A stretch of DNA of 64,000 bases, taken from the NCBI GenBank assembly GCA_027887045.1, contig JAPCJH010000002.1:62001-126000 (forward strand), read 5' to 3'. The stretch's first letter is position 1. Each line of letters opens with the position of its first letter. Below are positions 1 through 64,000 of this stretch, piece by piece. Source of the DNA: Nitrososphaerota archaeon. GTDB taxonomy: Archaea; Thermoproteota; Nitrososphaeria; Nitrososphaerales; Gagatemarchaeaceae. The notes under the pieces were generated by a model. It made no database searches and was not told the origin of the DNA. It saw only the letters and a list, made by a program, of their open reading frames with translations. Both the position numbers and the translations under genes were made by a program.

Positions 1-1022
1 GGGTGGTCCTGAAGCGGGGGGTCCAAGTCGACCTGAGGGTCTTTGAGAAAGCGGAATACGGAGCGGCCATGCTGTACTTTACCGGGTCGAAGGATCACAA
101 CGTGGCCCTGAGGAATCTGGCGATAGACAGAGGATGGAAGCTGAACGAATACGGGTTGTTCGAGGTGAAGACGGGGGCGAGACTCGCGGGTGGGTCGGAG
201 AAAGAGGTATACAAGAAGTTAGGCCTGACCTACATACCACCCGAACTTCGGGAGGACAGGGGGGAAATAGAAGCGGCGGCGAAGGACGCGCTCCCAAACC
301 TCGTTAAGCTAGACGACTTGAAGGGCGACCTTCAGATGCACAGCACTTGGAGTGACGGGAGAGAGGAGCTCTCGGGGATGGCGAAGGCGGCGAAGGAGAG
401 GGGATATGAGTATATGGCGATAACAGATCATTCGGTCTCCGTGAGGGTCGCCAACGGACTCAGCGAGGAGAGGTTTCTAAGGCAGTGGAAAGATATCGAC
501 AAGCTCAACGACAAGCTCGCGCCGTTTCGCATCCTGAAGGGGGTCGAAGTTGAAATCAAGTCGGATGGTACCCCAGATTTTGACAAGGAGTTTCTCGATG
601 AATTCGATGTCGTTGGAGCTTCCCTGCACCAGAGCTTCAATCAGAGCCCGGAGAAGCTTACCGAGAGGGTTGTCAGGGCGCTTTCGCAACCATCGATCGA
701 CTTTCTTTGCCATCCGACCAACAGACTTCTGGGAAGGAGAGAGGGGAACCGGCTCGACCTGCTCAAGGTTATCAGGACGGCGAAGGAGAACGGAAAGATG
801 CTGGAGATTGACGGGGAACCTCAGAGGCTCGACCTGGACGACGTGTGGGCGAAGAGGGCGATGGAGGAGGGAGTCACTCTGGTCATCGATTCGGACGCGC
901 ACTCGACGGGTCAGCTTGACAACTTGGCTTACGGTGTTTTGGATGGGAGGCGGAGCTGGTTGGAAGCGAAGAACGTGGCCAACACAAGAAGTTTGAAGCA
1001 GTTCCTAAGATTCGTTTCGTGA
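1..1022 (+). CDS. polX: DNA polymerase/3'-5' exonuclease PolX, C-terminal part
   Basis: This is the 3' part of a family X DNA polymerase, a repair polymerase fused to a PHP phosphoesterase domain. The reading frame is open at the window edge, so the catalytic palm and N-terminal HhH regions lie outside. Visible residues 1-100 match the PolX thumb: TGSKDHNVALR is the nucleotide/DNA-binding segment, followed by YIPPELREDRGEIEAA, the usual link to PHP. The PHP domain then runs to the end, with metal-ligand motifs QMHSTWSDG, ITDHS, VEVEI, HPTNR and DSDAH. Full PolX proteins have about 570 residues, so about 230 are missing upstream. The visible GTG at position 3 is probably an internal Val. Family assignment is firm; the role in base-excision repair follows from the family. 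Confidence 0.93.
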   Translation, partial: VVLKRGVQVDLRVFEKAEYGAAMLYFTGSKDHNVALRNLAIDRGWKLNEYGLFEVKTGARLAGGSEKEVYKKLGLTYIPPELREDRGEIEAAAKDALPNLVKLDDLKGDLQMHSTWSDGREELSGMAKAAKERGYEYMAITDHSVSVRVANGLSEERFLRQWKDIDKLNDKLAPFRILKGVEVEIKSDGTPDFDKEFLDEFDVVGASLHQSFNQSPEKLTERVVRALSQPSIDFLCHPTNRLLGRREGNRLDLLKVIRTAKENGKMLEIDGEPQRLDLDDVWAKRAMEEGVTLVIDSDAHSTGQLDNLAYGVLDGRRSWLEAKNVANTRSLKQFLRFVS

Positions 1023-1144
1023 AGTCGCCTCGAACTTAAAGACCTCAGAAGGTGGAGGAATCGTTGCGGGGGTTGCTGGGGCTAATTGTTCCCAGGTAAC
1101 TCTAAACCAGTGGCGGTTAGTAGCTTGCTGCGTCCTTATCTTCG

Positions 1145-1997
1145 GTGTCCGATTACAAAAGTCATTCAAAGAGGCGCAAATATGTTAGTCCACGAACTCA
1201 CAAAGAAGCCATTCGTCTCTATCAGTCTGGTCTCAGTGTGGGAAAAATCAGTAAGAAATTGGGCCTCTCGCGCGAAGGGTTGCGATTGTACCTTCACCAA
1301 TCAGGCGTGAAGTTTCGTCATCAAGTCATCACATATCATCTTCCGGTGGAGAAATTGAATTGTGACGTGGCTCTACAGATCGGACTTCACGCGGGGGAGG
1401 GCTGGATTTCCGATCAATGGGATTGTCCCTCACGACATGGAATCGAGATATGATCAAACTTTGTACTTCGCTCGTCCGTCGCATTCTTGGGGTCGAGCCA
1501 TGCGTAACTGAGAATCCAGATAATACGACCACAATTCGATCCGGCCAGAAGCCTGTGAAAGATTTCTTCCTGAATATGGGTTTCCCTCGAGGGAGAAAGG
1601 CCGGTATTGTGAGACTACCGAGTCTAATCATGAATTCGGAGAATAGAGAGATTGTCAAAGCGACCTTAAGGGGCTTGTTCAGTTCGGATGGATGTTTCCA
1701 TCATGACGGAAATTCAGGAGAGTGCAGGTTCGAGGTGTCAAGTAAGTTTCTTCGTGACGATTTTGTACATCCTAGCAAGCGATTGGGGTACGACTTCAGG
1801 AGCTACACCTACATGCATCACAACGGCATAACAAGTTACCCTCACACACAGCGTACCTGGGAACGAGACTGAATGTGAAGAAGTGGATGGATGATGTAGG
1901 TTCGATGGCTGATTTGCACGTTCTGAGGTATGAGAAGTGGAAGCGACGGGTTTTCCCCGATGAAACGACTAATGAATCAGCGAGCAACACTTTTTGA
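1145..1997 (+). pseudogene. Frameshifted LAGLIDADG homing endonuclease
   Basis: This is a decayed free-standing homing endonuclease read in three successive frames. Frame one (1145-1453) begins with a helix-turn-helix-like stretch (EAIRLYQSGLSVGKISKKLG) and the first LAGLIDADG motif, LQIGLHAGEGWIS. Frame two (about 1417-1872) continues with the second motif, LRGLFSSDGCF. Frame three (about 1850-1997) supplies the usual C-terminus, ending VGSMADLHVLRYEKWKRR before a TGA. At least two indels are needed to join these parts, so the gene is probably dead. It ends 24 bp before the start of tRNA-Leu and points the same way. The same arrangement recurs at tRNA-Glu with an intact copy. Sequencing error is a less likely alternative because two separate shifts are required. 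Confidence 0.75.
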
Positions 1998-2021
1998 CGG
2001 CCTCTTTTCACTCTCCAAGAT

Positions 2022-2152
2022 GCGGGGGTAGCCAAGTCTGGCCAACGACGTCGCAAGACGGTGGAGGCGTGGGACTTAAGTCCGCAGGAGGAAGGAAATG
2101 CAAAGAAATCCCATCCCTTAGGGGTTCGTGGGTTCAAATCCCACCCCCCGCA
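2022..2152 (+). tRNA. tRNA-Leu(TAA) with anticodon intron and D-loop insert
   Basis: The acceptor strands are GCGGGGG (2022-2028) and CCCCCGC (2145-2151), with discriminator A at 2152 and no encoded CCA. The T-arm is GTGGG-TTCAAAT-CCCAC. The anticodon stem TGGGA/TCCCA encloses loop C-T-TAA-G, then an intron of about 27 nt (2081-2107) at the canonical 37/38 site. A class II variable arm follows, as expected for Leu. The D-loop is also enlarged by about 16 nt and contains a perfect 4-bp hairpin with a GCAA tetraloop (2049-2060). The second insert may be a non-canonical intron; no clear bulge-helix-bulge was drawn for it. Confidence 0.92.
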
Positions 2153-2326
2153 TTAGTTTTTTGTTTTGTAACATCAGCAAATCGTGGAATGTGATTTGAT
2201 TGAACCTTGATGCTCCGTACGCAAACACTGCCCCTACTCCTCAACTCAAAGCTTCGGGTTGAGATACGCTGATGATCTTTCCGTTGTAACTGCCCAAAAC
2301 AAAAATGGAGGTAGGGGACTTTTCCC

Positions 2327-2749
2327 CTACTTCTTCTCGTAAATCTTGCCCCAAGCTTCGCCTTTGGCTTGGTCCCCCGACCCTTCTACCCAGCCCTTCA
2401 TCGTGTTGAGCCAGGCTAGTTTCGGGGATGTCGACATGAAGTGAACCTCACCTGTCCATTCCGCGGTGGTGGGACCTGTGGCCTTACCCGTCCCGCCGCC
2501 CCACACGGCAGCGAAGTCTCCTTCCATCGTGTTCATGATGCCTTTCATTTGCCATTCGTTGGAGCCATCAGTCTTCAGCGTGTAGTTGACTGTGGTCATT
2601 CCCACGCCGTTGAGCTTCCCTTTCAGTTGGGAAGTGCTGTTCTGTTCCAGCTTTATTCCAGACTCCGAGATGTCGCGCACGGTTGTCGTCACTGTTTTGT
2701 CATGGACCTCCATGATCAGTTCACCCTTTGTCTTTTCGCTAGCTTGCAT
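2327..2749 (-). CDS. Hypothetical 140-residue soluble protein
   Basis: I do not recognise this family. The protein has no signal peptide or membrane helix. It is rich in alternating Thr, Val and Gly with periodic beta-type stretches (VHDKTVTTTVRDI, GVGMTTVNYTLKTD, GDFAAVWGGGTGKATG), which suggests a small beta-barrel or lipocalin-like fold. Tryptophans recur in the second half (WQMK, WGGG, WTGE, WLNT, WVEG). A TATA-like element about 26 bp upstream of the ATG suggests a leaderless single-gene transcript. The neighbours (tRNA-Leu downstream, a DUF998 protein upstream) give no clue to function. Codon use looks like the surrounding genes. Confidence 0.7.
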   Translation of the reverse strand: MQASEKTKGELIMEVHDKTVTTTVRDISESGIKLEQNSTSQLKGKLNGVGMTTVNYTLKTDGSNEWQMKGIMNTMEGDFAAVWGGGTGKATGPTTAEWTGEVHFMSTSPKLAWLNTMKGWVEGSGDQAKGEAWGKIYEKK

Positions 2750-2774
2750 TTTCGAAAAAAATGACGCTCGAGTC

Positions 2775-2782
2775 TATATAAC
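2775..2782 (-). promoter_or_regulatory. TATA box for the 140-residue hypothetical gene
   Basis: On the minus strand the sequence reads GTTATATAGAC, centred about 28 bp before the ATG at 2749. That spacing puts transcription start at or just before the start codon, as in leaderless archaeal genes. Confidence 0.6.
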
Positions 2783-2874
2783 TCTTCGTCGGACTGGTCA
2801 TGTTACAATCTTTCTGTTGCAGGCCCATCTGGATGGATTCGCACCTGAAGTTCAATGTCCGCCCGCGCGCAAGC

Positions 2875-3477
2875 CTAAGCGCTCGCATTGTCCAGGGACA
2901 TAAGGTGTCCTCCGAATCCGATCACCCACAGGAGAACTGGGTACACGATCATCCTCTCCATCCCCCCTGGCCCAAGACCCAAGTAGATCTCTCCGACGTA
3001 CAGGACGAGGGACACCAGGGTGAAAAGACCGAGGATTACTGAAAGGTAGGTCAATGGTGGTTTCTCAACTCTATAGGCGGCAATCGCGGAGAGCCCAGCA
3101 AACAAGAAGACTATGAGCGAGAAGATACTGTGGAATATGCCGGTGGTCTCGGGGAAGGTGCCTACCCCTACAGCGCCGACCCCTGCTATTGCACCCAACG
3201 CGATGAACAGTTTGGAGAAGGAAGCGCGTTTGAGGAGGTAGGCGGCGATGATGAAGAGTACACCTAGAATCACGATTGAGCCGTTGAAGATTGTGGAGGA
3301 CGGTTGGAATATCTGACATGTGGAGCCGCAAGTTGCACCCAGGTCGCTCACTGTGTTGGTTGCAACGTTGTAATTTGGATAGAAAATCTCGGCAAGTATC
3401 AGACCTATACCATACTGCGCGCCGCCCACAAAAATCAGAGCACCTGCCTTGACGGCCGGTCCCGCCATTGCTGTCAA
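2875..3477 (-). CDS. DUF998-family integral membrane protein
   Basis: A 200-residue membrane protein with about six hydrophobic helices. The first helix (GALIFVGGAQYGIGLILAEI) is followed by the family signature FYPNYNVATNTVSDLG, typical of DUF998 proteins in archaea and actinobacteria. Later helices follow around residues 60-75, 85-100, 110-130, 140-160 and 170-190. An extra Cys pair, GATCGSTCQ, sits in the first outward-facing loop. The function of DUF998 is not known. It stands alone, transcribed away from the M20 peptidase gene, with a weak AT-rich promoter just upstream of the start. Confidence 0.85.
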   Translation of the reverse strand: MTAMAGPAVKAGALIFVGGAQYGIGLILAEIFYPNYNVATNTVSDLGATCGSTCQIFQPSSTIFNGSIVILGVLFIIAAYLLKRASFSKLFIALGAIAGVGAVGVGTFPETTGIFHSIFSLIVFLFAGLSAIAAYRVEKPPLTYLSVILGLFTLVSLVLYVGEIYLGLGPGGMERMIVYPVLLWVIGFGGHLMSLDNASA

Positions 3478-3622
3478 AGGGTTGGATTGGTCTTAAAAAC
3501 TTGATTCACGGCGACCGGAGTTTCCTTCTGTGGAAAGAGCGACACTGCCGGTCCCCTGGTTGCGCTAAATCAAGGACACGGAGAACTTATTATCCCTCGA
3601 CGAAAGTTCGTAGCAAAGAATC

Positions 3623-4816
3623 ATGAGTGGGCTGCTGGCTGATGCGAAGAAAATCGAACCAGAGATCCTTAAGATTCGTCGATGGGTCCACCAAAATCCG
3701 GAACTGTCCTATCATGAAAAGGAGACCGCGAAGCTCGTCGCGAGAGAACTGGAGAAGCTCGGGATAGAGGTGAAGACGGGGGTGGGCGGGACGGGCGTGC
3801 TCGGAATACTGAAGGGAAGCAAACCGGGTCGGGTCGTCGCCCTTCGTGCTGACATGGACGCGCTGCCGGTCGACGAGAGGTCGAACGTACCTTTCAAGTC
3901 CAAGGTGCCGGGGGTCATGCACGCCTGCGGTCACGACACGCACGTCGCCATGCTGTTGGGGACCGCGATGCTCCTCGCTAAACACAGGGATGAACTTCAT
4001 GGAACGGTGAAATTCCTCTTTCAACCTGCTGAGGAACACGGGGGGAAGGGGGGCGCCGAGCCCATGATCGAGGATGGGGTCATGGAGAATCCGAAGGTTG
4101 ACTTCGTCTTCGGACTCCACATCAGCAACAGGGTCCCATCCGGAACTTTCGGGTTGAGGGCTGGGGCATTCATGGCCGCGCCCGATTCATTCAAGATCAA
4201 GATTGTCGGAAGAGGGGGCCACGGCTCCGCACCGCAGGAAACCGTCGACCCGATCTTCGTGGCAGCGCAGGTGATTAACGCGCTTCAGGGTGTTTCCAGC
4301 AGGATGATAGACCCCGTGAAGCCCTTCGTGATCTCCGTCTGTTCGATTCACGCGGGCACCAAGGACAACGTCATCCCGGATGAGGCCATGCTATCGGGGA
4401 CGATCCGGACGCTTGACGATCGGACGAGGAAGAGGGCGATCGATAAGGTAAGGGGTACCACAAACGCTGTCTGCCGTGCGTTCGGTGCTTCGGCGGAGAT
4501 CAGTTTCATGGAGGACGCGTACCCGATCACCTACAACGATGACCGAGTCACTGGGGTGGTCTTCCGGTTGCTAGGAGGAATTCCCGGAATGAAGACCCGC
4601 GAGATCGAGCCCGTCCTGGGCGGGGAGGATTTCTCCAGATTCATGGAAAAAGCCCCAGGGACATTCTACTTCTTGGGGACCCACAACAAAGCAAAGGGGT
4701 GCGTCTATCCGAACCACAGCTCAAGGTTCAAGGCAGACGAGGACGTGCTGAAGTATGGGGCCGTATCTCTGGCGAAGCTCGCAATGGAGTTTTCGCGGAA
4801 GAAGGCGACCCGATAA
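3623..4816 (+). CDS. M20-family metal-dependent amidohydrolase/carboxypeptidase
   Basis: A 397-residue zinc hydrolase of the M20D group, which removes N-acyl or aromatic groups from amino acids (hippurate hydrolase, thermostable carboxypeptidase CpsA type). Metal-site motifs are HACGHDTHVAM (residues 100-110), PAEEHGGKGG with the catalytic Glu pair (135-139), LHISNRVPSG, and VLGGEDFSRFM near the C-terminus. The dimerisation domain lies between (about 180-300), opening with GRGGHGSAPQETVDP. There is no signal peptide, so it is cytoplasmic. It is followed after 23 bp by an MBL-fold hydrolase on the same strand, probably co-transcribed. The exact substrate cannot be read from the sequence. Confidence 0.92.
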   Translation: MSGLLADAKKIEPEILKIRRWVHQNPELSYHEKETAKLVARELEKLGIEVKTGVGGTGVLGILKGSKPGRVVALRADMDALPVDERSNVPFKSKVPGVMHACGHDTHVAMLLGTAMLLAKHRDELHGTVKFLFQPAEEHGGKGGAEPMIEDGVMENPKVDFVFGLHISNRVPSGTFGLRAGAFMAAPDSFKIKIVGRGGHGSAPQETVDPIFVAAQVINALQGVSSRMIDPVKPFVISVCSIHAGTKDNVIPDEAMLSGTIRTLDDRTRKRAIDKVRGTTNAVCRAFGASAEISFMEDAYPITYNDDRVTGVVFRLLGGIPGMKTREIEPVLGGEDFSRFMEKAPGTFYFLGTHNKAKGCVYPNHSSRFKADEDVLKYGAVSLAKLAMEFSRKKATR

Positions 4817-4839
4817 GACGGACTCGTGACGCTGCCAAA

Positions 4840-5742
4840 TTGAGCGCGGAGAAAGTCAACGAGAGAGTTTACCTGCTTGACACAATGGCTCTCGGACAGC
4901 CTGGAACGGTCGCCGCTTATCTAATCAAGGGTCCCAAACCGGCGCTCGTCGACTGCGGGTACGCGTCCTCTTTCCGGACGGTACTTGAAGAGATCACAAA
5001 GCTAGGTGTTCCCCCAAACGAGATACGATACCTCATCCCAACACACGTTCACCTCGACCACGCGGGTGCGGCGGGAGCCCTGCTCAAGGAGATGCCTAGG
5101 GCGGAAGTCCTCGCCCACGGGAATGCGGTCCCCCACCTCGTGGATCCGCGCAAATTGATTCAGAGCGCGACCCGGCTATTCGGCGAAGCTATCATGGAGG
5201 CTTACGGCTCCCCCACCGCGATTCCAGCTGAGAGAGTCACCGTTCTGGGGGACCAACAGCAATTGGACCTCGGAGATCGAATGACTGTCACGGTGCTTTA
5301 CGCGCCGGGACACGCGCCTCATCAGGTCGCTCTTCTGCTGGAAGAGGAGAAGTTGTTGCTGACGGCGGACGCCGTCGGGATTGTCTATCCCAACATGAAG
5401 ATACTGATACCGACCACTCCGCCACCAAACTTCGAGCCCGAAAAACTCCTTCACACAGTGGACATGCTCGTCCAGACGACACCGGTGTCTTTGCTGGTTC
5501 CACACTTCGGAATCAGGAGCGACGTAGACAAGGTCTTCGAGCAGACCAAAAGCCGGGTCTCCGCCTGGCTCGACAAAGTCACCGCGATGAGGAGTCGGGG
5601 TCTGAGCTTTGATGACATTGTTGACGCGATGACCACCGAAGTCGAAACCGAAGCGGGTTCAGAGCTGCCGATATACGCACGACTATCAGTTAGGGTCAGC
5701 GTCGCTGGGATAACGCACTATTTGGAACACCGTCCGGATTGA
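4840..5742 (+). CDS. MBL-fold metallo-hydrolase
   Basis: A metallo-beta-lactamase-fold hydrolase of about 300 residues. The binuclear zinc motif THVHLDHAG is present, followed by VLYAPGHAPHQVALL (third-ligand His), LLTADAVG (bridging Asp) and VPHFG (last His). This is the glyoxalase II-like branch with a helical C-terminal tail (about 230-300). The frame stays open upstream to 4699, but that would overlap the M20 gene by more than 100 bp. The TTG at 4840 fits best because the conserved protein begins just after it (ERVYLLDTMALGQPGT). TTG starts are common in this window. The substrate is unknown. Confidence 0.87.
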   Translation: MSAEKVNERVYLLDTMALGQPGTVAAYLIKGPKPALVDCGYASSFRTVLEEITKLGVPPNEIRYLIPTHVHLDHAGAAGALLKEMPRAEVLAHGNAVPHLVDPRKLIQSATRLFGEAIMEAYGSPTAIPAERVTVLGDQQQLDLGDRMTVTVLYAPGHAPHQVALLLEEEKLLLTADAVGIVYPNMKILIPTTPPPNFEPEKLLHTVDMLVQTTPVSLLVPHFGIRSDVDKVFEQTKSRVSAWLDKVTAMRSRGLSFDDIVDAMTTEVETEAGSELPIYARLSVRVSVAGITHYLEHRPD

Positions 5743-5759
5743 GTCTTGTTTTGCCGTCG

Positions 5760-6098
5760 TCAGTGGGAGGGTTTCAATGATGCGTAGAGTGGACCGCCGA
5801 GGAATTCGTTGATCCTCCGGGTTGTGAAATCTACACCTCTGGGGTCCCCGGTCAGCACGTGCTTGATTTCCCCTCCATCAAGTTCCAAGAAGACCTGAGG
5901 GACGAGGTAGTCTTCCGTCCAGTCTCCGTACTGCTTCACGATCTCGTCTGCTCTCGCCTCGTCTTCCGTGTCTATATCGTAAAGTCGACATGTTATCCCC
6001 AGCTCTGAGGCGGCCCTCTTGAACGAATCCACCGCTATGGGAACGCAGTGCGGACACCATTTCGCGTACACTACATGGAAGGCGACTGCCTTTGGCAA
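5760..6098 (-). CDS. Thioredoxin-like protein with CPHC motif
   Basis: A 112-residue cytoplasmic protein with a thioredoxin-fold pattern. It has strand VVYAKW followed by the active-site motif CPHC, helix VDSFKRAASELG, strand CRLYDID, and a conserved cis-Pro region, LVPQVFLELDGGEIKHVLTG. The Cys pair sits at about residues 15-18, very near the N-terminus, as in small glutaredoxin-like archaeal proteins. It may reduce disulfides or act as a redox adaptor; the partner is not evident. The gene lies convergent to the MBL hydrolase and just downstream of a metalloprotease gene on the same strand. Confidence 0.8.
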   Translation of the reverse strand: MPKAVAFHVVYAKWCPHCVPIAVDSFKRAASELGITCRLYDIDTEDEARADEIVKQYGDWTEDYLVPQVFLELDGGEIKHVLTGDPRGVDFTTRRINEFLGGPLYASLKPSH

Positions 6099-6125
6099 GA
6101 TGAAGAGAAGGCCGAATCGCGTTCG

Positions 6126-6656
6126 CTATTTAGTCTTCGGCGTTCTTACCGTCCTCGATTTCCTTTCTGCCTTGCTTTGGTCCACTCCGAGGTTCGTCAA
6201 CATCCGCCCGAACTCCTTCTTGCTCACCCACTCCACCTTCAGGTAGTCCACTATCTCGTCCTCGCTCATCCCGATCCTGCGTGCTTCCCCCACGGCGACG
6301 GCGTAAGCCTCGATTTCGGTCGGCCTGTCGACGTAACTGTATCTCTTGTCGTAGAGTTCTTTCCCTCTTTGGAACTGCCCAACGTGAACAAGTTCATGGA
6401 TCAAATCGAGGTATAGATGGCGCTCGTCTGCCGTGTCTAGGTAGGGTTGGCAGAGTATGATGTCCCCCGTATCGTTGTCGACCCTGAGATAGCCCTCCCT
6501 CTGCACCAACAAGACCTTCACTTGTCTCAACACATTACCAGAGTCGCGTCCAAATATTTTCTTCACCGCTCCGACGCTTTCGAAACCCGCGAACAGTTCG
6601 GTGAATTGGAACGCTTCACCCCTCACGTTGCGCCTAATCGACACGCGGAGGTCCAT
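6126..6656 (-). CDS. Small HExxH zinc metalloprotease-like protein
   Basis: A protein of about 176 residues with the gluzincin-type motif HELVHVGQFQRGKELYDKRYSYVDRPTEIEAYA: the HExxH zinc site, then a conserved Glu about 20 residues later that could be the third ligand. The N-terminal half (RVSIRRNVRGEAF, VGAVKKIFGRDS) and the basic C-terminal tail (SKAERKSRTVRTPKTK) are not recognised. There is no signal peptide. I chose the ATG at 6656; a GTG at 6677 adds seven residues. The thioredoxin-like gene follows 28 bp downstream on the same strand. Function beyond metal-dependent hydrolysis is unknown. Confidence 0.72.
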   Translation of the reverse strand: MDLRVSIRRNVRGEAFQFTELFAGFESVGAVKKIFGRDSGNVLRQVKVLLVQREGYLRVDNDTGDIILCQPYLDTADERHLYLDLIHELVHVGQFQRGKELYDKRYSYVDRPTEIEAYAVAVGEARRIGMSEDEIVDYLKVEWVSKKEFGRMLTNLGVDQSKAERKSRTVRTPKTK

Positions 6657-6700
6657 GGGTTGACGCCTAGCCTGCACCCTTCAGAAACATAGGCCGAGGG

Positions 6701-7456
6701 TCATCCATTCGAGAGGACCTCCTTCGCGTATGCCCTCTTGAAACCTCTCTCATAATAGAACCGCTCCACGTCATCGGACCTGAAGGTTTGAAGAATCATT
6801 GCGTCTTTGCGTTTGAGGACGTATTCATGCGCAGTCGACAAGAGGGTACTCGCCACTCCCTTGCCTCTCTTTTCGGGGACCGTACCCACGCAGTACACTC
6901 CGATGTAGCCGTTCTTCCTATACGTCGCGAGCGTTCCTGATGGAGACCCTTTGTGGGTCGCGAGAAAGAACTTGCTCCGTCCCCTCTTTGTTGCGCGTTT
7001 GACGCTGCTCAGGACTTGCGGAAGAAGAAATTCGTCTCCGTAAAAGGCTCTGAGATACGTTCGGGACCATAACTCAAGCTGGCCTTCCCCAACTTGCCGG
7101 CAAATGATCCCCTGGCCGCGTTCAAACTTGGGTCTCCGCAATTCGAGAACCACGAGCTCATCTTTGGGACGAAAGCCTAGAAGCGATAGTGAGGTCCGGA
7201 GCTTCTTGAATCTCTGCAGCTTCTGCACGAAGAACGAAGGGGGGACTCGGCGGGCCCTAAACTTCTCGATCGCTTCAAGAAGCGCTTGCCCGGGCAGAGG
7301 GGGAGGTTTCAAGAAGACGACGTGATTGAAGAGCGGCTCTGGAAATTCCCTGGAATAGAGGCCAATGGCGCCTGTTGTGGGACGAAACAATTTGGCCCAG
7401 TTCGACCACCAGCCAATCTCATTGTACTCGTCCGCGAGTTCAATTCTCTGCGTCAA
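6701..7456 (-). CDS. GNAT-family N-acetyltransferase
   Basis: A 251-residue protein with a C-terminal GNAT domain (about 120-251). The acetyl-CoA loop is KRGKGVASTLLSTAHEYVL, preceded by the strand GYIGVYCVGTVP and followed by FYYERGFKRAY, the usual final GNAT strand. The N-terminal 110 residues (EIGWWSNWAKLF, FNHVVFLKPPPL) form a second, degenerate GNAT-like or substrate domain. The acceptor may be a small molecule or a protein; nothing in the sequence decides. The 5' end overlaps the 3' end of cysS by 17 bp on the same strand, so the two are very probably translated from one message. Confidence 0.83.
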   Translation of the reverse strand: MTQRIELADEYNEIGWWSNWAKLFRPTTGAIGLYSREFPEPLFNHVVFLKPPPLPGQALLEAIEKFRARRVPPSFFVQKLQRFKKLRTSLSLLGFRPKDELVVLELRRPKFERGQGIICRQVGEGQLELWSRTYLRAFYGDEFLLPQVLSSVKRATKRGRSKFFLATHKGSPSGTLATYRKNGYIGVYCVGTVPEKRGKGVASTLLSTAHEYVLKRKDAMILQTFRSDDVERFYYERGFKRAYAKEVLSNG

Positions 7457-8648
7457 AGAGCGTCACTCCCAGGATTGAAGAACCCGTCAACAAGAGCTGC
7501 AGAATCCGAGAAGCTTCCCTCCCGTTTCTTTCTCTTGCTCCTTTTCTCGCAACCTTCAGAAGAAAATCAATCGCGCTTCTCCCGTCCATATCGTCGTCCA
7601 TCGCTGCGAAGAACCGTGCCGAACTTGGGTGGAGCTTCTGATGACCTCCGGCGCTCCTGTCAGCGGTGGCCTTGGCAAGATCTCGCAAACGCCAGTAGGT
7701 GGCTTCCCATTTTCTCACTTCAGATTCGTCGAACTCCGCGTCGACCGTGTGGTGCATCCGCAACAGGTACAACCTCAGGGCGTTCGGGTCGTAGTCTTTC
7801 AACAAGTCTTTGATCCGCAGGACGTTTCCTTTGGATTTGGACATCTTCTCCCACCGCTGAGTCAAAAGACCGGTGTGCACCCAGAATCTTACGAAGGGTT
7901 TGCGCCCGGTGAGAGCTTCCATCTGGGCGATTTCCGCCTCGTGGTGCGGGTAGATCAATTCTCGGGCTCCCCCATGAATATCGTATTGCGCCCCGAAGTG
8001 TTTTGAACTCACGGCAGTGTCCTGGATATGCCACCCGGGAGTTCCTCTCCCCCACGGACTCTCCCACTGCTGCTCGACTGACGATGTTGCCCGCCAGAGA
8101 GAGAAGTCGGCTTGATTCTTCTTCACCCTCGATATCTCCAGTGGCCTCATCATGATTTGTTCCCTGGTCAGATGCGAAAGCTTGCCGAAGTCTGGGAACG
8201 CGTCGATGCTGAAATAGATATTCCCATCGGCAGGATAGGCGTATCCGCGGGAGAGCAGGCCTTTGATCTGCTCAATGACCACTGGGACGAATTTGGACAC
8301 ACTTTCATAGGCGCTCACTGATCTGATGCCCAAGCCCCGCATGTCCGTGAGGAAACTCCGTCTGAATTTTGAAGTGAAGCTGCTCAATCTGATCCCTTCT
8401 GCTTTTGCTCTGTTCACGATGCCTTCGTCCACGTCCGTGATGTTCAGCAGGAATCTGACATTGTACCCAATATACGCGAGGTACCTTGCTAGCATGTCGT
8501 AGAAGAGGTATGTTCGCGCGTGTCCGACGTGCATGAAATCCTGAATCGTCGGACCGCAGACGAACATAGTTGCCTCGCCTGGAACGATGCTTCGGAAGGT
8601 TTCCTTCCTTCGGGTCATCGTGTCGTAGAGCCTCAACTTCGTTGGCAA
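7440..8648 (-). CDS. cysS: Cysteinyl-tRNA synthetase
   Basis: A class I aminoacyl-tRNA synthetase that charges tRNA-Cys. Motifs are CGPTIQDFMHVGHARTY (first zinc ligand and HIGH box), HHEAEIAQMEAL (His/Glu ligands) and KMSKSKGN. The usual second zinc-ligand Cys, in the WHIEC motif of bacterial enzymes, is replaced here by Asp in WHIQDT. The length of 402 residues is about 60 short of bacterial CysRS, mainly in the C-terminal helical domain. The frame is open upstream to 9101, but the TTG at 8648 fits: AAGGAGG lies 8 nt before it (8658-8664) and the conserved start LRLYDTMTRRKE follows. It is co-transcribed with the GNAT gene. Confidence 0.93.
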   Translation of the reverse strand: MPTKLRLYDTMTRRKETFRSIVPGEATMFVCGPTIQDFMHVGHARTYLFYDMLARYLAYIGYNVRFLLNITDVDEGIVNRAKAEGIRLSSFTSKFRRSFLTDMRGLGIRSVSAYESVSKFVPVVIEQIKGLLSRGYAYPADGNIYFSIDAFPDFGKLSHLTREQIMMRPLEISRVKKNQADFSLWRATSSVEQQWESPWGRGTPGWHIQDTAVSSKHFGAQYDIHGGARELIYPHHEAEIAQMEALTGRKPFVRFWVHTGLLTQRWEKMSKSKGNVLRIKDLLKDYDPNALRLYLLRMHHTVDAEFDESEVRKWEATYWRLRDLAKATADRSAGGHQKLHPSSARFFAAMDDDMDGRSAIDFLLKVARKGARERNGREASRILQLLLTGSSILGVTLFDAEN

Positions 8649-8768
8649 TCTGTTAGCCCTCCTTCGGTGCGCTCGAACACTTTCGCGGTTTTCAAGCCAG
8701 ACTCTATTTACGTATTGCCGCGATTGAAGACGTAATAATCGCTCTTTCACCCTCAGCGCCAGTCTTGG

Positions 8769-9044
8769 ATGGTCTACGAGTCTAAGTTGAAGTCGAAGAA
8801 GAGGCTGTTCGAGGAATTGAGGGAGCTTGACGCCGACGCAGGTGTAAGGGCTTGGGGGACGTTCGACGGGAGGAAGAGCCTGATATTCATCACGAGGCAC
8901 TCGGGGAAGTATGCGATTTGGATTAGAGGCGTAAGACTCCGCCGCGGTGATCGGGGAAGTTTCAAGGATTTCAGAGACTACGCATCTGTGAATAGGTTCT
9001 TGAGCTCGACTCTGGATACGCCAATCAAAGCCTACCTGTACTGA
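8769..9044 (+). CDS. Hypothetical 91-residue protein
   Basis: A small basic protein that I do not recognise. The ATG start and compact order of predicted strands (VRAWGTF, SLIFITRHSGKYAIWIRGVRL) suggest a small alpha/beta domain with a helical N-terminus (SKLKSKKRLFEELRELDAD). There is no signal or membrane segment. It lies divergent from cysS across 120 bp and 29 bp upstream of the broken LigB-type gene on the same strand, with which it could share a message. Codon use matches its neighbours, which favours a real gene. Confidence 0.6.
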   Translation: MVYESKLKSKKRLFEELRELDADAGVRAWGTFDGRKSLIFITRHSGKYAIWIRGVRLRRGDRGSFKDFRDYASVNRFLSSTLDTPIKAYLY

Positions 9045-9073
9045 AGGGTAGGATATTGATTGTCGACCGATAG

Positions 9074-9907
9074 ATGGCGTTGGTCTACGCCTGCATTGCA
9101 CCCCACGGAGGAGAGGCGATTCCTAGCCTTTCTAGCAAAGTTGAGCGTCGGAAGTTCGCCGGGACGACGGCGGGGCTTAGAAGAATCGCGGGGCAGATGA
9201 AAGCTGCGAAACCGGACACCATTGTCATATCCACTCCGCACAATCTAAGGCTGTTCCGGAACATTGGCGTCGTAATCTCAGAGTACTCGTCCGGGAAGCT
9301 GTCTGATGGAAGGGGAATAGTCTCGCTGAGTATGCGCGCCAGATGCGACATCGAGTTCGCGAAAGCCCTCCTTTCCGCGGCAGTCGAAGAGAAGTTCCCT
9401 GTCGTGGGGGGCAAAATATGGTAGCTTCGAGGGTCCGACATCTGACCTTCCTATGGATTGGGGCACGTTCGTGCCGCTGTGGTTTTTCAAGGAGGAGGCG
9501 CGAGTCAGGGGCAAGATCGTAATCGTAACTCCATCCCGTGAGATACCGCTTGCCCAGAACTACGAATTCGGGAGGCTCGTCGGGCGCTCATGACTGAGGA
9601 CAAGAAAAAGTACGCTTTCGTCGCGAGCGCGGACCAGGCCCACACCCATTCGGCAAAAGGCCCCTACGGTTACAGTAAAAGCGCGTCCACATATGACAAC
9701 CTGGTCTTGAGTTCGATTCGAATGAACAACCTCAAGCGGCTACTCAACGTAAAGAAGGCGCTCGTGGAAAAGGCGAAACCCGATAGCCTCTGGCAGATGG
9801 CCATGTTGGCAGGGGCGGTCGAGGGGACAAATCTGCGCCCCGAGACATTCTCCTACCAAATTCCGACTTACTACGGGATGATATGCGCGGGTTTTCGGAA
9901 ATCATAG
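9074..9907 (+). pseudogene. LigB-type extradiol dioxygenase-like gene, broken by two frame changes
   Basis: Three reading-frame segments together give about 279 residues, the normal length of a class III extradiol ring-cleavage dioxygenase (LigB/MEMO-like) subunit. Segment 1 (9074-9424) has IAPHGGEAIPSL and STPHNLRL with metal-ligand-type His residues. Segment 2 (9417-9594) continues as YGSFEGPTSDLPMDWGTFVPLWFF in the next frame. Segment 3 (9590-9907) returns to the first frame with FVASADQAHTHSAKGPYGYS, the C-terminal His motif. The first change sits on an AAAA run at 9413-9416; the second falls on an ATGA stop/start overlap. The shifts compensate each other. It could be a recent pseudogene, a sequencing artefact, or programmed recoding. 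Confidence 0.75.
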
Positions 9908-10013
9908 AGCGAGCCGATTGGCGCAGACGCGGGCATCGAAGGGGTAAGAAGGAAGGAGCTCTCATATTGTATCACAATGCTTTTACGGGTTCACGTGCCG
10001 AGAAAAAGGTCCT

Positions 10014-10850
10014 TTGCCGATTGCCAGTTGGGGACGTGCAGCGAAGGTGGGAATCTTACTCGCGCTCATTGCTTCCACCATTCTCCTGAGCGAGAGCGTC
10101 AACTCGCTGGCGCAGGGGATTACGGTGCGGGCTGGAGGAAAATTCTTCGATTGCTGCATCGTTTCAATCGCGAACAACGACACCGGATGGATCCTCGTCA
10201 GGGTGGCGCTCATGCGACCGAGTCTTCTCGGCACACCGATACCGAACGTCAACGTTTCTCTGCTCAGAACCGACGCGGGTACCATCGTCCCGCTCAGCCT
10301 CAGGACAGATTCGAATGGGTCGATCAAGTTCCCATTGGAACCGGGAGGATACGCTGTTACGGTCGCCGACCCTAGGTTCCATCTCTTCACGACAGTCAAG
10401 GTTCTCTCCCAACGCCTAACGGAATTGGACGTCGACGTGAAGAGGACGGATTACCCAGCTCAATTCTTCGAAGTATCAAGCAGGGATTCGTCGGGCTGGC
10501 TGGAAACCTGGAATACCATCACGGTAATGGTGAGCGAAAACACTCCCATATCGCAGGCGAATCGCACTGTCTTCTTGAACTTCGTGAACTATGTGGGTTT
10601 CGGCAATAACGGAACACTGCTCAGTTTCACAATTGTACAGATCAATTCCACGCACGGCAGTTTTCGCATCATCGCTGTAGATGCAGCGAGCCCCTTGGAG
10701 GCCGAGATGCACCTATTGAGTGCTGACATGCGGCCGAGTGGCCTTTGGCTGACTTTGAGCCCCTCGGCGCCTCTGAGCATTTCAGGTGTGTCCGCGGTTC
10801 TGATTGAGTCCTACAACACGCAGTATAGGGTGAATACATACGGCTTTTGA
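10014..10850 (+). CDS. Exported protein with Ig-like repeat domain, first gene of the MoxR operon
   Basis: A 278-residue protein with an N-terminal hydrophobic segment (AKVGILLALIASTILLSESV), either a signal peptide or an anchor, followed by an extracellular part. Residues 60-140 read like a carboxypeptidase-regulatory or Big-type beta-sandwich (PIPNVNVSLLRTDAGTIVPLSLRTDSNGSIKFPLEPGGYAVTV). The rest is beta-rich and Asn/Ser/Thr-rich, with several possible N-glycosylation sites (NNDT, NRT, NGT, NST). TTG at 10014 is the best start. It is spaced 7 bp from the next gene, so it is part of the moxR operon. It may be an envelope protein that the MoxR system helps to assemble, an inference from position. 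Confidence 0.75.
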   Translation: MPIASWGRAAKVGILLALIASTILLSESVNSLAQGITVRAGGKFFDCCIVSIANNDTGWILVRVALMRPSLLGTPIPNVNVSLLRTDAGTIVPLSLRTDSNGSIKFPLEPGGYAVTVADPRFHLFTTVKVLSQRLTELDVDVKRTDYPAQFFEVSSRDSSGWLETWNTITVMVSENTPISQANRTVFLNFVNYVGFGNNGTLLSFTIVQINSTHGSFRIIAVDAASPLEAEMHLLSADMRPSGLWLTLSPSAPLSISGVSAVLIESYNTQYRVNTYGF

Positions 10851-10857
10851 CTATCTC

Positions 10858-11199
10858 TTGGTGTTCTTGGACATCGCAATCTATGTCTCCCTAGCTTTTG
10901 GAATCGTCCGAGCCGTGAGGATGATTCAACCCCAAGTGCGGGACACCGTCACGGCGTTTGGTTTCCTCGAAAAGGCGCTCAGGAAGAAGTTCCCCGACCT
11001 GCCTGCCGGATTCACATGGCGAGAGGGTGTCGAGCGGGCGAGATTGCTGAATCTTAAGGTGAGTTGGGAAGAAATCCAGGGCGCTCTGGCACAATACGAG
11101 CGGTTCAGGTACGGCGGTGGGAGCAAGCCCGAGCCAGCGCCAGCAGAAGTGGTGAAGCTTGCGAGAATCCTGTCGGGAGGAGTCAGACTTGGAAACTGA
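10858..11199 (+). CDS. DUF4129-like small protein of the MoxR operon
   Basis: A 113-residue protein with one N-terminal membrane helix (FLDIAIYVSLAFGIVRAV) and a cytoplasmic helical domain. The pattern AFGFLEKALRKKFPDLPAGFTWREGVERARLL and the later YERFRYGGG resemble the C-terminal DUF4129 domain found next to MoxR/DUF58 genes and in transglutaminase-like TgpA proteins. DUF4129 usually occurs as a tail of a larger membrane protein; here it is nearly free-standing. It starts at a TTG 7 bp after the previous gene and overlaps moxR by 11 bp, showing tight operon coupling. Confidence 0.72.
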   Translation: MVFLDIAIYVSLAFGIVRAVRMIQPQVRDTVTAFGFLEKALRKKFPDLPAGFTWREGVERARLLNLKVSWEEIQGALAQYERFRYGGGSKPEPAPAEVVKLARILSGGVRLGN

Positions 11200-12124
11200 C
11201 CTCCGCTCGAATGTGATAGAGGAGGTCAGAAAGGTCGTTGTCGGCAGAGAGGAAGAGACGGGACTCCTGCTGGTCTCGCTATTGGCGAGAGGACACGCGC
11301 TGCTGGAAGGTGTCCCCGGGGTCTCCAAGACGATGCTCGCGAAAGCCTTCTCCAAGTGTCTCGGACTCGGTTTCAAGCGGGCGCAGTTCACTCCGGACAT
11401 GCTTCCGCTCGATATCATCGGCGGATTGATCTTCAATATGAAGAGCAGAGAATTCGAACTCAGGAAGGGGCCGGTCTTCACCAACATACTCTTGGCCGAT
11501 GAGATCAATCGCGCACCCCCGAAAGTGCAGAGCGCTCTCTTGGAGGCGATGCAAGAACTTCAGGTGACGATCGAAGGGCGCTCCGAACTGCTCCCTGTCC
11601 CGTTCATGGTTATGGCGACGCAAAATCCGCTGGAATTCCAGGGGGTGTATCCGCTTCCCGAAGGCGAGCTCGACAGGTTCATGGTCAAGATAAAGCTCCC
11701 GTATCCATCCAAACTTGTGGAGTCTGCCATAATCAAACGCAACCTGTCTCCAATGGATCTTGACGCGGTGCAGCAGGTGGTCAGCCAACCCGAACTGATG
11801 GAGATCTTCAGCCGCGTCGAGGAAGTGAAAGTGTCTGACGAGATCCTGGACTATTTGGCGAGCATAGCGCAGGAAACTCGATCGGATCAGAGGGTAAGTT
11901 TGGGAGCGAGCCCCCGGGCTTTGGTTCATCTTGTACACTCTTCAAGAGCAAACGCATACCTGGACGGCAGAAGTTTCGTCGTCCCCGACGACGTGAAGCG
12001 GATGCTCGTCCACGTTCTCACACATCGGCTCAAGCTGGACCAGTCCCAAATCTTGCGCGGGTCCACGCCTGACGTTGACGTATTGATTCGAGAGGTCGTC
12101 GAGCGGGTGAAGCCGCCACGGTAG
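11189..12124 (+). CDS. moxR: MoxR-family AAA+ ATPase
   Basis: A 311-residue MoxR AAA+ ATPase, a chaperone-like ATPase that remodels or inserts cofactors into partner proteins, usually together with a DUF58 protein. Visible motifs are Walker A EGVPGVSKTMLAKAF, the MoxR signature FKRAQFTPDMLPLDIIGG, Walker B ILLADEINRAPPKVQSALLEAMQE, sensor 1 MATQNPLEFQGVYPLPEGELDRF, and a C-terminal lid with LGASPRALVHL. The start is TTG at 11189, preceded by GGAGG at 11176-11180 with 8-nt spacing. An upstream TTG at 11159 lacks such a site. Its position between DUF4129-like and DUF58 genes matches the classical MoxR gene order. Confidence 0.95.
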   Translation: METDLRSNVIEEVRKVVVGREEETGLLLVSLLARGHALLEGVPGVSKTMLAKAFSKCLGLGFKRAQFTPDMLPLDIIGGLIFNMKSREFELRKGPVFTNILLADEINRAPPKVQSALLEAMQELQVTIEGRSELLPVPFMVMATQNPLEFQGVYPLPEGELDRFMVKIKLPYPSKLVESAIIKRNLSPMDLDAVQQVVSQPELMEIFSRVEEVKVSDEILDYLASIAQETRSDQRVSLGASPRALVHLVHSSRANAYLDGRSFVVPDDVKRMLVHVLTHRLKLDQSQILRGSTPDVDVLIREVVERVKPPR

Positions 12125-12159
12125 TCCTCACCTCAAGAGGAAAAGATTACCTGAAGACT

Positions 12160-13233
12160 GTGGTCATCGTCACTGCAACAGCCACTCTCCTCGCCTTCAG
12201 ACTCGCGATGGCACTCGCCTTCGCGCTCGTGATGATCGCGGCATTTTCCTATCTTTCGTTCAGGTTGTTGCCCAGAAAGGCGGAAGGCGTCTCAGTCGAG
12301 CCCAGGAGAATAGCCGCATTCAAGCTCGAGAAATCGAGGATTACTTTGAGGCTCCGCATCGTCGGGAAGAGTTGGCTGAATCTTCGCATACTATCGGTGA
12401 GGATGCCCCAGGGAGTCGACTGTGAGATTGAATTTGTTGACAATCAGACGAGCCGGGTCCTAGCACGCCCCCGGTACGCGGGTAGATTCTCGGGATTTGG
12501 AGTGGAGATAGAACTGAGCGACCCGCTGGGGATCTTCGCGGAGACTGAGGAAATTAACGTCGCCGAGTTCGCGGTAGAGGCATTTCCGCTCGCCTTGCTC
12601 GCCCCCGCGCGGAGGTTGATGTTGCCCGCAATCACAATGGGCGAACTCCCGGCGGGGAGGAGAGGTACGGGGCAGGAGGTCTATTCCGTGGAGGCTTATC
12701 AGCCCGCTATGGACACGCGTGACATACTTTGGAAGCGGGTCGCTCAGATGCCCGACGAGTCGCTCGTCGCGAAGGCAGGAGAATCAAACGTCCTCAAGGA
12801 GCTTAAGGTCGGCCTCATAGAGGTCGCTGACCGCGGGGCAGAAAGACCGCGTTGGATGGATGAGGTTACGGAGAGCGTGGCCCAGTTGGGCAAGAGTTTG
12901 CTGGAGATCGGGATTCAAGTCGTCGTCCTGAAACCTACCTCCCAGGGAAGACTGAAGACTTCAGCTGTGGACATTGGAAGTTTGACCAGGAGCGTGATGG
13001 AAATGTGGAAGGGCGATCCTGGGACTAAAGGACTGGAGGCCGTTCTAGGGGAGTCGGACATCATAATTGCAGGCACGAAGGAGTTCGACATCCTGGCACT
13101 CTCGAAGGTCATCGGCTCGAAGCCAACCCTACTGATTGCGGACGGAGGGCCCGTAAGGAAGTCTGGTGGCAGGACCGTCGTGAAGTCTGGACCTGAGAGC
13201 ATCGACAAGCTCCTAATGTTGGTGTTTGCTTGA
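12160..13233 (+). CDS. DUF58-domain membrane protein
   Basis: A 357-residue partner of MoxR. Two hydrophobic stretches near the N-terminus (about 2-30) anchor it, followed by a beta-sandwich region (50-150) and the DUF58 core with EVYSVEAYQPAMDTRDILWKRVAQMPDESLVAKAGE, the family signature that precedes a von Willebrand A-like domain. The remaining 150 residues are the vWA-like fold (VGLIEVADRG, IQVVVLKP, DIIIAGTKEFD, PTLLIADGG). A full MIDAS DxSxS is not obvious. The GTG start lies 35 bp after moxR, and the stop overlaps the next start in TTGA. Confidence 0.9.
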   Translation: MVIVTATATLLAFRLAMALAFALVMIAAFSYLSFRLLPRKAEGVSVEPRRIAAFKLEKSRITLRLRIVGKSWLNLRILSVRMPQGVDCEIEFVDNQTSRVLARPRYAGRFSGFGVEIELSDPLGIFAETEEINVAEFAVEAFPLALLAPARRLMLPAITMGELPAGRRGTGQEVYSVEAYQPAMDTRDILWKRVAQMPDESLVAKAGESNVLKELKVGLIEVADRGAERPRWMDEVTESVAQLGKSLLEIGIQVVVLKPTSQGRLKTSAVDIGSLTRSVMEMWKGDPGTKGLEAVLGESDIIIAGTKEFDILALSKVIGSKPTLLIADGGPVRKSGGRTVVKSGPESIDKLLMLVFA

Positions 13234-14036
13234 ACAGCAAGACGAGCGTTCGACTGGCGCTGGCGATTGGTTCTGGAGGTGCAGTATTGGGTCTGTACGG
13301 AGTTTTTTTGGTGGAGCTCATCTCTGGAGGTACCTTCCTCCCTCAGACTGCATTCGAGTACACAATCCTGTCATTTCAGCTTTTCAAACTCGCGATTATC
13401 GCTTCGATCAAGCGTCTCAGGGAAGGAAGCATGGCCTTCCTATTCGACATCTTCGCAGTTGAAATGCTGGTCTTCCCTGTCTTGATAGTCCTAGCCCTGG
13501 CGACGGGGGAGGGGGCTTACCTCGGGTTCGCAGGGAGCATCTTCTTCGTCTGGCCGTCTGCGGTTTTGATAGTCTTTCCGCTGATCTCGATTTACAGGTT
13601 CGTCCGCTCCGTTCTAAGGGTCGGGGCCCCTTCTGGGGTACTCCCCACGGCAATCTCCCACTTCGGACTCTTCGCGTTCGTCTTGGGCGTGGTGAACAGC
13701 ACCTCCACTTCGGGAGGACTTGCGGGCTTGTCGAAACAACTGATCACCGCGCTCGTGAGTCAGGCTTCTCTTCCCGCCGACGTACTCTCGACGGAGACGG
13801 AAGCGACCGCTGCGCTTGCCCTGTATGTCAGCCTGATTCTCTATGCTACTTGGTGGCGGGAGAAGAGACTCGAGCCAAAGCGTCTGATCGCACTAGTGGT
13901 CCCGCTCGGGGGGACTTTAGCAGCCACAGGCTGGACGTTGCTGGTCGACTCCCTGATTCATAACGCCCTGCTCATCTTCGGCGTGCCGACCGTCGTAACC
14001 GCAGTCGCGCTGTGGTGGCTCACGCGTGCGAGTTAG
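13230..14036 (+). CDS. Polytopic membrane protein of the MoxR operon
   Basis: A 268-residue protein with about seven membrane helices (near residues 8-30, 42-62, 68-92, 98-118, 135-152, 195-210, 222-262) and few charged loops. I do not recognise a family beyond archaeal MoxR-linked membrane proteins. Its TTG start overlaps the DUF58 stop codon in a TTGA tetranucleotide, and its 3' end overlaps the next gene by 11 bp, so it must be translated with both. It may be the membrane scaffold or exporter component of the MoxR system; this is inferred from position only. Confidence 0.78.
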   Translation: MNSKTSVRLALAIGSGGAVLGLYGVFLVELISGGTFLPQTAFEYTILSFQLFKLAIIASIKRLREGSMAFLFDIFAVEMLVFPVLIVLALATGEGAYLGFAGSIFFVWPSAVLIVFPLISIYRFVRSVLRVGAPSGVLPTAISHFGLFAFVLGVVNSTSTSGGLAGLSKQLITALVSQASLPADVLSTETEATAALALYVSLILYATWWREKRLEPKRLIALVVPLGGTLAATGWTLLVDSLIHNALLIFGVPTVVTAVALWWLTRAS

Positions 14037-15654
14037 AACGATCTTCTGTCTCTTCATCGTAGGAGCGCTGCTCCATTCCGAAGCCGTTGGAATCGCAGCT
14101 GTCTCGGTCCCGGTTCAACCTGCACCGGATATTGCGCTCGGATATGGAGCGGCAGACCTCACCCCGATAAGTCAAGGGGTTCCGATTTACACAGTCAACG
14201 ACACACTTTGGTTGGCTTCTTACTACGCGACCTCAATCGGGGTGACGGTCCAGCCCCCTAATTCGCTTCTTGTTTCGCACCGGACCGCAGATCCAACGAC
14301 GCCTCTGCCGCTGTACACTTTCGTCGGCTCCGACTCGTCTGGAACCTGGCAGCTCCTCTTTTCGACTCCGACCGGCGGACAATTTGTGGTCCCGTTCCAA
14401 TACGTCGGGGGAGGAGCGAGCATAGTCCCCACCCCGACGAACTACAGCATCACAAACTCTGGAAGTCTTGTTATCAACTTCAAAGCCGACATCGGGACCG
14501 CGTACCAAATCAAGTCGTGCGTTCTGGGCGCGGGCGTTCCAAACGTCGTGAACCTCGACCTTCCGTCGGACATTGGGAACGGGAAGCTCGGACTATTGCG
14601 ACAAGGGGTGGACCTGACCGCGACCCTTTCGGGTAGCGTCAGCAAACCGTTCATTCTCTGGCTTGAACTCTATCACCAGTATTCCTATTCCTTGATGAAC
14701 TCCGATGGCCTTGTCGCTAGGGACGTTCTTTCAGCATCGTCCACTCCGACCCAGTTCTCGCCCAGCAGCGTTCCGGCGGGCTTCCCGCTCCTCCAGAAGG
14801 TGGGACTTAGAACGGGGCGATACACCCTGAGGACCTTCTTCCGGAGCGCTTCGGGACTCGAAGTCGAGGAGACGAGCGTTCTTTTGCCGGACCAGGGGTC
14901 CTGGCTCTGGCTCGGTGGTTGCACCGCGACAAGTGACGTGGCGTCGGCCGGATTCTCCACGGTCTCCTCTCTGACAGCGGCGCCGGGCACGTGGCCTCGG
15001 GAGCTGCTCATGATGTACCGGGTGGACGGGGTCGAAATGTTCGCCTCTAGGGCGATCGACCTCGAGCCGGTCGTCTTAAACGTGGCATCGCCGCGATGGC
15101 TGGGAGAACCGATAGACATCGGTGTCTCAGCTTCACAGACCTCCGGAAACGCCTTGCTGAAGGTGGTGAACACGACGATATACATTGTGGCAAAGAACTA
15201 CCCCTTGCAACTTGTCATACGTCTTTCCTTTGGAAACGAGACATTTTCTACGATCACGACGCAGGTCGTGACACCGTTTAGTTCCCAAATTCTGAACGTT
15301 TCCCTTGGCAAATTGACCGTGCAAGTAAGGAATGGCGATCGTCCAGCGATCGCTCTCGTGAAGCTCTCCGATGGGGCGGGCGGGAGCGCGATGAAAACGA
15401 CCGACTCCAGAGGAGCGACGAATTTCTTTGTCCCCGCAGGCAATTATTCGGTCGTCACAAGCTACAACGGCACTGGCAAGCGAGAAATTGTGACCGTCCG
15501 AGATGGTGCCTCTAGCTCGGTATTGGTAGACTTCGCTGGGAGCGGTAGCGACCCGTCTACGTTCGTCCTGGTAGCCGCCGGAGTGGCCGGTAGCTTTGCG
15601 ACTCTGCTTGTTTGGTTGTGGCCGGCGATCAAACGCTCTCGCTACAACGCATAG
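14026..15654 (+). CDS. Large exported protein with C-terminal membrane anchor
   Basis: A 542-residue surface protein with an N-terminal signal-like segment (FCLFIVGALLHSEAVGIAAVS), a long beta-rich, Ser/Thr/Gly/Pro-rich ectodomain, and a C-terminal anchor (FVLVAAGVAGSFATLLVWLWPAI) with basic residues after it. Around residues 430-500 a carboxypeptidase-regulatory-like unit is visible (ALVKLSDGAGGSAMKTTDSRGATNFFVPAGNYSVVTSYNG), similar to the unit in the first gene of this operon. Start GTG at 14026 overlaps the previous gene by 11 bp. It is the last gene of the six-gene MoxR set and is a plausible end product or client of that system. Confidence 0.78.
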   Translation: MRVRTIFCLFIVGALLHSEAVGIAAVSVPVQPAPDIALGYGAADLTPISQGVPIYTVNDTLWLASYYATSIGVTVQPPNSLLVSHRTADPTTPLPLYTFVGSDSSGTWQLLFSTPTGGQFVVPFQYVGGGASIVPTPTNYSITNSGSLVINFKADIGTAYQIKSCVLGAGVPNVVNLDLPSDIGNGKLGLLRQGVDLTATLSGSVSKPFILWLELYHQYSYSLMNSDGLVARDVLSASSTPTQFSPSSVPAGFPLLQKVGLRTGRYTLRTFFRSASGLEVEETSVLLPDQGSWLWLGGCTATSDVASAGFSTVSSLTAAPGTWPRELLMMYRVDGVEMFASRAIDLEPVVLNVASPRWLGEPIDIGVSASQTSGNALLKVVNTTIYIVAKNYPLQLVIRLSFGNETFSTITTQVVTPFSSQILNVSLGKLTVQVRNGDRPAIALVKLSDGAGGSAMKTTDSRGATNFFVPAGNYSVVTSYNGTGKREIVTVRDGASSSVLVDFAGSGSDPSTFVLVAAGVAGSFATLLVWLWPAIKRSRYNA

Positions 15655-15692
15655 CCGTTGGCGAAATCGGTGAGGAGGCGAGCGAGAGAGTT

Positions 15693-16658
15693 CTATTGTC
15701 CTCTTCGTTGGAAAAGGCTGGCCGGAACTTCTACGAGGCGTACGGAACTCTGATACAGTCTCCCTTCACGGTTCGCTTCCACCCCTAGCGCGTCCCCGAC
15801 CAGAGCCTTTGAGAGCTCTCTTAGAAGGTCCTTCATCGTCGCTATCGGGTGGCTCGAAACTCTTGAAATGATATCTCCCGGTCTGAATCCAGCTTCAAAC
15901 GCCGGACTGTCTCTGGCAATGTCGACGAGGAGGACCCCCGAGTCGGCCTTCAACCCGTACCTTCGTGCCAATGCGGGCGTGACGTCTGTCCCCGAAATTC
16001 CGAGCCAGGGGCGTATGACCCTTCCGTGTTTGAAAAGTTGATCGACGACCCTCTTCACGGTGTCGATCGGAATCGCAAAACCGACACCCTGCGCGAACGC
16101 CACTACGGCTGTGTTGATTCCGATGACACGCCCGTTCAAGTCCGCCAGTGGACCACCGCTGTTTCCTGGGTTAATCGCCGCATCGGTTTGAATCATCCCT
16201 TCGAGGACGAAGTCAGTGCCCGGGAGGGGCCTTCCCAGCGCGCTTACGACGCCCATCGAAACTGTGGGTGCTCCGGGGAGACCGAGCGCGTTGCCAATCG
16301 CAAGGGCGATCTGCCCCACCCTCAAGTTCTCCGAGTCTCCAAGGGCGGCTGAAGGAAGATTGTCCGCTTGAACCCTTACGATGGCCACGTCGGTCGCGGG
16401 GTCCGTCCCGACCACTTCACCGACGATGGACCTGCCGTCCTGGAGATGAACCTGGACCCGAGTCGCGTCGTCAACGACATGGTTGTTGGTCACGAGGTAC
16501 CCTCGAGTGTCAATTATGACCCCCGAGCCCTGCCCTTCGACGGGGATAACCCCGAACCTGAAGTCTCTGGCCATTCTAATGCTGTCGATACTCACTACGG
16601 ATTCCGCAAGCGTCTCCACCGCATCGGTAATTTTGTCCTGCAGCTCAATCGGTTCCAT
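15693..16658 (-). CDS. HtrA-like serine protease with PDZ domain, cytoplasmic type
   Basis: A 321-residue trypsin-like protease of the HtrA/DegP family. The triad is visible as His60 (VTNNHVVDD), Asp90 (TDVAIVRV) and Ser167 (NPGNSGGPL). A single PDZ domain follows (about 215-310: SGVLLVDIARDSPAFEAGFRPGDIISRV). There is no signal peptide or membrane helix, so unlike the second HtrA of this window it should act in the cytoplasm. Its 5' end overlaps the PPOX gene by 14 bp, and both probably share the regulated promoter at 17.06 kb. This ties protein quality control to a flavin-binding oxidoreductase-like gene under an HxlR regulator. Confidence 0.93.
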   Translation of the reverse strand: MEPIELQDKITDAVETLAESVVSIDSIRMARDFRFGVIPVEGQGSGVIIDTRGYLVTNNHVVDDATRVQVHLQDGRSIVGEVVGTDPATDVAIVRVQADNLPSAALGDSENLRVGQIALAIGNALGLPGAPTVSMGVVSALGRPLPGTDFVLEGMIQTDAAINPGNSGGPLADLNGRVIGINTAVVAFAQGVGFAIPIDTVKRVVDQLFKHGRVIRPWLGISGTDVTPALARRYGLKADSGVLLVDIARDSPAFEAGFRPGDIISRVSSHPIATMKDLLRELSKALVGDALGVEANREGRLYQSSVRLVEVPASLFQRRGQ

Positions 16659-17043
16659 TTTTTCTCCTCTTCAAACCCCAGCTTACCTTGTGAACAGGTG
16701 TTATTCTGACATAAACCTTGCCTTTCTCCCTGACGACTTCAGCGAGACCTCTCACCTCAATCCCCCGCGGCTTCCAGGGCTCGACCGTTTCGACATCGTC
16801 GACGACGAATGCGACTCGACTTTGTTTGAGTATGTTCCTGAATTTGAGACTCTTCTCCAGTCCCCAACCACCGAAGTAAAGGTAATGACCATCGAATTCG
16901 TAAACAACTGGCACCACGTGCGCCTGTCCACTCGCCGAAGCTGTAGCGAGCCTGCCTAGCCTGGAGTTCAGGAGGTACTCGGCCTCTTCTTCCGTAAACG
17001 TTGCCGAGGCCTTGTTCTTGCTATACAAACAATTTCGCAGCAT
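16645..17043 (-). CDS. Pyridoxamine 5'-phosphate oxidase-like (PPOX) flavin-binding protein
   Basis: A 132-residue split beta-barrel protein of the PPOX/F420-binding superfamily. Typical pieces are AEYLLNSRLGRLATASASGQAHVVPVVYEFDG (strand pair and cofactor-contact region), FRNILKQSRVAFVVDD and PRGIEVRGLAEVV. Such proteins bind FMN, F420 or haem and reduce or sense small ligands; the cofactor cannot be fixed from sequence. The ATG at 17043 lies just downstream of a TATA element at 17062-17069, giving a very short leader. It is first in an operon with the cytoplasmic HtrA and is divergent from an HxlR regulator with a palindromic operator between them. Confidence 0.85.
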   Translation of the reverse strand: MLRNCLYSKNKASATFTEEEAEYLLNSRLGRLATASASGQAHVVPVVYEFDGHYLYFGGWGLEKSLKFRNILKQSRVAFVVDDVETVEPWKPRGIEVRGLAEVVREKGKVYVRITPVHKVSWGLKRRKNGTD

Positions 17044-17061
17044 CGGTCAATGCAGTCATGC

Positions 17062-17069
17062 TTATATAC
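17062..17069. promoter_or_regulatory. TATA element between PPOX and HxlR genes
   Basis: The sequence TTATATAC on plus reads GTATATAA on minus. It is placed about 25 bp before the minus-strand ATG at 17043. On the plus strand it could also serve the HxlR gene starting at 17106. Confidence 0.6.
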
Positions 17070-17073
17070 TTGG

Positions 17074-17089
17074 TAGTAGCCTGCTACTA
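17074..17089. promoter_or_regulatory. Palindromic operator (TAGTAGC-CT-GCTACTA)
   Basis: A perfect 7-bp inverted repeat with a 2-bp spacer sits between the divergent PPOX and HxlR starts, next to the TATA element. Size and place suit binding of a dimeric winged-helix regulator such as the adjacent HxlR protein; this assignment is inference. Confidence 0.65.
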
Positions 17090-17105
17090 AGTAGGTAACA
17101 ACAAT

Positions 17106-17471
17106 TTGAGTACCTCACAGCAACTTGAGCAGGGAGTGCTCGACGAATGTGCGGTTGTTCATTCATATTGGAACGAGCTTACGAAAGTTTGGACTTTCCC
17201 CGTGGTGCACTCATTGGGGTTGAAGGAGCCTGCGCGTTTCAACGAGTTGAAACGACGCATCGACGGGATAAGCGCGACGAGCCTGGCTGAGAGGCTGACG
17301 GAACTGGACAAACTCGGCGTAGTCCAGAGAAAAGTATTCCCCGAAACCCCGCCCCGGGTCGAGTACTCGTTGACCCCCAAGGGGCACGAGTTGAACCTTA
17401 TTCTGCTGGAGTTTGCAAACTGGGCAAAAAGATGGGGAAAGGTGCCCGAAGCCGCGCCAACGATCAAATAG
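17106..17471 (+). CDS. HxlR-family winged-helix transcriptional regulator
   Basis: A 121-residue regulator with the HxlR pattern. The helix SYWNELTKVWTFPVVHSL is followed by the recognition region ARFNELKRRIDGISATSLAERLTELDKLGVVQRKVFPETPPRVEYSLTPKGHEL, including the wing ending in YSLT. Many HxlR proteins sense redox state or electrophiles through an N-terminal Cys; one Cys (DECAVVHSYW) is present here at about residue 16. Start TTG at 17106. It probably controls itself and the divergent PPOX-HtrA operon through the palindrome at 17074-17089. Confidence 0.9.
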   Translation: MSTSQQLEQGVLDECAVVHSYWNELTKVWTFPVVHSLGLKEPARFNELKRRIDGISATSLAERLTELDKLGVVQRKVFPETPPRVEYSLTPKGHELNLILLEFANWAKRWGKVPEAAPTIK

Positions 17472-17574
17472 ATCTCCGGTTTCCATCTTTGAAAGTGGAA
17501 ATCAGTCGCTTCGCATCAGCCGTGAGTGTAGCTCGTGCGTGTGAGTATGCTAGAGAAGGCAGGAAGGCCTAATC

Positions 17575-17790
17575 TTGAACGGAAGAAGATGGGGCCTAAT
17601 GGGAGTCGGTATCTTGCTCCTCTTAGCGGGCACAGTTTTCGCGTTACAGGGCGCTGGAATCATCGGAGGAAGCGCCATCATGAGCGGGAACTCCCTGTAC
17701 ATCTACGTCGGTGCAATCGTGGCGATTGCCGGAATCGCTTTGCTCGCGCTGGGCTCGCGCTCCAAGGAGTCGCCTCGAACGCAACCGTAA
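17575..17790 (+). CDS. Small two-helix membrane protein
   Basis: A 71-residue protein with two hydrophobic helices (WGLMGVGILLLLAGTVFALQG and YIYVGAIVAIAGIALLALG) separated by a Gly/Ser turn and ending in a charged tail. Similar short proteins are frequent in archaeal genomes and have no known role. It starts at TTG; a longer overlapping frame at 17535 is out of register and discarded. It precedes the molybdopterin oxidoreductase gene by 92 bp on the same strand and may be co-expressed. Confidence 0.7.
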   Translation: MNGRRWGLMGVGILLLLAGTVFALQGAGIIGGSAIMSGNSLYIYVGAIVAIAGIALLALGSRSKESPRTQP

Positions 17791-17882
17791 CAAGCAGTTG
17801 GGAAGAAAAGAGACGAGGGAGGAGCAAACGCACGACTAAAAAGCAGCGGCACGTTCCCAAACTATGAACTCGTGAAAATCAG

Positions 17883-19547
17883 ATGACAGAAGCATCCAGG
17901 GGCTTCAGCAAATTCGCGCTTTTTCAGAAAGGGCTGTTCGGGGGAGTCATCGCCCTCGGTTTCGGGTTTATCCTGCGTCTAGCAGGACTCGCGCCTTTTC
18001 CTCCTGAGGCTGCGATCGAGGCGTTCATCGGTGTTGTACCTGCTCAGATCGAGGAGGGAGCCGTCCAACAGTTGGGGGACCTGGCTGGTCTCCTTGGTCT
18101 TCTGGCAGCCGCGTTAGTTGCCCTGGTCATATACGGGCTACTGGGGATTTTCTTTGCAAGATACTTGGGGAGGATCGGAGTCTTCAAACGAATGTCGACT
18201 CTCGAGAGGAACATCGTCCTCTCGATCTTGCCCTGGCTGGCATTTGGCGGCGTAGCCCTACCCCTTACCGGGGTTTCGCTTTTTGGCGAAGCCTCTCCCT
18301 TCGCTTCAGCAAACATCGCGTGGATATTCCCGCTGACATTCCTCATTCCCCAGCTACTGTTCGGGTTGGCTCTGTCCTCTGGTTCGGGGCCTCGCTATCA
18401 ACCCCTTCCCTCTGAGTCTGTACCCCCGGCGGGAAAATCCAGTGGATTTGCGAGCAAGGCAACGTCCCGTGCAAGGCGGGAATTCGTTGAGAAAGGGATG
18501 ATCCTAGGGTCCGCGTTTATCCTGTTTCTTGCGAGCGCGGGGACCATTGTGTCTTCGCTCTTGCAGCAATCTTCGCCTATCTCGCAGGGGATAGGTCCGA
18601 TCGACCTGCAGGGCGCACCCGCCATATTCAGCGACCTTCGGTTGAAGACACTCGTGGATTCAGAGGTCACTGCAAACAATAGCTTCTACCGTGTTGCGAT
18701 AGACCTCTTCGACCCGAGCGTGGATGGGCAGGCGTGGTCTCTGTCTCTGGGAGGTGCCGTGGCTACGCCGAAAAAATACAACATCGCAAACATTGAGGCG
18801 CTCGCCGCCAGAGATCAGTACAACACCTTCGAGTGCGTGAGCAACCTTGTAAATGGGAATCTGATAGGGAACGCAAAATGGACGGGCGTGCGGATCTCCG
18901 ACCTTCTCGCCGACGCAGGGCAGGCACTCCCTGGAGCGAAGTACGTGGTATTCTATTCTGTCGACGGCTATTCTGTCGGAATCCCTCTGTCCAAGGCTTT
19001 GATGAACGACAGCATTCTCGCATTGAAGATGAATGACAGCGTCCTCCCGCAGAAACATGGATATCCGCTCAGGGCAGTGATCCCTGGTCTTTACGGGATG
19101 ATGAGCGCGAAATGGGTGACGCGAATCGAGGTCATTGACTCGGTGTACAACGGGTACTGGCAGACCAGGGGATGGACCAACGACGCGGCCGTCCAGGCGC
19201 TCGCTTTCATCCTGGTGCCCGGCGATGGTTCATCGCAGAGCCTTTCGACAAGCAACGGTTCCGTCCTTCTCGGCGGTGTGGCCTACGCGGGCGATCGGGG
19301 GATATCTTCAGTTGAGGTCAGCGTCGACGGAGGGCGGAGTTGGAGCGAGGCTACTCTTAAGGCTCCGATTGGGAGTACGACTTGGACGCTCTGGGCGTTC
19401 GAGTGGCACCCTGCTTCGGCCGGCGTCTTCCACATCTATGCCCGAGCGACGGACGGTGCCGGTCAACTCCAAACATCTGTGGCTACAGACACGTTTCCGA
19501 ATGGCGCGACGGGTTACGCGAGCATCAATGTAAACGTCGGTAGATGA
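17883..19547 (+). CDS. Membrane-anchored molybdopterin oxidoreductase, sulfite-oxidase type
   Basis: A 554-residue protein. The N-terminal 230 residues hold five to six membrane helices (around 18-35, 62-92, 110-130, 143-165, 205-228). From about 250 on there is an extracytoplasmic oxidoreductase domain of the sulfite oxidase/YedY family. The Mo-ligand Cys is Cys318 in NTFECVSNLVNG, followed by WTGVRISDLL and HGYPLRAVIPGLYGMMSAKWVTRIEV, all typical. A C-terminal Mo-co dimerisation-type Ig domain ends with SSVEVSVDGGRSWSEA and WHPASAGVFHIYARATD. It probably transfers electrons between an oxidised sulfur or similar compound and the membrane. The substrate is not readable. Confidence 0.9.
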   Translation: MTEASRGFSKFALFQKGLFGGVIALGFGFILRLAGLAPFPPEAAIEAFIGVVPAQIEEGAVQQLGDLAGLLGLLAAALVALVIYGLLGIFFARYLGRIGVFKRMSTLERNIVLSILPWLAFGGVALPLTGVSLFGEASPFASANIAWIFPLTFLIPQLLFGLALSSGSGPRYQPLPSESVPPAGKSSGFASKATSRARREFVEKGMILGSAFILFLASAGTIVSSLLQQSSPISQGIGPIDLQGAPAIFSDLRLKTLVDSEVTANNSFYRVAIDLFDPSVDGQAWSLSLGGAVATPKKYNIANIEALAARDQYNTFECVSNLVNGNLIGNAKWTGVRISDLLADAGQALPGAKYVVFYSVDGYSVGIPLSKALMNDSILALKMNDSVLPQKHGYPLRAVIPGLYGMMSAKWVTRIEVIDSVYNGYWQTRGWTNDAAVQALAFILVPGDGSSQSLSTSNGSVLLGGVAYAGDRGISSVEVSVDGGRSWSEATLKAPIGSTTWTLWAFEWHPASAGVFHIYARATDGAGQLQTSVATDTFPNGATGYASINVNVGR

Positions 19548-19616
19548 GCAGGTTACTCTTTCAACACGATGCGGCAGCATACGTTTCCGAACGGGGAAAT
19601 GCACGTGAGTCAATAC

Positions 19617-19641
19617 GCCCCGGCCGAGACCCGAACCCGGG
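19617..19641 (-). repeat. Duplicate of the tRNA-Glu 3' end (att-like scar)
   Basis: This 25-bp segment matches the 3' end of tRNA-Glu at 19820-19844 in 22 of 25 positions, in the same orientation and 203 bp away. It covers the acceptor strand and T-arm but has a disrupted T-loop, so it is not a working tRNA part. Such tRNA 3'-end duplications are what tRNA-targeting integrases leave at the far end of an integrated element. Confidence 0.65.
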
Positions 19642-19647
19642 CAAAGG

Positions 19648-19680
19648 CGGGCCCGACGGGAATCGAACCCGTCATCACTT
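19648..19680 (-). other. Orphan tRNA 3'-half-like sequence
   Basis: On the minus strand a good T-arm (ACGGG-TTCGATT-CCCGT) is followed by CGGGCCC and G, as in a tRNA acceptor strand. No matching 5' acceptor (GGGCCCG) exists upstream on that strand within 350 bp. It may be the 3' half of a split tRNA, or a remnant brought in with the element that left the scar at 19617-19641. Confidence 0.45.
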
Positions 19681-19818
19681 TGATATCACCCCTACCTAGT
19701 AACCGCGAAATCTACCGACCAGTCTTTGATTCTGTCTGCCGAGCTTCACAACCTTGACCGTGAATGCTTGCCGTCAGGCGTCTCTAGAGCGGAACGGGAA
19801 GTGAACCCGTAGGTATAG

Positions 19819-19928
19819 TGCCCCGGCCGGGATTCGAACCCGGGTCGCCGACTCGAAAGGCCGGCATACTCTCGACACCTTGGGTTTGACCGGGCTGTAT
19901 GCCCACGCGGACTCTATACTACCGGGGC
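19819..19928 (-). tRNA. tRNA-Glu(TTC) with large D-loop insert
   Basis: Acceptor strands GCCCCGG and CCGGGGC pair fully. The discriminator is A at 19819; no CCA is encoded. The anticodon stem CCGGC/GTCGG holds loop CTTTCGA, so anticodon TTC lies at 19855-19857 with no intron at 37/38. The T-arm CCGGG-TTCGAAT-CCCGG is perfect. The D-arm carries about 35 extra nt, including the hairpin GGGC-ATACA-GCCC (19892-19904). This is probably a non-canonical intron that must be removed. The 5' end touches the end of an upstream LAGLIDADG gene. Confidence 0.88.
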
Positions 19929-20320
19929 TGAGGACCCCTTTGGGTGCTACTAAATAGCCTTCCACGTTCTAGCTCAAGTCTTGCTCGCCAGCGAGAAAGG
20001 ACCATGCGGTAGAACCGTCTAATCTCCTTCCTACGCTTTGAAGTTCGAATGAACTTATGTATCAACCTGATTTCCCTGTCAACATTCCCGATTCCGTAGA
20101 TGCGTGCTCGCCAGGCACGCTGGTGGCGAGAAACGTGGCAGACGACTCCATCCGCTTTCGCTCCAGCGGCATAATCACGCAAAGGTTCTCTCTCGGATTG
20201 AACTAGGATTATCTCACTCGAAAGTGAACCTCTAGATCGAATGCTCGTTGAGATACATCCCTCGGTGTCTAACCAGCATGCTCTATCCTTCCTAGTCATA
20301 GGGCCTCTTAGAGAGATCAT
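19919..20320 (-). CDS. Free-standing LAGLIDADG endonuclease, single motif
   Basis: A 133-residue protein with one LAGLIDADG motif, ACWLDTEGCISTSI, followed by EIILVQSEREPLRDYAAGAKADG and RARIYGIGNVDREIRLIHKF, the usual order of a small homodimeric homing endonuclease. The C-terminus is very basic (KRRKEIRRFYRMVLSRWRARLELERGR). The stop codon lies inside the first bases of tRNA-Glu, ten bases of overlap, in the same direction. A TATA-like GTTATAAG at 20351-20358 gives it its own promoter. A second possible start is the Met at MTRKDRACW. It is probably active as judged by the intact frame and Asp/Glu in the motif; the target is unknown, perhaps the tRNA or its insert. Confidence 0.78.
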   Translation of the reverse strand: MISLRGPMTRKDRACWLDTEGCISTSIRSRGSLSSEIILVQSEREPLRDYAAGAKADGVVCHVSRHQRAWRARIYGIGNVDREIRLIHKFIRTSKRRKEIRRFYRMVLSRWRARLELERGRLFSSTQRGPQPR

Positions 20321-20350
20321 GAGCTAGACTCGTGGAACCATTTCGCCATT

Positions 20351-20358
20351 GCTTATAA
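20351..20358 (-). promoter_or_regulatory. TATA box of the LAGLIDADG gene
   Basis: GTTATAAG on the minus strand, about 32 bp upstream of the ATG at 20320. This leaves a leader of only a few bases. Confidence 0.5.
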
Positions 20359-20515
20359 CGACCCATGGGTTACAAAATTATCTTGTTCTCGTCCCCGGTC
20401 TGCCTCACGAGTACGGAATTCGAGAGTAAGATCAGATACTTGACCGATCTATGCAGGCAGGCTCCTCGGCGGGGCCGCCTTTGGCTTCTCAATCTTCAGC
20501 CTAGATGGGACGCGC

Positions 20516-21220
20516 CTAAGCAATGTAGTAGCACCACTCCCCGAGCTCCCCGCTTAGACCCCTCAATTCGTTGTTGGAAGGCATAGCGATTGACTCGATT
20601 TGCAGGACGCTGTTGCTAGGCAAATGAACCTGCTTCTCGCTCTTCTCTTCCGTTGTCGATAGACCGGAACTGTATTCATCGGTTGAGATCATCGATTCGT
20701 AGTACAAGATCCTCCCGATCTGGCGAACCTTCGCGCCCTCAACCGGATAGTTTGTGATTCCTCTAACTTTCCCGCAGACCCGGGTAAGGAGAAAAGACAT
20801 CGCCAGTGACTCGTCGGGCGTAATTCCCGAGAGACCAGCTCTCCGCAGCTCCCACCAGTGCGACGAACTCTCAAGTCTGACATTGGCTCGTAATATGAAT
20901 CCGCCACGCGCTCTTCCTATGTTGAAGTAAAGCCGGGCGAATTCTCCAGGAGGACAGTATTCCTTCTTGCACTCGAGTAGGTCAGGTAGCGCGGGGACCA
21001 GGGCGTCCAAGAGCCCCTTACTCGACCAGGCAAGTCCTCGAGCGTCGATCCAGATCACCTGTTCCCTTGAGGAGGCACGCAACACACCGGCTTTTCGCAC
21101 TTCGTATCCAAGGTCGGCCATGCGCTTTCCCAAGATGGAGAGTTGAGCGTTAGTGAGCTTAGGAAGAGGGAGGAAGTACCTACGGTTGAGTTTGATTTGG
21201 CGAACCTTGAATGCTCGCAA
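20516..21220 (-). CDS. Hypothetical protein of about 235 residues
   Basis: I do not recognise this protein. It begins with a strongly basic strand-rich region (RAFKVRQIKLNRRYFLPLPKL), then an alpha/beta body with WIDARGLAWSSKGLLDALVPALPDLLECKKEYCPPGEF and YFNIGRARGGFILRANVRLESS, and a less conserved acidic C-terminus. There is no signal or membrane segment. The frame extends to a GTG at 21283, but that start would lie upstream of the shared TATA box at 21246-21253. The TTG at 21220 gives a leaderless message and is preferred. It is divergent from the polyprenyl synthase gene. The pairing with LAGLIDADG and tRNA remnants downstream hints at an accessory region. Confidence 0.6.
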   Translation of the reverse strand: MRAFKVRQIKLNRRYFLPLPKLTNAQLSILGKRMADLGYEVRKAGVLRASSREQVIWIDARGLAWSSKGLLDALVPALPDLLECKKEYCPPGEFARLYFNIGRARGGFILRANVRLESSSHWWELRRAGLSGITPDESLAMSFLLTRVCGKVRGITNYPVEGAKVRQIGRILYYESMISTDEYSSGLSTTEEKSEKQVHLPSNSVLQIESIAMPSNNELRGLSGELGEWCYYIA

Positions 21221-21245
21221 AAGAGATGCAGAACTAGGAGAACTG

Positions 21246-21253
21246 CATATATA
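21246..21253. promoter_or_regulatory. Bidirectional TATA element
   Basis: The run CATATATATG reads as a TATA box on both strands between divergent genes. It overlaps the ATG at 21253, which therefore is unlikely to be the start of the polyprenyl synthase. Downstream TTG codons on each side (21220 minus, 21289 plus) would then begin nearly leaderless messages. Confidence 0.5.
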
Positions 21254-21288
21254 TGGAACGACATCGACTTCGAGACGGTACACGTATC

Positions 21289-22146
21289 TTGGGCGAGAAG
21301 AGCCCTGTTTTTGTTGGGGAATCTGAAACCAAAGTGCGGGCTTATGTCCAGAGGATCAACCTCGCTCTGACGCGGGAACTCGACCTCTATATTGAATCAC
21401 GATTCCATGACCCACTCGTCTATGCAATCGAAGGAGGGAAGAGAGTCAGGCCGCTTATCCTCCTCCTGTCGGCGGAAGCTCTCGGTTGCACCGACGATAA
21501 GCTCCTCGACGCGGCGGTTGCCGTGGAACTCCTGCACTCAGAGTCAATCATCCACGACGACATTATCGACGAAGACGTGACGCGGAGGGGTCGGATGACC
21601 TTTCACATCAAGTACGGCTACAGCGCATCGCTCCTCACGGCTGACTTCGTGTTCGCGATGATTTTGGCTATCGCGGCGAGGTACAAAGACCGGAGGATAT
21701 CTGATGCGATAAGCAACGCCGCCCTCAACATGGCTGAGGGGGAGTACTCTGAGGTGACGATCGATCCAAAAGCCTACAAGCTGACCTGGGACGAATACGT
21801 CCGGGTGATCTCGGAGAAGACCGCGACACTCTTCCAGGCCTCATCCAGGCTCGGCGCTTTGATAGCGGGTGGGTCTGACAAAGAGGTCGACGCCCTCACT
21901 ACTTATGGGAGATACCTAGGAATAGCGTACCAGCTGCGAGATGACTTACTTGATTGGGGTTCGGAGGACAAAATAACGAAGGGGCTGCTTCACGGTTCGA
22001 ACGAGGCGGAGGTCGTGACCAAGGTCACCAAATTGTCGGAGATGTACGCAGAAAGGGCCAAGACACAACTGTCGGTAATCCCGGAGAGCGAAGCGAAGAC
22101 TCTTTTGGTCGAGCTTACCAGGTTCACGATTAAGAGATCCTATTGA
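21289..22146 (+). CDS. Polyprenyl (geranylgeranyl/farnesyl) diphosphate synthase
   Basis: A trans-prenyltransferase of about 285 residues that builds C15-C20 isoprenoid diphosphates for archaeal ether lipids. The first Asp-rich motif is HDDIIDEDVTRRG and the second is YQLRDDLLDWG. The substrate loop GGKRVRPLILLL lies near residue 45 and the motif YSASLLTADFVFA follows. The residue pattern before the first DDxxD (VAVELLHSESIIHDD) fits a GGPP synthase, but chain length cannot be settled by eye. The ATG at 21253 falls within the TATA box, so TTG at 21289 is preferred. The next genes, on the other strand, encode ATP-synthase subunits. Confidence 0.92.
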   Translation: MGEKSPVFVGESETKVRAYVQRINLALTRELDLYIESRFHDPLVYAIEGGKRVRPLILLLSAEALGCTDDKLLDAAVAVELLHSESIIHDDIIDEDVTRRGRMTFHIKYGYSASLLTADFVFAMILAIAARYKDRRISDAISNAALNMAEGEYSEVTIDPKAYKLTWDEYVRVISEKTATLFQASSRLGALIAGGSDKEVDALTTYGRYLGIAYQLRDDLLDWGSEDKITKGLLHGSNEAEVVTKVTKLSEMYAERAKTQLSVIPESEAKTLLVELTRFTIKRSY

Positions 22147-22204
22147 GTTATTGACTCGAGGAAGGCGATTCTTTCCGCGAGATCGATATTGAACCGCGCG
22201 GGCG

Positions 22205-22555
22205 CTACGCCTGTCCGAAGATCAGGATTGCCATCACGATGCCGTAGATCGCGATAGCTTCCGCAAGCACAACGAAGAGTAGCGCTGTTGTTCTTACTTC
22301 GGGCTTCTCCACGACCGCTGCGATTGCCGCTGCTCCCGCCTGACCAACACCATACCCAGCTCCTGCGGCGGCTAAGCCAAACGCGATTCCCGCAGCCAGC
22401 AACTTGTTTACATCGACGGTAGTTGTTTGTAGGATCGCATTCGCGGCGGCTGATTGTGCGTGGGCGACGGGGAGTAGGAGGCTGACGATACCAAGGAAAC
22501 CTGCGGAAAGTAGTAATGCAGAAAGCCCGCGCATGAAGTAAACTAGTAAGCGCAT
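22205..22555 (-). CDS. atpK: A/V-type ATP synthase subunit K (proteolipid ring)
   Basis: A 116-residue membrane rotor subunit. After a cleavable-looking N-terminal segment (LSALLLSAGFLGIVSLLLPVAHAQS) two helices form the c-type hairpin: LLAAGIAFGLAAAGAGYGVGQAGAAAIAAV, a polar loop VEKPEVR, and LLFVVLAEAIAIYGIVMAILIFG with the ion-binding Glu in VLAEAIAIYG. One binding Glu per hairpin suits a proton-driven A-type ring. It lies downstream of subunit C on the same strand with 101 bp between, in which an AT-rich TATA-like stretch (ATAAATC) suggests an own promoter for this abundant subunit. Confidence 0.95.
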   Translation of the reverse strand: MRLLVYFMRGLSALLLSAGFLGIVSLLLPVAHAQSAAANAILQTTTVDVNKLLAAGIAFGLAAAGAGYGVGQAGAAAIAAVVEKPEVRTTALLFVVLAEAIAIYGIVMAILIFGQA

Positions 22556-22656
22556 CGGATTTGACCTTATAAATCTTTTAACGGTCTATGGAGTTTTGTA
22601 TTATTTTCGGGTGATTTCTGGAAATCTCCGGGAGACTCCTAACAAAATCTTATCGG

Positions 22657-23712
22657 TCAAAGAACCAGTTTCGAAAGTACGCTCTTCGGAGGAAGACGCG
22701 CTTCCACTCCTATGGCGATGGCCGCCAAGTTCCTGACCTCGAATTCAATGAGCTTGACGATTGCGAGGGCGGCGGCTGGTCCCAGCCCCTGCCACACGAA
22801 AGCTCGGCCTGCAGTCCTCCTGCTCTCGAGAGTTAGGGTTTCTTCCATCCTGTCGATTAACTCTTCGTCGCTCCCGCCGGCGAGTTGTGCCTTCCCATAG
22901 AGCCCTTCGACGAGTTTCACAGCCTCGGCGACGGACTCAGTCGAGATCATGCGGTCGAGCAATCCCAGCTGAGCGCGATAGGTCGGCCTTATCACGAGTT
23001 GCTTCGTGTCAGACTCGGAAAGCCCCCAGAGCTTGGCTCTGAGTACGCTTAGGATGTTGTACGAATCGATGTCAAGGGCGACCATTTCTCCTACACCACC
23101 GACACCTGATGCCCGCGAAGGAGAATAGAGCTTGGCGTTCGACGAGTAAGCCTTGGCTATCTTCGACAGGACTGCGTGGTCGATATATACATCAAACAGA
23201 CGGATCTCCCGGCTGTTGCTGAAAGCAGCAACGGCTTTCCCGATATCTTCCCCGAACTCGGTGCCCGACAGCAGAGAGGAAGCCTCCTGGAGATCCTTCG
23301 CAGACAGGACCTTGATTATGAGCTCTCTTCTGCCGATCAGCTCTTCACCGTGCATATCGAGGAACTCTATGGATTCGTCGTAGCTCTTCCCGAGCGCTTT
23401 CGATTTTAGCGCAGACTTCAGGTCCCAAGCGACGTTTCTCAGATAGTAGAGATTGATGAGCTCATACTTGCTTCCCGCGATCGTGAGCAAGTAATGGGCG
23501 TCCGCCAGTCTTTCTCTGAAGGCAAGTTCCAGCCTTCGCGCGGTGAAGGGCGGTTGAACTTTCGCGAGGGAAGCGCCATAGGACGTTCCTCGAAGCCTGT
23601 TCACGAGCTCCTCCAGCGACTGTGATTCGGCCAGTTTCTCCAGTGTGGCCGGATTTATGAGGGTCCCCTTCAGTGCCGCAGAACGCGTGCCCAAGTATAC
23701 CTTGCTTGACAT
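22657..23712 (-). CDS. atpC: A/V-type ATP synthase subunit C
   Basis: A 351-residue central-stalk socket subunit (V-type d/AtpC), which couples the rotor ring to the central stalk. The helical pattern is typical: VYLGTRSAALKGTLI at the N-terminus, LRNVAWDLKSALKSKALGKS in the first third, and EMVALDIDSYNILSVLRAKLWGLSESD in the second repeat. The end EFEVRNLAAIAIGVEARLPPKSVLSKLVL is the usual C-terminal signature (E.RN...I). The length fits the family (about 340-390). Subunit I lies 1.5 kb away on the opposite strand; subunits A, B, D, E and F are not in the window. Confidence 0.93.
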   Translation of the reverse strand: MSSKVYLGTRSAALKGTLINPATLEKLAESQSLEELVNRLRGTSYGASLAKVQPPFTARRLELAFRERLADAHYLLTIAGSKYELINLYYLRNVAWDLKSALKSKALGKSYDESIEFLDMHGEELIGRRELIIKVLSAKDLQEASSLLSGTEFGEDIGKAVAAFSNSREIRLFDVYIDHAVLSKIAKAYSSNAKLYSPSRASGVGGVGEMVALDIDSYNILSVLRAKLWGLSESDTKQLVIRPTYRAQLGLLDRMISTESVAEAVKLVEGLYGKAQLAGGSDEELIDRMEETLTLESRRTAGRAFVWQGLGPAAALAIVKLIEFEVRNLAAIAIGVEARLPPKSVLSKLVL

Positions 23713-23876
23713 CTCTCGCTAATCATCACTCGAGAAGCGGTTCGTGAAAATCTCCTCGGAAAAAGGCAGCCGCTTTGGCTTTAAAATAGTTTCAAGTTAT
23801 TGCGAGATCTGACGATATCTGGGGCTTCCCCTACGAATCGATGCTCGCGGCCAGCGGAGAATCAAGACTGAGCCTG

Positions 23877-24812
23877 TCAGGGAGGAAGCGTCGTTAACGG
23901 GAAGTATTTTTCTCTCAGGCCGTGTGGCTTCAGAAAGGTCTTGTACCATTCAAGGGTGTCGCGCAGTCCGACCTGAATTGGTGTATATTCGAACGTGGGG
24001 AACCAGACGTTGAAGTCCGTGCCATTCAGCACCATCGGCTTGCTATAGTCGTATGGAAGTTGAACCATCTCCTTCGAATCATAATCGAGTATTCCTGCCA
24101 GTCTCAACAGGCCCGCGCGCCAGATTCCAATATCCGGTTCCTTTCCCGCTTCTTTGAAGACCAACTCGATGAACTGTTTCCCTGTAATCGGGGTTCCCCC
24201 TGAGATGTCCCACTTGCGTCCGTACGCCTTCGGGCTTATTCCCAGAGCGGCGCAAGCGCGTGCGGCGTCATCGATGTACAGGAAGTCCCTGGGAACGTCC
24301 AGACTCCCGATCCAGTAGGCCCGTTTGTTCGCCATTATTGCGTCAAACACTTCGTCAAAGAGGGTATTCCTGATTGCCGGACCGTAAAGCTGGGGGAACC
24401 GTGCCACCACGACTTGAGTGAACCCCTGTTCTTGAGCGTGAAGTACCTGCTCGTCGAAGTTGTTCGCGTACGAGGCGGAGTCATAGACCGGGTCGGCGAA
24501 GACGAATTTCATTCCCGTCTGAATCGCGTGCCCCAGAAGGTTGTTCATGACAGACTGTGCAGCTTCCTTCCATTTGTGATACCTCACAAGCACACAATGA
24601 TAGATCGTGCTCGCATCCCTGCAAGCAGATTCGACGATCGCGAGGTCAAGCGGGTTCCCCTTCACGATTTCCACTCTCGGGGGAAGGAATTGAATCGCGT
24701 TCGTCGGGTCGCTCACGACGGCGCGTACCGCTCGGCCTTCAGCAGCGAGATATCGGACGACCGCGGCTCCGAGGGGGGTCCCGGCGCCGAATACTACTTC
24801 TTTTTCACTCAA
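23877..24812 (-). CDS. NAD(P)-dependent epimerase/dehydratase (extended SDR)
   Basis: A 311-residue Rossmann-fold enzyme. The nucleotide loop is VVFGAGTPLGAAVVRYL at residues 6-22. Asp-containing strands follow (VEIVKGNPLDLAIVESACRDASTIYHCV) as in extended SDR proteins. The catalytic Tyr-x-x-x-Lys is not in the standard form: PVYDSASYANNFDEQVL has Tyr residues without a clear YxxxK. Substrate-domain features include FPQLYGPAIRNTLFDEVF and FLYIDDAARACAALG. It may act on sugar nucleotides or be an atypical SDR. It is transcribed away from atpI. Confidence 0.82.
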   Translation of the reverse strand: MSEKEVVFGAGTPLGAAVVRYLAAEGRAVRAVVSDPTNAIQFLPPRVEIVKGNPLDLAIVESACRDASTIYHCVLVRYHKWKEAAQSVMNNLLGHAIQTGMKFVFADPVYDSASYANNFDEQVLHAQEQGFTQVVVARFPQLYGPAIRNTLFDEVFDAIMANKRAYWIGSLDVPRDFLYIDDAARACAALGISPKAYGRKWDISGGTPITGKQFIELVFKEAGKEPDIGIWRAGLLRLAGILDYDSKEMVQLPYDYSKPMVLNGTDFNVWFPTFEYTPIQVGLRDTLEWYKTFLKPHGLREKYFPLTTLPP

Positions 24813-25243
24813 ATGTGAATCATCAGCCGAGAGGTCATTCTAAACTTGGTCGGACCCGTCCCTTTCGATCTTGCTCCCCCGCGCGCGTGGAATTTTTGGC
24901 AGTCATCGCATTCTGTCTCGACGTCTCACCCATTCATTCACTCGTATTAATTGAAGAGGAACTGGGCGTATGGATTCAGGTTCTGTTAAGTGTCTGGCCA
25001 CCAGTCCAAACACTAAGCTGGATCCGGGAGACTTTCCGGCAGTCATCATCAGGTTCTTGAACCACTGCTTCATCTGAGTGCCTGTGCTGAAGTCCAGCCG
25101 AATAACAGTGCCTAGATTTCCATGTATTTTGCGCCGCAATTCTTGCTATCCAAAGATCCATTTTCGGCGGGACAGATATTTCTCGCGCTCAAGACTTAAT
25201 AACGAAACTTAGGGCCGAGACGCCAACAAAAGCGTGTAGCCTT
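24813..25243. other. Intergenic region of 431 bp between epimerase and atpI
   Basis: The interval between divergent genes holds AT-rich promoter-like stretches near 24943 and 25193 (CTTAATAACG). The only frame of note is 24903-25139 on minus (78 codons), which shows no recognisable motif, signal or neighbour coupling. I see no RNA gene or repeat. Confidence 0.4.
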
Positions 25244-27289
25244 GTGGGGATAGCAGCACTCGAGAAGGTCACCGTCATCGCACCAAGAACAGATTATCCA
25301 GATGTGGCGAAGCGGCTGGCGGAATTCAAGGATTTTCACATTGTCGAGAGCAAGAGCAGGAATTTTGACCCCAATCTCGAAGGGCTTGCCGTCCGCGCCG
25401 TAAGGTTGTACGCCCAAGCTGACCAAGTTGTGAAGGATCTTTCAATCCCTCTAGCTCCTGGGATGCTGGACGTCATTTTCAGGGGTGTGCGCGTACCGCG
25501 GGCCGAATACAACGTGAAGGATTTGGCGGACCTACTGGACAGAGCTGAACGCGATCTTAACCCGATTTATGAAGTCGCGAGGAACGAAAGGGCCAGACTT
25601 AACGGACTGACGAAAGATGAATCAGACGTTGAAGCCTTGATGAACTCTCTGAAGCTACTTTCGGGCTTATCGGTGGACCTGACGAGATTCGCTCGCCCCG
25701 GAGTCCTCAAGGTCGTCCTCGCGATCGTTGACACCGATTCGGTCTCCGAACTAGGACAATCCCTCGCTGATATGATCTTCCTTTCGCGGGAGGTCGGCTC
25801 CGAGAAAAGCCTTGTGCTGGTCGCCGGACCGTTCGCGGACGCTCTTCGGATAGAGAAATCGCTGAAGGCCCTGGAGGCGAAACCGCTTTCCATACCCGAA
25901 AGCCTGCCGCAGAATCCCGCTGCAGCATACGAGAAACTGCAAGGCGAACTTGAGCGAGTTCAGAAGGAGAGACTTGCGGCCGGGGGAGCGATGGAGGATT
26001 TAGGGAAGAAGAGCGAGTCGACGCTCCTCGCCGTGAGGGAGCTCGCAGAATCCGCGAACGTGATGTTAGACGACGTCAGGGTGGCCGGGGGTCTCAAGCG
26101 TCTAGCGAGCATTTCGGGGTATATTCCCGCCCAACGATTGGAAGACTTCAAGAGGAGCTTTGGAGGATGGATTGTTCACGCCGAGCCCGTGAACAGGTTC
26201 GAGCACCGTCATGACGGCCGGGTTCCTATATTGATGACAAACCCCGGACCTCTGAGACCGTTCGAAACAATCACGAGGCAACAGGGGACGCCCGCTGAAC
26301 ACGAGGTCGACCCGACTCCGATAATCGCGTTGGTATTCCCGATATTCTACGGAATGATGTTCGGAGACCTCGGGCACGGACTAGTCGTCGCCGCGTTCGC
26401 CTTTCTCATAAGGACTAGGGCAAAGGACGACCCCGGCCTCCGCCAGTGGGGAAACATCTTCCTCGCCGCGGGGATTTCGGCCAGCATATTCGGCGCCGCG
26501 TTTGGCGAATTCTTCGGGTTCCCTCTGCCCTTCCACCTGCTGGAGATCGTGGTCAGACCGCCCCTCGTCGCTCAGACGTCGTTGAATACCGCGGCCACTT
26601 ACACCCTTCTGGAGATAGCGGTGCTGATCGGAATCGCACACATCACGACGGGACTTTCGCTCAACGTCTGGGAGGGTATCAAGTCGCACGATACCGTCGA
26701 GCTCCTGACCGAAAAAGTCCCGAGCCTGATCATGTATCTGTCGGGGGTTGGATATGGGCTGGCGTTCATCGGGGCGGGTTACAGCTTCAACGTGCTGAAG
26801 ACCTCCAAGCCTGCGCCGTTGCTGGGGATTCCCAATTCGACCCTCGGTGCAATCTCGCTCGTCGTCGTAGTTGCTTCCATGGTCGTCCTGGCCGTAGGGA
26901 AGGGGGTCGCTATCAAAACGGGTAGGCTCGAAGGGGAGTCCGCGGGGAGCGCTTTCGCCAACGGAGCGATTGAAGTCTTCGAAAAGATTACCCAGTTTCT
27001 GTCGAACACGATCAGCTATGCCAGACTTGCAATTCTTCTGTTCGTCCACGCCGCGCTCCTCATAGCGCTGAACTTGATTCCGCAGAACTACCCGATATAC
27101 GTCGCTGTTGTCCCTCTCGTCGTACTGAACATCCTCGTGATTCTCTTGGAAGGACTGGTCGTGTACATCCAGGATCTCAGGTTGCACGTGTACGAATTCT
27201 TCACCAAGTTCTACGCGGGAGACGGGGTGCCCTTCAAGAGAATATTCAGGGAGAAGGTAAGGATCAAGGTCAACTGGTTACAGGCCTGA
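25244..27289 (+). CDS. atpI: A/V-type ATP synthase subunit I (a subunit)
   Basis: A 681-residue stator subunit that forms the ion half-channels. The cytoplasmic N-terminal half (1-350) has coiled-coil stretches, for example EKLQGELERVQKERLAAGGAMEDLGKKSESTLLAVRELAESANV. The membrane half starts at PIIALVFPIFYGMMFGDLGHGLVVAAFAFLI, the most conserved a-subunit segment, and continues through about seven helices to NTISYARLAILLFVHAALL, which holds the channel Arg, and VVYIQDLRLHVYEFFTKFYAGDGVPFKRI at the C-terminus. Start GTG at 25244. It is isolated from atpK and atpC by the epimerase gene and by direction. Confidence 0.95.
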   Translation: MGIAALEKVTVIAPRTDYPDVAKRLAEFKDFHIVESKSRNFDPNLEGLAVRAVRLYAQADQVVKDLSIPLAPGMLDVIFRGVRVPRAEYNVKDLADLLDRAERDLNPIYEVARNERARLNGLTKDESDVEALMNSLKLLSGLSVDLTRFARPGVLKVVLAIVDTDSVSELGQSLADMIFLSREVGSEKSLVLVAGPFADALRIEKSLKALEAKPLSIPESLPQNPAAAYEKLQGELERVQKERLAAGGAMEDLGKKSESTLLAVRELAESANVMLDDVRVAGGLKRLASISGYIPAQRLEDFKRSFGGWIVHAEPVNRFEHRHDGRVPILMTNPGPLRPFETITRQQGTPAEHEVDPTPIIALVFPIFYGMMFGDLGHGLVVAAFAFLIRTRAKDDPGLRQWGNIFLAAGISASIFGAAFGEFFGFPLPFHLLEIVVRPPLVAQTSLNTAATYTLLEIAVLIGIAHITTGLSLNVWEGIKSHDTVELLTEKVPSLIMYLSGVGYGLAFIGAGYSFNVLKTSKPAPLLGIPNSTLGAISLVVVVASMVVLAVGKGVAIKTGRLEGESAGSAFANGAIEVFEKITQFLSNTISYARLAILLFVHAALLIALNLIPQNYPIYVAVVPLVVLNILVILLEGLVVYIQDLRLHVYEFFTKFYAGDGVPFKRIFREKVRIKVNWLQA

Positions 27290-27305
27290 CTCGCTCGCGC
27301 GAGAG

Positions 27306-28781
27306 CTAGTGGGGCGCGATGTTCGTGAAGGCCCCAGACAGGAAGTTGATTATTCCGTCTGGGAAGACCCCGAATCCGATGATCAAGCCTATTGAAACCG
27401 CGAAGATCACTAAGTACGTGTATGGTTCGTTGACCTTCTCTGCAGTCTCTGGCTCGTCGAGATACATCCGCTTGATTATCCAAGCGTAGTAGCCTAGGCT
27501 GAAGGCGCTGTTGAGGACCCCCGCTACAGCCAGCCAGGCGAAGGGGCCGTTGATGACGGACAAGAAGAGAAGGAGCTTGCTCCAGAATCCGCTGAGGGGC
27601 GGGACTCCCGCCAGTGCGAGGAAAGCTACGCTCAAAGTGATTGCTGTGAAAGGCATTCGGCGCGAAAGGCCGTCGTAGGCCTGGACGTCCCCCCGATGCA
27701 GCTGCAGCAGAACCAGCCCGGCCGCGAGGAAAGCTACGCCCTTCATTATTGCGTGGTTGACGATGTGGAAGAGCGCCCCCGTTATTCCTAGGGAGGCTTC
27801 TCGCAGAAACGCCGAGTTCTGGATACCGTACGAGTAGATTACGAATCCAATCAGGATGTACCCCGCCTGCGCTATGCTGGAGTAGGCGAGCAGCCTCGTC
27901 ATGCTCTTCTGCGTAAGAGCGGCGAGATTCCCCAAGGTCATAGTGACCAACGCCAAGCCCGCAAAGACGTTTGGAAGCGTGAAGATCGGGTTCTGCGTCA
28001 GAACGTAGAACGTTGAGATCGCAAGAAGAACCCTGATCGCGGACACGAAACCAGCTTTTTTTGTCGCAGCGGCCAGAAGCGTGCTTACAATTATCGGAGC
28101 ACCCTCGTAGGCGTCGGGAATCCACATGTGGAATGGGACGATAGACATCTTAAAACCGAAACCCGTGACGAAGAGCAGGACCGCGACGCTCGTGGCCAGG
28201 GTGAGGGGCTGCGTGGAAAGTGCTTGGACGACCGCCGAGATCTGGGTCGTGCCCGTCAGGCCGTACGTGAGGCTGATCGCGTAGAGTATTATCGCTGAGG
28301 ACATCGCGCCGATGACGGCGTATTTCACCGAGGCCTCATTCGACTCCATGCTCCTCTTGTTGAAGCCCGCGAGGACGTATGTTGGCAGACTCATTAGTTC
28401 CCAGGCGACGAATATTATCAGCAGGTCCTGCGAGTAGGAAAGCAGAACCATGCCGAGCGCGGTGAAGGATAGAAGGGAGTAGTAGGCCGGCGTATTTGGA
28501 CCCCGCTTAGTGTAGGTAGAAACGATGACAACAATCAGGGTGACGAACAAAGTTGTCAGGGCAAAGATTCCCCCGAGCCGATCCGAAGCCAGGAGGCTTC
28601 CGAATATCGTCCCCGGCGCGGGATATATTGTGTTAATCCCGATCATCAGAAGGGATGCTGCCAAAACCACCCCCAAGAAGTAGGCCGGCTCTCTCTCGCG
28701 GCGCTTTGGGTCAAATAGGAAGATGGGGAGGAGGAGCGAAGAAACGGACATCAGGATGACTGTCAGCGAAACGTAGTCCAT
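27306..28781 (-). CDS. nuoN: NADH-quinone oxidoreductase-like complex I subunit N
   Basis: A 491-residue antiporter-like membrane subunit, about 14 helices. It is the last gene of the nuo operon. The proton-antiporter core is visible: LLIIFVAWELMSLPTYVLAGF with the key Glu in TM5, KMSIVPFHMWIPDAYEGAPIIVSTLLAAATKKAGFVSAIRVLLA with a conserved Lys pair, and HIVNHAIMKGVAFLAAG. The C-terminal EPYTYLVIFAVSIGLIIGFGVFP is typical of NuoN. It pumps protons as part of the membrane arm. It follows nuoM after 3 bp. Confidence 0.95.
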   Translation of the reverse strand: MDYVSLTVILMSVSSLLLPIFLFDPKRREREPAYFLGVVLAASLLMIGINTIYPAPGTIFGSLLASDRLGGIFALTTLFVTLIVVIVSTYTKRGPNTPAYYSLLSFTALGMVLLSYSQDLLIIFVAWELMSLPTYVLAGFNKRSMESNEASVKYAVIGAMSSAIILYAISLTYGLTGTTQISAVVQALSTQPLTLATSVAVLLFVTGFGFKMSIVPFHMWIPDAYEGAPIIVSTLLAAATKKAGFVSAIRVLLAISTFYVLTQNPIFTLPNVFAGLALVTMTLGNLAALTQKSMTRLLAYSSIAQAGYILIGFVIYSYGIQNSAFLREASLGITGALFHIVNHAIMKGVAFLAAGLVLLQLHRGDVQAYDGLSRRMPFTAITLSVAFLALAGVPPLSGFWSKLLLFLSVINGPFAWLAVAGVLNSAFSLGYYAWIIKRMYLDEPETAEKVNEPYTYLVIFAVSIGLIIGFGVFPDGIINFLSGAFTNIAPH

Positions 28782-28784
28782 CCG

Positions 28785-30296
28785 TCAGCGGCCTCCGAGA
28801 TGCGCAAGAAACTGAGCCACCGGTGCTGAGGGACCGAGGATAAGAGACGAGAAGACAAGCAAAAGGAGGAGGGGAACGAAGTAGAGTGCGATGGTGGCCG
28901 CGTCGAGTTTGGGGATGTCGTGCCCTGTCCCGCCCGCCGAGGGTTCTGAGGAGGGGGGTGACAGAACAACCCTCTTGATCATCCAGAGGAAGTAACCGCT
29001 GGTTATCACGGGGACGAGGACAACGACACCCGTCAGCGGAAACGCGGAAATCCCGGCCGCGAGAGTGAAGAACTCTGCGAGGAAGCTCGCAAAGGGCGGA
29101 ACCGCCATGGCGGCCGCGCTTGCAAGTACGAGAAGGAGGGCAGTCCTGGGCATCGTAATCTTCAAGCCGTGGAGGAGGGGAATCTCTCGGGTGCCCGCCT
29201 GTTCGTGGATGTACCCCGAAAGCATGAAGAGCGCGCCGACGGCGAACGCATGAGTAAACATCTGGAGGATTGCGCCCTGAACCCCGAGGATGTTCCCCGT
29301 AGCGGCGGTGGCGAACGCCCCGAAGAGAACGAAGCCCATGTGGTTTATGCTGGTGAGAGCGATCATTCGTTTGAGGTCCTTTGCGACGAGCGCCACTATG
29401 GATCCGTAGAACATGGTCACGGCTGCGACTATCAGGAACGCCCAGGCGTACTGTGATGAAGCCTGAGGGAAGAGGCCGAGGCTAATCCTCAGGAACCCGT
29501 ATCCTCCCATCTTCAGAAGGACGCCCGCAAGCAGAACGCTAATCGGCGCAGGGGCCTCAACGTGCGCGTCCGGGAGCCAGGTGTGGAACGGCACCACGGG
29601 GAGTTTCACGCCGAAACCGATGAAGGTCGCGAGCAGCGGCAGGTACTGGACGGCGAGGGGGATCTTACCGGCGAGGTCCGGGATGTCAAAGGAGGGGGAG
29701 GGGGCGCCGAGGTAGACGGCTAGAAACCCGAGGAGCATTACGGTGCTGCCCGCGTATGTGAAGAGGATGAACTTCATCGCGGCGTACTTCTTCCTCGGGC
29801 CCCCCCAGAATCCTATGAAGAAGAACATCGGGATTAGTACTAGCTCCCAGAAGATGTAGAACAGGATCAGGTTGAGCGAGAGGAAGACCCCCATTATGGA
29901 GCCCTCAAAGAAGAGGAGAAGTGCATAGTACTCAGGTTCCATGTGGTGCATCATTCGCTTCGAGCCGATCATCACGAAAATCGTCAGAAGGCTCGAGATG
30001 AGGACGAGCGGGGCGCTGAGCCCGTCAAGGCCCAGGAGGTAGTTCAGGCCTATGAAGCTCACCCAGGGGTACTTTTCCACGAGGGAATACTGACCGGGGG
30101 CGGGGGGGCTTGCGAAGACCACCCAGTAGGAGAAAATCGCAAGCAGGAAAATTACTCCGGCCAGCGAAAGAGCAAGATTGATCCCCACTCTTTTGTTCCA
30201 GCGCGCAGCCAGGAAGACGAGGGGGGTCCCTAGAAGGGGCAGCACGATGAGCAGAGATAGGAGAACGCTCACAACAGCGTCACTCCAGAGGCCCAC
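28785..30296 (-). CDS. nuoM: Complex I subunit M
   Basis: A proton-pumping membrane subunit of up to 503 residues. Conserved pieces are FLSLNLILFYIFWELVLIPMFFFIGFWGG (TM5 Glu), KLPVVPFHTWLPDAHVEAPAPISVLLAGVLLKMGGYGFLRI (TM7-8 Lys), and LTSINHMGFVLFGAF, THAFAVGALFMLSGYIHEQAGTREI, the NuoM signature. A nearer start is the GTG at 30272, which overlaps the nuoL stop in GTGA; the longer frame overlaps nuoL by 28 bp. A second NuoM-like gene lies two genes upstream, so the complex has an extra or specialised antiporter module. Confidence 0.95.
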   Translation of the reverse strand: MGLWSDAVVSVLLSLLIVLPLLGTPLVFLAARWNKRVGINLALSLAGVIFLLAIFSYWVVFASPPAPGQYSLVEKYPWVSFIGLNYLLGLDGLSAPLVLISSLLTIFVMIGSKRMMHHMEPEYYALLLFFEGSIMGVFLSLNLILFYIFWELVLIPMFFFIGFWGGPRKKYAAMKFILFTYAGSTVMLLGFLAVYLGAPSPSFDIPDLAGKIPLAVQYLPLLATFIGFGVKLPVVPFHTWLPDAHVEAPAPISVLLAGVLLKMGGYGFLRISLGLFPQASSQYAWAFLIVAAVTMFYGSIVALVAKDLKRMIALTSINHMGFVLFGAFATAATGNILGVQGAILQMFTHAFAVGALFMLSGYIHEQAGTREIPLLHGLKITMPRTALLLVLASAAAMAVPPFASFLAEFFTLAAGISAFPLTGVVVLVPVITSGYFLWMIKRVVLSPPSSEPSAGGTGHDIPKLDAATIALYFVPLLLLLVFSSLILGPSAPVAQFLAHLGGR

Positions 30297-32431
30297 AGCA
30301 ACAAGATGATCAGCACGGCGATGCCCACCGCAAAGAATAGAATGTAATTCTCGATCACTCCGGTCTGAATCTTCCTAGTAGACCTAGAGAATGATTGGCC
30401 CGCGGTTGAGAAGGCGTTCGCTGCGCCGTCGACCACTCGAGTGTCGAGCCAGTTTCCGGCGGATGAGAACGCAATCCCCAGGTAGACACCTGCGTTGTTG
30501 ACCCTGAAGAGGCCCCCGAGCTCGACGTGCGCGAGAAGCCAGTTAGAGCCACTGATCGCCGGGTCGACGAAGACCTTGTAGTAGATAGCGTTGATGTACC
30601 ACCTGTTCTCCAGAAAAGTGTACAGGCCGTGCATCAAGCCCGTTGCCCCAACGAACCGGGTCGGGCTCGCTCTCTGCCCAATGTATATGACGTACGCCGC
30701 AGCGAAACCGAGGGCGACAAACCCGCCAGCGATACCTGCTGACACAAGGTCAAACCCTTGGGGAGCAGCCACACTGTAAGCCGGGAGACTCCCCAGGTTC
30801 GGAAAGAGGCTCACGAGATAAGAGTTCGAGGCCCAAGCCAAGCTCCCCTCGAGGTTCAGGGGTAACGCGATGATTCCGATTAACACCGTCGCGCCCGCCA
30901 GGATTGCATAAGGTACCCACATCAACGGACTCGATTCCCTGACCGCGTGCCCCTCCCTTTCCACTTCGTCGAGCCTATGGCTCTTCCCGCCGAAGAAGAC
31001 GATCCCCACCATCCTGAACGAATAGAAGGCGGTTAGCCCCGCCGTGATCGCACCCACGGCGAAGAGCCCGGTCTGCCCCGCAGCCCAAGCCGCGGAGAGG
31101 ACGGCGTCCTTGCTCCAGAAACCGCTGAACGGTGGGATCCCGGAGAGCGAAGCAGCGGCGATGAGGAACGCGGCGAATGTGACCTTCATCCTGTTGCGGA
31201 GCGCGCCCATTTCGTTGATGTATTTCGATTCGGTGGCGTGGATCAGCGCTCCGGCGGCCATGAAGAGACAGGCCTTGAAGATCGCGTGGCTCATCAGATG
31301 GTAGAGGCCTGCGGAGAGTCCCATCGTGAAGTCGGTGGAGAGCCCCGCGAGCCCGAGCGCCATCATCATGTACCCAATTTGGGAAACCGTGGAATAGGCG
31401 AGGATCTTCTTCAGCTCGAATCCGACCAAGGCCTGAGAAGCGGCAAGTATTGCAGTGAATGCACCGATCCAGGCCACCGTCTGGAAGAAGGGCTGGATCA
31501 AGGAGGGATTCGCCGAGAGCGCAAAATAGAAGATCGGACCGATGCGCGCGACGAGCACCACTCCCGCCTTTACCATCGTTGCGGCGTGGATCAACGCCGA
31601 GACAGGGGCCGGGCCCGCCATCGCGTCGGGCAACCATTCGTGAAGGGGGAACTGCGCCGACTTCCCTATCGAGCCGCCGAATATCAGGAGCGCTACGGGG
31701 ACGAGCAGCCCCGACTGTGAGAGCCTTGTCGCCCATCCCGATGACTGGGCGAGCTGCTTGAAATCGAAGGTGCCTGAGTAGATGAAGAGGATCAGGATGC
31801 CGATCAGCATCGCCATGTCGCCTATCCTCGTCATCACGAACGCCTTCATCCCAGCGTGTGAAGGAGGGTAAGCCTGTTCCTCCCCGAGCGCCCTAGTCCC
31901 GGGGGTCCCGACCCAAGTCTTCGTTTCATCCTTATAGTAATGGCCGATGAGTGCATAGCTGCAGAGCCCCACCCCTTCCCACCCGACAAAAAGGGAAAGC
32001 AGGTTGTTCGAGAGAACGATCAGCTGCATGTTGCCGATGAAGAAATTCATGAAGAACCAGTAGCGGTTTATTCCACCGTCCCCCCGCATGTACGAAACGC
32101 TGTAGACCATGATCAGGAAGCTTACCCAGGCGACCACGTTGCTGATGATCAGGGTGTAGGGATCGGAGAGGACACCCACGTTGATTCCAAGTGCCGAGAT
32201 CCACGGCACGCTAGCTGGGATCACCGAATCTTGGAGCGAGACGGTCTGCCCCTGAAGAACCGGCAGGAGAAGGAGAAGATCGAACAATGCCGAGAAGAGG
32301 GAGAAGCCGACAGCGACCGAATCTCTGATCCGTCCCGCTCTAGCGAGCAGGGGGATCAGCAGAGCCCCAGCGTAAGGGAGAATGATAACGAGCCAGACGT
32401 AGATCGAGGGTTCGGCTACGGTCAGCGTCAT
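30269..32431 (-). CDS. nuoL: Complex I subunit L
   Basis: A 720-residue distal pump subunit, about 16 helices. Conserved stretches are LLSLFVGWEGVGLCSYALIGHYYKDE (TM5 Glu), GKSAQFPLHEWLPDAMAGPAPVSALIHAATMVKAGVVLVARI (TM7-8 Lys and His), and YHLMSHAIFKACLFMAAGALIHA. The C-terminus carries the amphipathic lateral helix region typical of NuoL (residues about 560-690), which spans over M and N. Its ATG overlaps the stop of the preceding nuoM-like gene in ATGA. Confidence 0.96.
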   Translation of the reverse strand: MTLTVAEPSIYVWLVIILPYAGALLIPLLARAGRIRDSVAVGFSLFSALFDLLLLLPVLQGQTVSLQDSVIPASVPWISALGINVGVLSDPYTLIISNVVAWVSFLIMVYSVSYMRGDGGINRYWFFMNFFIGNMQLIVLSNNLLSLFVGWEGVGLCSYALIGHYYKDETKTWVGTPGTRALGEEQAYPPSHAGMKAFVMTRIGDMAMLIGILILFIYSGTFDFKQLAQSSGWATRLSQSGLLVPVALLIFGGSIGKSAQFPLHEWLPDAMAGPAPVSALIHAATMVKAGVVLVARIGPIFYFALSANPSLIQPFFQTVAWIGAFTAILAASQALVGFELKKILAYSTVSQIGYMMMALGLAGLSTDFTMGLSAGLYHLMSHAIFKACLFMAAGALIHATESKYINEMGALRNRMKVTFAAFLIAAASLSGIPPFSGFWSKDAVLSAAWAAGQTGLFAVGAITAGLTAFYSFRMVGIVFFGGKSHRLDEVEREGHAVRESSPLMWVPYAILAGATVLIGIIALPLNLEGSLAWASNSYLVSLFPNLGSLPAYSVAAPQGFDLVSAGIAGGFVALGFAAAYVIYIGQRASPTRFVGATGLMHGLYTFLENRWYINAIYYKVFVDPAISGSNWLLAHVELGGLFRVNNAGVYLGIAFSSAGNWLDTRVVDGAANAFSTAGQSFSRSTRKIQTGVIENYILFFAVGIAVLIILLLWASGVTLL

Positions 32432-33936
32432 CTGCCCCCTCCCAAGGGTAGGTTGTTGACGTACGGGATCAGAAACTTCGTGATCAGGTCAGGGTAGATG
32501 CCGATGACGATCGAGATCGCGGCGACCGCAAGGAGCGGAAGGGTCATCGTCAATGGCGCCTCCCTCACGCCCTCGAGCGCCGAGGGGAGCGAACCGAAGA
32601 AGATCCTTCGGAAGGGCCAGAACGTGTAGGCTACCGTGAACACGGTCGCTATTAGCCCGAGGAAGGCGACCGCGAGGTACGAAGAAGAACCAACTGCCCC
32701 ATGGAAAAAGATCCCGGCGAACATGATCCACTCAGCCTGGAACCCGCTCGTCGGAGGGACGGCTGAGAGGATCAGCGTTCCTATTAGTGCGATCGTCGCG
32801 GTCAGGGGCATCTTGCTCGCGAGCCCCCCCATGCTCCGGATGTCCCTCAGGCCTGTCTGCGTCAGCAGGATTCCGGCGATCGAGAAGAGTATGAACTTCC
32901 CCATGATGTGGCTGAGGAAATAGAAGACCCCTCCGGAGACACCGAGGACGGTCAGGCTCGCGATCCCCAGGACCGAGTACGCGTTCTGGCTGACGGTAGA
33001 CCATGCGAAGAGATACTTCACGTCGGTCTGGGCTAGGGTCAGGGCACCCCCGTAGAACATCGTGAAGACCGCGAGCGCCATCAGGGGGAGGCTGAACCAC
33101 TGGAACACGGTCGGCATCCCCAACACGAGCAGTCTGACGAGGACGTAATTCCCGACCCCGGCGACCACCGCCATCGTGGCAGCGAGTGCGGTAGGTGGTT
33201 CGGCTTCGGTCAGCGGCAGCCACATGTGGACTCCGAAGACTGCCATCTTGACCAGCCACCCGACCAGGATGAGACCTACGATCCAGGCTGCGTACGGACT
33301 GGAGCTCAAACCAGCCATGGCGCTGATCTCGAAGCTACCGCTCGCCGCGAATACGAGGGCGATGCCCCCGAGGAAGAGGAACGCGCCCAGATGATTCCAG
33401 ATGAAATACGTAATCGCTACCCTCTCCTTGTCCGAGTATCCGAAGAAACTTATGATGACGAAAGTGGGTATGAGGACGAGTTCGAGGAACAGGTAGAGCT
33501 CTATCAGGTTGGTCGAAAGCGCGATCCCAACGAGGCCGACTGAGAGCAGGAGGAAGCTAAGATAGTATATCCCGTAGGCTCTCCTATCGTCCTTGTCGTA
33601 GATCCCGCGGATCCTCTTCTCCATGTACGGCATCGAGTAGACGGTTGTAGCGAGTAGCACGAGGTTCATCACGGCCGCGACGGGAAGGCTCAGACCGTCC
33701 GCGAGGAACCCGAACGAAAGGCCCACGCTGGCCACCCAGGGATAGGTTTCCTGGACCTGGCCGCCGTTGAAAGTTTGTGAACCCACATAGACGAGCAGGA
33801 GCGTCGTGTAGAGCAGGGAGGCGAACGCGATCCAGCCCACGCGCTTGCCGAGCTTGCCCGCTGAAAGATACACTAGGACGCTGGCGAATATCGGAATCAC
33901 TACGGCCTGGAGCAGCAGGTTGTACAAGCGCATCAC
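32428..33936 (-). CDS. nuoM2: Second NuoM/NuoN-like antiporter subunit
   Basis: A 502-residue antiporter-type subunit between nuoK and nuoL. It has the standard motifs TNLIELYLFLELVLIPTFVIISFFG (TM5 Glu), KMAVFGVHMWLPLTEAEPPTALAATMAVVAGVGNYVLVRLLVLG (TM7-8) and HIMGKFILFSIAGILLTQTGLRDIRSMGGLASKMP. In the TM7-8 loop, WLPLTEAEPPTALAATMAVVAG lacks the Lys of NuoM (LLAGVLLK), so its proton path may differ. The presence of M-L-M-N sets is known from thaumarchaeal and other archaeal complex I clusters. It forms part of the membrane arm; the exact place is not decided by sequence. Confidence 0.88.
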   Translation of the reverse strand: MMRLYNLLLQAVVIPIFASVLVYLSAGKLGKRVGWIAFASLLYTTLLLVYVGSQTFNGGQVQETYPWVASVGLSFGFLADGLSLPVAAVMNLVLLATTVYSMPYMEKRIRGIYDKDDRRAYGIYYLSFLLLSVGLVGIALSTNLIELYLFLELVLIPTFVIISFFGYSDKERVAITYFIWNHLGAFLFLGGIALVFAASGSFEISAMAGLSSSPYAAWIVGLILVGWLVKMAVFGVHMWLPLTEAEPPTALAATMAVVAGVGNYVLVRLLVLGMPTVFQWFSLPLMALAVFTMFYGGALTLAQTDVKYLFAWSTVSQNAYSVLGIASLTVLGVSGGVFYFLSHIMGKFILFSIAGILLTQTGLRDIRSMGGLASKMPLTATIALIGTLILSAVPPTSGFQAEWIMFAGIFFHGAVGSSSYLAVAFLGLIATVFTVAYTFWPFRRIFFGSLPSALEGVREAPLTMTLPLLAVAAISIVIGIYPDLITKFLIPYVNNLPLGGGR

Positions 33937-33995
33937 CAGTTAGTAGGTATTGTCGTGGGTGCGGAGAGGGGGTTCCAGGGGAAACTCTCGCATCG

Positions 33996-34301
33996 CTAAC
34001 CCTCCAAAGACTTCAGTTCGCTGACATCGATTCCGCGGCGGAGCCTGAAGGCGACCAGGATAATGGCGAGGACCACTGCTGCCTCCGCAGCGGCCAGCGC
34101 GATCGAGAAGAGCACGAAGGTCTGCCCCACCGCGTTGTTCCAAAGGTACTGGTTGAATGCGACGAAGTTCAGGTTGGCCGCGTTGATCATGATCTCGACC
34201 GCGAAGAGTAGTCGGAGCGCGTTCTTCTTGACTAATAGCCCGTAGATACCGATGGCGAAGAGCACCGCGGACAGGAAGGTATAGTCTCCCAGCGTGTTCA
34301 G
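33996..34301 (-). CDS. nuoK: Complex I subunit K
   Basis: A three-helix membrane subunit: residues FLSAVLFAIGIYGLLVKKN, LLFAVEIMINAANLNFVAFN with the essential membrane Glu in VEIMINAANL, and AAAEAAVVLAIILVAF with the second Glu. From a GTG at 34265 the protein has 89 residues and loses the start of helix 1. Going upstream, the frame stays open to a CTG at 34299-34301 that overlaps the nuoJ stop in CTGA and yields 101 residues, the usual NuoK length. I therefore propose the CTG start. Overlaps of the form NTGA are frequent here. Function: proton-channel part next to J. Confidence 0.85.
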   Translation of the reverse strand: MNTLGDYTFLSAVLFAIGIYGLLVKKNALRLLFAVEIMINAANLNFVAFNQYLWNNAVGQTFVLFSIALAAAEAAVVLAIILVAFRLRRGIDVSELKSLEG

Positions 34302-34801
34302 GTCTTGTCTTCCTCCCCTTCAATCTTTGCGAGAGTCAGCGCGCCGACGACGGATGCCGCGAGCACCAACGCCATTACTTGGAGCGCGGGCGCGAACTGG
34401 GTGGAAATGAGCTGTCCTATCTGGAGATACGTTGCGGTTCCAAGCGGCTCCGAGATTTCGGCGAGCCTGGAGGCAGCGAACGCGGCGATCAACGCGATCC
34501 CAATCGCCACGGCGGTCAGAGCACCGGCGAGCTTACCCAGGGAAAATGAGACTTCTTTGATCAGGTGCTCCTGCCCGACGAGCATCACCGTGAAGAGGAT
34601 GAGGACCGCCACAGCGCCGACGTAGACAATGATTTGAAAGGCGCCGACGAACGGCGCGTTCAGTAGAAAGAAGAGCGCGGCTACACCGAACAGGCTCCCA
34701 GCCAGGGCGACCGCGGCGTAAACAACCTCGCTGGCTTCAAGGGCTAGGATCGCTCCCCCGACGGTGATGACCATCATCGCAAGGAACACTATGTCAGCCA
34801 T
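34298..34801 (-). CDS. nuoJ: Complex I subunit J
   Basis: A 167-residue membrane subunit with five helices. The characteristic NuoJ segment FLLNAPFVGAFQIIVYVGAVAVLILFTVMLV is at residues 45-75, with the conserved pi-bulge helix IIVYVGAVAVLILF. It links the Q-module to the pump modules. It overlaps nuoI by 8 bp and nuoK by the NTGA junction, so it sits in a chain of translationally coupled genes. Confidence 0.95.
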   Translation of the reverse strand: MADIVFLAMMVITVGGAILALEASEVVYAAVALAGSLFGVAALFFLLNAPFVGAFQIIVYVGAVAVLILFTVMLVGQEHLIKEVSFSLGKLAGALTAVAIGIALIAAFAASRLAEISEPLGTATYLQIGQLISTQFAPALQVMALVLAASVVGALTLAKIEGEEDKT

Positions 34802-36956
34802 GTGTCGCTGTTCCTTTCTCGGGGTCTATTTTCACCTTGAACGTGTACCCTTCGGTCTTCGGAGGTATCGCGAGCTGGTCGGGGGTGTACTTCAGGCTCG
34901 TTTTGTCGTAGGCGGAGAGTTCGTAGTCGTTCGTCATATAGAGGGCGTCGAAGGGACAAGCATCCACGCAATTGTGTTGAACTACGCCATTTCCAACGAA
35001 AGTGTGGTCGCCTTCCACGGTCACGTCCATGACCGTTCGCCCACTCACATTTTGAGTTCCTATTCTTTCAATGGGTGAAAGAATGTAATCCGAAGTTATG
35101 AGAAACTTGTCTGAGGACTTGGAAGGCGAATATTCGAATGGAAATTCCATAATTTTAGCAAGCTTGATTGCCCACCTTCCAAAGATGTTGATTCGGTATG
35201 CAGGCAGTTTGTTGTCGGGCATCTCCTTCAAAATCGTCGAGACAACTCCCAGTCGCGCCAGAACCAATTGGACCTGATTCGCGAGAACCTTCGAAACAGT
35301 TGTTATGTTCAAGTATCTCTGTTTCGGCTGGTTCACTACGCATCCGTCACCGAGAAACAGGCCTTTGACCAGCTGAATTTGTTTCTCTCGACTGGCAAAG
35401 AATACCCAGTCCGGTAGCAATTTGTTCGGCGCTCCCCGCCCAAATTGGGAGAAGAATTTCAGCCCCAAGGACGACCATAGTCTAACGTTTGTGGCATGTT
35501 GCCGAAGTATTTGCACTCGGGGTTTCTTGAAGAAATACTTCGCTAATAGATGCGAAACGTCGTCAATAAGGCTCTTCTCATAGCTTCCGAAGCTGAAGGT
35601 CGCTGATCTTCCTCCAAGATCGGTGGATCCTTCCGAAAGATAGTAGCCGATGAGCCTGAATAGACTTGGCTCGGCCCGCAGATTGAGTCTTTTGGTTTCG
35701 TAGTGACCTTTGAACTCGATTCTGACCTCCTCTAGATCGATTGTCCTCTTAGGAATTGGCGTTAGTAGATAGTCCCCGACTTTCAAGTCTTGGGGAAGTG
35801 TCATTTCAATTGGTTCCGTCTTACGGAGAAGTCTCTTGTCAAGGCGTGCGGAGATGGGTCGTTTGACGGCGAGAATCTTGTGATCGACGGTGCAAATCAA
35901 TGGATTTGGCTTCCCCATGACCTTGATCTCGTAGAGAAGTCCTGTAAATGAGAACTGCCAGATTCTCGTTACCGGCTTGTACTCCCCTCTGTGGGTTAGA
36001 ACACGCTCTCCGATGGCGATTTCTTTAATGGGCTTGATTCCAGGATTCGTCGCTACTTCAGTCTCGGGATCGACACAAAGGGCACAGAAGACACAGTTGT
36101 GCACGCTCTGATTCGCAGCGACGTAGCTGTTGTCCTCCTCCACTTCCAAATTTTGCACAAGGAAGTCCCTGACTTCGGTCGTTTCCGTTCTGATGACTTC
36201 GGAGACCACCATGCCTTGCTCGGGGTGCACGTAGGGAGAAGTCGATGGTTTCAGGCGAGAAATCAAAGCAGCCTGTCTGATGGTGGAACCGTTACCGTTC
36301 GCCGCCCCATAGAGCTCTGGATTCAATTGTAGTCCGATGGGGGATGGCTCCGAAATTGTGGGACGAGTCAGAAGAAACCCGCATTTGATTTCACTCGCGA
36401 AGGACCAAGACACCTCTCCATCGAATACGAGAACAGGGTGATCCTCCGTAGTTGTCAATGGCTCGGGATTCCCTGAGGTCCAAAACGTGTAGAGTTTCCC
36501 AGTGTAGTTCCGACAGAATAGCCTCGTCACTTTTCTGAACTTCCCAGTGTGCGTGAGGACCCTGTCGCCGACGCGGATTTCGGAGATGGGTTTGACCCCG
36601 TACATCGTGATTATTGGCGTGGACGGCGGGACGCATCTGCCGTAGTCAACCGCTGGAAAAATATCCTTCTTGTTCTTGGGGAGACCCTTCGGGACGTGCT
36701 GCATTTCGATCGCGACCGCGACCCCGTCGCAGGCGATGGCGCAGAGCGAGCAGCCGGTGCAGTTGTCGAAGCTCAATATGTGCCTTCCCTTGAAACCGGG
36801 TTTCCCCGTTCCCGTCTTCGGGTCGTACTGGTAGCCGGGTCCTTCGAGGTCTAGCTTCTGGTTCGGGTAGCTCAGCGTCATCCTGGGGCGGAAGAAGTGC
36901 CTGAAGCCCGAGTACGTCGCAACCATCAGGCCCCTGACGTAAGACACCGCTCCCAT
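34794..36956 (-). CDS. nuoI: Complex I subunit I (2x[4Fe-4S]) interrupted by two inteins
   Basis: A 720-residue precursor. The mature protein would have 171 residues, the normal NuoI size, and carries clusters N6a and N6b that pass electrons toward quinone. The first cluster motif is DNCTGCSLCAIACDG (Cys66, 69, 72, 76). The second is split: YGR, intein 1 (residues 108-287), CVFCAL (288-293), intein 2 (294-662), then CVDACPFDAL (663 on). Joining gives GRCVFCALCVDACPFDAL. Both inteins start with Cys, end in HN and are followed by Cys. Without splicing of both, this cluster cannot form. The gene lies between nuoH (adjacent) and nuoJ (8-bp overlap). Confidence 0.96.
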   Translation of the reverse strand: MGAVSYVRGLMVATYSGFRHFFRPRMTLSYPNQKLDLEGPGYQYDPKTGTGKPGFKGRHILSFDNCTGCSLCAIACDGVAVAIEMQHVPKGLPKNKKDIFPAVDYGRCVPPSTPIITMYGVKPISEIRVGDRVLTHTGKFRKVTRLFCRNYTGKLYTFWTSGNPEPLTTTEDHPVLVFDGEVSWSFASEIKCGFLLTRPTISEPSPIGLQLNPELYGAANGNGSTIRQAALISRLKPSTSPYVHPEQGMVVSEVIRTETTEVRDFLVQNLEVEEDNSYVAANQSVHNCVFCALCVDPETEVATNPGIKPIKEIAIGERVLTHRGEYKPVTRIWQFSFTGLLYEIKVMGKPNPLICTVDHKILAVKRPISARLDKRLLRKTEPIEMTLPQDLKVGDYLLTPIPKRTIDLEEVRIEFKGHYETKRLNLRAEPSLFRLIGYYLSEGSTDLGGRSATFSFGSYEKSLIDDVSHLLAKYFFKKPRVQILRQHATNVRLWSSLGLKFFSQFGRGAPNKLLPDWVFFASREKQIQLVKGLFLGDGCVVNQPKQRYLNITTVSKVLANQVQLVLARLGVVSTILKEMPDNKLPAYRINIFGRWAIKLAKIMEFPFEYSPSKSSDKFLITSDYILSPIERIGTQNVSGRTVMDVTVEGDHTFVGNGVVQHNCVDACPFDALYMTNDYELSAYDKTSLKYTPDQLAIPPKTEGYTFKVKIDPEKGTATHG
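34971..36077 (-). mobile_element. NuoI intein 2, with LAGLIDADG endonuclease
   Basis: A 369-residue intein (precursor residues 294-662). Block A is CVDPETEVATNPGIKPI, block B is CTVDHKI, and the C-terminal blocks are VMDVTVEGDHTFVGNGVVQHN. An endonuclease domain of the DOD class has motifs FRLIGYYLSEGSTD (about 433-446) and VKGLFLGDGCV (530-540). The acidic residues of both motifs are kept, so the enzyme may be active. Insertion is before the third Cys of the second [4Fe-4S] motif. Confidence 0.93.
36096..36635 (-). mobile_element. NuoI intein 1, mini-intein
   Basis: A 180-residue intein (precursor residues 108-287) with splicing blocks only. Block A is CVPPSTPIITMYGVKPI, block B is TTEDHPV, and the C-terminal region is VRDFLVQNLEVEEDNSYVAANQSVHN. 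No LAGLIDADG motif is present. Insertion is before the first Cys of the second [4Fe-4S] motif, 18 bp from intein 2. Confidence 0.93.
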
Positions 36957-38141
36957 CTAGCCCACTCCCACGTGAACGATTCCCAAGCCCACGAGCAGCA
37001 TCGACAGAAATATGTTAGCGAAGGCTATCAGCAGCAATCGTGACCACCCAGCCCGCAGCATCGTGTCGATCCTCACTCTTGGAACTATCCCCCTGGGGAG
37101 GATCATCGCGGTCATCACGAAGAACGTTTTGACGAGGAACCAGATCTCGGGAGGAAAGAAAGCGGGGCCGAGCCAGCCACCGAGGAAGAAAGTCGTGAAC
37201 AGGCCCGCCAGGGCGTACATCTTGACGTACAACCCGATGAATATCGCGCCGAAACCCATCCCGCTGTACTCCGTGAGCCATCCGGCGACGAGTTCGGAGT
37301 CGGCTTCTGGAAGGTCGAAGGGCATCCTCTCGAGCTCGGCGAGCGACGTGACGAAGAAAAGAATCGCTCCGAGCGGCTGGTAGACAATATACCAAATCCC
37401 AGTCTGCGCTGCGACCACCTTCATTATGTCCAGCGTCCCGGAGATTATCACGACGCCGACGAGTGAGAGTACGAGCGGGATCTCGTATGAGACCATCTGG
37501 TGCAGGGCGCGAAGGCCGCCGAGGAAGGAGTACTTGTTGTTGCTGGCCCATCCCGCTAGGAGCGTTACGATCGGGGTGAATCCGAGTATGGCGAAAACCA
37601 GAATGACGCCGATTGAGGGGTCAGCCAGAAACGTGGTCGGTCCCAGCGGTACGAGGGCTAGAAGGGCGCCGGCGATGGCCATCGACGCAAAAGGTATCGA
37701 CCAGAAGACCGGCTTGTCGACGTTGTTGGGGGTTATCAGTTCCTTGAACAGAAGCTTGAAGAGGTCCGCTATCATCTGAAGGATCCCCTCGAATCTCCCC
37801 GCGTACTGTGGCCCGACGCGAAGCTGAATCTTCGCCAAGAGTTTCCTCTCCCAGAACATCGCGAAGAATGTCACGAAGATCGCGGCGAAGGTGAACCCCG
37901 GGAAAGTCGTCCAGATGAAGAGAGAATGGAAGGGCTCGGTTCCGATCAGCTGTAGCTGGAGGCTTAGCAGCTTCAGAGGTTGGGTGGTCACGAGCGCAAA
38001 AACATCAATTCCGAAGTGAAAGACCGAGTCGAGAAGGTAGTATATCGGGACCCCGACGAGAGGAGTAAGGACCAGGACCCAGAATATTATCTTCAGGACC
38101 TGTCTGACAAATCCCTCAAAAGTGGTGATCTGCTTAGTCAC
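36957..38141 (-). CDS. nuoH: Complex I subunit H
   Basis: A 394-residue membrane subunit at the quinone-binding chamber, first gene of this nuo operon. Conserved segments are FFAMFWERKLLAKIQLRVGPQYAGRFEGILQMIADLFKLLFKELITP, SWRALHQ-like GLRALHQMVSYEIPLVLSL, LAELERMPFDLPEADSELVAGWLTEYSGMGFGAIF (Q-site loop) and RGIVPRVRIDTMLRAGW. The N-terminus has about 60 more residues than bacterial NuoH, with one extra hydrophobic helix (IIFWVLVLTPLVGVPIYYLL). Start GTG at 38141, 22 bp after the presumed transcription start. Confidence 0.96.
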   Translation of the reverse strand: MTKQITTFEGFVRQVLKIIFWVLVLTPLVGVPIYYLLDSVFHFGIDVFALVTTQPLKLLSLQLQLIGTEPFHSLFIWTTFPGFTFAAIFVTFFAMFWERKLLAKIQLRVGPQYAGRFEGILQMIADLFKLLFKELITPNNVDKPVFWSIPFASMAIAGALLALVPLGPTTFLADPSIGVILVFAILGFTPIVTLLAGWASNNKYSFLGGLRALHQMVSYEIPLVLSLVGVVIISGTLDIMKVVAAQTGIWYIVYQPLGAILFFVTSLAELERMPFDLPEADSELVAGWLTEYSGMGFGAIFIGLYVKMYALAGLFTTFFLGGWLGPAFFPPEIWFLVKTFFVMTAMILPRGIVPRVRIDTMLRAGWSRLLLIAFANIFLSMLLVGLGIVHVGVG

Positions 38142-38183
38142 GATGTACTCAGCCGACCTTGTGGAAGCCGCCCCGCTTTATGT

Positions 38184-38192
38184 GTTATAAAG
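38184..38192 (-). promoter_or_regulatory. TATA box of the nuoH-N operon
   Basis: CTTTATAAC on the minus strand, about 45 bp before the nuoH start. It is the only clear promoter upstream of the eight coupled nuo genes, so nuoA-D must be encoded elsewhere. Confidence 0.6.
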
Positions 38193-38288
38193 GTAAAGCC
38201 AAAATGAACGGTTTTCCGGACGTCCCGATTCGAACGGTCGAGCCAATGTGTATTACCCCCTTGGGACGACCAATGAGGAGCTAGCCAA

Positions 38289-39116
38289 TTGGTAGACGTC
38301 CTGACCGTCCTGCTCGCTTCCGTCGCCGCCGGCTTGCTCGGGTCCCTTGTCGGGCTCGGGGGCGGCGTTGTCATGATTCCAATCCTTGTCCTGCTGGGGG
38401 TCCCCGTCAAGTACGCAATCGCGGCGAGTATGGTCACGATCATTGCAACCTCGAGCGGTTCCGCAGCGTCCTACGTCAGGGACAAGATAGCGAACATCAG
38501 GGCCGGGATGTTTCTGGAGATGTTCACCATAGTCGGGGCCATCCTGGGGGCAAGCATCACGAGCCTTATCGCCGAAAAGGTCCTCTACTTCGTCTTTGCT
38601 GGGATTCTTCTGACATCGTTCTTCGCACTGCGAAGCAGGCCTCCCCCGGAGACTCTTCCGGTCGTGGAACAGGACCGATTGGCCAAGGCTTTGCGACTCG
38701 GGGGAAGCTACTACGATAAGAGCCTTGGCAGGGAGGTCAGCTACAAGATGACGCGCCCCCTGGCGGGTGGAATAGGAATGTTCGTTGCAGGGATTGCGGC
38801 AGGGATGCTCGGGATAGGGGCGGGCGCCTTCAAGGTATCTGTCCACGAGTTGATCTTGAAGATGCCCCCCAAAGTGTCGACGACGACGAGCAATTTCATT
38901 ATCGGAATAACAGCCCTCGCAGGGGCGAGCGTATATTTCGTATCGGGGCTTGTGTACTTCGACCTGGCGGCGCCTATGCTCATCGGCACGACCTTAGGAG
39001 CTGTCCTAGGAGGGCGGATCCTGAACAGAATCGCGAGTTCCAGTCTGAGGGCACTCTTTCTCGTCGTGCTCCTGCTCGTGCTGCTGGAGATGGTTTACAA
39101 GGGTTTCACAGTTTGA
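38289..39116 (+). CDS. TauE/SafE-family permease
   Basis: A 275-residue membrane exporter of the TauE/SafE (DUF81) family, thought to move sulfite, sulfoacetate or other organosulfur anions. The two duplicated repeats are visible: AAGLLGSLVGLGGGVVMIPILVLLGVPVKYAIAASMVTIIATSSGSA at the N-terminus and GMFVAGIAAGMLGIGAGAFKVSVHELILKMPPKVSTTTSNFIIGITALAGA in the second half. Start TTG at 38289 with GGAG about 10 nt before it. Its stop overlaps the start of a DUF1634 gene, its usual partner. A sulfite-oxidase-type enzyme elsewhere in the window makes a sulfur role plausible but unproven. Confidence 0.92.
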   Translation: MVDVLTVLLASVAAGLLGSLVGLGGGVVMIPILVLLGVPVKYAIAASMVTIIATSSGSAASYVRDKIANIRAGMFLEMFTIVGAILGASITSLIAEKVLYFVFAGILLTSFFALRSRPPPETLPVVEQDRLAKALRLGGSYYDKSLGREVSYKMTRPLAGGIGMFVAGIAAGMLGIGAGAFKVSVHELILKMPPKVSTTTSNFIIGITALAGASVYFVSGLVYFDLAAPMLIGTTLGAVLGGRILNRIASSSLRALFLVVLLLVLLEMVYKGFTV

Positions 39117-39490
39117 AAAGGGAAGTTAACGACCTAGAGACGGTCATCGGTTTCATTCTGCTCGGAGGGGTGGTAGTGAGCCTCGTGGTCGAAGGCCTCG
39201 GGTTGCTCGATTATGTCATCACGCTAGGCAGTCTCAACATCGTCTTCTCACCCGAGTGGCAAACGGGAGGGAAAGACTTCTTCGTGTACACTTGGAGCGT
39301 CCTAGCTTCCCTACCACGGGGGGTGACGCCAGTCAGCCTGATCGGACTGGGTGTCATTTTGTTGATGATAACCCCTTACCTGAGGGTGCTGGCGTCTCTC
39401 ATTTACTTTGGAGTCGAAAAGAATCTGAAGTATGTCTTGATTACCGCGTTCGTACTCGTGGTCCTTACAGCCAGCCTGCTAGCGTACTAG
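39113..39490 (+). CDS. DUF1634 membrane protein, partner of TauE/SafE
   Basis: A 125-residue protein with three helices (TVIGFILLGGVVVSLVVEGLGLLDYV, VSLIGLGVILLMITPYLRVLASLIYFGV, YVLITAFVLVVLTASLLA), matching DUF1634 proteins. They nearly always follow a TauE/SafE gene. The TTG start overlaps the upstream stop in TTGA, so the two are translated together and likely form one transporter. The 3' end meets the convergent SUI1 gene with 4 bp of overlap. Confidence 0.88.
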   Translation: MKREVNDLETVIGFILLGGVVVSLVVEGLGLLDYVITLGSLNIVFSPEWQTGGKDFFVYTWSVLASLPRGVTPVSLIGLGVILLMITPYLRVLASLIYFGVEKNLKYVLITAFVLVVLTASLLAY

Positions 39491-39786
39491 AGTATCTCTA
39501 TCGATCCTTCAGAGAATCCGTTTTCCTGCAGTATCTTGGCGGCGCTCTCACGGTGGTCACCCTGCAGGAGAATTATTCCGTCCTTCACCGTTCCTCCGGC
39601 CGCAAGCCCCTTCTTCATCTTTCGGGCGAGATCATGCAAATCCCTATCGCTTAGTTTCAGGCCCTCAACAACAGTCGTGGGTTTTCCAAAACGACGCATC
39701 TCCATCCTTATCTTTACTCGCGCTTCTTCGCGGTCGAGCTCAGCGAGGATATCTTCGAACCCCTCGTCGATGTCTTTTGAACTCAC
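39487..39786 (-). CDS. SUI1-family translation initiation factor (aIF1/YciH-like)
   Basis: A 99-residue small-subunit initiation factor that checks start-codon choice. The core is VKIRMEMRRFGKPTTVVEGLKLSDRDLHDLARKMKKGLAAGGTVKDGIILLQGDHRESAAKILQENGFSEGSIEIL, the full SUI1 fold. The first 20 residues are acidic (DIDEGFEDILAELDREEAR). It is encoded next to tRNA-Met, which may be chance. The frequent TTG, GTG and possible CTG starts in this window make its role in start selection relevant. Confidence 0.94.
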   Translation of the reverse strand: MSSKDIDEGFEDILAELDREEARVKIRMEMRRFGKPTTVVEGLKLSDRDLHDLARKMKKGLAAGGTVKDGIILLQGDHRESAAKILQENGFSEGSIEIL

Positions 39787-39865
39787 TGATGATTGTGTCC
39801 CGATTAAGCTTCCTAATTAAATTTTGGAGATTGCTTAAAGCCACGCCCATCCCAACCCGAAAAAG

Positions 39866-39974
39866 GGGCCCGTAGCTCAGAGCCGCATCTGCGAGCAGTT
39901 CGGTTAGAGCGACCGGCTCATAGGGACCGCCGCGAGACACCGGTCGGTCGAGTGTTCAAATCACTCCGGGCCCA
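39866..39974 (+). tRNA. tRNA-Met(CAT) with anticodon intron and D-loop insert
   Basis: Acceptor GGGCCCG/CGGGCCC with discriminator A at 39974; no CCA. Anticodon stem ACCGG/CCGGT; loop CTCATA then a 16-nt intron (39923-39938) at 37/38 and A38. T-arm GAGTG-TTCAAAT-CACTC. The D-stem GCTC/GAGC encloses 28 nt instead of about 10. The extra 18 nt contain a self-complementary stretch CGCATCTGCG (39884-39893). The body looks like elongator Met rather than initiator; tRNA-Ile2 cannot be excluded without knowing anticodon modification. Confidence 0.9.
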
Positions 39975-40116
39975 CTCAAATTACCGTCAGGCTTCAGAAC
40001 CAAGTACCAGAGGAGTTCTCTTAACGGGTGTTGGAGAGGTATTGACTCCTCCCCCGTATCGTGTCGGAGGTGAAGTGCACAGGCTTATTAATGGAAGAAT
40101 TCTTGCCGTATCTCTG

Positions 40117-40851
40117 TTGAATTGCGGCAAGTGCGGGGCCACCAACACCGACGATGCCGCCTTTTGCAAAGTGTGCGGGAACAGCCTTAGAGTCTCTGGT
40201 CCTACCCCAGCCGCCTCTCCGACTTCAGGGCCGTCGCAGATGGGAGGGATGAACATGCGAATAACTAACGCGTTCAAAAACGCCATCGACTTGGTGAAAA
40301 ATCCGGTGGCTTTCATGAAGCAGAACAAGGATGTCGTGCCACCCGTGAATTCCACAATGATAAACTATGTCGCTGTCCTCGCAGCCATCCCGTTCTTCGC
40401 GACCCTCATAGGTGATCTCTGGTACTATTCGTTCTTTCGATTCTTCGGTTTTGCCGGCGGATTTTTCGGATATGCCATTGCGCATGCGATCGTAACCTAC
40501 ATCCTGGATGTGGCGGCTGTCTTCGTGGTGGGGTTCGTCATTTGGAAGCTCGCGCCATCATTTGGAACGACGACAGATCAGGCGAAGTCTACCCTCCTCG
40601 CCGCCTATGTTTACACGCCCGTTTTTCTAATTTCCATACTCAATATCATACCATTCATCGGTTGGATTACCGTCCTAGGGTTGCTGTACGGACTCTACAT
40701 CTTGTACTTGGGGCTGCCAATCCTTCTTAACACACCTGCTGACAGAGTGATAATTTACGTGGTTGCAATACTTGTGGCGGCGTTTGTGGTTTATGCGATA
40801 ATCGGGACCATTACGGCCCTCATATTCTTCGGATCATTCTTCTTCCTGTAA
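40117..40851 (+). CDS. Zinc-ribbon protein with Yip1-like membrane domain
   Basis: A 244-residue protein. The N-terminal zinc ribbon is NCGKCGATNTDDAAFCKVCGNSL (two CxxC pairs), joined by a Pro/Ser linker to a five-helix membrane domain (from about residue 85 on) that resembles the Yip1/DUF1282 fold: NAFKNAIDLVKNPVAFMKQNKD is the usual pre-helix segment, and PVFLISILNIIPFIGWITVLGLLYGLYILYLGLPILLNTPADRV is a strong family signature. The TTG at 40117 is chosen because the frame upstream runs into tRNA-Met and a TATA-like GCTTATTA lies about 30 bp before it. Role unknown, perhaps membrane organisation. Confidence 0.82.
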   Translation: MNCGKCGATNTDDAAFCKVCGNSLRVSGPTPAASPTSGPSQMGGMNMRITNAFKNAIDLVKNPVAFMKQNKDVVPPVNSTMINYVAVLAAIPFFATLIGDLWYYSFFRFFGFAGGFFGYAIAHAIVTYILDVAAVFVVGFVIWKLAPSFGTTTDQAKSTLLAAYVYTPVFLISILNIIPFIGWITVLGLLYGLYILYLGLPILLNTPADRVIIYVVAILVAAFVVYAIIGTITALIFFGSFFFL

Positions 40852-40994
40852 AACGAAGGTCTTATGGACGAACCGTAAGTCCTCAACTCGCCGTCATCTC
40901 ATCGGTGGTTTTGGGTCCAGACCCAGTGTTGGATAGCCAAGTAAGCTCGACTGGTTCCGCGTAAAATGGGTGCTTTTGACGCACTCGCGTTCGT

Positions 40995-43034
40995 CTAATC
41001 GATTCGCTCCACTGCTCTCTTAAGATCTTGATATGCGTTCTGAACTTCGTCCACGGCGGCCTCATCTTCCAGTGTAGTCACGTCACCTAACGGGCTTCCT
41101 GATGCCACCGCTTTTATCAGCCGCCTCATGATCTTGCCGCTGCGCGTCTTGGGTAACCTGCTCACGAAGAAAAGTTGAGAAGGTTCCGCAATCGAACCGA
41201 ATTTCGACTTTGTCCATTTCTTCAGTTCTAAAGTCAACTCTGGGGTGGGATCTCGTCCCTGCTTCAGAACGACGAAGGCGATCGGGACTTCGCCTTTCAC
41301 GGCGTCCGGCCCCGCAACGACGGCGGCCTCGGCGACACTCTCGTGGGAAACCAAGGCAGATTCGAGCTCGTACGTGCCAATCCTGTGCCCTGCGACTTTC
41401 AGCACTTCATCGGCCCTCCCTGCCACCCAGATGTACCCGTCAGTGTCCTTGACCGCGTAGTCTCCCGTGTAGAAATAATTTTTCCCAGGGAACTTTTCGA
41501 AGTAGACCTTGGCGTACCTCTCCGGGTCGCCCCATATGCCGGTCGGGGGTGAGGGCATGCCGGGGAAGGGCTTCTTGATCACCAGGAAGCCTTTCGTTCC
41601 CGGGGAAACCGGTTCCCCTGCCTCATTCACGACTTCCGCGTCTATCCCTGGGAGCGGGGGGCCGTTTGCGCCAGGTTTCATTGGCACGAAATGGGTCCCC
41701 GGAGCATAACTAATCATGATTCCCCCGGTCTCCGTCATCCACCACGTAGAGCCGACCGGGCACCGTTTTTGTCCCACAACGTCGTACAGCCAGCGCCAGG
41801 CTGACGGGTTTATCGGTTCCCCGACGCTGTGGATCAGCCTGAGCGTTGAAAGGTCGTGCTTTTTCACGGGGTCGTCTCCGAACTTCATCAGCATTCTTGT
41901 CCCCGTGGGGGTGGTGTAGAAGATGCTCACTCCATACCTCTCAATTATCGCCCACCATGTGTCGGGCGCAGGGTAATCGGGGGTCCCCTCGTACATGATG
42001 GTCGTCGCCCCGACGAGCAAGGGTCCGAACACGATGTAGCTATGCCCCGTGACCCAGCCGATATCGGCGGTGCAGTAATAGACGTCCTCGTCTTTCATGT
42101 CGAATACCTCCTTCATGGTCGTGTGTAGGAGCGTTGCGTACCCTCCGTGATCATGGATGATGCCTTTCGGGCCCCCCGTGGTACCTGAGGTGTAGAGGAC
42201 GTATAGCGGCGAATCACTCTCCACCGGTTCAGGTTGAATCTCCGGGGACGAGGGTGCTCCCTCTAGAAGATCGTGAAGCCAATGGTCCCTGCCCTCTGTC
42301 ATGTGGACGTCCAAGCCTGCCCTCTTCACAACGACCACGCTCTCAACAGTCGCAGAGAGGGAGACTGCTCCGTCCACGGTTTCCTTTAGCTTGATCACCT
42401 TCCCGCGCCTGTAGAACCCGTCTGCGGTCAGGATGGTCCTGGCACCGAGGTCCTTGATCCTAAGCGCGAGGTTCTCTGCACTGAAACCACTGAAGACGGC
42501 TGTGAACACTACGCCGAGTCGGGCGAGCGCGAGAAGGAAAATAGGGAGCTCGGGTATCATGGGCATATAGAGGGCAGCTTTGTCCCCCCTCTTGAGCCCG
42601 AGTTCATTTCTGAAGGCATACGCCACTCGGTTGACTTCTGTCAGGAGTTCGTAGTAAGTGTACTTTCTGACCTCCATAGGACCGCCTTTTTCATCTCGGG
42701 GTTCGCCCTCCCATATCAGGGACAGTTTGTTCCTTCTCTTTCCGGAAACGTGCCTGTCGAGGCACAAGTGCGAGATGTTTATTCTTCCACCCGGGAACCA
42801 CCTTGTGACGTGAGGGTGCGCCCCAGGCTCTGAGATCTTCGTCCACGGGGAGAGCCATTCGAGTTCCCTTGCCTTGGAAGCCCAAAATTCTTGAATGTTT
42901 TCGATTGAGTCCTTGTGAAGCTCGAAATATTTTCGAACTGAAACGTTCCTGTGGTTCCAATCCGAGAGGGTAATCCGCTCTCCGAAGGGGAGAGCCTCAC
43001 CAACAAAGGTGACCTCCTCCAAATTTTCTCTCAA
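40995..43034 (-). CDS. acs: AMP-forming acetyl-CoA synthetase
   Basis: A 679-residue acyl-adenylate enzyme, which activates acetate (or propionate) to the CoA ester with ATP. Motifs: YVLYTSGTTGGPKGIIHDHGGY (P-loop), STWWMTETGGIMISY (motif II), YFYTGDYAVKDTDGYIWVAGRADEVLKVAGHRIGTYELESALVSH (hinge and C-terminal domain), and LPKTRSGKIMRRLIKAV with the conserved regulatory Lys. The tryptophan that limits the acyl pocket in acetate-specific enzymes sits in motif II context (WWMTE), so acetate is likely. The N-terminal ACS domain (FELHKDSIENIQEFWASKARELEWLSPWTK) is complete. Confidence 0.95.
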   Translation of the reverse strand: MRENLEEVTFVGEALPFGERITLSDWNHRNVSVRKYFELHKDSIENIQEFWASKARELEWLSPWTKISEPGAHPHVTRWFPGGRINISHLCLDRHVSGKRRNKLSLIWEGEPRDEKGGPMEVRKYTYYELLTEVNRVAYAFRNELGLKRGDKAALYMPMIPELPIFLLALARLGVVFTAVFSGFSAENLALRIKDLGARTILTADGFYRRGKVIKLKETVDGAVSLSATVESVVVVKRAGLDVHMTEGRDHWLHDLLEGAPSSPEIQPEPVESDSPLYVLYTSGTTGGPKGIIHDHGGYATLLHTTMKEVFDMKDEDVYYCTADIGWVTGHSYIVFGPLLVGATTIMYEGTPDYPAPDTWWAIIERYGVSIFYTTPTGTRMLMKFGDDPVKKHDLSTLRLIHSVGEPINPSAWRWLYDVVGQKRCPVGSTWWMTETGGIMISYAPGTHFVPMKPGANGPPLPGIDAEVVNEAGEPVSPGTKGFLVIKKPFPGMPSPPTGIWGDPERYAKVYFEKFPGKNYFYTGDYAVKDTDGYIWVAGRADEVLKVAGHRIGTYELESALVSHESVAEAAVVAGPDAVKGEVPIAFVVLKQGRDPTPELTLELKKWTKSKFGSIAEPSQLFFVSRLPKTRSGKIMRRLIKAVASGSPLGDVTTLEDEAAVDEVQNAYQDLKRAVERID

Positions 43035-43117
43035 TCTCAGACTCGTTCCAGATATAAGAGTACATCATCAGTTAGAGAAAACGTTACAATGCTCAAACCG
43101 GTTGAAACTCCTCGGAG

Positions 43118-43567
43118 CTAGGTTCGGTTTTGGCTCTTAGGAATCTCGGGAAGGCTGCTGAAGTGGGCGTGAACTATCCTCCAGGCACCTTGGAACCTCG
43201 CAAGGACCATCGTCGCCCTCGACTTTGAGCCCACCGTCTTGCCCTCGAAAGAGTAGTCGTTAACGAACATTCCCTTGTAGGAGAGATAGAAGGTCGCGAT
43301 TGCTACATCGTTTACCAGATCTATTCGAAGGTCCTCGACTTCGTATGAGTAGTCGGAGATGTTCGCGAAGCCCGCTTGCTCGTAGACGAACGCTTCTTCG
43401 GAGTTTTGCCTCGTGTAAGGTGGGTTTTCATCGAATTTCGTGAAGAGATCTGTGGGGGCATGGAACTTGCCCAAGTTCGTCAAGTCTTTGTTTTTGCCCG
43501 TCTCGAAGAAAGCGAAGATGACCGAGGCTGCCTCTTTCTTAGTTCTGTCCAGCTGCCATGGTTCCAA
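43118..43567 (-). CDS. NTF2-like/SnoaL-type protein
   Basis: A 149-residue protein with the cone-shaped NTF2-like fold pattern. It has helices at the N-terminus (ASVIFAFFETGKNKDLTNLGKFHAP), a loop, then strands SYEVEDLRIDLVNDVAIATFYLSYKGMF, SRATMVLARFQGAWRIVHAHFSSLP. The final strand with WRIVHAHFS is typical of DUF4440/SnoaL-like ketosteroid-isomerase relatives. Catalytic identity cannot be inferred. It is downstream of the acs promoter region's opposite side and on the same strand as acs but separated by 83 bp. Confidence 0.8.
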   Translation of the reverse strand: MEPWQLDRTKKEAASVIFAFFETGKNKDLTNLGKFHAPTDLFTKFDENPPYTRQNSEEAFVYEQAGFANISDYSYEVEDLRIDLVNDVAIATFYLSYKGMFVNDYSFEGKTVGSKSRATMVLARFQGAWRIVHAHFSSLPEIPKSQNRT

Positions 43568-43640
43568 TGGAACACGTTAGATCAAGACCAGATTTAAACT
43601 GAGAATCCTTTTGAAGGCACGTCAGAAACGAACGCGGCGT

Positions 43641-43751
43641 GGCGCTGTAGCTCAGCGTGGTAGAGCAGCAGGCTGTTAATGCACGCTGGCAGATACCTGT
43701 TAGTGGAAATCCACTGGGGAGTGGTCGTCGGTTCGAGTCCGACCAGCGCCG
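43641..43751 (+). tRNA. tRNA-Asn(GTT) with anticodon intron and variable-loop insert
   Basis: Acceptor GGCGCTG/CAGCGCC, discriminator G at 43751. D-arm GCTC-AGCGTGGTA-GAGC is normal. Anticodon stem GCAGG/CCTGT with loop CTGTTA, a 16-nt intron (43679-43694) at 37/38, then A38. The T-arm GTCGG-TTCGAGT-CCGAC is perfect. Between anticodon and T stems are 26 nt instead of 5, with a 5-bp hairpin AGTGG-AAAT-CCACT (43702-43715). Asn tRNAs are class I, so this is an insert and not a natural long variable arm. Confidence 0.92.
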
Positions 43752-43886
43752 CGGATTAGCTCAAAATAGGCTTATTTGAATTGAAAATAGCTCAGAACAA
43801 GCCAATTACGACTTTTAGAGTTCCAATTTCTGATTTTCATTCCGGCGGGGCAGGATGTAAAGTAAAATGATTTACTTGACAGAGGT

Positions 43887-44396
43887 GTGTCAAGAAGGCA
43901 CTTATCTTTCGAGCTGGCTATCATATCCTGGCAATTTGTTCGTCTTGACTCAAGCCTCGAGACAAAGCCTTCAAAGGCCAGGAATCGGAGAAAACTAGCT
44001 CTTATGGTAATATTCGTCGTAGCTGTTGCCCTCTCTGGACTTGCTCTCTTTGGATTCTTTGCGTCCCAGTACGGATGCTTCGGCCCCTGCGGGCAGGGGG
44101 CCACGAATTTGAACCTAGGTTCGGCTTCCTGCACTGGATCCCAAGGGGGGCTCACATGCACTCTTAGCGTAGAGAACTTTGGCGTCTCCAACATGGGAGT
44201 GGTTGGATGCACGATAATGACCGGAGGCACGTCAACTTCTGGCGTACCCGGCGGAAACATGACCTTCAATGCAGGGTCAACCCTGACATTCACCTGCACC
44301 ATTCAGGGGACCGAGCCCGCCAAGGGTTCCCAAGCAGTCGGAACGATTCAGTTCATTTCTGGCGAGTCAAGAGATTTTGTGGGATACTGGAAATGA
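43887..44396 (+). CDS. Membrane-anchored exported protein with Cys pairs, copy 1
   Basis: A 169-residue protein with a basic N-terminus, one membrane helix (KLALMVIFVVAVALSGLALFGFFASQYG) and an outside domain of about 110 residues. That domain carries Cys pairs (CFGPC, SCTGSQGGLTCTL, GCTIM, FTCTI) with a beta-sandwich rhythm. The start is uncertain: the translated part before SKARNRRK may not be real, and a start nearer the helix is possible. The next gene is a diverged tandem copy with the same order of anchor and Cys residues. Function unknown; it may belong to surface or pilin-like appendage proteins. Confidence 0.65.
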   Translation: MSRRHLSFELAIISWQFVRLDSSLETKPSKARNRRKLALMVIFVVAVALSGLALFGFFASQYGCFGPCGQGATNLNLGSASCTGSQGGLTCTLSVENFGVSNMGVVGCTIMTGGTSTSGVPGGNMTFNAGSTLTFTCTIQGTEPAKGSQAVGTIQFISGESRDFVGYWK

Positions 44397-44426
44397 GTTC
44401 ATCTTCCCAGGATTTGGCGGTCTAGT

Positions 44427-44867
44427 TTGACAAACGAAAAGCGGAAGATTCCCTCGAAGATGAGGAGACCGGGACTTTGGTTCTTTGTTCTCGTCGGCGC
44501 CGTTGCTTTCATCGGGGTCGGCTTTTACGTACACCCCTTTTTCGCACTCTCTTCCGGTCCCGTCTTCGGTCCTGAGATGAACTCTGTTAGCGTGGCTTGC
44601 TCGGGAAACCCTTTGGTTTGCAGAGTGGGCCTTCAAAACGTAGGAACGGGAGATAGCCATACCACCTCGACGTGCATGCTGACCCTTGACGGAACCACTT
44701 ACCACTGTACCTCCCAGACCACGACCATTCCCGCTGGAGGACCAGCTGTCACCGTGACTTGCTCTTCAACTCAGGAGAATGTCCCAGCTGGTTCAACCAT
44801 AACTGTCTCGTTCGTATTGTCAAACGATGGAGTTGTCGCCTTCTCAGGAAAGTCTTCCAAGTCGTAG
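44427..44867 (+). CDS. Membrane-anchored exported protein with Cys pairs, copy 2
   Basis: A 146-residue relative of the preceding gene. The basic start KRKIPSKMRRPG leads to one helix (LWFFVLVGAVAFIGVGFYVHPFFAL). The ectodomain then has SVACSGNPLVCRVGLQNVGTGDSHTTSTCMLTLDGTTYHCTSQTTTIPAGGPAVTVTCSS, with a C..C.VGL.N.G...C pattern shared with copy 1 (C..LTCTLSVENFG...C). This suggests a duplicated beta-sandwich held by disulfides. It lies 30 bp after copy 1. I do not recognise the family. Confidence 0.7.
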   Translation: MTNEKRKIPSKMRRPGLWFFVLVGAVAFIGVGFYVHPFFALSSGPVFGPEMNSVSVACSGNPLVCRVGLQNVGTGDSHTTSTCMLTLDGTTYHCTSQTTTIPAGGPAVTVTCSSTQENVPAGSTITVSFVLSNDGVVAFSGKSSKS

Positions 44868-44921
44868 ATGTCTCTTCCCTAACTATTCGCGCGCCTGAGG
44901 AGCTTCGGGTAGGCTCAAATA

Positions 44922-45374
44922 TTGGGTAAGACTGATAAGTTCCGATTGAAGATACCGAAGCGATGGGTGTTCGTCTGCATCGCCATCTTGGCGATCACGC
45001 CAATTGCGACCATCATGGGCGTTCTCGTCGCAGGTCAGGTGCGCGAACTTACGAATCCATGCATGAGCTGGGGACAGATTAATGGCGGGTCAATTACTGT
45101 CGCGTCTGGAGGGCTATGTTCGTCGGCTTCGGCGACAAGCGATACCATGACTGAATTTCTGGTGAAATTGATCCTGATCCCAGGTGGAATTCTCTTTGGA
45201 GCGTTACTAGGTGTGGTTGGGGTTCTGGGAAAAAGTCAGGCACTTCTGATATCGAGCTTCATCATCCTCATTTTGGAATCACCTTTGCTCATGTTCGACG
45301 GGCTATTCGTGTTGACCCTCCCACCAGCCGTATTCTTCCTTTGGGTAGCGAGATCGAAGGCAACGACACTTTGA
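44922..45374 (+). CDS. Four-helix membrane protein
   Basis: A 150-residue protein with a basic start (GKTDKFRLKIPKRW), then helices VFVCIAILAITPIATIMGVLVAG, FLVKLILIPGGILFGALLGVVGVLG, ALLISSFIILILESPLLMF and GLFVLTLPPAVFFLWVA. An outside loop has two Cys (NPCMSWGQ, GGLCSS). Not recognised. Start TTG at 44922. Its stop overlaps the start of the next small gene in TTGA. Along with the two genes before it, it forms a possible four-gene set of envelope proteins. Confidence 0.65.
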   Translation: MGKTDKFRLKIPKRWVFVCIAILAITPIATIMGVLVAGQVRELTNPCMSWGQINGGSITVASGGLCSSASATSDTMTEFLVKLILIPGGILFGALLGVVGVLGKSQALLISSFIILILESPLLMFDGLFVLTLPPAVFFLWVARSKATTL

Positions 45375-45553
45375 GATCATCAAAGAATCGACAAGACGCT
45401 GAGTTTGTCATATTTTCGGGCTTGGTGGCGGCATTCTATTTTTTCATGCTTGACCCCGGTGGTTTCTTTCTCTTCGGACCAATCATTCTGTTGGCAGTCA
45501 TTGCGATGATATGGATACTACGGATTCGCACAATGCAAACCGGGCTTACATGA
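45371..45553 (+). CDS. Small two-helix membrane protein
   Basis: A 60-residue protein with two helices (FVIFSGLVAAFYFFMLDPGGFFLFGPIILLAVIAMIWILRI) and a basic end. The TTG at 45371 overlaps the stop of the previous gene in TTGA; a longer frame from 45341 would overlap by 34 bp and is less likely. Not recognised. Confidence 0.55.
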   Translation: MRSSKNRQDAEFVIFSGLVAAFYFFMLDPGGFFLFGPIILLAVIAMIWILRIRTMQTGLT

Positions 45554-45683
45554 TCCCCCACGATGTGGGTTTCAAGACCTCCTTTCTCTGCAGATCCATC
45601 CAGAACTAGGTCTGATTCGAGCACGGTGAACCATTCAGGTCCAGCCGGCACCGTCCAAATGCCCAAAATGAAGAGAAGGTTGC

Positions 45684-46952
45684 CTAAGCGGTTGTGGTAC
45701 TCGTCACGCCTGGCCTCGCGCCGAGCTCTACGCCCACTGTGGTCAACTGGTCCGATCTGAATATGCCGAGCTGTACCGTTTGTCCTGCGACGGTGAATTG
45801 CGTCAGGTATGTTGAGAGCGCGTCTTGGTTGACTATCCGTGTTCCGTTTATCGACACGATGATATCCCCACCGATGAGGTATCTCTGTCCTTCAACCACT
45901 GCCGTGGTGCTACCCCCTTTAAGGCCAGCCTTCGACGCCGGACCACCGCTGATGACGTTCTCGATTAAGACACCGTAAGTCACCGTAGAGTGCATCGCAT
46001 TCGCGAGTTGGTAAGTCATGTCCGTTCCCCCGATGCCCAAGTAAGAGTGGGCGCTGTATCGGCCCGTGCTAACAAGGGAGGGTATTTCTTCGATTATTGT
46101 GCTTGAAGGGATGGCGAATCCGAGTCCGACTGATCCGCTAACGACAGCAGTGGTAATCCCAATCACGTTGCCGTTGCCGTCAAGTAGCGGCCCGCCTGAA
46201 TTCCCGGGATTGATTGGTGCGCTGAACTGTATGACCCCCGCGATCGAGTAGTTACCTGCAGTCGTCTCCTGTATGGTCCTCCCCAGCTGGCTGACTATTC
46301 CATACGTAAACGAGCCTGAGAGCCCATATGGATTTCCTATTGCGTAGACTGGGTCTCCGACCTTGACGGCGGTGGAAGCGACAACCTTCAGAGGGGCGAA
46401 TTCGGAGGTGGGAGCACTGTGCACTCTCACGATTGCAAGGTCACTGTAGGGATCTGTACCCGCGACAGTGGCTGGGTAGGTGTTCCCATCCCAGAAGGTC
46501 ACGGTGATGTTGGAAACTCCGTTGACGACGTGATAGTTCGTCACGACGTAGTAGTTGGTCAGATAAGAAACGATGAATCCGGACGCGAGCACGCCCTGGA
46601 TTGTGGTTTGCGGGCCGAAGAAGGTGTTCGTGGTTACTTTTTCATCGCCTTGGACTGTTACGACGCTATTGCTCTCCGAAGAATAGATCTGCTCCGCGCT
46701 TGTGTTGGTCCCCGTTGCGTGAGAGCCGGCTTGGACGCTGCTTGTCGTCGTTGAGGAGACCTGTGGATGCGCAGTGGAGTTGGCGCCCTGTGTGGTTGCA
46801 GTCGTTGCCTGTTGATTGTTCGTTGAAGAGGTGGACGGTCCCGCGATTTGGTTGATGCTGTTGTAGTAGACCAAGCTGGAGCCCACCGCGAGCAATAACA
46901 TTATTGCGACGGTGGCGGTTCTCCCGATCCCTGAATCTCTGTCTCGCATCAT
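45684..46952 (-). CDS. Membrane-anchored HtrA-like serine protease with PDZ domain
   Basis: A 422-residue protease. The N-terminal helix (RTATVAIMLLLAVGSSLVYY) anchors it, followed by a Ser/Thr/Gln-rich linker (residues 35-90), the protease domain with His141 (VTNYHVVNG), Asp171 (SDLAIVRV) and Ser252 (NPGNSGGPL), and a PDZ domain (about 315-410: YGVLIENVISGGPASKAGLKGG). It acts outside the membrane in quality control or processing of exported proteins. Its promoter has a TATA (CTAAATAC) with a 20-bp box directly upstream, which is also found at two other promoters within 1.6 kb. It complements the cytoplasmic HtrA at 15.7 kb. Confidence 0.93.
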   Translation of the reverse strand: MMRDRDSGIGRTATVAIMLLLAVGSSLVYYNSINQIAGPSTSSTNNQQATTATTQGANSTAHPQVSSTTTSSVQAGSHATGTNTSAEQIYSSESNSVVTVQGDEKVTTNTFFGPQTTIQGVLASGFIVSYLTNYYVVTNYHVVNGVSNITVTFWDGNTYPATVAGTDPYSDLAIVRVHSAPTSEFAPLKVVASTAVKVGDPVYAIGNPYGLSGSFTYGIVSQLGRTIQETTAGNYSIAGVIQFSAPINPGNSGGPLLDGNGNVIGITTAVVSGSVGLGFAIPSSTIIEEIPSLVSTGRYSAHSYLGIGGTDMTYQLANAMHSTVTYGVLIENVISGGPASKAGLKGGSTTAVVEGQRYLIGGDIIVSINGTRIVNQDALSTYLTQFTVAGQTVQLGIFRSDQLTTVGVELGARPGVTSTTTA

Positions 46953-46990
46953 TTTCAGAGATTCCTGTTGAACGCGCGTATTTAGTGAAT

Positions 46991-47010
46991 TTCCGAGATG
47001 GTTCCCAAAT
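46991..47010 (-). promoter_or_regulatory. Shared 20-bp box A upstream of the htrA TATA
   Basis: Plus-strand sequence TTCCGAGATGGTTCCCAAAT. It differs from box C at 48073-48092 in one base. On the transcribed minus strand it abuts the TATA (CTAAATAC, 46978-46987), as expected for an activator site or extended BRE. Confidence 0.65.
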
Positions 47011-47023
47011 CTCTAAGAAATCG

Positions 47024-47042
47024 CTCCAAGATGCTCCCAAAA
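47024..47042 (-). promoter_or_regulatory. Degenerate second copy of the box (B)
   Basis: CTCCAAGATGCTCCCAAAA lies 33 bp further upstream of the htrA gene than box A and matches it over most of its length with one base missing. It may be a second binding site spaced three helical turns away. Confidence 0.45.
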
Positions 47043-47088
47043 GAGATTCGACGGAAGCACACAGCCCATGTCTCCGTTTTTCTCGTGA

Positions 47089-47535
47089 TCATCCTAGGCT
47101 AAGGTAGAGAAAGATCGTGTATGCGCCTATCCTCAGCAGATCGGCCGTCGTGCTCGAGAAGCCGGGCCCCATGCTCACGGGACCGATGAGACCGGCCACC
47201 AGAGGGTAGGAGAGTAGAGCTTGGATTAGGAACGCTGCGAGAACTACAACAAGACCAAGTGCGAAGCTTGCCCTCGTCTCGACATACATCTTAACGTATA
47301 TCACGGTCAGAGAAACCAAGAGCGCAACCTCGATAGTAGTGAACACGATGTGGAGTCCAAACAGGGGGTCTGTTGGGAAATGTTCCGGAAAGTAACCGAA
47401 GGGGCCTGGTTTCTGTTCCTGAGGCAGGGCGCTCGTATAGGATAAGAGCTCCCCGAACAGAAGTCCCAGAACTAGTGCAAACGGCACCCACAGCTTCTGG
47501 ACATACCTCCCCTTCTCCTTGACCTTTTCACTCAT
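47089..47535 (-). CDS. Four-helix membrane protein next to the ArsR-like regulator
   Basis: A 148-residue membrane protein with helices LWVPFALVLGLLFGELLSYTSAL, FGLHIVFTTIEVALLVSLTVIYVKMY, FALGLVVVLAAFLIQALLSYPLVAGLIGP and DLLRIGAYTIFLYLSLG. A Pro/Phe-rich loop (PQEQKPGPFGYFPEHFPTDP) lies between helices 1 and 2. It follows the ArsR-like regulator by 3 bp. This regulator/membrane protein pairing is common in archaea, and the protein may be a target or sensor partner. The family has no known function. Confidence 0.75.
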   Translation of the reverse strand: MSEKVKEKGRYVQKLWVPFALVLGLLFGELLSYTSALPQEQKPGPFGYFPEHFPTDPLFGLHIVFTTIEVALLVSLTVIYVKMYVETRASFALGLVVVLAAFLIQALLSYPLVAGLIGPVSMGPGFSSTTADLLRIGAYTIFLYLSLG

Positions 47536-47538
47536 AAT

Positions 47539-47844
47539 CTAGTTTCGACCCTTATCCTTGAGTCTCGTCCTTTCAAGAATCGCTTCAAGTTTGTCCCAGT
47601 GCGCTTCCATGACCTCTGAGACGAAATACAGCTTCCCGTACTTGTCACCCTCAGTCAGCAAGAGCTTGTTCGTCTGAAGCATCTTCAGATGGTGCCTGAT
47701 CGTCGTATAATCCAGATTCAGAGCTTCGGACAACTGCTGTGCGTTTTTTGGCTCCTCCCTGATACTCGAAAGAATCATCACTCTCGTACGCGCTCCTGCA
47801 CTCCCTGCGAAGAGCCACCATAGGAGGCGTTCAAACGAGTCCAA
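47539..47844 (-). CDS. ArsR-like winged-helix regulator
   Basis: A regulator of about 101 residues. The recognition region is RTRVMILSSIREEPKNAQQLSEALNLDYTTIRHHLKMLQTNKLLLTEGDKYGKLYFVSEVMEAHWDKLEAILER, a classical ArsR/DtxR-like wHTH with wing. The frame extends upstream to 48009, but that part (RCRCTVLCEAVNRRS) does not look like the family, so TTG at 47844 is preferred. No metal-binding Cys motif is seen. It may bind the 20-bp box found at its own upstream promoter (48073-48092) and at the htrA and small exported protein promoters; this is inference. Confidence 0.82.
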   Translation of the reverse strand: MDSFERLLWWLFAGSAGARTRVMILSSIREEPKNAQQLSEALNLDYTTIRHHLKMLQTNKLLLTEGDKYGKLYFVSEVMEAHWDKLEAILERTRLKDKGRN

Positions 47845-48217
47845 GTCTCCGTCCCAAACGCGCAGGGCACGTAATAATGATATTCTCGAAGCAAAAAAGT
47901 TGAGCCGCCATTTAGCATCGAGGGACCTCCGATTGACGGCTTCGCACAGTACTGTGCATCGGCATCGCGAGATCGCCATGGGCGGACCTCGCCTGTTCGT
48001 GTTCCGCAAAGCCGGTCCCTGTCCTCACTAACATTGCAATTAGCACAGTGGACCCGCATGACTATATTCATTTTCCGAGATGCTTCCCAAATTGATATCG
48101 GATTCGTGGGCAATCCTAGCGACCCCTCAGATTTGTTCATCAGAAATAGACATGAAAAAGGGGGACGAGTGTCGTTTGACACTCGCCTCTTGCTGGGCAT
48201 TCTTTCTTGGTGATGAC
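47845..48217. other. 373-bp non-coding interval with box C and TATA
   Basis: Between the ArsR-like start and the small exported gene the sequence holds box C and a TATA (minus GAATATAG, 48062-48069), giving a predicted long leader of about 200 nt, and a second TATA-like stretch near 47873. I see no other gene here. Confidence 0.45.
48073..48092 (-). promoter_or_regulatory. Shared 20-bp box C upstream of the ArsR-like gene
   Basis: Plus-strand sequence TTCCGAGATGCTTCCCAAAT, 19 of 20 identical to box A. It abuts a TATA element (GAATATAG on minus, 48062-48069) in the same spacing as box A. Confidence 0.65.
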
Positions 48218-48460
48218 TCATGCATTCGCTGCTCCGCCGGTCGTGCTGGTGCTTGTCGAGTTGGATCCCATGTTCGGGCAGTTGTGCGCGGAAGGTGTAG
48301 TCATCGATCCCGAGCCTGTGCTGGACGACTGGGCGGTGTTCGTGGACGTCGATGTTGAGGTGCTGTTGGTCGCCGCCCATGCGGGCCCGGCGATTGCAGT
48401 GATGGCAAGAAGCGTGAGTGCGAGAACGCTCCTCTTGTTAAGCCTGAATTTCAAGTCCAT
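48218..48460 (-). CDS. Small exported Ser/Thr-rich protein
   Basis: An 80-residue protein with a clear signal peptide (RLNKRSVLALTLLAITAIAGPAWA) and a mature part of about 50 residues rich in Ser, Thr, Asn (STSTSTSTNTAQSSSTGSG...). A single His/Cys motif, SAHNCPNMGSN, sits inside it, which suggests metal binding or anchoring through Cys. A good ribosome site (AGGAGGTG) lies about 9 nt before the ATG. The promoter carries box D and an adjacent TATA (AATAATTA). It is controlled together with htrA and the ArsR-like gene by inference from the shared box. Function unknown. Confidence 0.75.
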   Translation of the reverse strand: MDLKFRLNKRSVLALTLLAITAIAGPAWAATNSTSTSTSTNTAQSSSTGSGSMTTPSAHNCPNMGSNSTSTSTTGGAANA

Positions 48461-48510
48461 TTCTTTCTCACCTCCTTACCACGAAGGATGGAGCCTCGTA
48501 ATTATTCGAT

Positions 48511-48530
48511 TTCCGAGAATCATCCCAGAT
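48511..48530 (-). promoter_or_regulatory. Shared 20-bp box D upstream of the small exported protein
   Basis: Plus-strand TTCCGAGAATCATCCCAGAT matches box A in 15 of 20 positions, with both conserved ends TTCCGAGA and TCCCA. It abuts the TATA (GAATAATTA on minus). Confidence 0.6.
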
Positions 48531-48622
48531 TGTTATCTAATTGCTCCTGAATGAGCAATGGATTGTCCTGCGCATGATCCGACAGACGCACGCGATTGGG
48601 CCCGACCCAACGTGCTCTGGCT

Positions 48623-49570
48623 CTAGCCCAGCCTTCGAGTCCGCTGCGCCCGTTTTTCTAAGACAAATTCCAGGGAGGCTGCGGCTCCGTAGAGTTTATT
48701 CTCTCCCTGTTCCCAAACGATTGACTTTTTCCCTTCTATCACGTCATCGGTGATCTCCAGACCGCGATGGGCTGGCAGGCAGTGCATGACCACCGCGTCG
48801 TGCGCGGCCAATTCCAAGAGTTTGGAATTAATTTGGAAGCCTCGGAAAGCGCGCAACCTGCGTTCCTTCTCAGCTTCTTCCCCCATGCTGACCCAGACGT
48901 CAGTGTAGAGGACGTCCGCTCCCCTCGCGGCTTCCTTCGGATCTTCGACAATCGTTACGGAAGACCCTTTCCCCTCTGCGTTCCGCTTGGAACGCGCCAA
49001 GATTTCGGCATTCGGGTGGTACCCTTTAGGACAAGCAACCACGATGTTGGCGCCGACCATCGACGCTCCCAGTAGGAGTGAGTTGCAGACATTGTTCCCG
49101 TCCCCGATGAACGCGATCGTTATTCCCTCAAGCTGCCTCTTGACTTCCCTGATAGTCAAAAGGTCGCTTATCGTCTGTGTGGGGTGTTCCAAGTCGCTCA
49201 GGGCGTTGATGACCGGAATCCCCGAGTGTCTGGCGAATTGTTCAAGAGTATGGTGCGAATATACTCTGCCCACGATCACGTCCAGATATCCGCCGAGGAT
49301 GCGGGCGGTGTCCTTCACCGGCTCTCCGCGGCTCAGCTGCAACTCACTCGAAGCAAGATAGACCGCGTGTCCGCCGAGCCTCAGTGCTGCGACTTCGAAG
49401 CTGGCCCTCGTCCGCGTTGAGGGCTTCTCAAAGAGCATCCCGACGATGACTCCCTCGAGGTCTTCAATTTCCTGCCGACCCTTGATCCGCCGTTTCAGCT
49501 CTCCCGCTACGTCGAGAACGGAGTTCAGCTCCGCGCTTGATAGATCGCTAAGCGAAAGCAGACTCTTCAA
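48623..49570 (-). CDS. argF: Ornithine carbamoyltransferase
   Basis: A 315-residue enzyme that makes citrulline from ornithine and carbamoyl phosphate in arginine synthesis. Carbamoyl-phosphate motif STRTR is at residues 51-55 (FEKPSTRTRASFE), HPTQ is at 129-132 (DLEHPTQTISDLL), and the ornithine-site HCLPAHRG is at 263-270, which separates it from aspartate carbamoyltransferases. Length and order are normal. No other arginine gene is near; single-gene transcription is likely. Confidence 0.96.
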   Translation of the reverse strand: MKSLLSLSDLSSAELNSVLDVAGELKRRIKGRQEIEDLEGVIVGMLFEKPSTRTRASFEVAALRLGGHAVYLASSELQLSRGEPVKDTARILGGYLDVIVGRVYSHHTLEQFARHSGIPVINALSDLEHPTQTISDLLTIREVKRQLEGITIAFIGDGNNVCNSLLLGASMVGANIVVACPKGYHPNAEILARSKRNAEGKGSSVTIVEDPKEAARGADVLYTDVWVSMGEEAEKERRLRAFRGFQINSKLLELAAHDAVVMHCLPAHRGLEITDDVIEGKKSIVWEQGENKLYGAAASLEFVLEKRAQRTRRLG

Positions 49571-49700
49571 CTAGTCGGTCCACCTCTAGTTATTCCGCTC
49601 GTAACCGAATCCGGGAAATGAACCTAATCTCGAAAATTCCCTTGGAAAGGTCATCCCCGAGGGAGAGCCCAGAATGGTGCTATGTGAATAGGCGCGCAAC

Positions 49701-50051
49701 TTAGGTGAGCTTCACCGCGTCGAGTAGTAGCCTGGAGAATTCCTTTTCGTCGATGTCGTCATCGGACTGAACCTTAATGTGTCTCAGCCCTTTTCCCGAG
49801 CCCTCCAGCCGGTTGGACTTGAGTTTGGTTCCTACAAAGAAGCCAAAATCCATATGATCTTTGTAGGCTATCAGCCAGGAGATGTTCTTCCCGGCCACCA
49901 AGTATGTGATATTCCCCCACTTGACGGTCTCGACCGCTTTCGGGAGCGTCTTCTTCGTCAGCGCGCGCAACTGCTCGGTAAGTTTCCTGTTCTTTGTGTC
50001 CAGCTTCTGCAGGATTCCGTCGACCGTCTTCGCCTTCGGCCTCGCGTCCAA
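49701..50051 (-). CDS. DUF1801-family protein
   Basis: A 116-residue protein of the DUF1801 (YdhG/YdeI-like) family. It has the typical pattern KKTLPKAVETVKWGNITYLVAGKNISWLIAYKDHMDFGFFVGTKL, then RHIKVQSDDDIDEKEFSRLLLDAVKL. These small soluble proteins have an iron-sulfur-scaffold-like alpha/beta fold and no firm function. It lies 83 bp downstream of ino1 on the same strand. Confidence 0.88.
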   Translation of the reverse strand: MDARPKAKTVDGILQKLDTKNRKLTEQLRALTKKTLPKAVETVKWGNITYLVAGKNISWLIAYKDHMDFGFFVGTKLKSNRLEGSGKGLRHIKVQSDDDIDEKEFSRLLLDAVKLT

Positions 50052-50134
50052 ATTTGTCAGGATTCGCGCCGGACTTCTGGTTTCTTATACTTTGAGGAGA
50101 AATGGGAAATCAAATCAACGGAAAGGAAGTGACT

Positions 50135-51175
50135 TCAGAGATAGGCTGTCTCAAACTTCGAGTAAGCTTGCTGGAAGTGAACTGGCTTCGGCGGAGCTTT
50201 GAAACCGTAACCACAGATTTCGCTCACAGCACCGTACTTCTTTGAGTGCGAAGCCGCGTAAACGGCCCTGACGACGTCGAGGAGGACGTTCCCTGCGTTG
50301 GCCCCGTCGGACGAACGCAGATAGACGTCAATCCCGACTGGCGACCTGAGAAAACCGGCCCCCTCGACCCAGAAGTAGCTCGTCCTCTCGTTCCCCATGT
50401 AGTCGACGAAGTCTGTCGTCCCTGCGACGGTCTCGAACTTGTAGGGAACCTCGGAGGAGACCGAACTCGTCTTTATCTTGCGCTTGGCAATCTTGATGTC
50501 CTCGTCGATCGTGTTGTACGTCTCGGAACCACCCCCCACGTCCAGCTGATAGCTCTTAGAGATCTTCACGCCCCTCTTAACCATCAGGTTCAGGAGCCCT
50601 TTGTGGAAGACGGTTCCTCCGAACTGACTCATCAGGTCGTCCCCCGCGATCACCAGGCCCGCTCGCTTGAACCTCTGCGGAATGCTCTTGTCCTTGACAA
50701 GGCTGGACGGCGTGCAATTCACGAACGACGTTCCTGACTTCAACGCGGCGAGAGCGTAATCCCTCGAGGACGCATCAGTGCCAGAAGATATCAAATTCAG
50801 GAGTAAGTCTGCTTCGGATTTCCTGAGAGCCTCCGACACGTCCTCTCTGGAGGAGGTCCGCTGTCTGAGGCCCGCAAGGTGGGGAGGAGGCTCTCCTTTC
50901 GAGAGCCCTGGAGTCACCTTGACCCCAGACCTGGGCACCCGAACGTATCTCCTCGCCACGTTGGGAGAGGCGAAGAGTGAGTCCGCCATGTCGAGACCGA
51001 CTTTCCTCGAGTCTATGTCGAACGCGGCAACGATTTCAATGTCGGAGGCTTTGAGACCGGAGATGGTGGGGTGCCATAGTCCCTCCTTCGAGGATCCTCT
51101 TGAGTAGAACTCGAGACCCTGCACGAAGATGGAAGCGCAATTGCCGACGCCCGCGATAGCGACTTTCACCACCAT
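50135..51175 (-). CDS. ino1: Myo-inositol-1-phosphate synthase, archaeal type
   Basis: A 346-residue NAD-dependent isomerase that turns glucose 6-phosphate into inositol phosphate, needed for archaeal phosphoinositol lipids. The NAD loop is VAIAGVGNCASIFVQGLEFYS (residues 5-25), then AFDIDSRKVGLDMADSLF, SSGTDASSRDYALAALKSGTSFVNCTPSS, IAGDDLMSQFGGTVFHKGLL, and SKSYQLDVGGGSETYNT with the catalytic-site Lys/Asp/Thr set. Length fits the short archaeal form rather than the 500-residue eukaryotic form. A two-helix membrane protein gene lies 9 bp upstream. Confidence 0.96.
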   Translation of the reverse strand: MVVKVAIAGVGNCASIFVQGLEFYSRGSSKEGLWHPTISGLKASDIEIVAAFDIDSRKVGLDMADSLFASPNVARRYVRVPRSGVKVTPGLSKGEPPPHLAGLRQRTSSREDVSEALRKSEADLLLNLISSGTDASSRDYALAALKSGTSFVNCTPSSLVKDKSIPQRFKRAGLVIAGDDLMSQFGGTVFHKGLLNLMVKRGVKISKSYQLDVGGGSETYNTIDEDIKIAKRKIKTSSVSSEVPYKFETVAGTTDFVDYMGNERTSYFWVEGAGFLRSPVGIDVYLRSSDGANAGNVLLDVVRAVYAASHSKKYGAVSEICGYGFKAPPKPVHFQQAYSKFETAYL

Positions 51176-51184
51176 TGGAAAACA

Positions 51185-51415
51185 TCACTTGAGCCTAGCG
51201 ATTATCGCTACGAATCCTACCATCAGCAGCAACGCGGCGACTAGATAGAAGACAGGCACTATCTGCGGAGCGAGGTTGCCCTGCCCGGCTTCGCTGTACG
51301 TGAGATATGCCATGGCGCTCCCGAGGATAAACACGAAAATTCCCGACAGCCTGATGAGGGCTCCAACCCTCGACTCCTGGGTTTTGAGAGTCATCTTAGT
51401 CTGAACAGTGGGCAA
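51185..51415 (-). CDS. Two-helix membrane protein upstream of ino1
   Basis: A 76-residue protein (69 if started at MTLKTQES) with helices ALIRLSGIFVFILGSAMAYLTYSEAG and QIVPVFYLVAALLLMVGFVAIIARLK. It precedes ino1 by 9 bp on the same strand and ends next to the left flank of the IS6-like element. Unknown role, possibly in lipid synthesis by context. Confidence 0.72.
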   Translation of the reverse strand: MPTVQTKMTLKTQESRVGALIRLSGIFVFILGSAMAYLTYSEAGQGNLAPQIVPVFYLVAALLLMVGFVAIIARLK

Positions 51416-51439
51416 TTATTGATTGGTATTTAGAACTTA

Positions 51440-51448
51440 TCGCGACCG
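51440..51448 (+). repeat. Left 9-bp target-site duplication
   Basis: TCGCGACCG lies directly outside the left inverted end of the IS6-like element and recurs directly outside the right end at 54437-54445. Confidence 0.85.
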
Positions 51449-51469
51449 GGTTCTGTAAAGTCTTTTGCA
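51449..51469 (+). repeat. Left terminal inverted repeat
   Basis: A 21-bp sequence opening GGTTCTGTAAAGTC and ending TTTTGCA. It is the exact reverse complement of 54416-54436. Confidence 0.92.
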
Positions 51470-51481
51470 AGGGATAACTCT

Positions 51482-51817
51482 TTAGTCCGTCTCTAGGTTG
51501 AGACCGCAAATATGACAAAACATTGAACCGACGATGAGGACGGTGCCACAAGTTTTGCACACATCTCCCGCCTTTGCTATGTGCAGACCCCGTTGTGTGG
51601 GAGATCGTAGCCATCCGCCAAGCTCTCTGAGCAAGAAGGCAACGGTCAATAACGGCAAGACTACCATGGCGGCAAGCAAGCCTGCTCTTACGGAAAGGTC
51701 ATTCAAACCATTGACAGCACTAAGTATTTCGCTGTCTATTACGGCCTCAAAGAAGAGAGCTAAGAAGAGAGCACCGAGGACAAGCGTCTCCCTATCAGGA
51801 AGACGTTGTTTGGACAA
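51482..51817 (-). CDS. Membrane protein with C-terminal zinc ribbon (passenger)
   Basis: A 111-residue protein with two helices (TLVLGALFLALFFEAVIDSEILS and AGLLAAMVVLPLLTVAFLL), then a zinc ribbon CKTCGTVLIVGSMFCHICG with two CxxC pairs at the C-terminus. It lies 12 bp inside the left inverted repeat. It overlaps the preceding small membrane gene by 23 bp, so the two are co-translated. I do not recognise the family. A membrane protein with a zinc ribbon tail could be part of a membrane-bound regulator or immunity set. Confidence 0.7.
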   Translation of the reverse strand: MSKQRLPDRETLVLGALFLALFFEAVIDSEILSAVNGLNDLSVRAGLLAAMVVLPLLTVAFLLRELGGWLRSPTQRGLHIAKAGDVCKTCGTVLIVGSMFCHICGLNLETD

Positions 51818-52004
51818 TGTCCTTGAGATTCTTGTAAGTGAGTAAGAACATGACTGAGGTCACATAGAAACAAGCGATACTAATGTAGACACTATCTGCC
51901 TGCACAAGGGCAGAAATCCAGATGAAGATGCCTGCGAACGCGGATGTTATCCCACCGAACAGCGAGGCCAAGACCACTCCCAAGGAATCCAGCATCTCAG
52001 ACAA
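51795..52004 (-). CDS. Small two-helix membrane protein (passenger)
   Basis: A 69-residue protein with helices LGVVLASLFGGITSAFAGIFIWISALV and SVYISIACFYVTSVMFLLTYKNL. A strong TATA (CTTATATAAAC on minus, 52031-52042) lies about 30 bp before the ATG, so the membrane pair has its own promoter independent of the transposase. Not recognised. Confidence 0.65.
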   Translation of the reverse strand: MSEMLDSLGVVLASLFGGITSAFAGIFIWISALVQADSVYISIACFYVTSVMFLLTYKNLKDIVQTTSS

Positions 52005-52030
52005 CCTGCTCCAACTCTATATCGCCTTGT

Positions 52031-52042
52031 TTATATAAGGAA
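52031..52042 (-). promoter_or_regulatory. TATA box of the passenger membrane genes
   Basis: CTTATATAAACA on minus, correctly spaced before the ATG at 52004 for a leader of only a few bases. It separates this unit from the transposase unit. Confidence 0.6.
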
Positions 52043-52096
52043 ACCGTATTTTCTCCCGTGTCAAAAGCTTTTTGTTCCATTGTAATGGAAAGCTCA

Positions 52097-52246
52097 CTAC
52101 CTAAGATTCTTCTTGATTCTTTGTTCCCATTCTTCCTGAGTGATTACGCCCTTCTCTTCAAGCAGTTCAGCCAACGAAGTAATCATGGTGTCCAGAACGT
52201 CGGTTTCATCATGTTTGGCCTTACTTTTCTTCGGCGTGTTTTCCAC
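52097..52246 (-). CDS. 49-residue SHOCT-like protein of the transposase operon
   Basis: A small frame starting with GTG, overlapping the RHH-like gene by 26 bp. The protein has a Lys-rich start (ENTPKKSKAKHDETD) and the short helical repeat ITSLAELLEEKGVITQEEWEQRIKKNL, which matches the SHOCT pattern of two short helices with a turn before a Glu-rich segment. SHOCT modules often tail other proteins and help oligomerise them. Being short, it is easily missed. It may be an accessory part of the element. Confidence 0.6.
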   Translation of the reverse strand: MENTPKKSKAKHDETDVLDTMITSLAELLEEKGVITQEEWEQRIKKNLR

Positions 52247-52391
52247 CTTTGTCCATGTAACCCTTTTCGCTTAGATAAGTCAGCACGATGAACCTGATTA
52301 TGTCTGAGTGTCCCGTGCCGAGCTTGCCCTTTAGATCGCGGTCGATAATGTCCCAAGTTTGGTCTGGCAAGGCAACGAGGGCTTTCTTCAA
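52221..52391 (-). CDS. 56-residue RHH-like protein of the transposase operon
   Basis: Starts at TTG overlapping the transposase stop in TTGA. The protein KKALVALPDQTWDIIDRDLKGKLGTGHSDIIRFIVLTYLSEKGYM has the ribbon-helix-helix order: strand ALVALP, helix TWDIIDRDLKGK, turn LGTGHS, helix DIIRFIVLTYLSEKG. RHH proteins bind DNA as dimers and here may repress the transposase or bind the ends. Similar small RHH genes accompany transposases of archaeal IS elements. It overlaps the SHOCT-like gene. Confidence 0.7.
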   Translation of the reverse strand: MKKALVALPDQTWDIIDRDLKGKLGTGHSDIIRFIVLTYLSEKGYMDKGGKHAEEK

Positions 52392-53293
52392 TTCCGAACC
52401 ACCTGCACAGCTTCGATTGACATTCCCTCGGTCGCTTTCGGCGTCGAGGCCTCAGTTTGAATAGCATTCTCGATGAGTTGCTTCCATCCTTTGACGTGGA
52501 TTCCAGCTTCTTCGGCTGGCGTTTTCCCATTCAATGAAAGGTGAGGACGAGCAAAGTTGTAATTGGCGACGTATCCGTCCAAGATGTTTCTGGCCGAGTC
52601 TTCGTTCTTGAACCCACGCATCGGTCGCACGCGTTCCTTCACTGTCTCGTGCAACCTTTCAACTATGTTATTGGTTTCTCTGGCTCTGATTCCGACCCTC
52701 TTCACCAATTCGACGTGATTGCCACCATATCGCGAGTAGAAGACTTTCGCGAAGGCTCTGTCGTAGGTCATAGAGCCATCTACGAAGATGGCGATTGGAT
52801 TCACTTTTGCTGTCTCCTTAGCCTTCTTGAACACGGCGACTGTGTCTTCAAGCGATCTTGTCCCTGACAGGTGCGACGCCACCAAGAAACGAGTGTCTTC
52901 GTCCATTGTTTCCCAAAACCATTCGTTCTGGCCGTCGCACCTAATCACGGTCTCGTCGTGGTGCCACTTTCCGCTAAGCTGGGGGGTCAAAGTCTTGACA
53001 TACTCGCTGACCAGCTTCGAGTATTTCTGAACCCAGTTCCAAATCGTCATTTGGCTTATTCGTTCTCCGAAGATGCTTTCCAACTGCCTCGACACTTTTC
53101 TGACTGATAGACCGTCAAAGTAAAGCGAGATTGCGGATACGATTACGTGTTTGTTCACCTTCATTCGCGGAAGATTTTGGTTTGCGAAGAACCTATGACT
53201 GCAGGTGACGCACTTGATTAGCTTCCTTCCGTTTACCGACCCAGCCGATTTCAGAGTGTCGGATTGGCAGTATTTGCATCTTGAGGTTTCCAT
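52388..53293 (-). CDS. DDE transposase, IS6-like, with zinc-finger N-terminus
   Basis: A 301-residue transposase. The N-terminal zinc ribbon CKYCQSDTL..CVTCSHRFF is followed by a helix-turn-helix (SAISLYFDGLSVRKVSRQLESIFG..SQMTIWNWV). The DDE catalytic core has Asp in WHHDETVIRCDGQNEWFWETMDEDTRFLVASHLSG, Asp in IAIFVDGSMTYDRAF, and Glu in NNIVERLHETVKERVRPMRGFKN. The tail FARPHLSLNGKTPAEEAGI is typical of rve-type enzymes. IS6-family placement rests on this core and on the GGTTCTGT ends. A TATA (ATATATATTGG on minus) sits at about 53316-53328 upstream of the ATG. The frame is intact, so the element may be active. Confidence 0.9.
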   Translation of the reverse strand: METSRCKYCQSDTLKSAGSVNGRKLIKCVTCSHRFFANQNLPRMKVNKHVIVSAISLYFDGLSVRKVSRQLESIFGERISQMTIWNWVQKYSKLVSEYVKTLTPQLSGKWHHDETVIRCDGQNEWFWETMDEDTRFLVASHLSGTRSLEDTVAVFKKAKETAKVNPIAIFVDGSMTYDRAFAKVFYSRYGGNHVELVKRVGIRARETNNIVERLHETVKERVRPMRGFKNEDSARNILDGYVANYNFARPHLSLNGKTPAEEAGIHVKGWKQLIENAIQTEASTPKATEGMSIEAVQVVRN

Positions 53294-53404
53294 GTATATC
53301 CCTATGGATATGCCAATATATATATCTGCCTAAATATGTTGGTAATTGCCTTCCCTTTTCGGTGGGTTTAATAGCAAGCCTGGCTCAGACATTGCCGAAA
53401 ACAT

Positions 53405-54085
53405 ATGCCAAAAGCAGGCAGATACGACTACCCATACAGAGACCTCGACGACTGCGTCGAGTTTCTCCGCAAAGCATTCGACACCAAAAAGGAATACAAC
53501 ATGAGCAGAGATTCATTCGCCACAGCGATCGGTCAATCATCAAAGGGAGGAGGGTTCAACCTTCTCGTCGGCTCACTTGCCATGTTCGGGCTTGTTGAGA
53601 CGGGGGGAGGAGAAATCAAATACACAGAGCTGGCAAAGACAATTCTATTCGGCGAACCTAACCAGAAACCGAAGGCGATGGAGGAAGCGGTTAGGAAGGT
53701 GACGGTGTTCGCCGAAGTCTTCGACAAATACGGAGCCAACTTCACAGATGAGCAACTGCGACTGTTCTTGAAGGACAAGGCAGTTGTGGATATTGCAGAG
53801 GCAAATAGCCTTGCCCAGTTGGTAGGAAAATCACTCAAAAGCCACCTGAAATATCTGACCCCCAGAGATGGGGGTGAGAAGAAACAAATGACCGACCTAC
53901 CCGCAAACACGCAAGTTGACTTGGTCATAGGCCAAGGGACGCTGACTACGTCCTTCGGAACAATCAAGCTCCTCAATCAAGCCACACTCGATTTGGCAAG
54001 AAAGCTCTTGGACGTGGTCGAGAGCCAGATGAAGGAAGAACAGAAGGCTCTGAAACCCGAACCCAAGAAAGAGACCAAGCCATAG
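53405..54085 (+). CDS. Winged-helix-like protein (passenger, 226 residues)
   Basis: A 226-residue protein on the strand opposite to the transposase. The first 80 residues look like a winged helix: CVEFLRKAFDTKKEYNMSRDSFATAIGQSSKGGGFNLLVGSLAMFGLVETGGGEIKYTELAKTILFG, with helix, wing and start of a second domain. Similar arrangements occur in DUF5343-type and restriction-linked proteins, but I cannot name a family. The middle is helical (AMEEAVRKVTVFAEVFDKYGANFTDEQLRLF). The C-terminus is Lys/Glu/Pro-rich. A TATA-like stretch lies at about 53367. It is cargo of the IS6-like element and not a known transposition gene. Confidence 0.7.
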   Translation: MPKAGRYDYPYRDLDDCVEFLRKAFDTKKEYNMSRDSFATAIGQSSKGGGFNLLVGSLAMFGLVETGGGEIKYTELAKTILFGEPNQKPKAMEEAVRKVTVFAEVFDKYGANFTDEQLRLFLKDKAVVDIAEANSLAQLVGKSLKSHLKYLTPRDGGEKKQMTDLPANTQVDLVIGQGTLTTSFGTIKLLNQATLDLARKLLDVVESQMKEEQKALKPEPKKETKP

Positions 54086-54113
54086 AGATAGCTGAACAAA
54101 AAACCTAGCAGAG

Positions 54114-54179
54114 GGGGGTCGGCACGTGCGACGCGGGGTATCTCAGCAATCCGCGAGGCCGAACCTAAGACCGACCCCC
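54114..54179. other. Structured hairpin inside the transposon
   Basis: A 66-bp segment has an outer 9-bp stem (54114-54122, GGGGGTCGG, pairing with 54171-54179) and an inner stem CGCGG/CCGCG (54132-54136 with 54151-54155). It sits between two convergent genes. It may be a stable RNA or a bidirectional stop signal; archaeal terminators are usually U-tracts, so this strong structure is unusual. Confidence 0.5.
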
Positions 54180-54184
54180 GACTC

Positions 54185-54376
54185 CTACTTTTTGTGTGAA
54201 GGGCTACCTTTTATGCTTTGGGCTTTTGTGTCGCCAGGTTCGACCAGGTCATACCTTTCATTCACCTTGAACTTCTCCTTGCATACTTCGCAGTAGTATA
54301 TGCTTGGGAGGGGAGCAAATTGGTCTGGCACATACATCATACGACATTTTGGACAAACGATGACTGTTAAGGTCAT
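54185..54376 (-). CDS. Small zinc-ribbon protein (passenger)
   Basis: A 63-residue protein with a two-CxxC zinc ribbon (CPKCRMMYVPDQFAPLPSIYYCEVCKEKF) and a short acidic/basic tail. The hydrophobic, Tyr-rich central part suggests a folded unit that binds protein or RNA. It lies next to the right inverted repeat and is convergent to the winged-helix-like gene. Not recognised. The pairing with another zinc ribbon at the left end may mean both bind one partner. Confidence 0.65.
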   Translation of the reverse strand: MTLTVIVCPKCRMMYVPDQFAPLPSIYYCEVCKEKFKVNERYDLVEPGDTKAQSIKGSPSHKK

Positions 54377-54415
54377 AGAAGAACTGGAACTAGGCGTCCA
54401 CTCTTAAATTTGCCG

Positions 54416-54436
54416 TGCAAAAGACTTTACAGAACC
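54416..54436 (-). repeat. Right terminal inverted repeat
   Basis: Exact reverse complement of 51449-51469 over 21 bp, ending CTTTACAGAACC. Confidence 0.92.
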
Positions 54437-54445
54437 TCGCGACCG
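54437..54445 (+). repeat. Right 9-bp target-site duplication
   Basis: TCGCGACCG, identical to 51440-51448, directly outside the right end of the element. Confidence 0.85.
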
Positions 54446-54456
54446 CAACTTCGCTC

Positions 54457-57400
54457 TTAGACGCTCTTCATCATTTGGAGCTTCTCTGGTAGATACGTGT
54501 CAACTATGTAGCTCAGACCGTAGCGAGAGAACGCCTCTTGCTCGCTCTTCTTCTTTATCCTGAGAAAAGTGTCGAGCTCATCGTGCCACATCTTCTCTGT
54601 GTACCTCGGGTCGGCCTTGAGCTCGTAGAGCCTCTTGATGTCGACGTCAGTGAGCTTGTCGGAGGGCAGCTTGTACTTGACTATGTCGGAGTTATGCAAA
54701 ACAAGCCCGCCGACCCCCCCTACGAAGGTGTGAACGTCTCTTACCTCAAGATCATACACGTAATCAGAGGTCTTTCCTAGATTTGTAATGCTTTTTACCG
54801 GCAAAAGCACGACGTCGTTTTTGACTAATCTGATTAGAGTTTGAAGTTTGTCACTCTCAACTTTCTCTTCGAACATTTCGAAAGCTTGCGAAAGCCGCGT
54901 ATAGCCAATCCTCGCCTTACCGGCGTTTGTGAACAGAGTACGGTGCAAGCGGCCCTTCTTGCCGTAGGGAACCAGCTTCTTCATTTCCGTTCTCAAAGAA
55001 TAGACAAGAGTGCCTGGCATGGATTTGATGTCAGAGTGCACGTCCACAGCTTTGCGGCAGAGTTCTGTGACGATGTCACTAATCGGCTGAGTATTTGCAC
55101 AAGAAACGACAAAAGCGTCTCCCGATCGCCAAACATTCGAAACACACCCGAGTTGCCTCAAAAGCACGGTGAGGTCAGAAGCGAGCATCCTGCTGACGGT
55201 CTTCAGACTCATTCTTGTGCCCACATTGTAATTTATCATTCTGTCTCCGCGGAAACAACCCCTCAGGAACTCAGTCTTGACTTCATTAGGCATGTTTAGG
55301 ATGATGAATGGAACCCGTTTGTCTCTTGCATGTTCGCCAGTGTGGAAGGCCTTCAGGTATATCGTCGCCAAGAGCTTAGCACCATATTGCACGTCCAACC
55401 GATTTTCCCTCGACCTGACTCTCCCCTTTATGCCGAAGACTTTTCTCACACATTCCAGTGAATCTTCCACATAATTGGTTTCACTTCCTCCAAAGGTGAG
55501 TTCACACGTACGGCCTCGTTGCGTTTTTCCGGTGTTACCTTCGGCAGCGTGATACCCCAATAGACGTCCGAACTCAGGAGTGGCCTCTATCGCGATCGGA
55601 ATCCTGAGAGTGGAATATCTCAATCGAAGGAATCCCTGCGAGGGCAAGATCCCTTCTTGGATGAAGTACGACAATTTTGGTGTATTTCGTCTCGCTAATT
55701 GGTAATACCGCCGACGCAATGTCTTCTGATCATATTTCCCCCTCAGAGACCTGCAGAACTCGTCAGCATCAGCGCCCTCGACGAAGAAGTTCTCTGCCTC
55801 TTCGGGACACTCTGTTGCGATGAGCTTGGCAATGTTTAGGGCATTGAGGCTTTGGTTATTTGGCACGCTGAAGCATGCCGCGACCAAGTCGCCTTCAGCG
55901 AGAGAAGAGACCTCACGAGATTCTAGAGAGTATGTTTCGGAATTGAAAACCTCGATACTGTGGTTAGTCGTGGCTTTCACATTGTAGCCACCCATAATTC
56001 GGATTTCGTAAATATCGCCGTCATACCTATGCCTTGTCATAGCTGTGAGGGGCATGATGCCGACTCGGCCATCGTGAGAACATGAAAGGGCACTGATACT
56101 CCCATCGGCGAGCATCACCGCTTCGCTATTTTCCAGCTTGGACAGACGGGGGTACAGTTGCCTGGTTTCTTCATTTCTGATCATTCCATCTAGCTCTATG
56201 ACCACCGGCTCATCACCTGTTACACTGGCATACACACCTAACCAGACAGCTTTCGGAGTCGTTAGCTCCCTCAGGTGCGCAGCGTTAGCCGAGTTATGAA
56301 GGAGAATTCCTGACCTGCCTCCGATGAATCTTTCCACTCCCGGAACTGAGACATCATAGACGTATTCATCGACTTCAGAGGTAGTTTCAATGCTGACCAA
56401 TGGGTCAAAGCTGACGTCGCCTTTCGCAAGGTTAAGGATTTGCTCAATCGATGTTCTCGTCTCTGGGGTCACTCTCCTCTGTTCGCATGTAAGAACATGT
56501 TCGAGTGTATTCACGACGCTCAATCTGTCAACTCCTCCGTCACCCCCTCTTTGAATCAGCTCGCAAATCCGTCGGTAGGTTAATTCGCACTTCACCTCGT
56601 GATGCCGATGCTCATAAATCTCCAGTCTTAGAAATGCAAGTCCGCTAGCGATTGCAGGGAACGCCTTCGCGGTGAAATCTGAGCTCTGTTGTGTGCTCGC
56701 CGCATGCTCGATGATGAAACCCTCATAATCTTCGTAGAGAACCGGTGAGACTAATTTCGCAGTTTGTGAACTGCCCGAAACTACCACGGTGATTTGGTCC
56801 TTTCCGATCGAAGGGGTGATGCTCCTCTGCGTCATCGTCCCTTGCTTCTTGGTCGAGGCATTCCTCGAAATGACCAAAAGTTCACCCTCCCTAAGGTCTG
56901 ACGTAGCTATCGAAAATATCCTGCCATTTCTGAGAATGAAAACGCTGTGGTTCGGCGTGACGATAACGGACCTTCCGCTCTGAGTGCGCAACGAGTATAG
57001 AGGCCCTCTATACAAGTGCCGTATTGCTGACGACAATGGCTTGAATTTCACATTGTACGTATCGTCAACGGTCATCACTTCGTATGGGATTGCACCGCAT
57101 ACCTCGTTCTCGAAAGAATCATTGAAGGACCCATACTGATCGATGCATTCGTCGACGAACTCGCCTATCTTCATCATTGCGACTCGGCCTTCACTGTCCC
57201 GAACGACGATAGGCTCGTCTCTCTGAACAGACCCGGATTTTATCACCATCGCGATGTGTGCTCCCCATGGATCTGCGTCACAAAGAATCCCGATCGGGAG
57301 CCCGAGTTCTTGGTTCAATCTTCGCAAGAGGTATCTTGTCGACCTCGGTGGCTGCCCCGCCGTGTTCACGAGGATTGCCTTGTGGCGCTTGTGGACCTTC

Positions 57401-58029
57401 TCTTCGACGAACCTTGTGAAGAGACCTCCCTTCTCTATCGCTAGGACCATCTCCGCGTCCGTGTTCTCGAACTCTGCCGTCGTCAGGGCGGGACCGATCA
57501 TCACGCCGTCGGGGTGGGCGGAGAGATCGAGTTTCTTCCCTTCATAGCCCGGTACTGTGTATTCGATCGTCAAGTTCCCGAAAATCGAGCTTCTTTCCTC
57601 GGGGAAGATGTTGAAGCCCTCGCGAGCCATCGACATGAGGACCTCGAGGTCCGTGATCAGTTCGTCCGATTCGGCCTGGTCCTGGAACTCCACATTGAAT
57701 GCTTGCGCCGAGTAGTAGACGTCTCGGAGGGTGGACGTCCTCTTCTCCTCCACAAGCTTCTTGGAAAAGTACGCGAGCCAGAGCAGTTGAGTGAAGGGAC
57801 GGATGTGCTTGATGTTCCCCGCCGACCTTCTGACGCTCGCCGAGCCGAGGATGAACTGCTGGAGCTTCTTGTCGTAGAGGATGTTCTTTACCGAGCGGCT
57901 TGAGAGCGTGAAACTCGGAAAGTTCCCGCTGTCCAGGTCGTCGTAGACCTTCTCCCCGAGGTCCTTCAGCAGCTTCTGGGCCGTGACCTGTCTTGCTTCA
58001 GCGGTAGTCTTCGATTTTGCTTTGCTCAA
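54457..58029 (-). CDS. top6A: DNA topoisomerase VI subunit A with two inteins
   Basis: A 1,190-residue precursor; removal of two inteins leaves 365 residues, the normal Top6A length. Top6A is the Spo11-like DNA-cleaving subunit. The catalytic Tyr lies in the N-terminal 5Y-CAP domain (STLRDVYYSAQ, Tyr105/106). The Toprim metal site is ILCDADPWGAHIAMVIKSG, which ends at residue 266, where intein 1 (267-579) begins. Then SANAAHLRELTTPKAVWLGVYA (580-601), intein 2 (602-1113), and SDIVKYKLPSDKLTDVDIKRLYELKADPRYTEKMW to the end. Both inteins use Ser as first residue and as +1 residue. The start overlaps top6B by 32 bp. The IS6-like element sits 20 bp beyond its stop. Confidence 0.95.
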   Translation of the reverse strand: MSKAKSKTTAEARQVTAQKLLKDLGEKVYDDLDSGNFPSFTLSSRSVKNILYDKKLQQFILGSASVRRSAGNIKHIRPFTQLLWLAYFSKKLVEEKRTSTLRDVYYSAQAFNVEFQDQAESDELITDLEVLMSMAREGFNIFPEERSSIFGNLTIEYTVPGYEGKKLDLSAHPDGVMIGPALTTAEFENTDAEMVLAIEKGGLFTRFVEEKVHKRHKAILVNTAGQPPRSTRYLLRRLNQELGLPIGILCDADPWGAHIAMVIKSGSVQRDEPIVVRDSEGRVAMMKIGEFVDECIDQYGSFNDSFENEVCGAIPYEVMTVDDTYNVKFKPLSSAIRHLYRGPLYSLRTQSGRSVIVTPNHSVFILRNGRIFSIATSDLREGELLVISRNASTKKQGTMTQRSITPSIGKDQITVVVSGSSQTAKLVSPVLYEDYEGFIIEHAASTQQSSDFTAKAFPAIASGLAFLRLEIYEHRHHEVKCELTYRRICELIQRGGDGGVDRLSVVNTLEHVLTCEQRRVTPETRTSIEQILNLAKGDVSFDPLVSIETTSEVDEYVYDVSVPGVERFIGGRSGILLHNSANAAHLRELTTPKAVWLGVYASVTGDEPVVIELDGMIRNEETRQLYPRLSKLENSEAVMLADGSISALSCSHDGRVGIMPLTAMTRHRYDGDIYEIRIMGGYNVKATTNHSIEVFNSETYSLESREVSSLAEGDLVAACFSVPNNQSLNALNIAKLIATECPEEAENFFVEGADADEFCRSLRGKYDQKTLRRRYYQLARRNTPKLSYFIQEGILPSQGFLRLRYSTLRIPIAIEATPEFGRLLGYHAAEGNTGKTQRGRTCELTFGGSETNYVEDSLECVRKVFGIKGRVRSRENRLDVQYGAKLLATIYLKAFHTGEHARDKRVPFIILNMPNEVKTEFLRGCFRGDRMINYNVGTRMSLKTVSRMLASDLTVLLRQLGCVSNVWRSGDAFVVSCANTQPISDIVTELCRKAVDVHSDIKSMPGTLVYSLRTEMKKLVPYGKKGRLHRTLFTNAGKARIGYTRLSQAFEMFEEKVESDKLQTLIRLVKNDVVLLPVKSITNLGKTSDYVYDLEVRDVHTFVGGVGGLVLHNSDIVKYKLPSDKLTDVDIKRLYELKADPRYTEKMWHDELDTFLRIKKKSEQEAFSRYGLSYIVDTYLPEKLQMMKSV
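54691..56226 (-). mobile_element. Top6A intein 2, with LAGLIDADG endonuclease
   Basis: A 512-residue intein (602-1113), starting SVTGDEPVVIELDG and ending VHTFVGGVGGLVLHN. Block B is ATTNHSIEV. The endonuclease motifs FGRLLGYHAAEGNT (about 820-833) and FLRGCFRGDRMI (921-932) are kept but in weaker form than usual, with Glu and Asp at the catalytic places. The large size comes from a helical stretch between blocks. Confidence 0.92.
56293..57231 (-). mobile_element. Top6A intein 1, with non-LAGLIDADG insert
   Basis: A 313-residue intein (267-579). The start SVQRDEPIVVRDSEG resembles that of intein 2. Block B is TPNHSVF and the end is GRSGILLHN. About 110-130 residues in the middle (430-560) are helical (KAFPAIASGLAFLRLEIYEHRHHEV, ICELIQRGGDGGVDRLSVVNTLEHVL) and show no LAGLIDADG or HNH motif. 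Confidence 0.9.
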
Positions 58030-59659
58030 TCCCTATCACTTGTTGTCCTTCGCTTCCAGGCTCAGGGTTCGGCGCTTCCTCTATCCCCTCTGCCACCACC
58101 TCTACTTCTCCCCCTTCTTCGCCTATGAGTTTCCTGTAGTGGGGAGTCCGTTTGTGCCCGGCGAGATCCGTGGCAAACCGTGCAATCAAAGGAAGGTACT
58201 TTCCGTAAATGTTCATTTTGCGCTGGACCGCTTCCATGTTCCCTTTCCGAGACAGGTAGATGCTCAATCGGCGAAGCGCTTCCCTGATTGCGTTCCTGAG
58301 CTCTCTCTCTATTTCCGGCCTGTCCGCGATGTATTCTTTCCCGACCGTCTTGTACGGTATCTTCGTCGAAGCTATGTGTGTGATGATCGCCACAGGGGCG
58401 TCCTGGGGGACGTGGTATCGCTTCCAGTCTATCTCCTCGTTCAGCAGCTTGAACGACACATCACTGCTCTCGTCATAAAGCAACGGAATCCTGTTCGCGA
58501 ACCGGAAAAGCTTCATTCCCGGCTGTAGCGTTTTTGCGCCGTATGCCAGCCCAACTTCGACCAAGAACGGGAACCCGGAATAGGACGAGGGGGGTCGGGC
58601 TACAACAGTAGAAAATTCGGGTTGCAGCTCCTTGTTGATCCCCACCTGAAGGATCTCCTCACCTACCGGCGACAAACAGCTCGCGTCCGGCTGGAGAAAG
58701 TCCGGATACCTCTGAAGTGCGTCAACAATCGAAACGACCTGCTGGTTGCTTAGCCGGTTCGGAGAAAGCGAGCCATCAATCCCTGCGAAGGCAAGAAACT
58801 TGGATGCAATCCTTTCGCCAACGCGATGAAAATGCTTGACCATGAAATCCTCAAGATTGTCTTCCTCCGACGATTTCACGATCCTCTTGAAAGCCTCAAC
58901 GTCGATGCCGTAAGGGTGCGGGAGCGTTTCCTTGGGAGCCACGGGCATCGACGTCGTCGCACGCTCGAAGAACGTGATTTGCCCCTGCGGGTCTACGAAA
59001 GTCAGGTTCGCATAACTTGCTACGAGGGCCGTTTGCCTGAAGTAATCGGTGATCTTTTGAGATGCCCTCAGATAGTCACCTTCGAGGGTGAGATCGACCC
59101 TCGTCCCGGTTTGACCACCTGCATCGCTGGAGTCCCGTCTAAGCACAACGGGTTTGTTCTCGGCGATGTCTATCAACATCTCGAAAGAATACTTGGTTTT
59201 CCCATCCTGCGAAGTCGTGATCCTGACGGGTTTGTTCGTCGTTATTTGCCCGTAGAGGATGGTCATCGTACCTCCTAGCCCGAACATTCCGCGAGATTGC
59301 CGGAGGATGTATTTCGATCCGTAGAAGACCTTACCGAAAGCGCTCGGGACCTGGTTCGGTTCTACCCCAGGCCCATTGTCAGACACGCTCAGTCTATATG
59401 CTCTCGGGTCGGGGGAATCGTTAGCATTGCTTTCCGGGATTATCCTCACATAGATTTCCGGAAGCGACCCCGCGAGTTCGGTCGCGTCCAAACTATTTTC
59501 AACAAGTTCTCTTACTGCCATGTAGAGCGCTCGCGCGGGGTTCGTGAAACCTGCGAGGTCGCGATTACGATAGAAGAATTCAGAGGGAGAAATTTCTGTG
59601 TAGGTCACCAATGAGTTACTTGACCCCCGTTTCTTCTTCGCAGTGATTCGTCCGCGCAA
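57998..59659 (-). CDS. top6B: DNA topoisomerase VI subunit B
   Basis: A 553-residue GHKL ATPase that drives the Top6A gate. ATP-site motifs are NPARALYMAVRELVENSLDATEL (N box), VSDNGPGVEPNQVPSAFGKVFYGSKY (G1), and GMFGLGGTMTILYGQ (G2), with the switch Lys near TEISP. H2TH and transducer domains follow; LSPNRLSNQQVVSIVDALQRYPDFLQP is the H2TH part. The C-terminal tail is acidic. It is upstream of top6A with 32 bp overlap, giving coupled synthesis of the two subunits. A TATA-like TATTTAT at about 59735 suggests a promoter for this pair. Confidence 0.95.
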   Translation of the reverse strand: MRGRITAKKKRGSSNSLVTYTEISPSEFFYRNRDLAGFTNPARALYMAVRELVENSLDATELAGSLPEIYVRIIPESNANDSPDPRAYRLSVSDNGPGVEPNQVPSAFGKVFYGSKYILRQSRGMFGLGGTMTILYGQITTNKPVRITTSQDGKTKYSFEMLIDIAENKPVVLRRDSSDAGGQTGTRVDLTLEGDYLRASQKITDYFRQTALVASYANLTFVDPQGQITFFERATTSMPVAPKETLPHPYGIDVEAFKRIVKSSEEDNLEDFMVKHFHRVGERIASKFLAFAGIDGSLSPNRLSNQQVVSIVDALQRYPDFLQPDASCLSPVGEEILQVGINKELQPEFSTVVARPPSSYSGFPFLVEVGLAYGAKTLQPGMKLFRFANRIPLLYDESSDVSFKLLNEEIDWKRYHVPQDAPVAIITHIASTKIPYKTVGKEYIADRPEIERELRNAIREALRRLSIYLSRKGNMEAVQRKMNIYGKYLPLIARFATDLAGHKRTPHYRKLIGEEGGEVEVVAEGIEEAPNPEPGSEGQQVIGIEQSKIEDYR

Positions 59660-59742
59660 TCAGAATAATAGTTTCCAACTCCACTGTCAGAATCTCCTTT
59701 CGAGGCGCCGCCCCACCACTATTGAAGAGAACTGGATAAATA

Positions 59743-60363
59743 CTAACCTTCCAATTTTTTCAGGTCGGCTGCGATTTTCTCCGGAGAGTCTTCTTCCCAG
59801 ATGAAAATGCGTTCGAGTTTCCTCTTCGACCTCGCCTTTTGCAGGACGTTGAAGACAGTCTTATGGGGGCTGCCTGAAGCCAGCATTCTGACCGCCTCGG
59901 AAGCGAGCTGGATGTCCGAGACCCCGCCTATTATCGATACGGTCCTTCCATACACCGAGATGTAGCATTCTGTGAGCTCCTCGATCACGCGCCTGGACTT
60001 TCCGTTCAAACCGATTATGCGTCCTCTGATTCTTTCCATCGCCTTGTCGCTTTTTCCCGCGAAATCTCTGAGGTCGATGACTTCAAAGGCAGTGTCTTCG
60101 TCGAAGAGCTTTCGAGCCCTATGGGGGGAGAAACCTCGGCCTATCGCTTCGACGACCCTTACGGCCGTCAGGGGGTCCCCGCTGTCGAAGGAAGCGGCCC
60201 TTACAGTGACGGAGCCTTCCTTGCTATCGATCACTATCTCCACCCCGAGTTTCTCCTCGAAAGACTTCATCGTGGAGCCCCCCTTGCCGATCAGGACCCC
60301 TACCCTGTCAAGGGGCACTTTGACTATTTGTTCAAAACTCACTTTGTGATTTCCTCCAACCAA
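59743..60363 (-). CDS. KH-domain ribosome biogenesis protein (Pno1/Dim2-like)
   Basis: A 206-residue protein with two KH domains. Domain 1 is VPLDRVGVLIGKGGSTMKSFEEKLGVEIVIDSKEGSVTV (GKGG loop), domain 2 is RIRGRIIGLNGKSRRVIEELTECYISVYGRTVSIIGGVSDIQLASEAVRML. Archaeal Dim2/Pno1 binds the 3' end of 16S rRNA and works with the RIO1 kinase and Nob1 in 30S maturation. Its ATG overlaps the 3' end of rio1 by 25 bp, a conserved pairing. Operon order rio1-dim2 then continues after a gap to top6B-top6A. Confidence 0.93.
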   Translation of the reverse strand: MVGGNHKVSFEQIVKVPLDRVGVLIGKGGSTMKSFEEKLGVEIVIDSKEGSVTVRAASFDSGDPLTAVRVVEAIGRGFSPHRARKLFDEDTAFEVIDLRDFAGKSDKAMERIRGRIIGLNGKSRRVIEELTECYISVYGRTVSIIGGVSDIQLASEAVRMLASGSPHKTVFNVLQKARSKRKLERIFIWEEDSPEKIAADLKKLEG

Positions 60364-61112
60364 TCTTCCGGTTCTCTGGTGCCGATGCCCCGCTTCTTAA
60401 AGAACCTAACCATGTTCTTGATGTCTCTTGTAAGAAACTCGATCGCCTGCGGATGAGACTCGAGGACAGCAGAGCCGAAATCAAAGAGCACGAGCTCCGT
60501 CCCGTTCTTGAAGAAATTGAATTCCGAGAGGTCGGCGTGCACCAGCCCGGCGGAGTTGTAGAGCTTCGAAATCGTGTCGAACGTCCACTCGTAGTCCTTT
60601 TCGTCGACCTCGGACTCGGCGAATATGGGGGCCGGCGCGGGCGGAGTACCGATAAACTCCATCGAAAGAACGTTTTTTTCGAAGGCGTATGGCTTGGGAA
60701 CACGAATCCCGGCTGATTCAGCGAGTTGCAGGTTCTTGAATTCCTTCCGCACCCATATGAAGATCATCTCCCGAGAATTGCTGGGCAGCTTCCCGAAGCG
60801 CCTGTCTCCCGCGATGTAGTTCAGTCGTCTCCTGAACTCCGCCGAGACCGTAAGGTAGATCTTGACGGCTCGATTTGTGCCCTCCGCTGTAACGCCCCAG
60901 TAAACGCGGGCTTCCTTTCCAGAGCTTACGATACCGTTGAGTTCTGAGATGGCACCCTGCCTCATCAGTTGCCTCAGAACGAGAAGCGTGGCTCTGTCGA
61001 AGACCTCTTCCATCGTCTTCCTGTCGTCAGAATCCTTCCGCAGGAACCTGCTGTCCCTCTCGTATCGCCTAAGTTCCTCGCGGAGTCGGTCACTTCCGCC
61101 ATCTTCGGTCAC
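60339..61112 (-). CDS. rio1: RIO1-type serine protein kinase
   Basis: A 257-residue atypical kinase for small-subunit maturation. ATP-site strand ISELNGIVSSGKEARVYWGV, then VKIYLTV with the Lys, the RIO1 insert REMIFIWVRKEFKNLQLAESAGIRVPKP, hinge SMEFIG, catalytic loop LVHADLSEFNFF, and metal motif LFDFGSAVLESHPQAIEFLTRDIKNMVRFF. All key residues are present. It overlaps the downstream KH gene and is divergent from the grpE operon. Confidence 0.95.
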   Translation of the reverse strand: MTEDGGSDRLREELRRYERDSRFLRKDSDDRKTMEEVFDRATLLVLRQLMRQGAISELNGIVSSGKEARVYWGVTAEGTNRAVKIYLTVSAEFRRRLNYIAGDRRFGKLPSNSREMIFIWVRKEFKNLQLAESAGIRVPKPYAFEKNVLSMEFIGTPPAPAPIFAESEVDEKDYEWTFDTISKLYNSAGLVHADLSEFNFFKNGTELVLFDFGSAVLESHPQAIEFLTRDIKNMVRFFKKRGIGTREPEDWLEEITK

Positions 61113-61193
61113 GAGGATGCTTTCCCCCTGAAGGTCTAAAGCCTTACCCCGCCGAGTCTCCGTGCCTCAGAGTCTGCCTCTAACCGGAGCAAA

Positions 61194-61202
61194 GCTTAAA
61201 TT
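61194..61202 (+). promoter_or_regulatory. TATA-like element of the grpE-dnaK-dnaJ operon
   Basis: GCTTAAATT lies just before the palindrome at 61205-61227, so transcription should start inside or at the end of that palindrome. Confidence 0.5.
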
Positions 61203-61204
61203 CC

Positions 61205-61227
61205 GTATACAACTCGATGTTGTATAC
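61205..61227. promoter_or_regulatory. 23-bp palindrome, candidate heat-shock operator
   Basis: GTATACAAC and GTTGTATAC form perfect 9-bp arms around a 5-bp spacer (61214-61218). The site covers the predicted transcription start of grpE-dnaK-dnaJ, the right place for a repressor. The binding protein is not in this window. Confidence 0.7.
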
Positions 61228-61288
61228 CAAGGTAGAATCATGAAACGACATTCTTTTCGGGCTTCGGAAGGCGTAGCGGGTGAGATGA

Positions 61289-61909
61289 TTGTCGGATGAC
61301 GCTGAAACAGACGAGGAAGCGAATGATGAGATGAAACCGAATCAAACGGCCCTAGAAAGGATGCAGGCGGAGAAGGCAGCAGAGACCGATCTGACGAAGG
61401 AGGCTCGAGAGCTGAAGAGGCTCTTACAAGACGAAAGGAGGAAGACGGAAGATTACCTGCACCGACTGCAATACCTCCAAGCGGATATGGATAATTATAG
61501 AAAAAGGATGGACAGGCAGGTCAGAGAGCTTGAAGAGTTCTCGACCGGGGGGCTTTCGAAGAAGCTCCTACCGGTCCTTGACGAACTCGACCTCGCCGCG
61601 ACCTCAAGCAAGGCGGCCGGGGAAAAGAAATCCATAATCGAAGGCGTGGCGATGGTGGCGAAGAATCTGCGAGTCATCCTGGAAGCGGAAGGTGTGATCA
61701 AGATCGAAGCCGTCGGAAAGCGGTTTGACCCCGAATTGCACGAGGCCGTGGAACGGGTACAAGGAAAGGAGAACGAGGATGACATGGTGATCGAAGAAAT
61801 AAGGAGCGGCTACACGTTCAAGGGTAAGGTCCTGAGACACAGCCTTGTGAAGGTCGCGGTGTCGCCTAGGTCTGATGTGGCGAGTACGAACGGGGGAGAG
61901 TCGACGTGA
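61289..61909 (+). CDS. grpE: GrpE nucleotide exchange factor
   Basis: A 206-residue cofactor of DnaK. After an acidic start comes a long coiled coil ([43 protein letters not shown], about 35-75), then the GrpE core [50 protein letters not shown] and a beta-wing [18 protein letters not shown]. Start TTG at 61289, with a purine-rich GGTGAGATGA just before. A 20-codon upstream frame (61240-61299) overlaps this start. The 3' end overlaps dnaK in GTGA. Confidence 0.94.
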
Positions 61910-63780
61910 GCTCTGCAAGCCCGGCGCGCGAGAAGATTCTTGGGATAGATCTGGGCACGACCAACTCAGCGGGTGCGATTTTCGAAGCGGGAAGGCCGAC
62001 CGTGATTCCGAGCGCGGAGGGACCGACCGCGGCGGGAAAGATGTTCCCCTCGGTCGTCGCGTTCACGCAGGACGGCCAGCTCCTGGTCGGAGAGCCCGCG
62101 AAGAGGCAGGTCGTGACCAACCCGGACGGGACGATCTTCGAGATCAAGAGGAAGATGGGGACCGATTACAAAGTGAGACTCTTCGGCAAGGAGTACACGC
62201 CCCAGCAGATAAGCTCCTTCATTCTGCTGAAGATAAAGAAGGACGCGGAAGTATTCTTGGGATACCCGATAAAAAAGGTCGTCATCACAGTCCCGGCTCA
62301 CTTTAACGACAACCAGCGTCAGGCCACAAAGGACGCGGGGGAGATCGCGGGTCTCGAGGTTGTTCGCATAATCAACGAACCGACCGCCGCCGCGCTCGCC
62401 TTCGGCCTGGACAAGGCAGGGAAGGAGATGAAGATACTCGTCTTCAGCTTCGGGGGAGGGACTCACGACGTCACGGTAATGGAGTTCGGAGGCGGGGTAT
62501 TCCAGGTCCTAGCGACCAGCGGAGACACGCAGACCGGAGGAGCCGATGTCGACTATGCAATAGTCGACCTCCTGGTGGATGATTTCAAGAACAAGACGGG
62601 GATAGATCTCAGAAAGGACCGCACGGCAATGGTGCGCCTGAAGGAGGCGGCCGAGAGGGCGAAGATCGAACTCTCGAACCTGTTTGCGACGGATATCGAC
62701 CTTCCTTTCATCGCCAGCGATGCGAGCGGGACAAAGAACCTCCACTATGCCTTAAGCAGAGCGAAGCTCGAAGAGGTCGCCAGGCCGATCGTGCAGAGAG
62801 CGCAGGACCCGATCATGCGCGTGATAAGGGACGCAAAACTCGAGCCGAAGGACATCGAGAAGATCATCCTGATCGGAGGGATGACCCGGATGCCTCTGGT
62901 CAGGAAGTTCGTCGAGGATCTCGTGGGAAAGCCCGCGGAGAGGGGGGTAGACCCGATGGAGGCTGTCGCCATTGGTGCAGCGATCCAAGGCGCGGTGTTG
63001 GCTGGAGAAGTGAAGGACATCCTACTCCTCGATGTGACTCCGCTCTCCCTCGGAGTAGAGACTCTCGGGGGCGTCTTCACCAAGGTGATAGAGAGAAACA
63101 CCACGATACCCGTGAAGAAGACGCAGGTCTTCTCAACCGCCGCTGACTTCCAGACTGCGGTGACGATTCACGTCGTTCAAGGAGAGCGGCCGATGGCAGC
63201 GGATAACATATCGCTTGGCATGTTCAACCTTTCGGGGATACCACCGGCGCCAAGGGGCGTTCCGCAGATTGAGGTCACGTTCGACATCGATGCCAACGGC
63301 ATACTGAACGTCTCAGCGAAGGATCTTGGTAGCGGGAAGGAAGCGAAGATCACGATAACCGCTTCGACGAAACTGTCCAAGGAAGACAAGGAGAAGATGT
63401 TCCGCGACTCGGAACAGTTCGCCGAACAGGACCGGAAAAAGAGAGAGGAAGTCGAGCTCCGCAATGAAGCGGACTCGATGATCTACACGGCAGAACGGAC
63501 CAAGAAAGACCTGGGCGACAAGGTCAGCCAGGAGAACAAGGACAGGATAGACAAAGCGATTCAGGAACTCAAGAAAGCGCTCGACGGGAAGGACGCCAAC
63601 GAGCTAAGGGCGAAGAATGAAGAGCTCAGAAAGATACTCCAGGAGGTCGGCACCGCTGTCTACCAGCAGGCTTCGCAAGCGCAGACACCCGATCAGGGGA
63701 ATCCTGGTGCAACGCAGCAGGGTGGAGAAAAGGTAACCGACGCAGACTATAAAGTAGTGGAAGACGAAGGCAAGAAGTAG
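61906..63780 (+). CDS. dnaK: DnaK (Hsp70) chaperone
   Basis: A 624-residue Hsp70. The phosphate-1 loop is [17 protein letters not shown], the connect-1 and adenosine regions are normal ([41 protein letters not shown]), and the linker and substrate domain include [19 protein letters not shown]. The phosphate-2 motif reads [13 protein letters not shown] instead of the common DLGGGTFDVS: Ser replaces the Asp, and His replaces a hydrophobic residue. The C-terminal lid is present and ends VVEDEGKK. Start GTG overlaps grpE. DnaJ follows after 19 bp. Confidence 0.96.
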
Positions 63781-63799
63781 CAGGGCTGCGGGCTAGAAC

Positions 63800-64000
63800 A
63801 TGAGCGCGAAGGACCGGGATTACTATGAGACCCTCGGGGTCGGCAAGACCTCGTCGACAGAAGAAATCAAAAACGCGTACAGGAAGCAGGCCATGCAGTA
63901 TCACCCCGACCGGAACAAGTCTCCCGAGGCCGAGGAGAAGTTCAAGGAAGTTTCTGAAGCGTACGCCGTACTATCGGACGGCGAGAAGAGGAAGCAATAC
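63800..64000 (+). CDS. dnaJ: DnaJ (Hsp40) co-chaperone, 5' part
   Basis: The first 67 codons of dnaJ, cut by the window end. The J-domain is clear: [61 protein letters not shown] with the essential HPD. It starts with ATG 19 bp after dnaK and completes the grpE-dnaK-dnaJ order. Whether it is a full type I DnaJ with zinc domain cannot be seen. Confidence 0.95.

Follow-up and report, generated by a model that had tools for sequence, protein, structure and literature searches.

The segment at positions 51449–54436 of the 64-kb window, by which we mean the whole stretch of DNA analysed, is a complete transposon of 2988 bp that contains 21-bp inverted ends and seven genes, one of which encodes an IS6-type DDE transposase. 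It very probably represents an archaeal family of IS6-type unit transposons, in which a core of transposase (tnp), ribbon-helix-helix (RHH), and SH genes is accompanied by swapped cargo, tnp is repressed by the RHH(-SH) product, and mobilisation can also occur in trans. The ends and the flanking target duplication were located from the sequence as follows.

51440–51448: left copy of the 9-bp target duplication, TCGCGACCG
51449–51469, plus strand: left terminal inverted repeat, GGTTCTGTAAAGTCTTTTGCA
54416–54436, minus strand: right terminal inverted repeat
54437–54445: right copy of the target duplication, TCGCGACCG, immediately 3′ of the stop codon of top6A

The initial annotation had claimed perfect 21-bp inverted ends with 9-bp direct repeats outside them, and both were recovered here. 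The terminal inverted repeats are identical at 21/21 positions (96% identity when extended to 24 nt), and the 9-bp repeat abuts both ends of the element on the outer side. When the surrounding 4 kb was subjected to 1000 first-order Markov resamplings, inverted repeats reached a maximum length of 17 nt, and no resampled inverted repeat of at least 12 nt was flanked by an 8- or 9-bp repeat. Each end occurs once in the 1.2-Mb assembly, where no further copy was detected within 3 mismatches. This indicates that no shorter internal pair of ends surrounds the transposase, an arrangement named initially as speaking against a single element. A DNA search gave one full copy of the element in this assembly, which is 56% complete, and, at G000:C2:234895, a remnant that matched over 155 bp in its SH region. 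The remnant is a decayed second element of the same genome (L051, 5743–6100; G000:C2, about 234740–235100), with an end of GGATTCTGTTAACTTCGTTGCACGG, a truncated RHH gene, and an intact SH gene. A left-end-like sequence, GGTTCTGT, at 24979 is partnerless and was taken as a chance match. Rfam and tRNA scans inside the element gave no matches.

The element closely follows the topoisomerase VI A gene (top6A, 54457–58029, minus strand) and lies upstream of the genes for a 76-aa membrane protein (mem76) and inositol-phosphate synthase (INO1, 50135–51175, minus strand). The empty configuration was obtained from same-family relatives at six loci (L123, L125, L126, L127, L130, and L131), where top6A is followed by mem76 and INO1 within tens of bp with no insert. 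It had been proposed that the same small genes, if present at this place in relatives lacking the ends, would contradict a transposon; the site is instead free of them at all six loci, which favours insertion. The reading of a single IS6-like transposon with passengers is thus upheld by the perfect ends, the duplication, and the empty configuration together. Separately, top6A carries two inteins (Pfam Intein_splicing twice, with one LAGLIDADG domain), and the matching parts of this gene are contiguous and intein-free in several relatives. Elsewhere in the window, a tRNA of approximately 110 nt at 43641–43751 (plus strand) has an Rfam match and no ARAGORN match, and probably contains an intron.

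The core genes and the repeat in front of them are listed below, with the basis of each assignment in parentheses.

52388–53293, minus strand: IS6-type DDE transposase, 301 aa (profile matches)
52221–52391, minus strand: RHH, 56-aa ribbon-helix-helix-type protein, core gene overlapping the transposase stop (conservation, sequence pattern)
52097–52246, minus strand: SH, 49-aa helical SHOCT-like peptide, core gene (conservation, weak SHOCT match)
53296–53311: dyad ATATCC-CTAT-GGATAT resembling an operator, positioned −3 to −18 relative to the transposase (sequence)

The transposase is intact, as had been annotated, since it scored 146.9 bits with NF033587 (transpos_IS6; cut-off 125) and 70.5 bits with PF13610 (DDE_Tnp_IS240; cut-off 27). 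Its N-terminal zinc ribbon consists of C6, C9, C28, and C31, and the catalytic D113, D172, and E212 are invariant among the 11 transposase copies compared. Profile matches above cut-off are shared with the IS6 family, which includes IS26, IS257, and the archaeal ISH14/ISC774 groups, as are short perfect ends with a GG tip and an internal CTGT, and the 8-bp duplications of many relatives of the window element (PMC7986276). The ends of the relatives start with GATTCTG, GATACTG, GATGCTG, or GGTTCTG. The differences from IS6 lie in the 301-aa zinc-ribbon transposase, longer ends, a length of 1.87–5.98 kb, the RHH-SH genes, the passengers, and the 9-bp duplication of the window element and some relatives. 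While an IS6 insertion sequence measures 0.7–1.8 kb and holds a transposase only, the present element measures 2988 bp and holds six further genes, so that it is an IS6-type transposon and not a typical IS6 insertion sequence. Its passengers lie between the one end pair of a single IS, which is the arrangement termed tIS. Harmer and Hall doubted that archaeal forms and those with long transposases belong to IS6, and argued for leaving them out of the family (PMC6807381).

Searching 151 related genomes at the DNA level showed that the three-gene block, and not the transposase alone, is conserved. Protein searches located the clade in Nitrososphaerales, two Bathyarchaeota, Ca. Methanomethylicus, and further genomes of the phylum; within the order, 15 of 400 genomes contained it. 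Full-length copies of the clade scored at least 394 bits with the A1 model, as compared with at most 261 bits for the next family. Complete elements have perfect or near-perfect ends, and exact duplications flank 12 that bear a transposase, with 9 bp for the window element, L047, L048, L098, and L107, and 8 bp for L054, L056, L058, L059, L061, L110, and L114. Four others (L097, L111, L113, and L115) have perfect ends yet no target duplication, as is expected if copies recombined with one another. Carriage of the clade on viral contigs was considered and rejected, the sole matches being two remote relatives with neither RHH nor SH. The next family, a sister archaeal IS6-like one with 370–450-aa frames (L080–L092), has a homologous transposase and an RHH-type gene nearby in 6 of the 14 loci examined (L080, L083, L085, L086, L091, and L092). 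That gene is a different one, divergent and upstream of the transposase with no SH directly after it, whereas RHH and then SH lie downstream in the window clade.

The order tnp, RHH, SH on the same strand was found in 24/24 non-degenerate copies, and also in two copies outside the model building (L138 and L139), for a total of 26 from Nitrososphaerales, Bathyarchaeota, and Methanomethylicus; the degenerate copy L057, which retains transposase fragments only, was left out. Roughly half of the elements (L055, L058–L061, and L112–L117) have RHH and SH fused as a single protein, while elsewhere the two form adjacent or overlapping frames. This invariance indicates that RHH and SH belong to the core and are not cargo, and the initial annotation of a passenger gene set is corrected on this point. 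It had also described at least six further small genes; six do lie inside the ends, but one of them, encoding 226 aa, is not small. RHH contains the pattern R.LVSLPD...D...SE.IR, and the model of a fused relative exhibits a helix-helix after an extended N-terminus at low confidence (mean pLDDT of 67.7). Its best PDB profile match was AvtR, which we take to be an RHH protein, at a non-significant E of 0.12, and no significant match was obtained in the Pfam, PDB sequence, or fold searches, the last using the RHH-SH model. On the pattern, this low-confidence model, and the operator repeats described below, it is assigned as a putative RHH protein. SH has no significant match to the SHOCT domain (PF09851), which gave a lone weak hit (E 0.019) among 11 members.

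The exact dyad occurs once in the window. The form ATATCC-N4-GGATAT or a close variant is located upstream of the transposase in the window element, L046, L047, and L048, and with one mismatch in L045. In the fused group, GATATA direct repeats were found instead, amounting to 30 in ten promoters as compared with 4.5 expected (maximum of 14 in 2000 resamplings), and 13 of 20 gaps between them were exactly 11 bp. Neither form was found in exact shape in L054, L056, L097, and L098. Phased short repeats over a promoter are typical of RHH operators. The location of such operator-like repeats at the transposase start makes RHH-SH most likely an autorepressor of the transposase, which is the best-supported role for this pair. 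RHH(-SH) dimers would bind the repeats over the promoter and start codon, so that tnp is repressed and transposition is kept low, and SH may serve as an oligomerisation or partner-contact part. The core operon would mobilise everything between both 21-bp ends, with the transposase acting on them in cis and on cargo-only elements in trans, probably through a replicative cointegrate by analogy with IS6. The passenger genes, several of them defence-like, would be swapped between the ends over time.

Two other roles were considered for RHH-SH. Beyond repression, the pair could act directly in transposition, by binding the ends, choosing targets, or conferring immunity; its constant co-occurrence with the transposase and the overlap of the genes are in line with such a cofactor, but the repeats identified to date are those of the tnp promoter, the element ends not having been searched systematically, and we regard this role as unlikely. 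Small overlapping genes with an RHH-type product adjoining a transposase also recall an addiction pair that stabilises the transposon, given that Tn3 transposons are described as having toxin-antitoxin pairs built into their transposition modules (PMC7157771). Such a pair is quite improbable here, because roughly half of the elements have RHH-SH as one continuous protein, which poorly fits an antitoxin separable from its toxin, and no toxin-family matches were obtained. The remaining features of the window element belong to its cargo.

51482–51817, minus strand: 111-aa protein with two hydrophobic segments and a C-terminal zinc ribbon, CxxC...CxxC (weak zinc-ribbon matches, E 0.0075)
51795–52004, minus strand: 69-aa small membrane protein overlapping the 111-aa gene (open frame)
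52030–52039, minus strand: TATA-like box CTTATATAAA, approximately 30 nt upstream of the membrane pair (sequence)
53405–54085, plus strand: p226, a winged-helix-like protein of 226 aa whose gene diverges from tnp (predicted structure, relatives)
54096–54197: hairpin rich in GC and flanked by T runs on either side, lying where two genes converge (sequence)
54185–54376, minus strand: 63-aa zinc-ribbon protein with two CxxC (sequence)

The TATA-like box agrees with an earlier statement that the membrane pair has a TATA of its own. The hairpin is probably a two-way terminator; as a candidate non-coding RNA it was rejected, since its z of −1.84 was not significant and it was not conserved. The p226 model has good confidence over about residues 1–154, and winged-helix regulators and N-terminal parts of methyltransferases were among its top structural matches, none with E below 0.001. 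PADLOC gave no match for p226, and a pattern search of viral and genome collections yielded no relatives of it. Relatives were located in L045, where one lies beside the same core, and in L049 and L036, together with more distant ones without recognised ends. The cargo of the window element most likely serves as a passenger, for host benefit, regulation, or defence, and stands outside the transposition machinery. To name defence, regulation, or stress as its role is a guess, in which we allot defence about one third.

Two contrasting views of these genes were weighed. They might be resident chromosomal genes beside a decayed ordinary IS insertion, considering that ordinary IS6 elements usually consist of 0.7–0.9 kb with a transposase alone (PMC7986276), but this is refuted by the present results: no internal ends were found, the outer ends are perfect with a target duplication, and the junction is empty in the relatives. 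Alternatively, the enclosure of all seven genes in one end pair might suggest one system with a shared task, membrane pair included. The relatives of p226 in L045, L049, and L036 lack the other three cargo genes, neither the membrane pair nor the 63-aa zinc-ribbon gene has relatives among the fetched elements, and other elements having the same core carry unrelated cargo, which leaves one system improbable. The initial annotation had taken the membrane pair, p226, and the zinc-ribbon gene as cargo with a shared task; they do stand as cargo, but the shared task is unsupported, because p226 relatives occur in other elements without membrane or zinc-ribbon genes.

Across the family, the non-core gene content varies element by element. 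L098 carries GmrSD (HEC-06 model, E 2.6e-179) with PIN-like and UPF0175 proteins, L060 a Fic protein (SoFic model, 1.4e-115), L115 a subtilase (IetS model, 9e-39), L036 part of a DNA methylase that weakly matches Mrr, and L107 a type I specificity domain. An HATPase protein with a 108-aa partner was found in L058 (2801–4575) and L114 (6093–8034) with no PADLOC match. A C39-like peptidase with a partner was found in L055 (3471–4978) and L107 (7024–8545), with a related partner in L056 (3173–4849); this pair recurs across different archaeal phyla and is a candidate defence cassette. The term defence-like is applied to several of these genes as a description from their sequences, not as a statistic. 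In the transposase tree, neither L055 and L056 nor L058 and L114 are neighbours, although each two share cargo, which suggests cargo exchange between cores; a shuffle test of cargo against the tree, having few rows, was not significant. Four elements have family-type ends and duplications with no transposase.

L049, 2556–4903: 9-bp duplication, frameshifted p226 relative
L036, 1337–3489: 8-bp duplication, distant p226 relative and methylase
L134, 1000–1865: 8-bp duplication
L053, 5574–6274: 9-bp duplication, SH remnant

These cargo-only elements were probably moved in trans. A search of the 151 genomes with the end pattern gave matches in eight, and none with the reversed control pattern. At G092:C3:69023–69735, three family-like ends lie in a row on the same strand.

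Passenger-carrying forms of IS6 had been called less common, and the IS6 review indeed names one, ISDsp3 (PMC7986276). It shares with the window element a passenger inside a single pair of IS6-type ends, but is a single-copy bacterial example with one hypothetical gene (PMC7986276), whereas the present elements form a family that has a regulator and cargo that changes. A dedicated core with variable cargo, including defence genes, is also shared with Tn7-like and Tn3 unit transposons (PMC8649781; PMC7157771); the present elements have an unrelated core, are much smaller, and encode no recognised target selector or resolvase. The literature searched, a set exclusive of subscription papers and ISfinder, contained no description of the present family, which is apparently undescribed. 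On balance, we favour recognising these unit transposons of Thaumarchaeota, Bathyarchaeota, and Methanomethylicia as an archaeal family of their own, in which the IS6-like transposase is obligately accompanied by an RHH-SH control module, mobilises swappable, often defence-like cargo, and also drives cargo-only elements in trans. Such a family would be a small counterpart, in archaea, of the defence-carrying transposons of bacteria. In their 2019 survey of thaumarchaeal mobile elements, Krupovic et al. stated that transposons with diverse passengers were undetected in archaea (PMC6563490), a gap that this family would fill. Defence genes could also pass from one archaeon to another by this simple route, and reading the content between these ends may be a way to find unknown defence genes.
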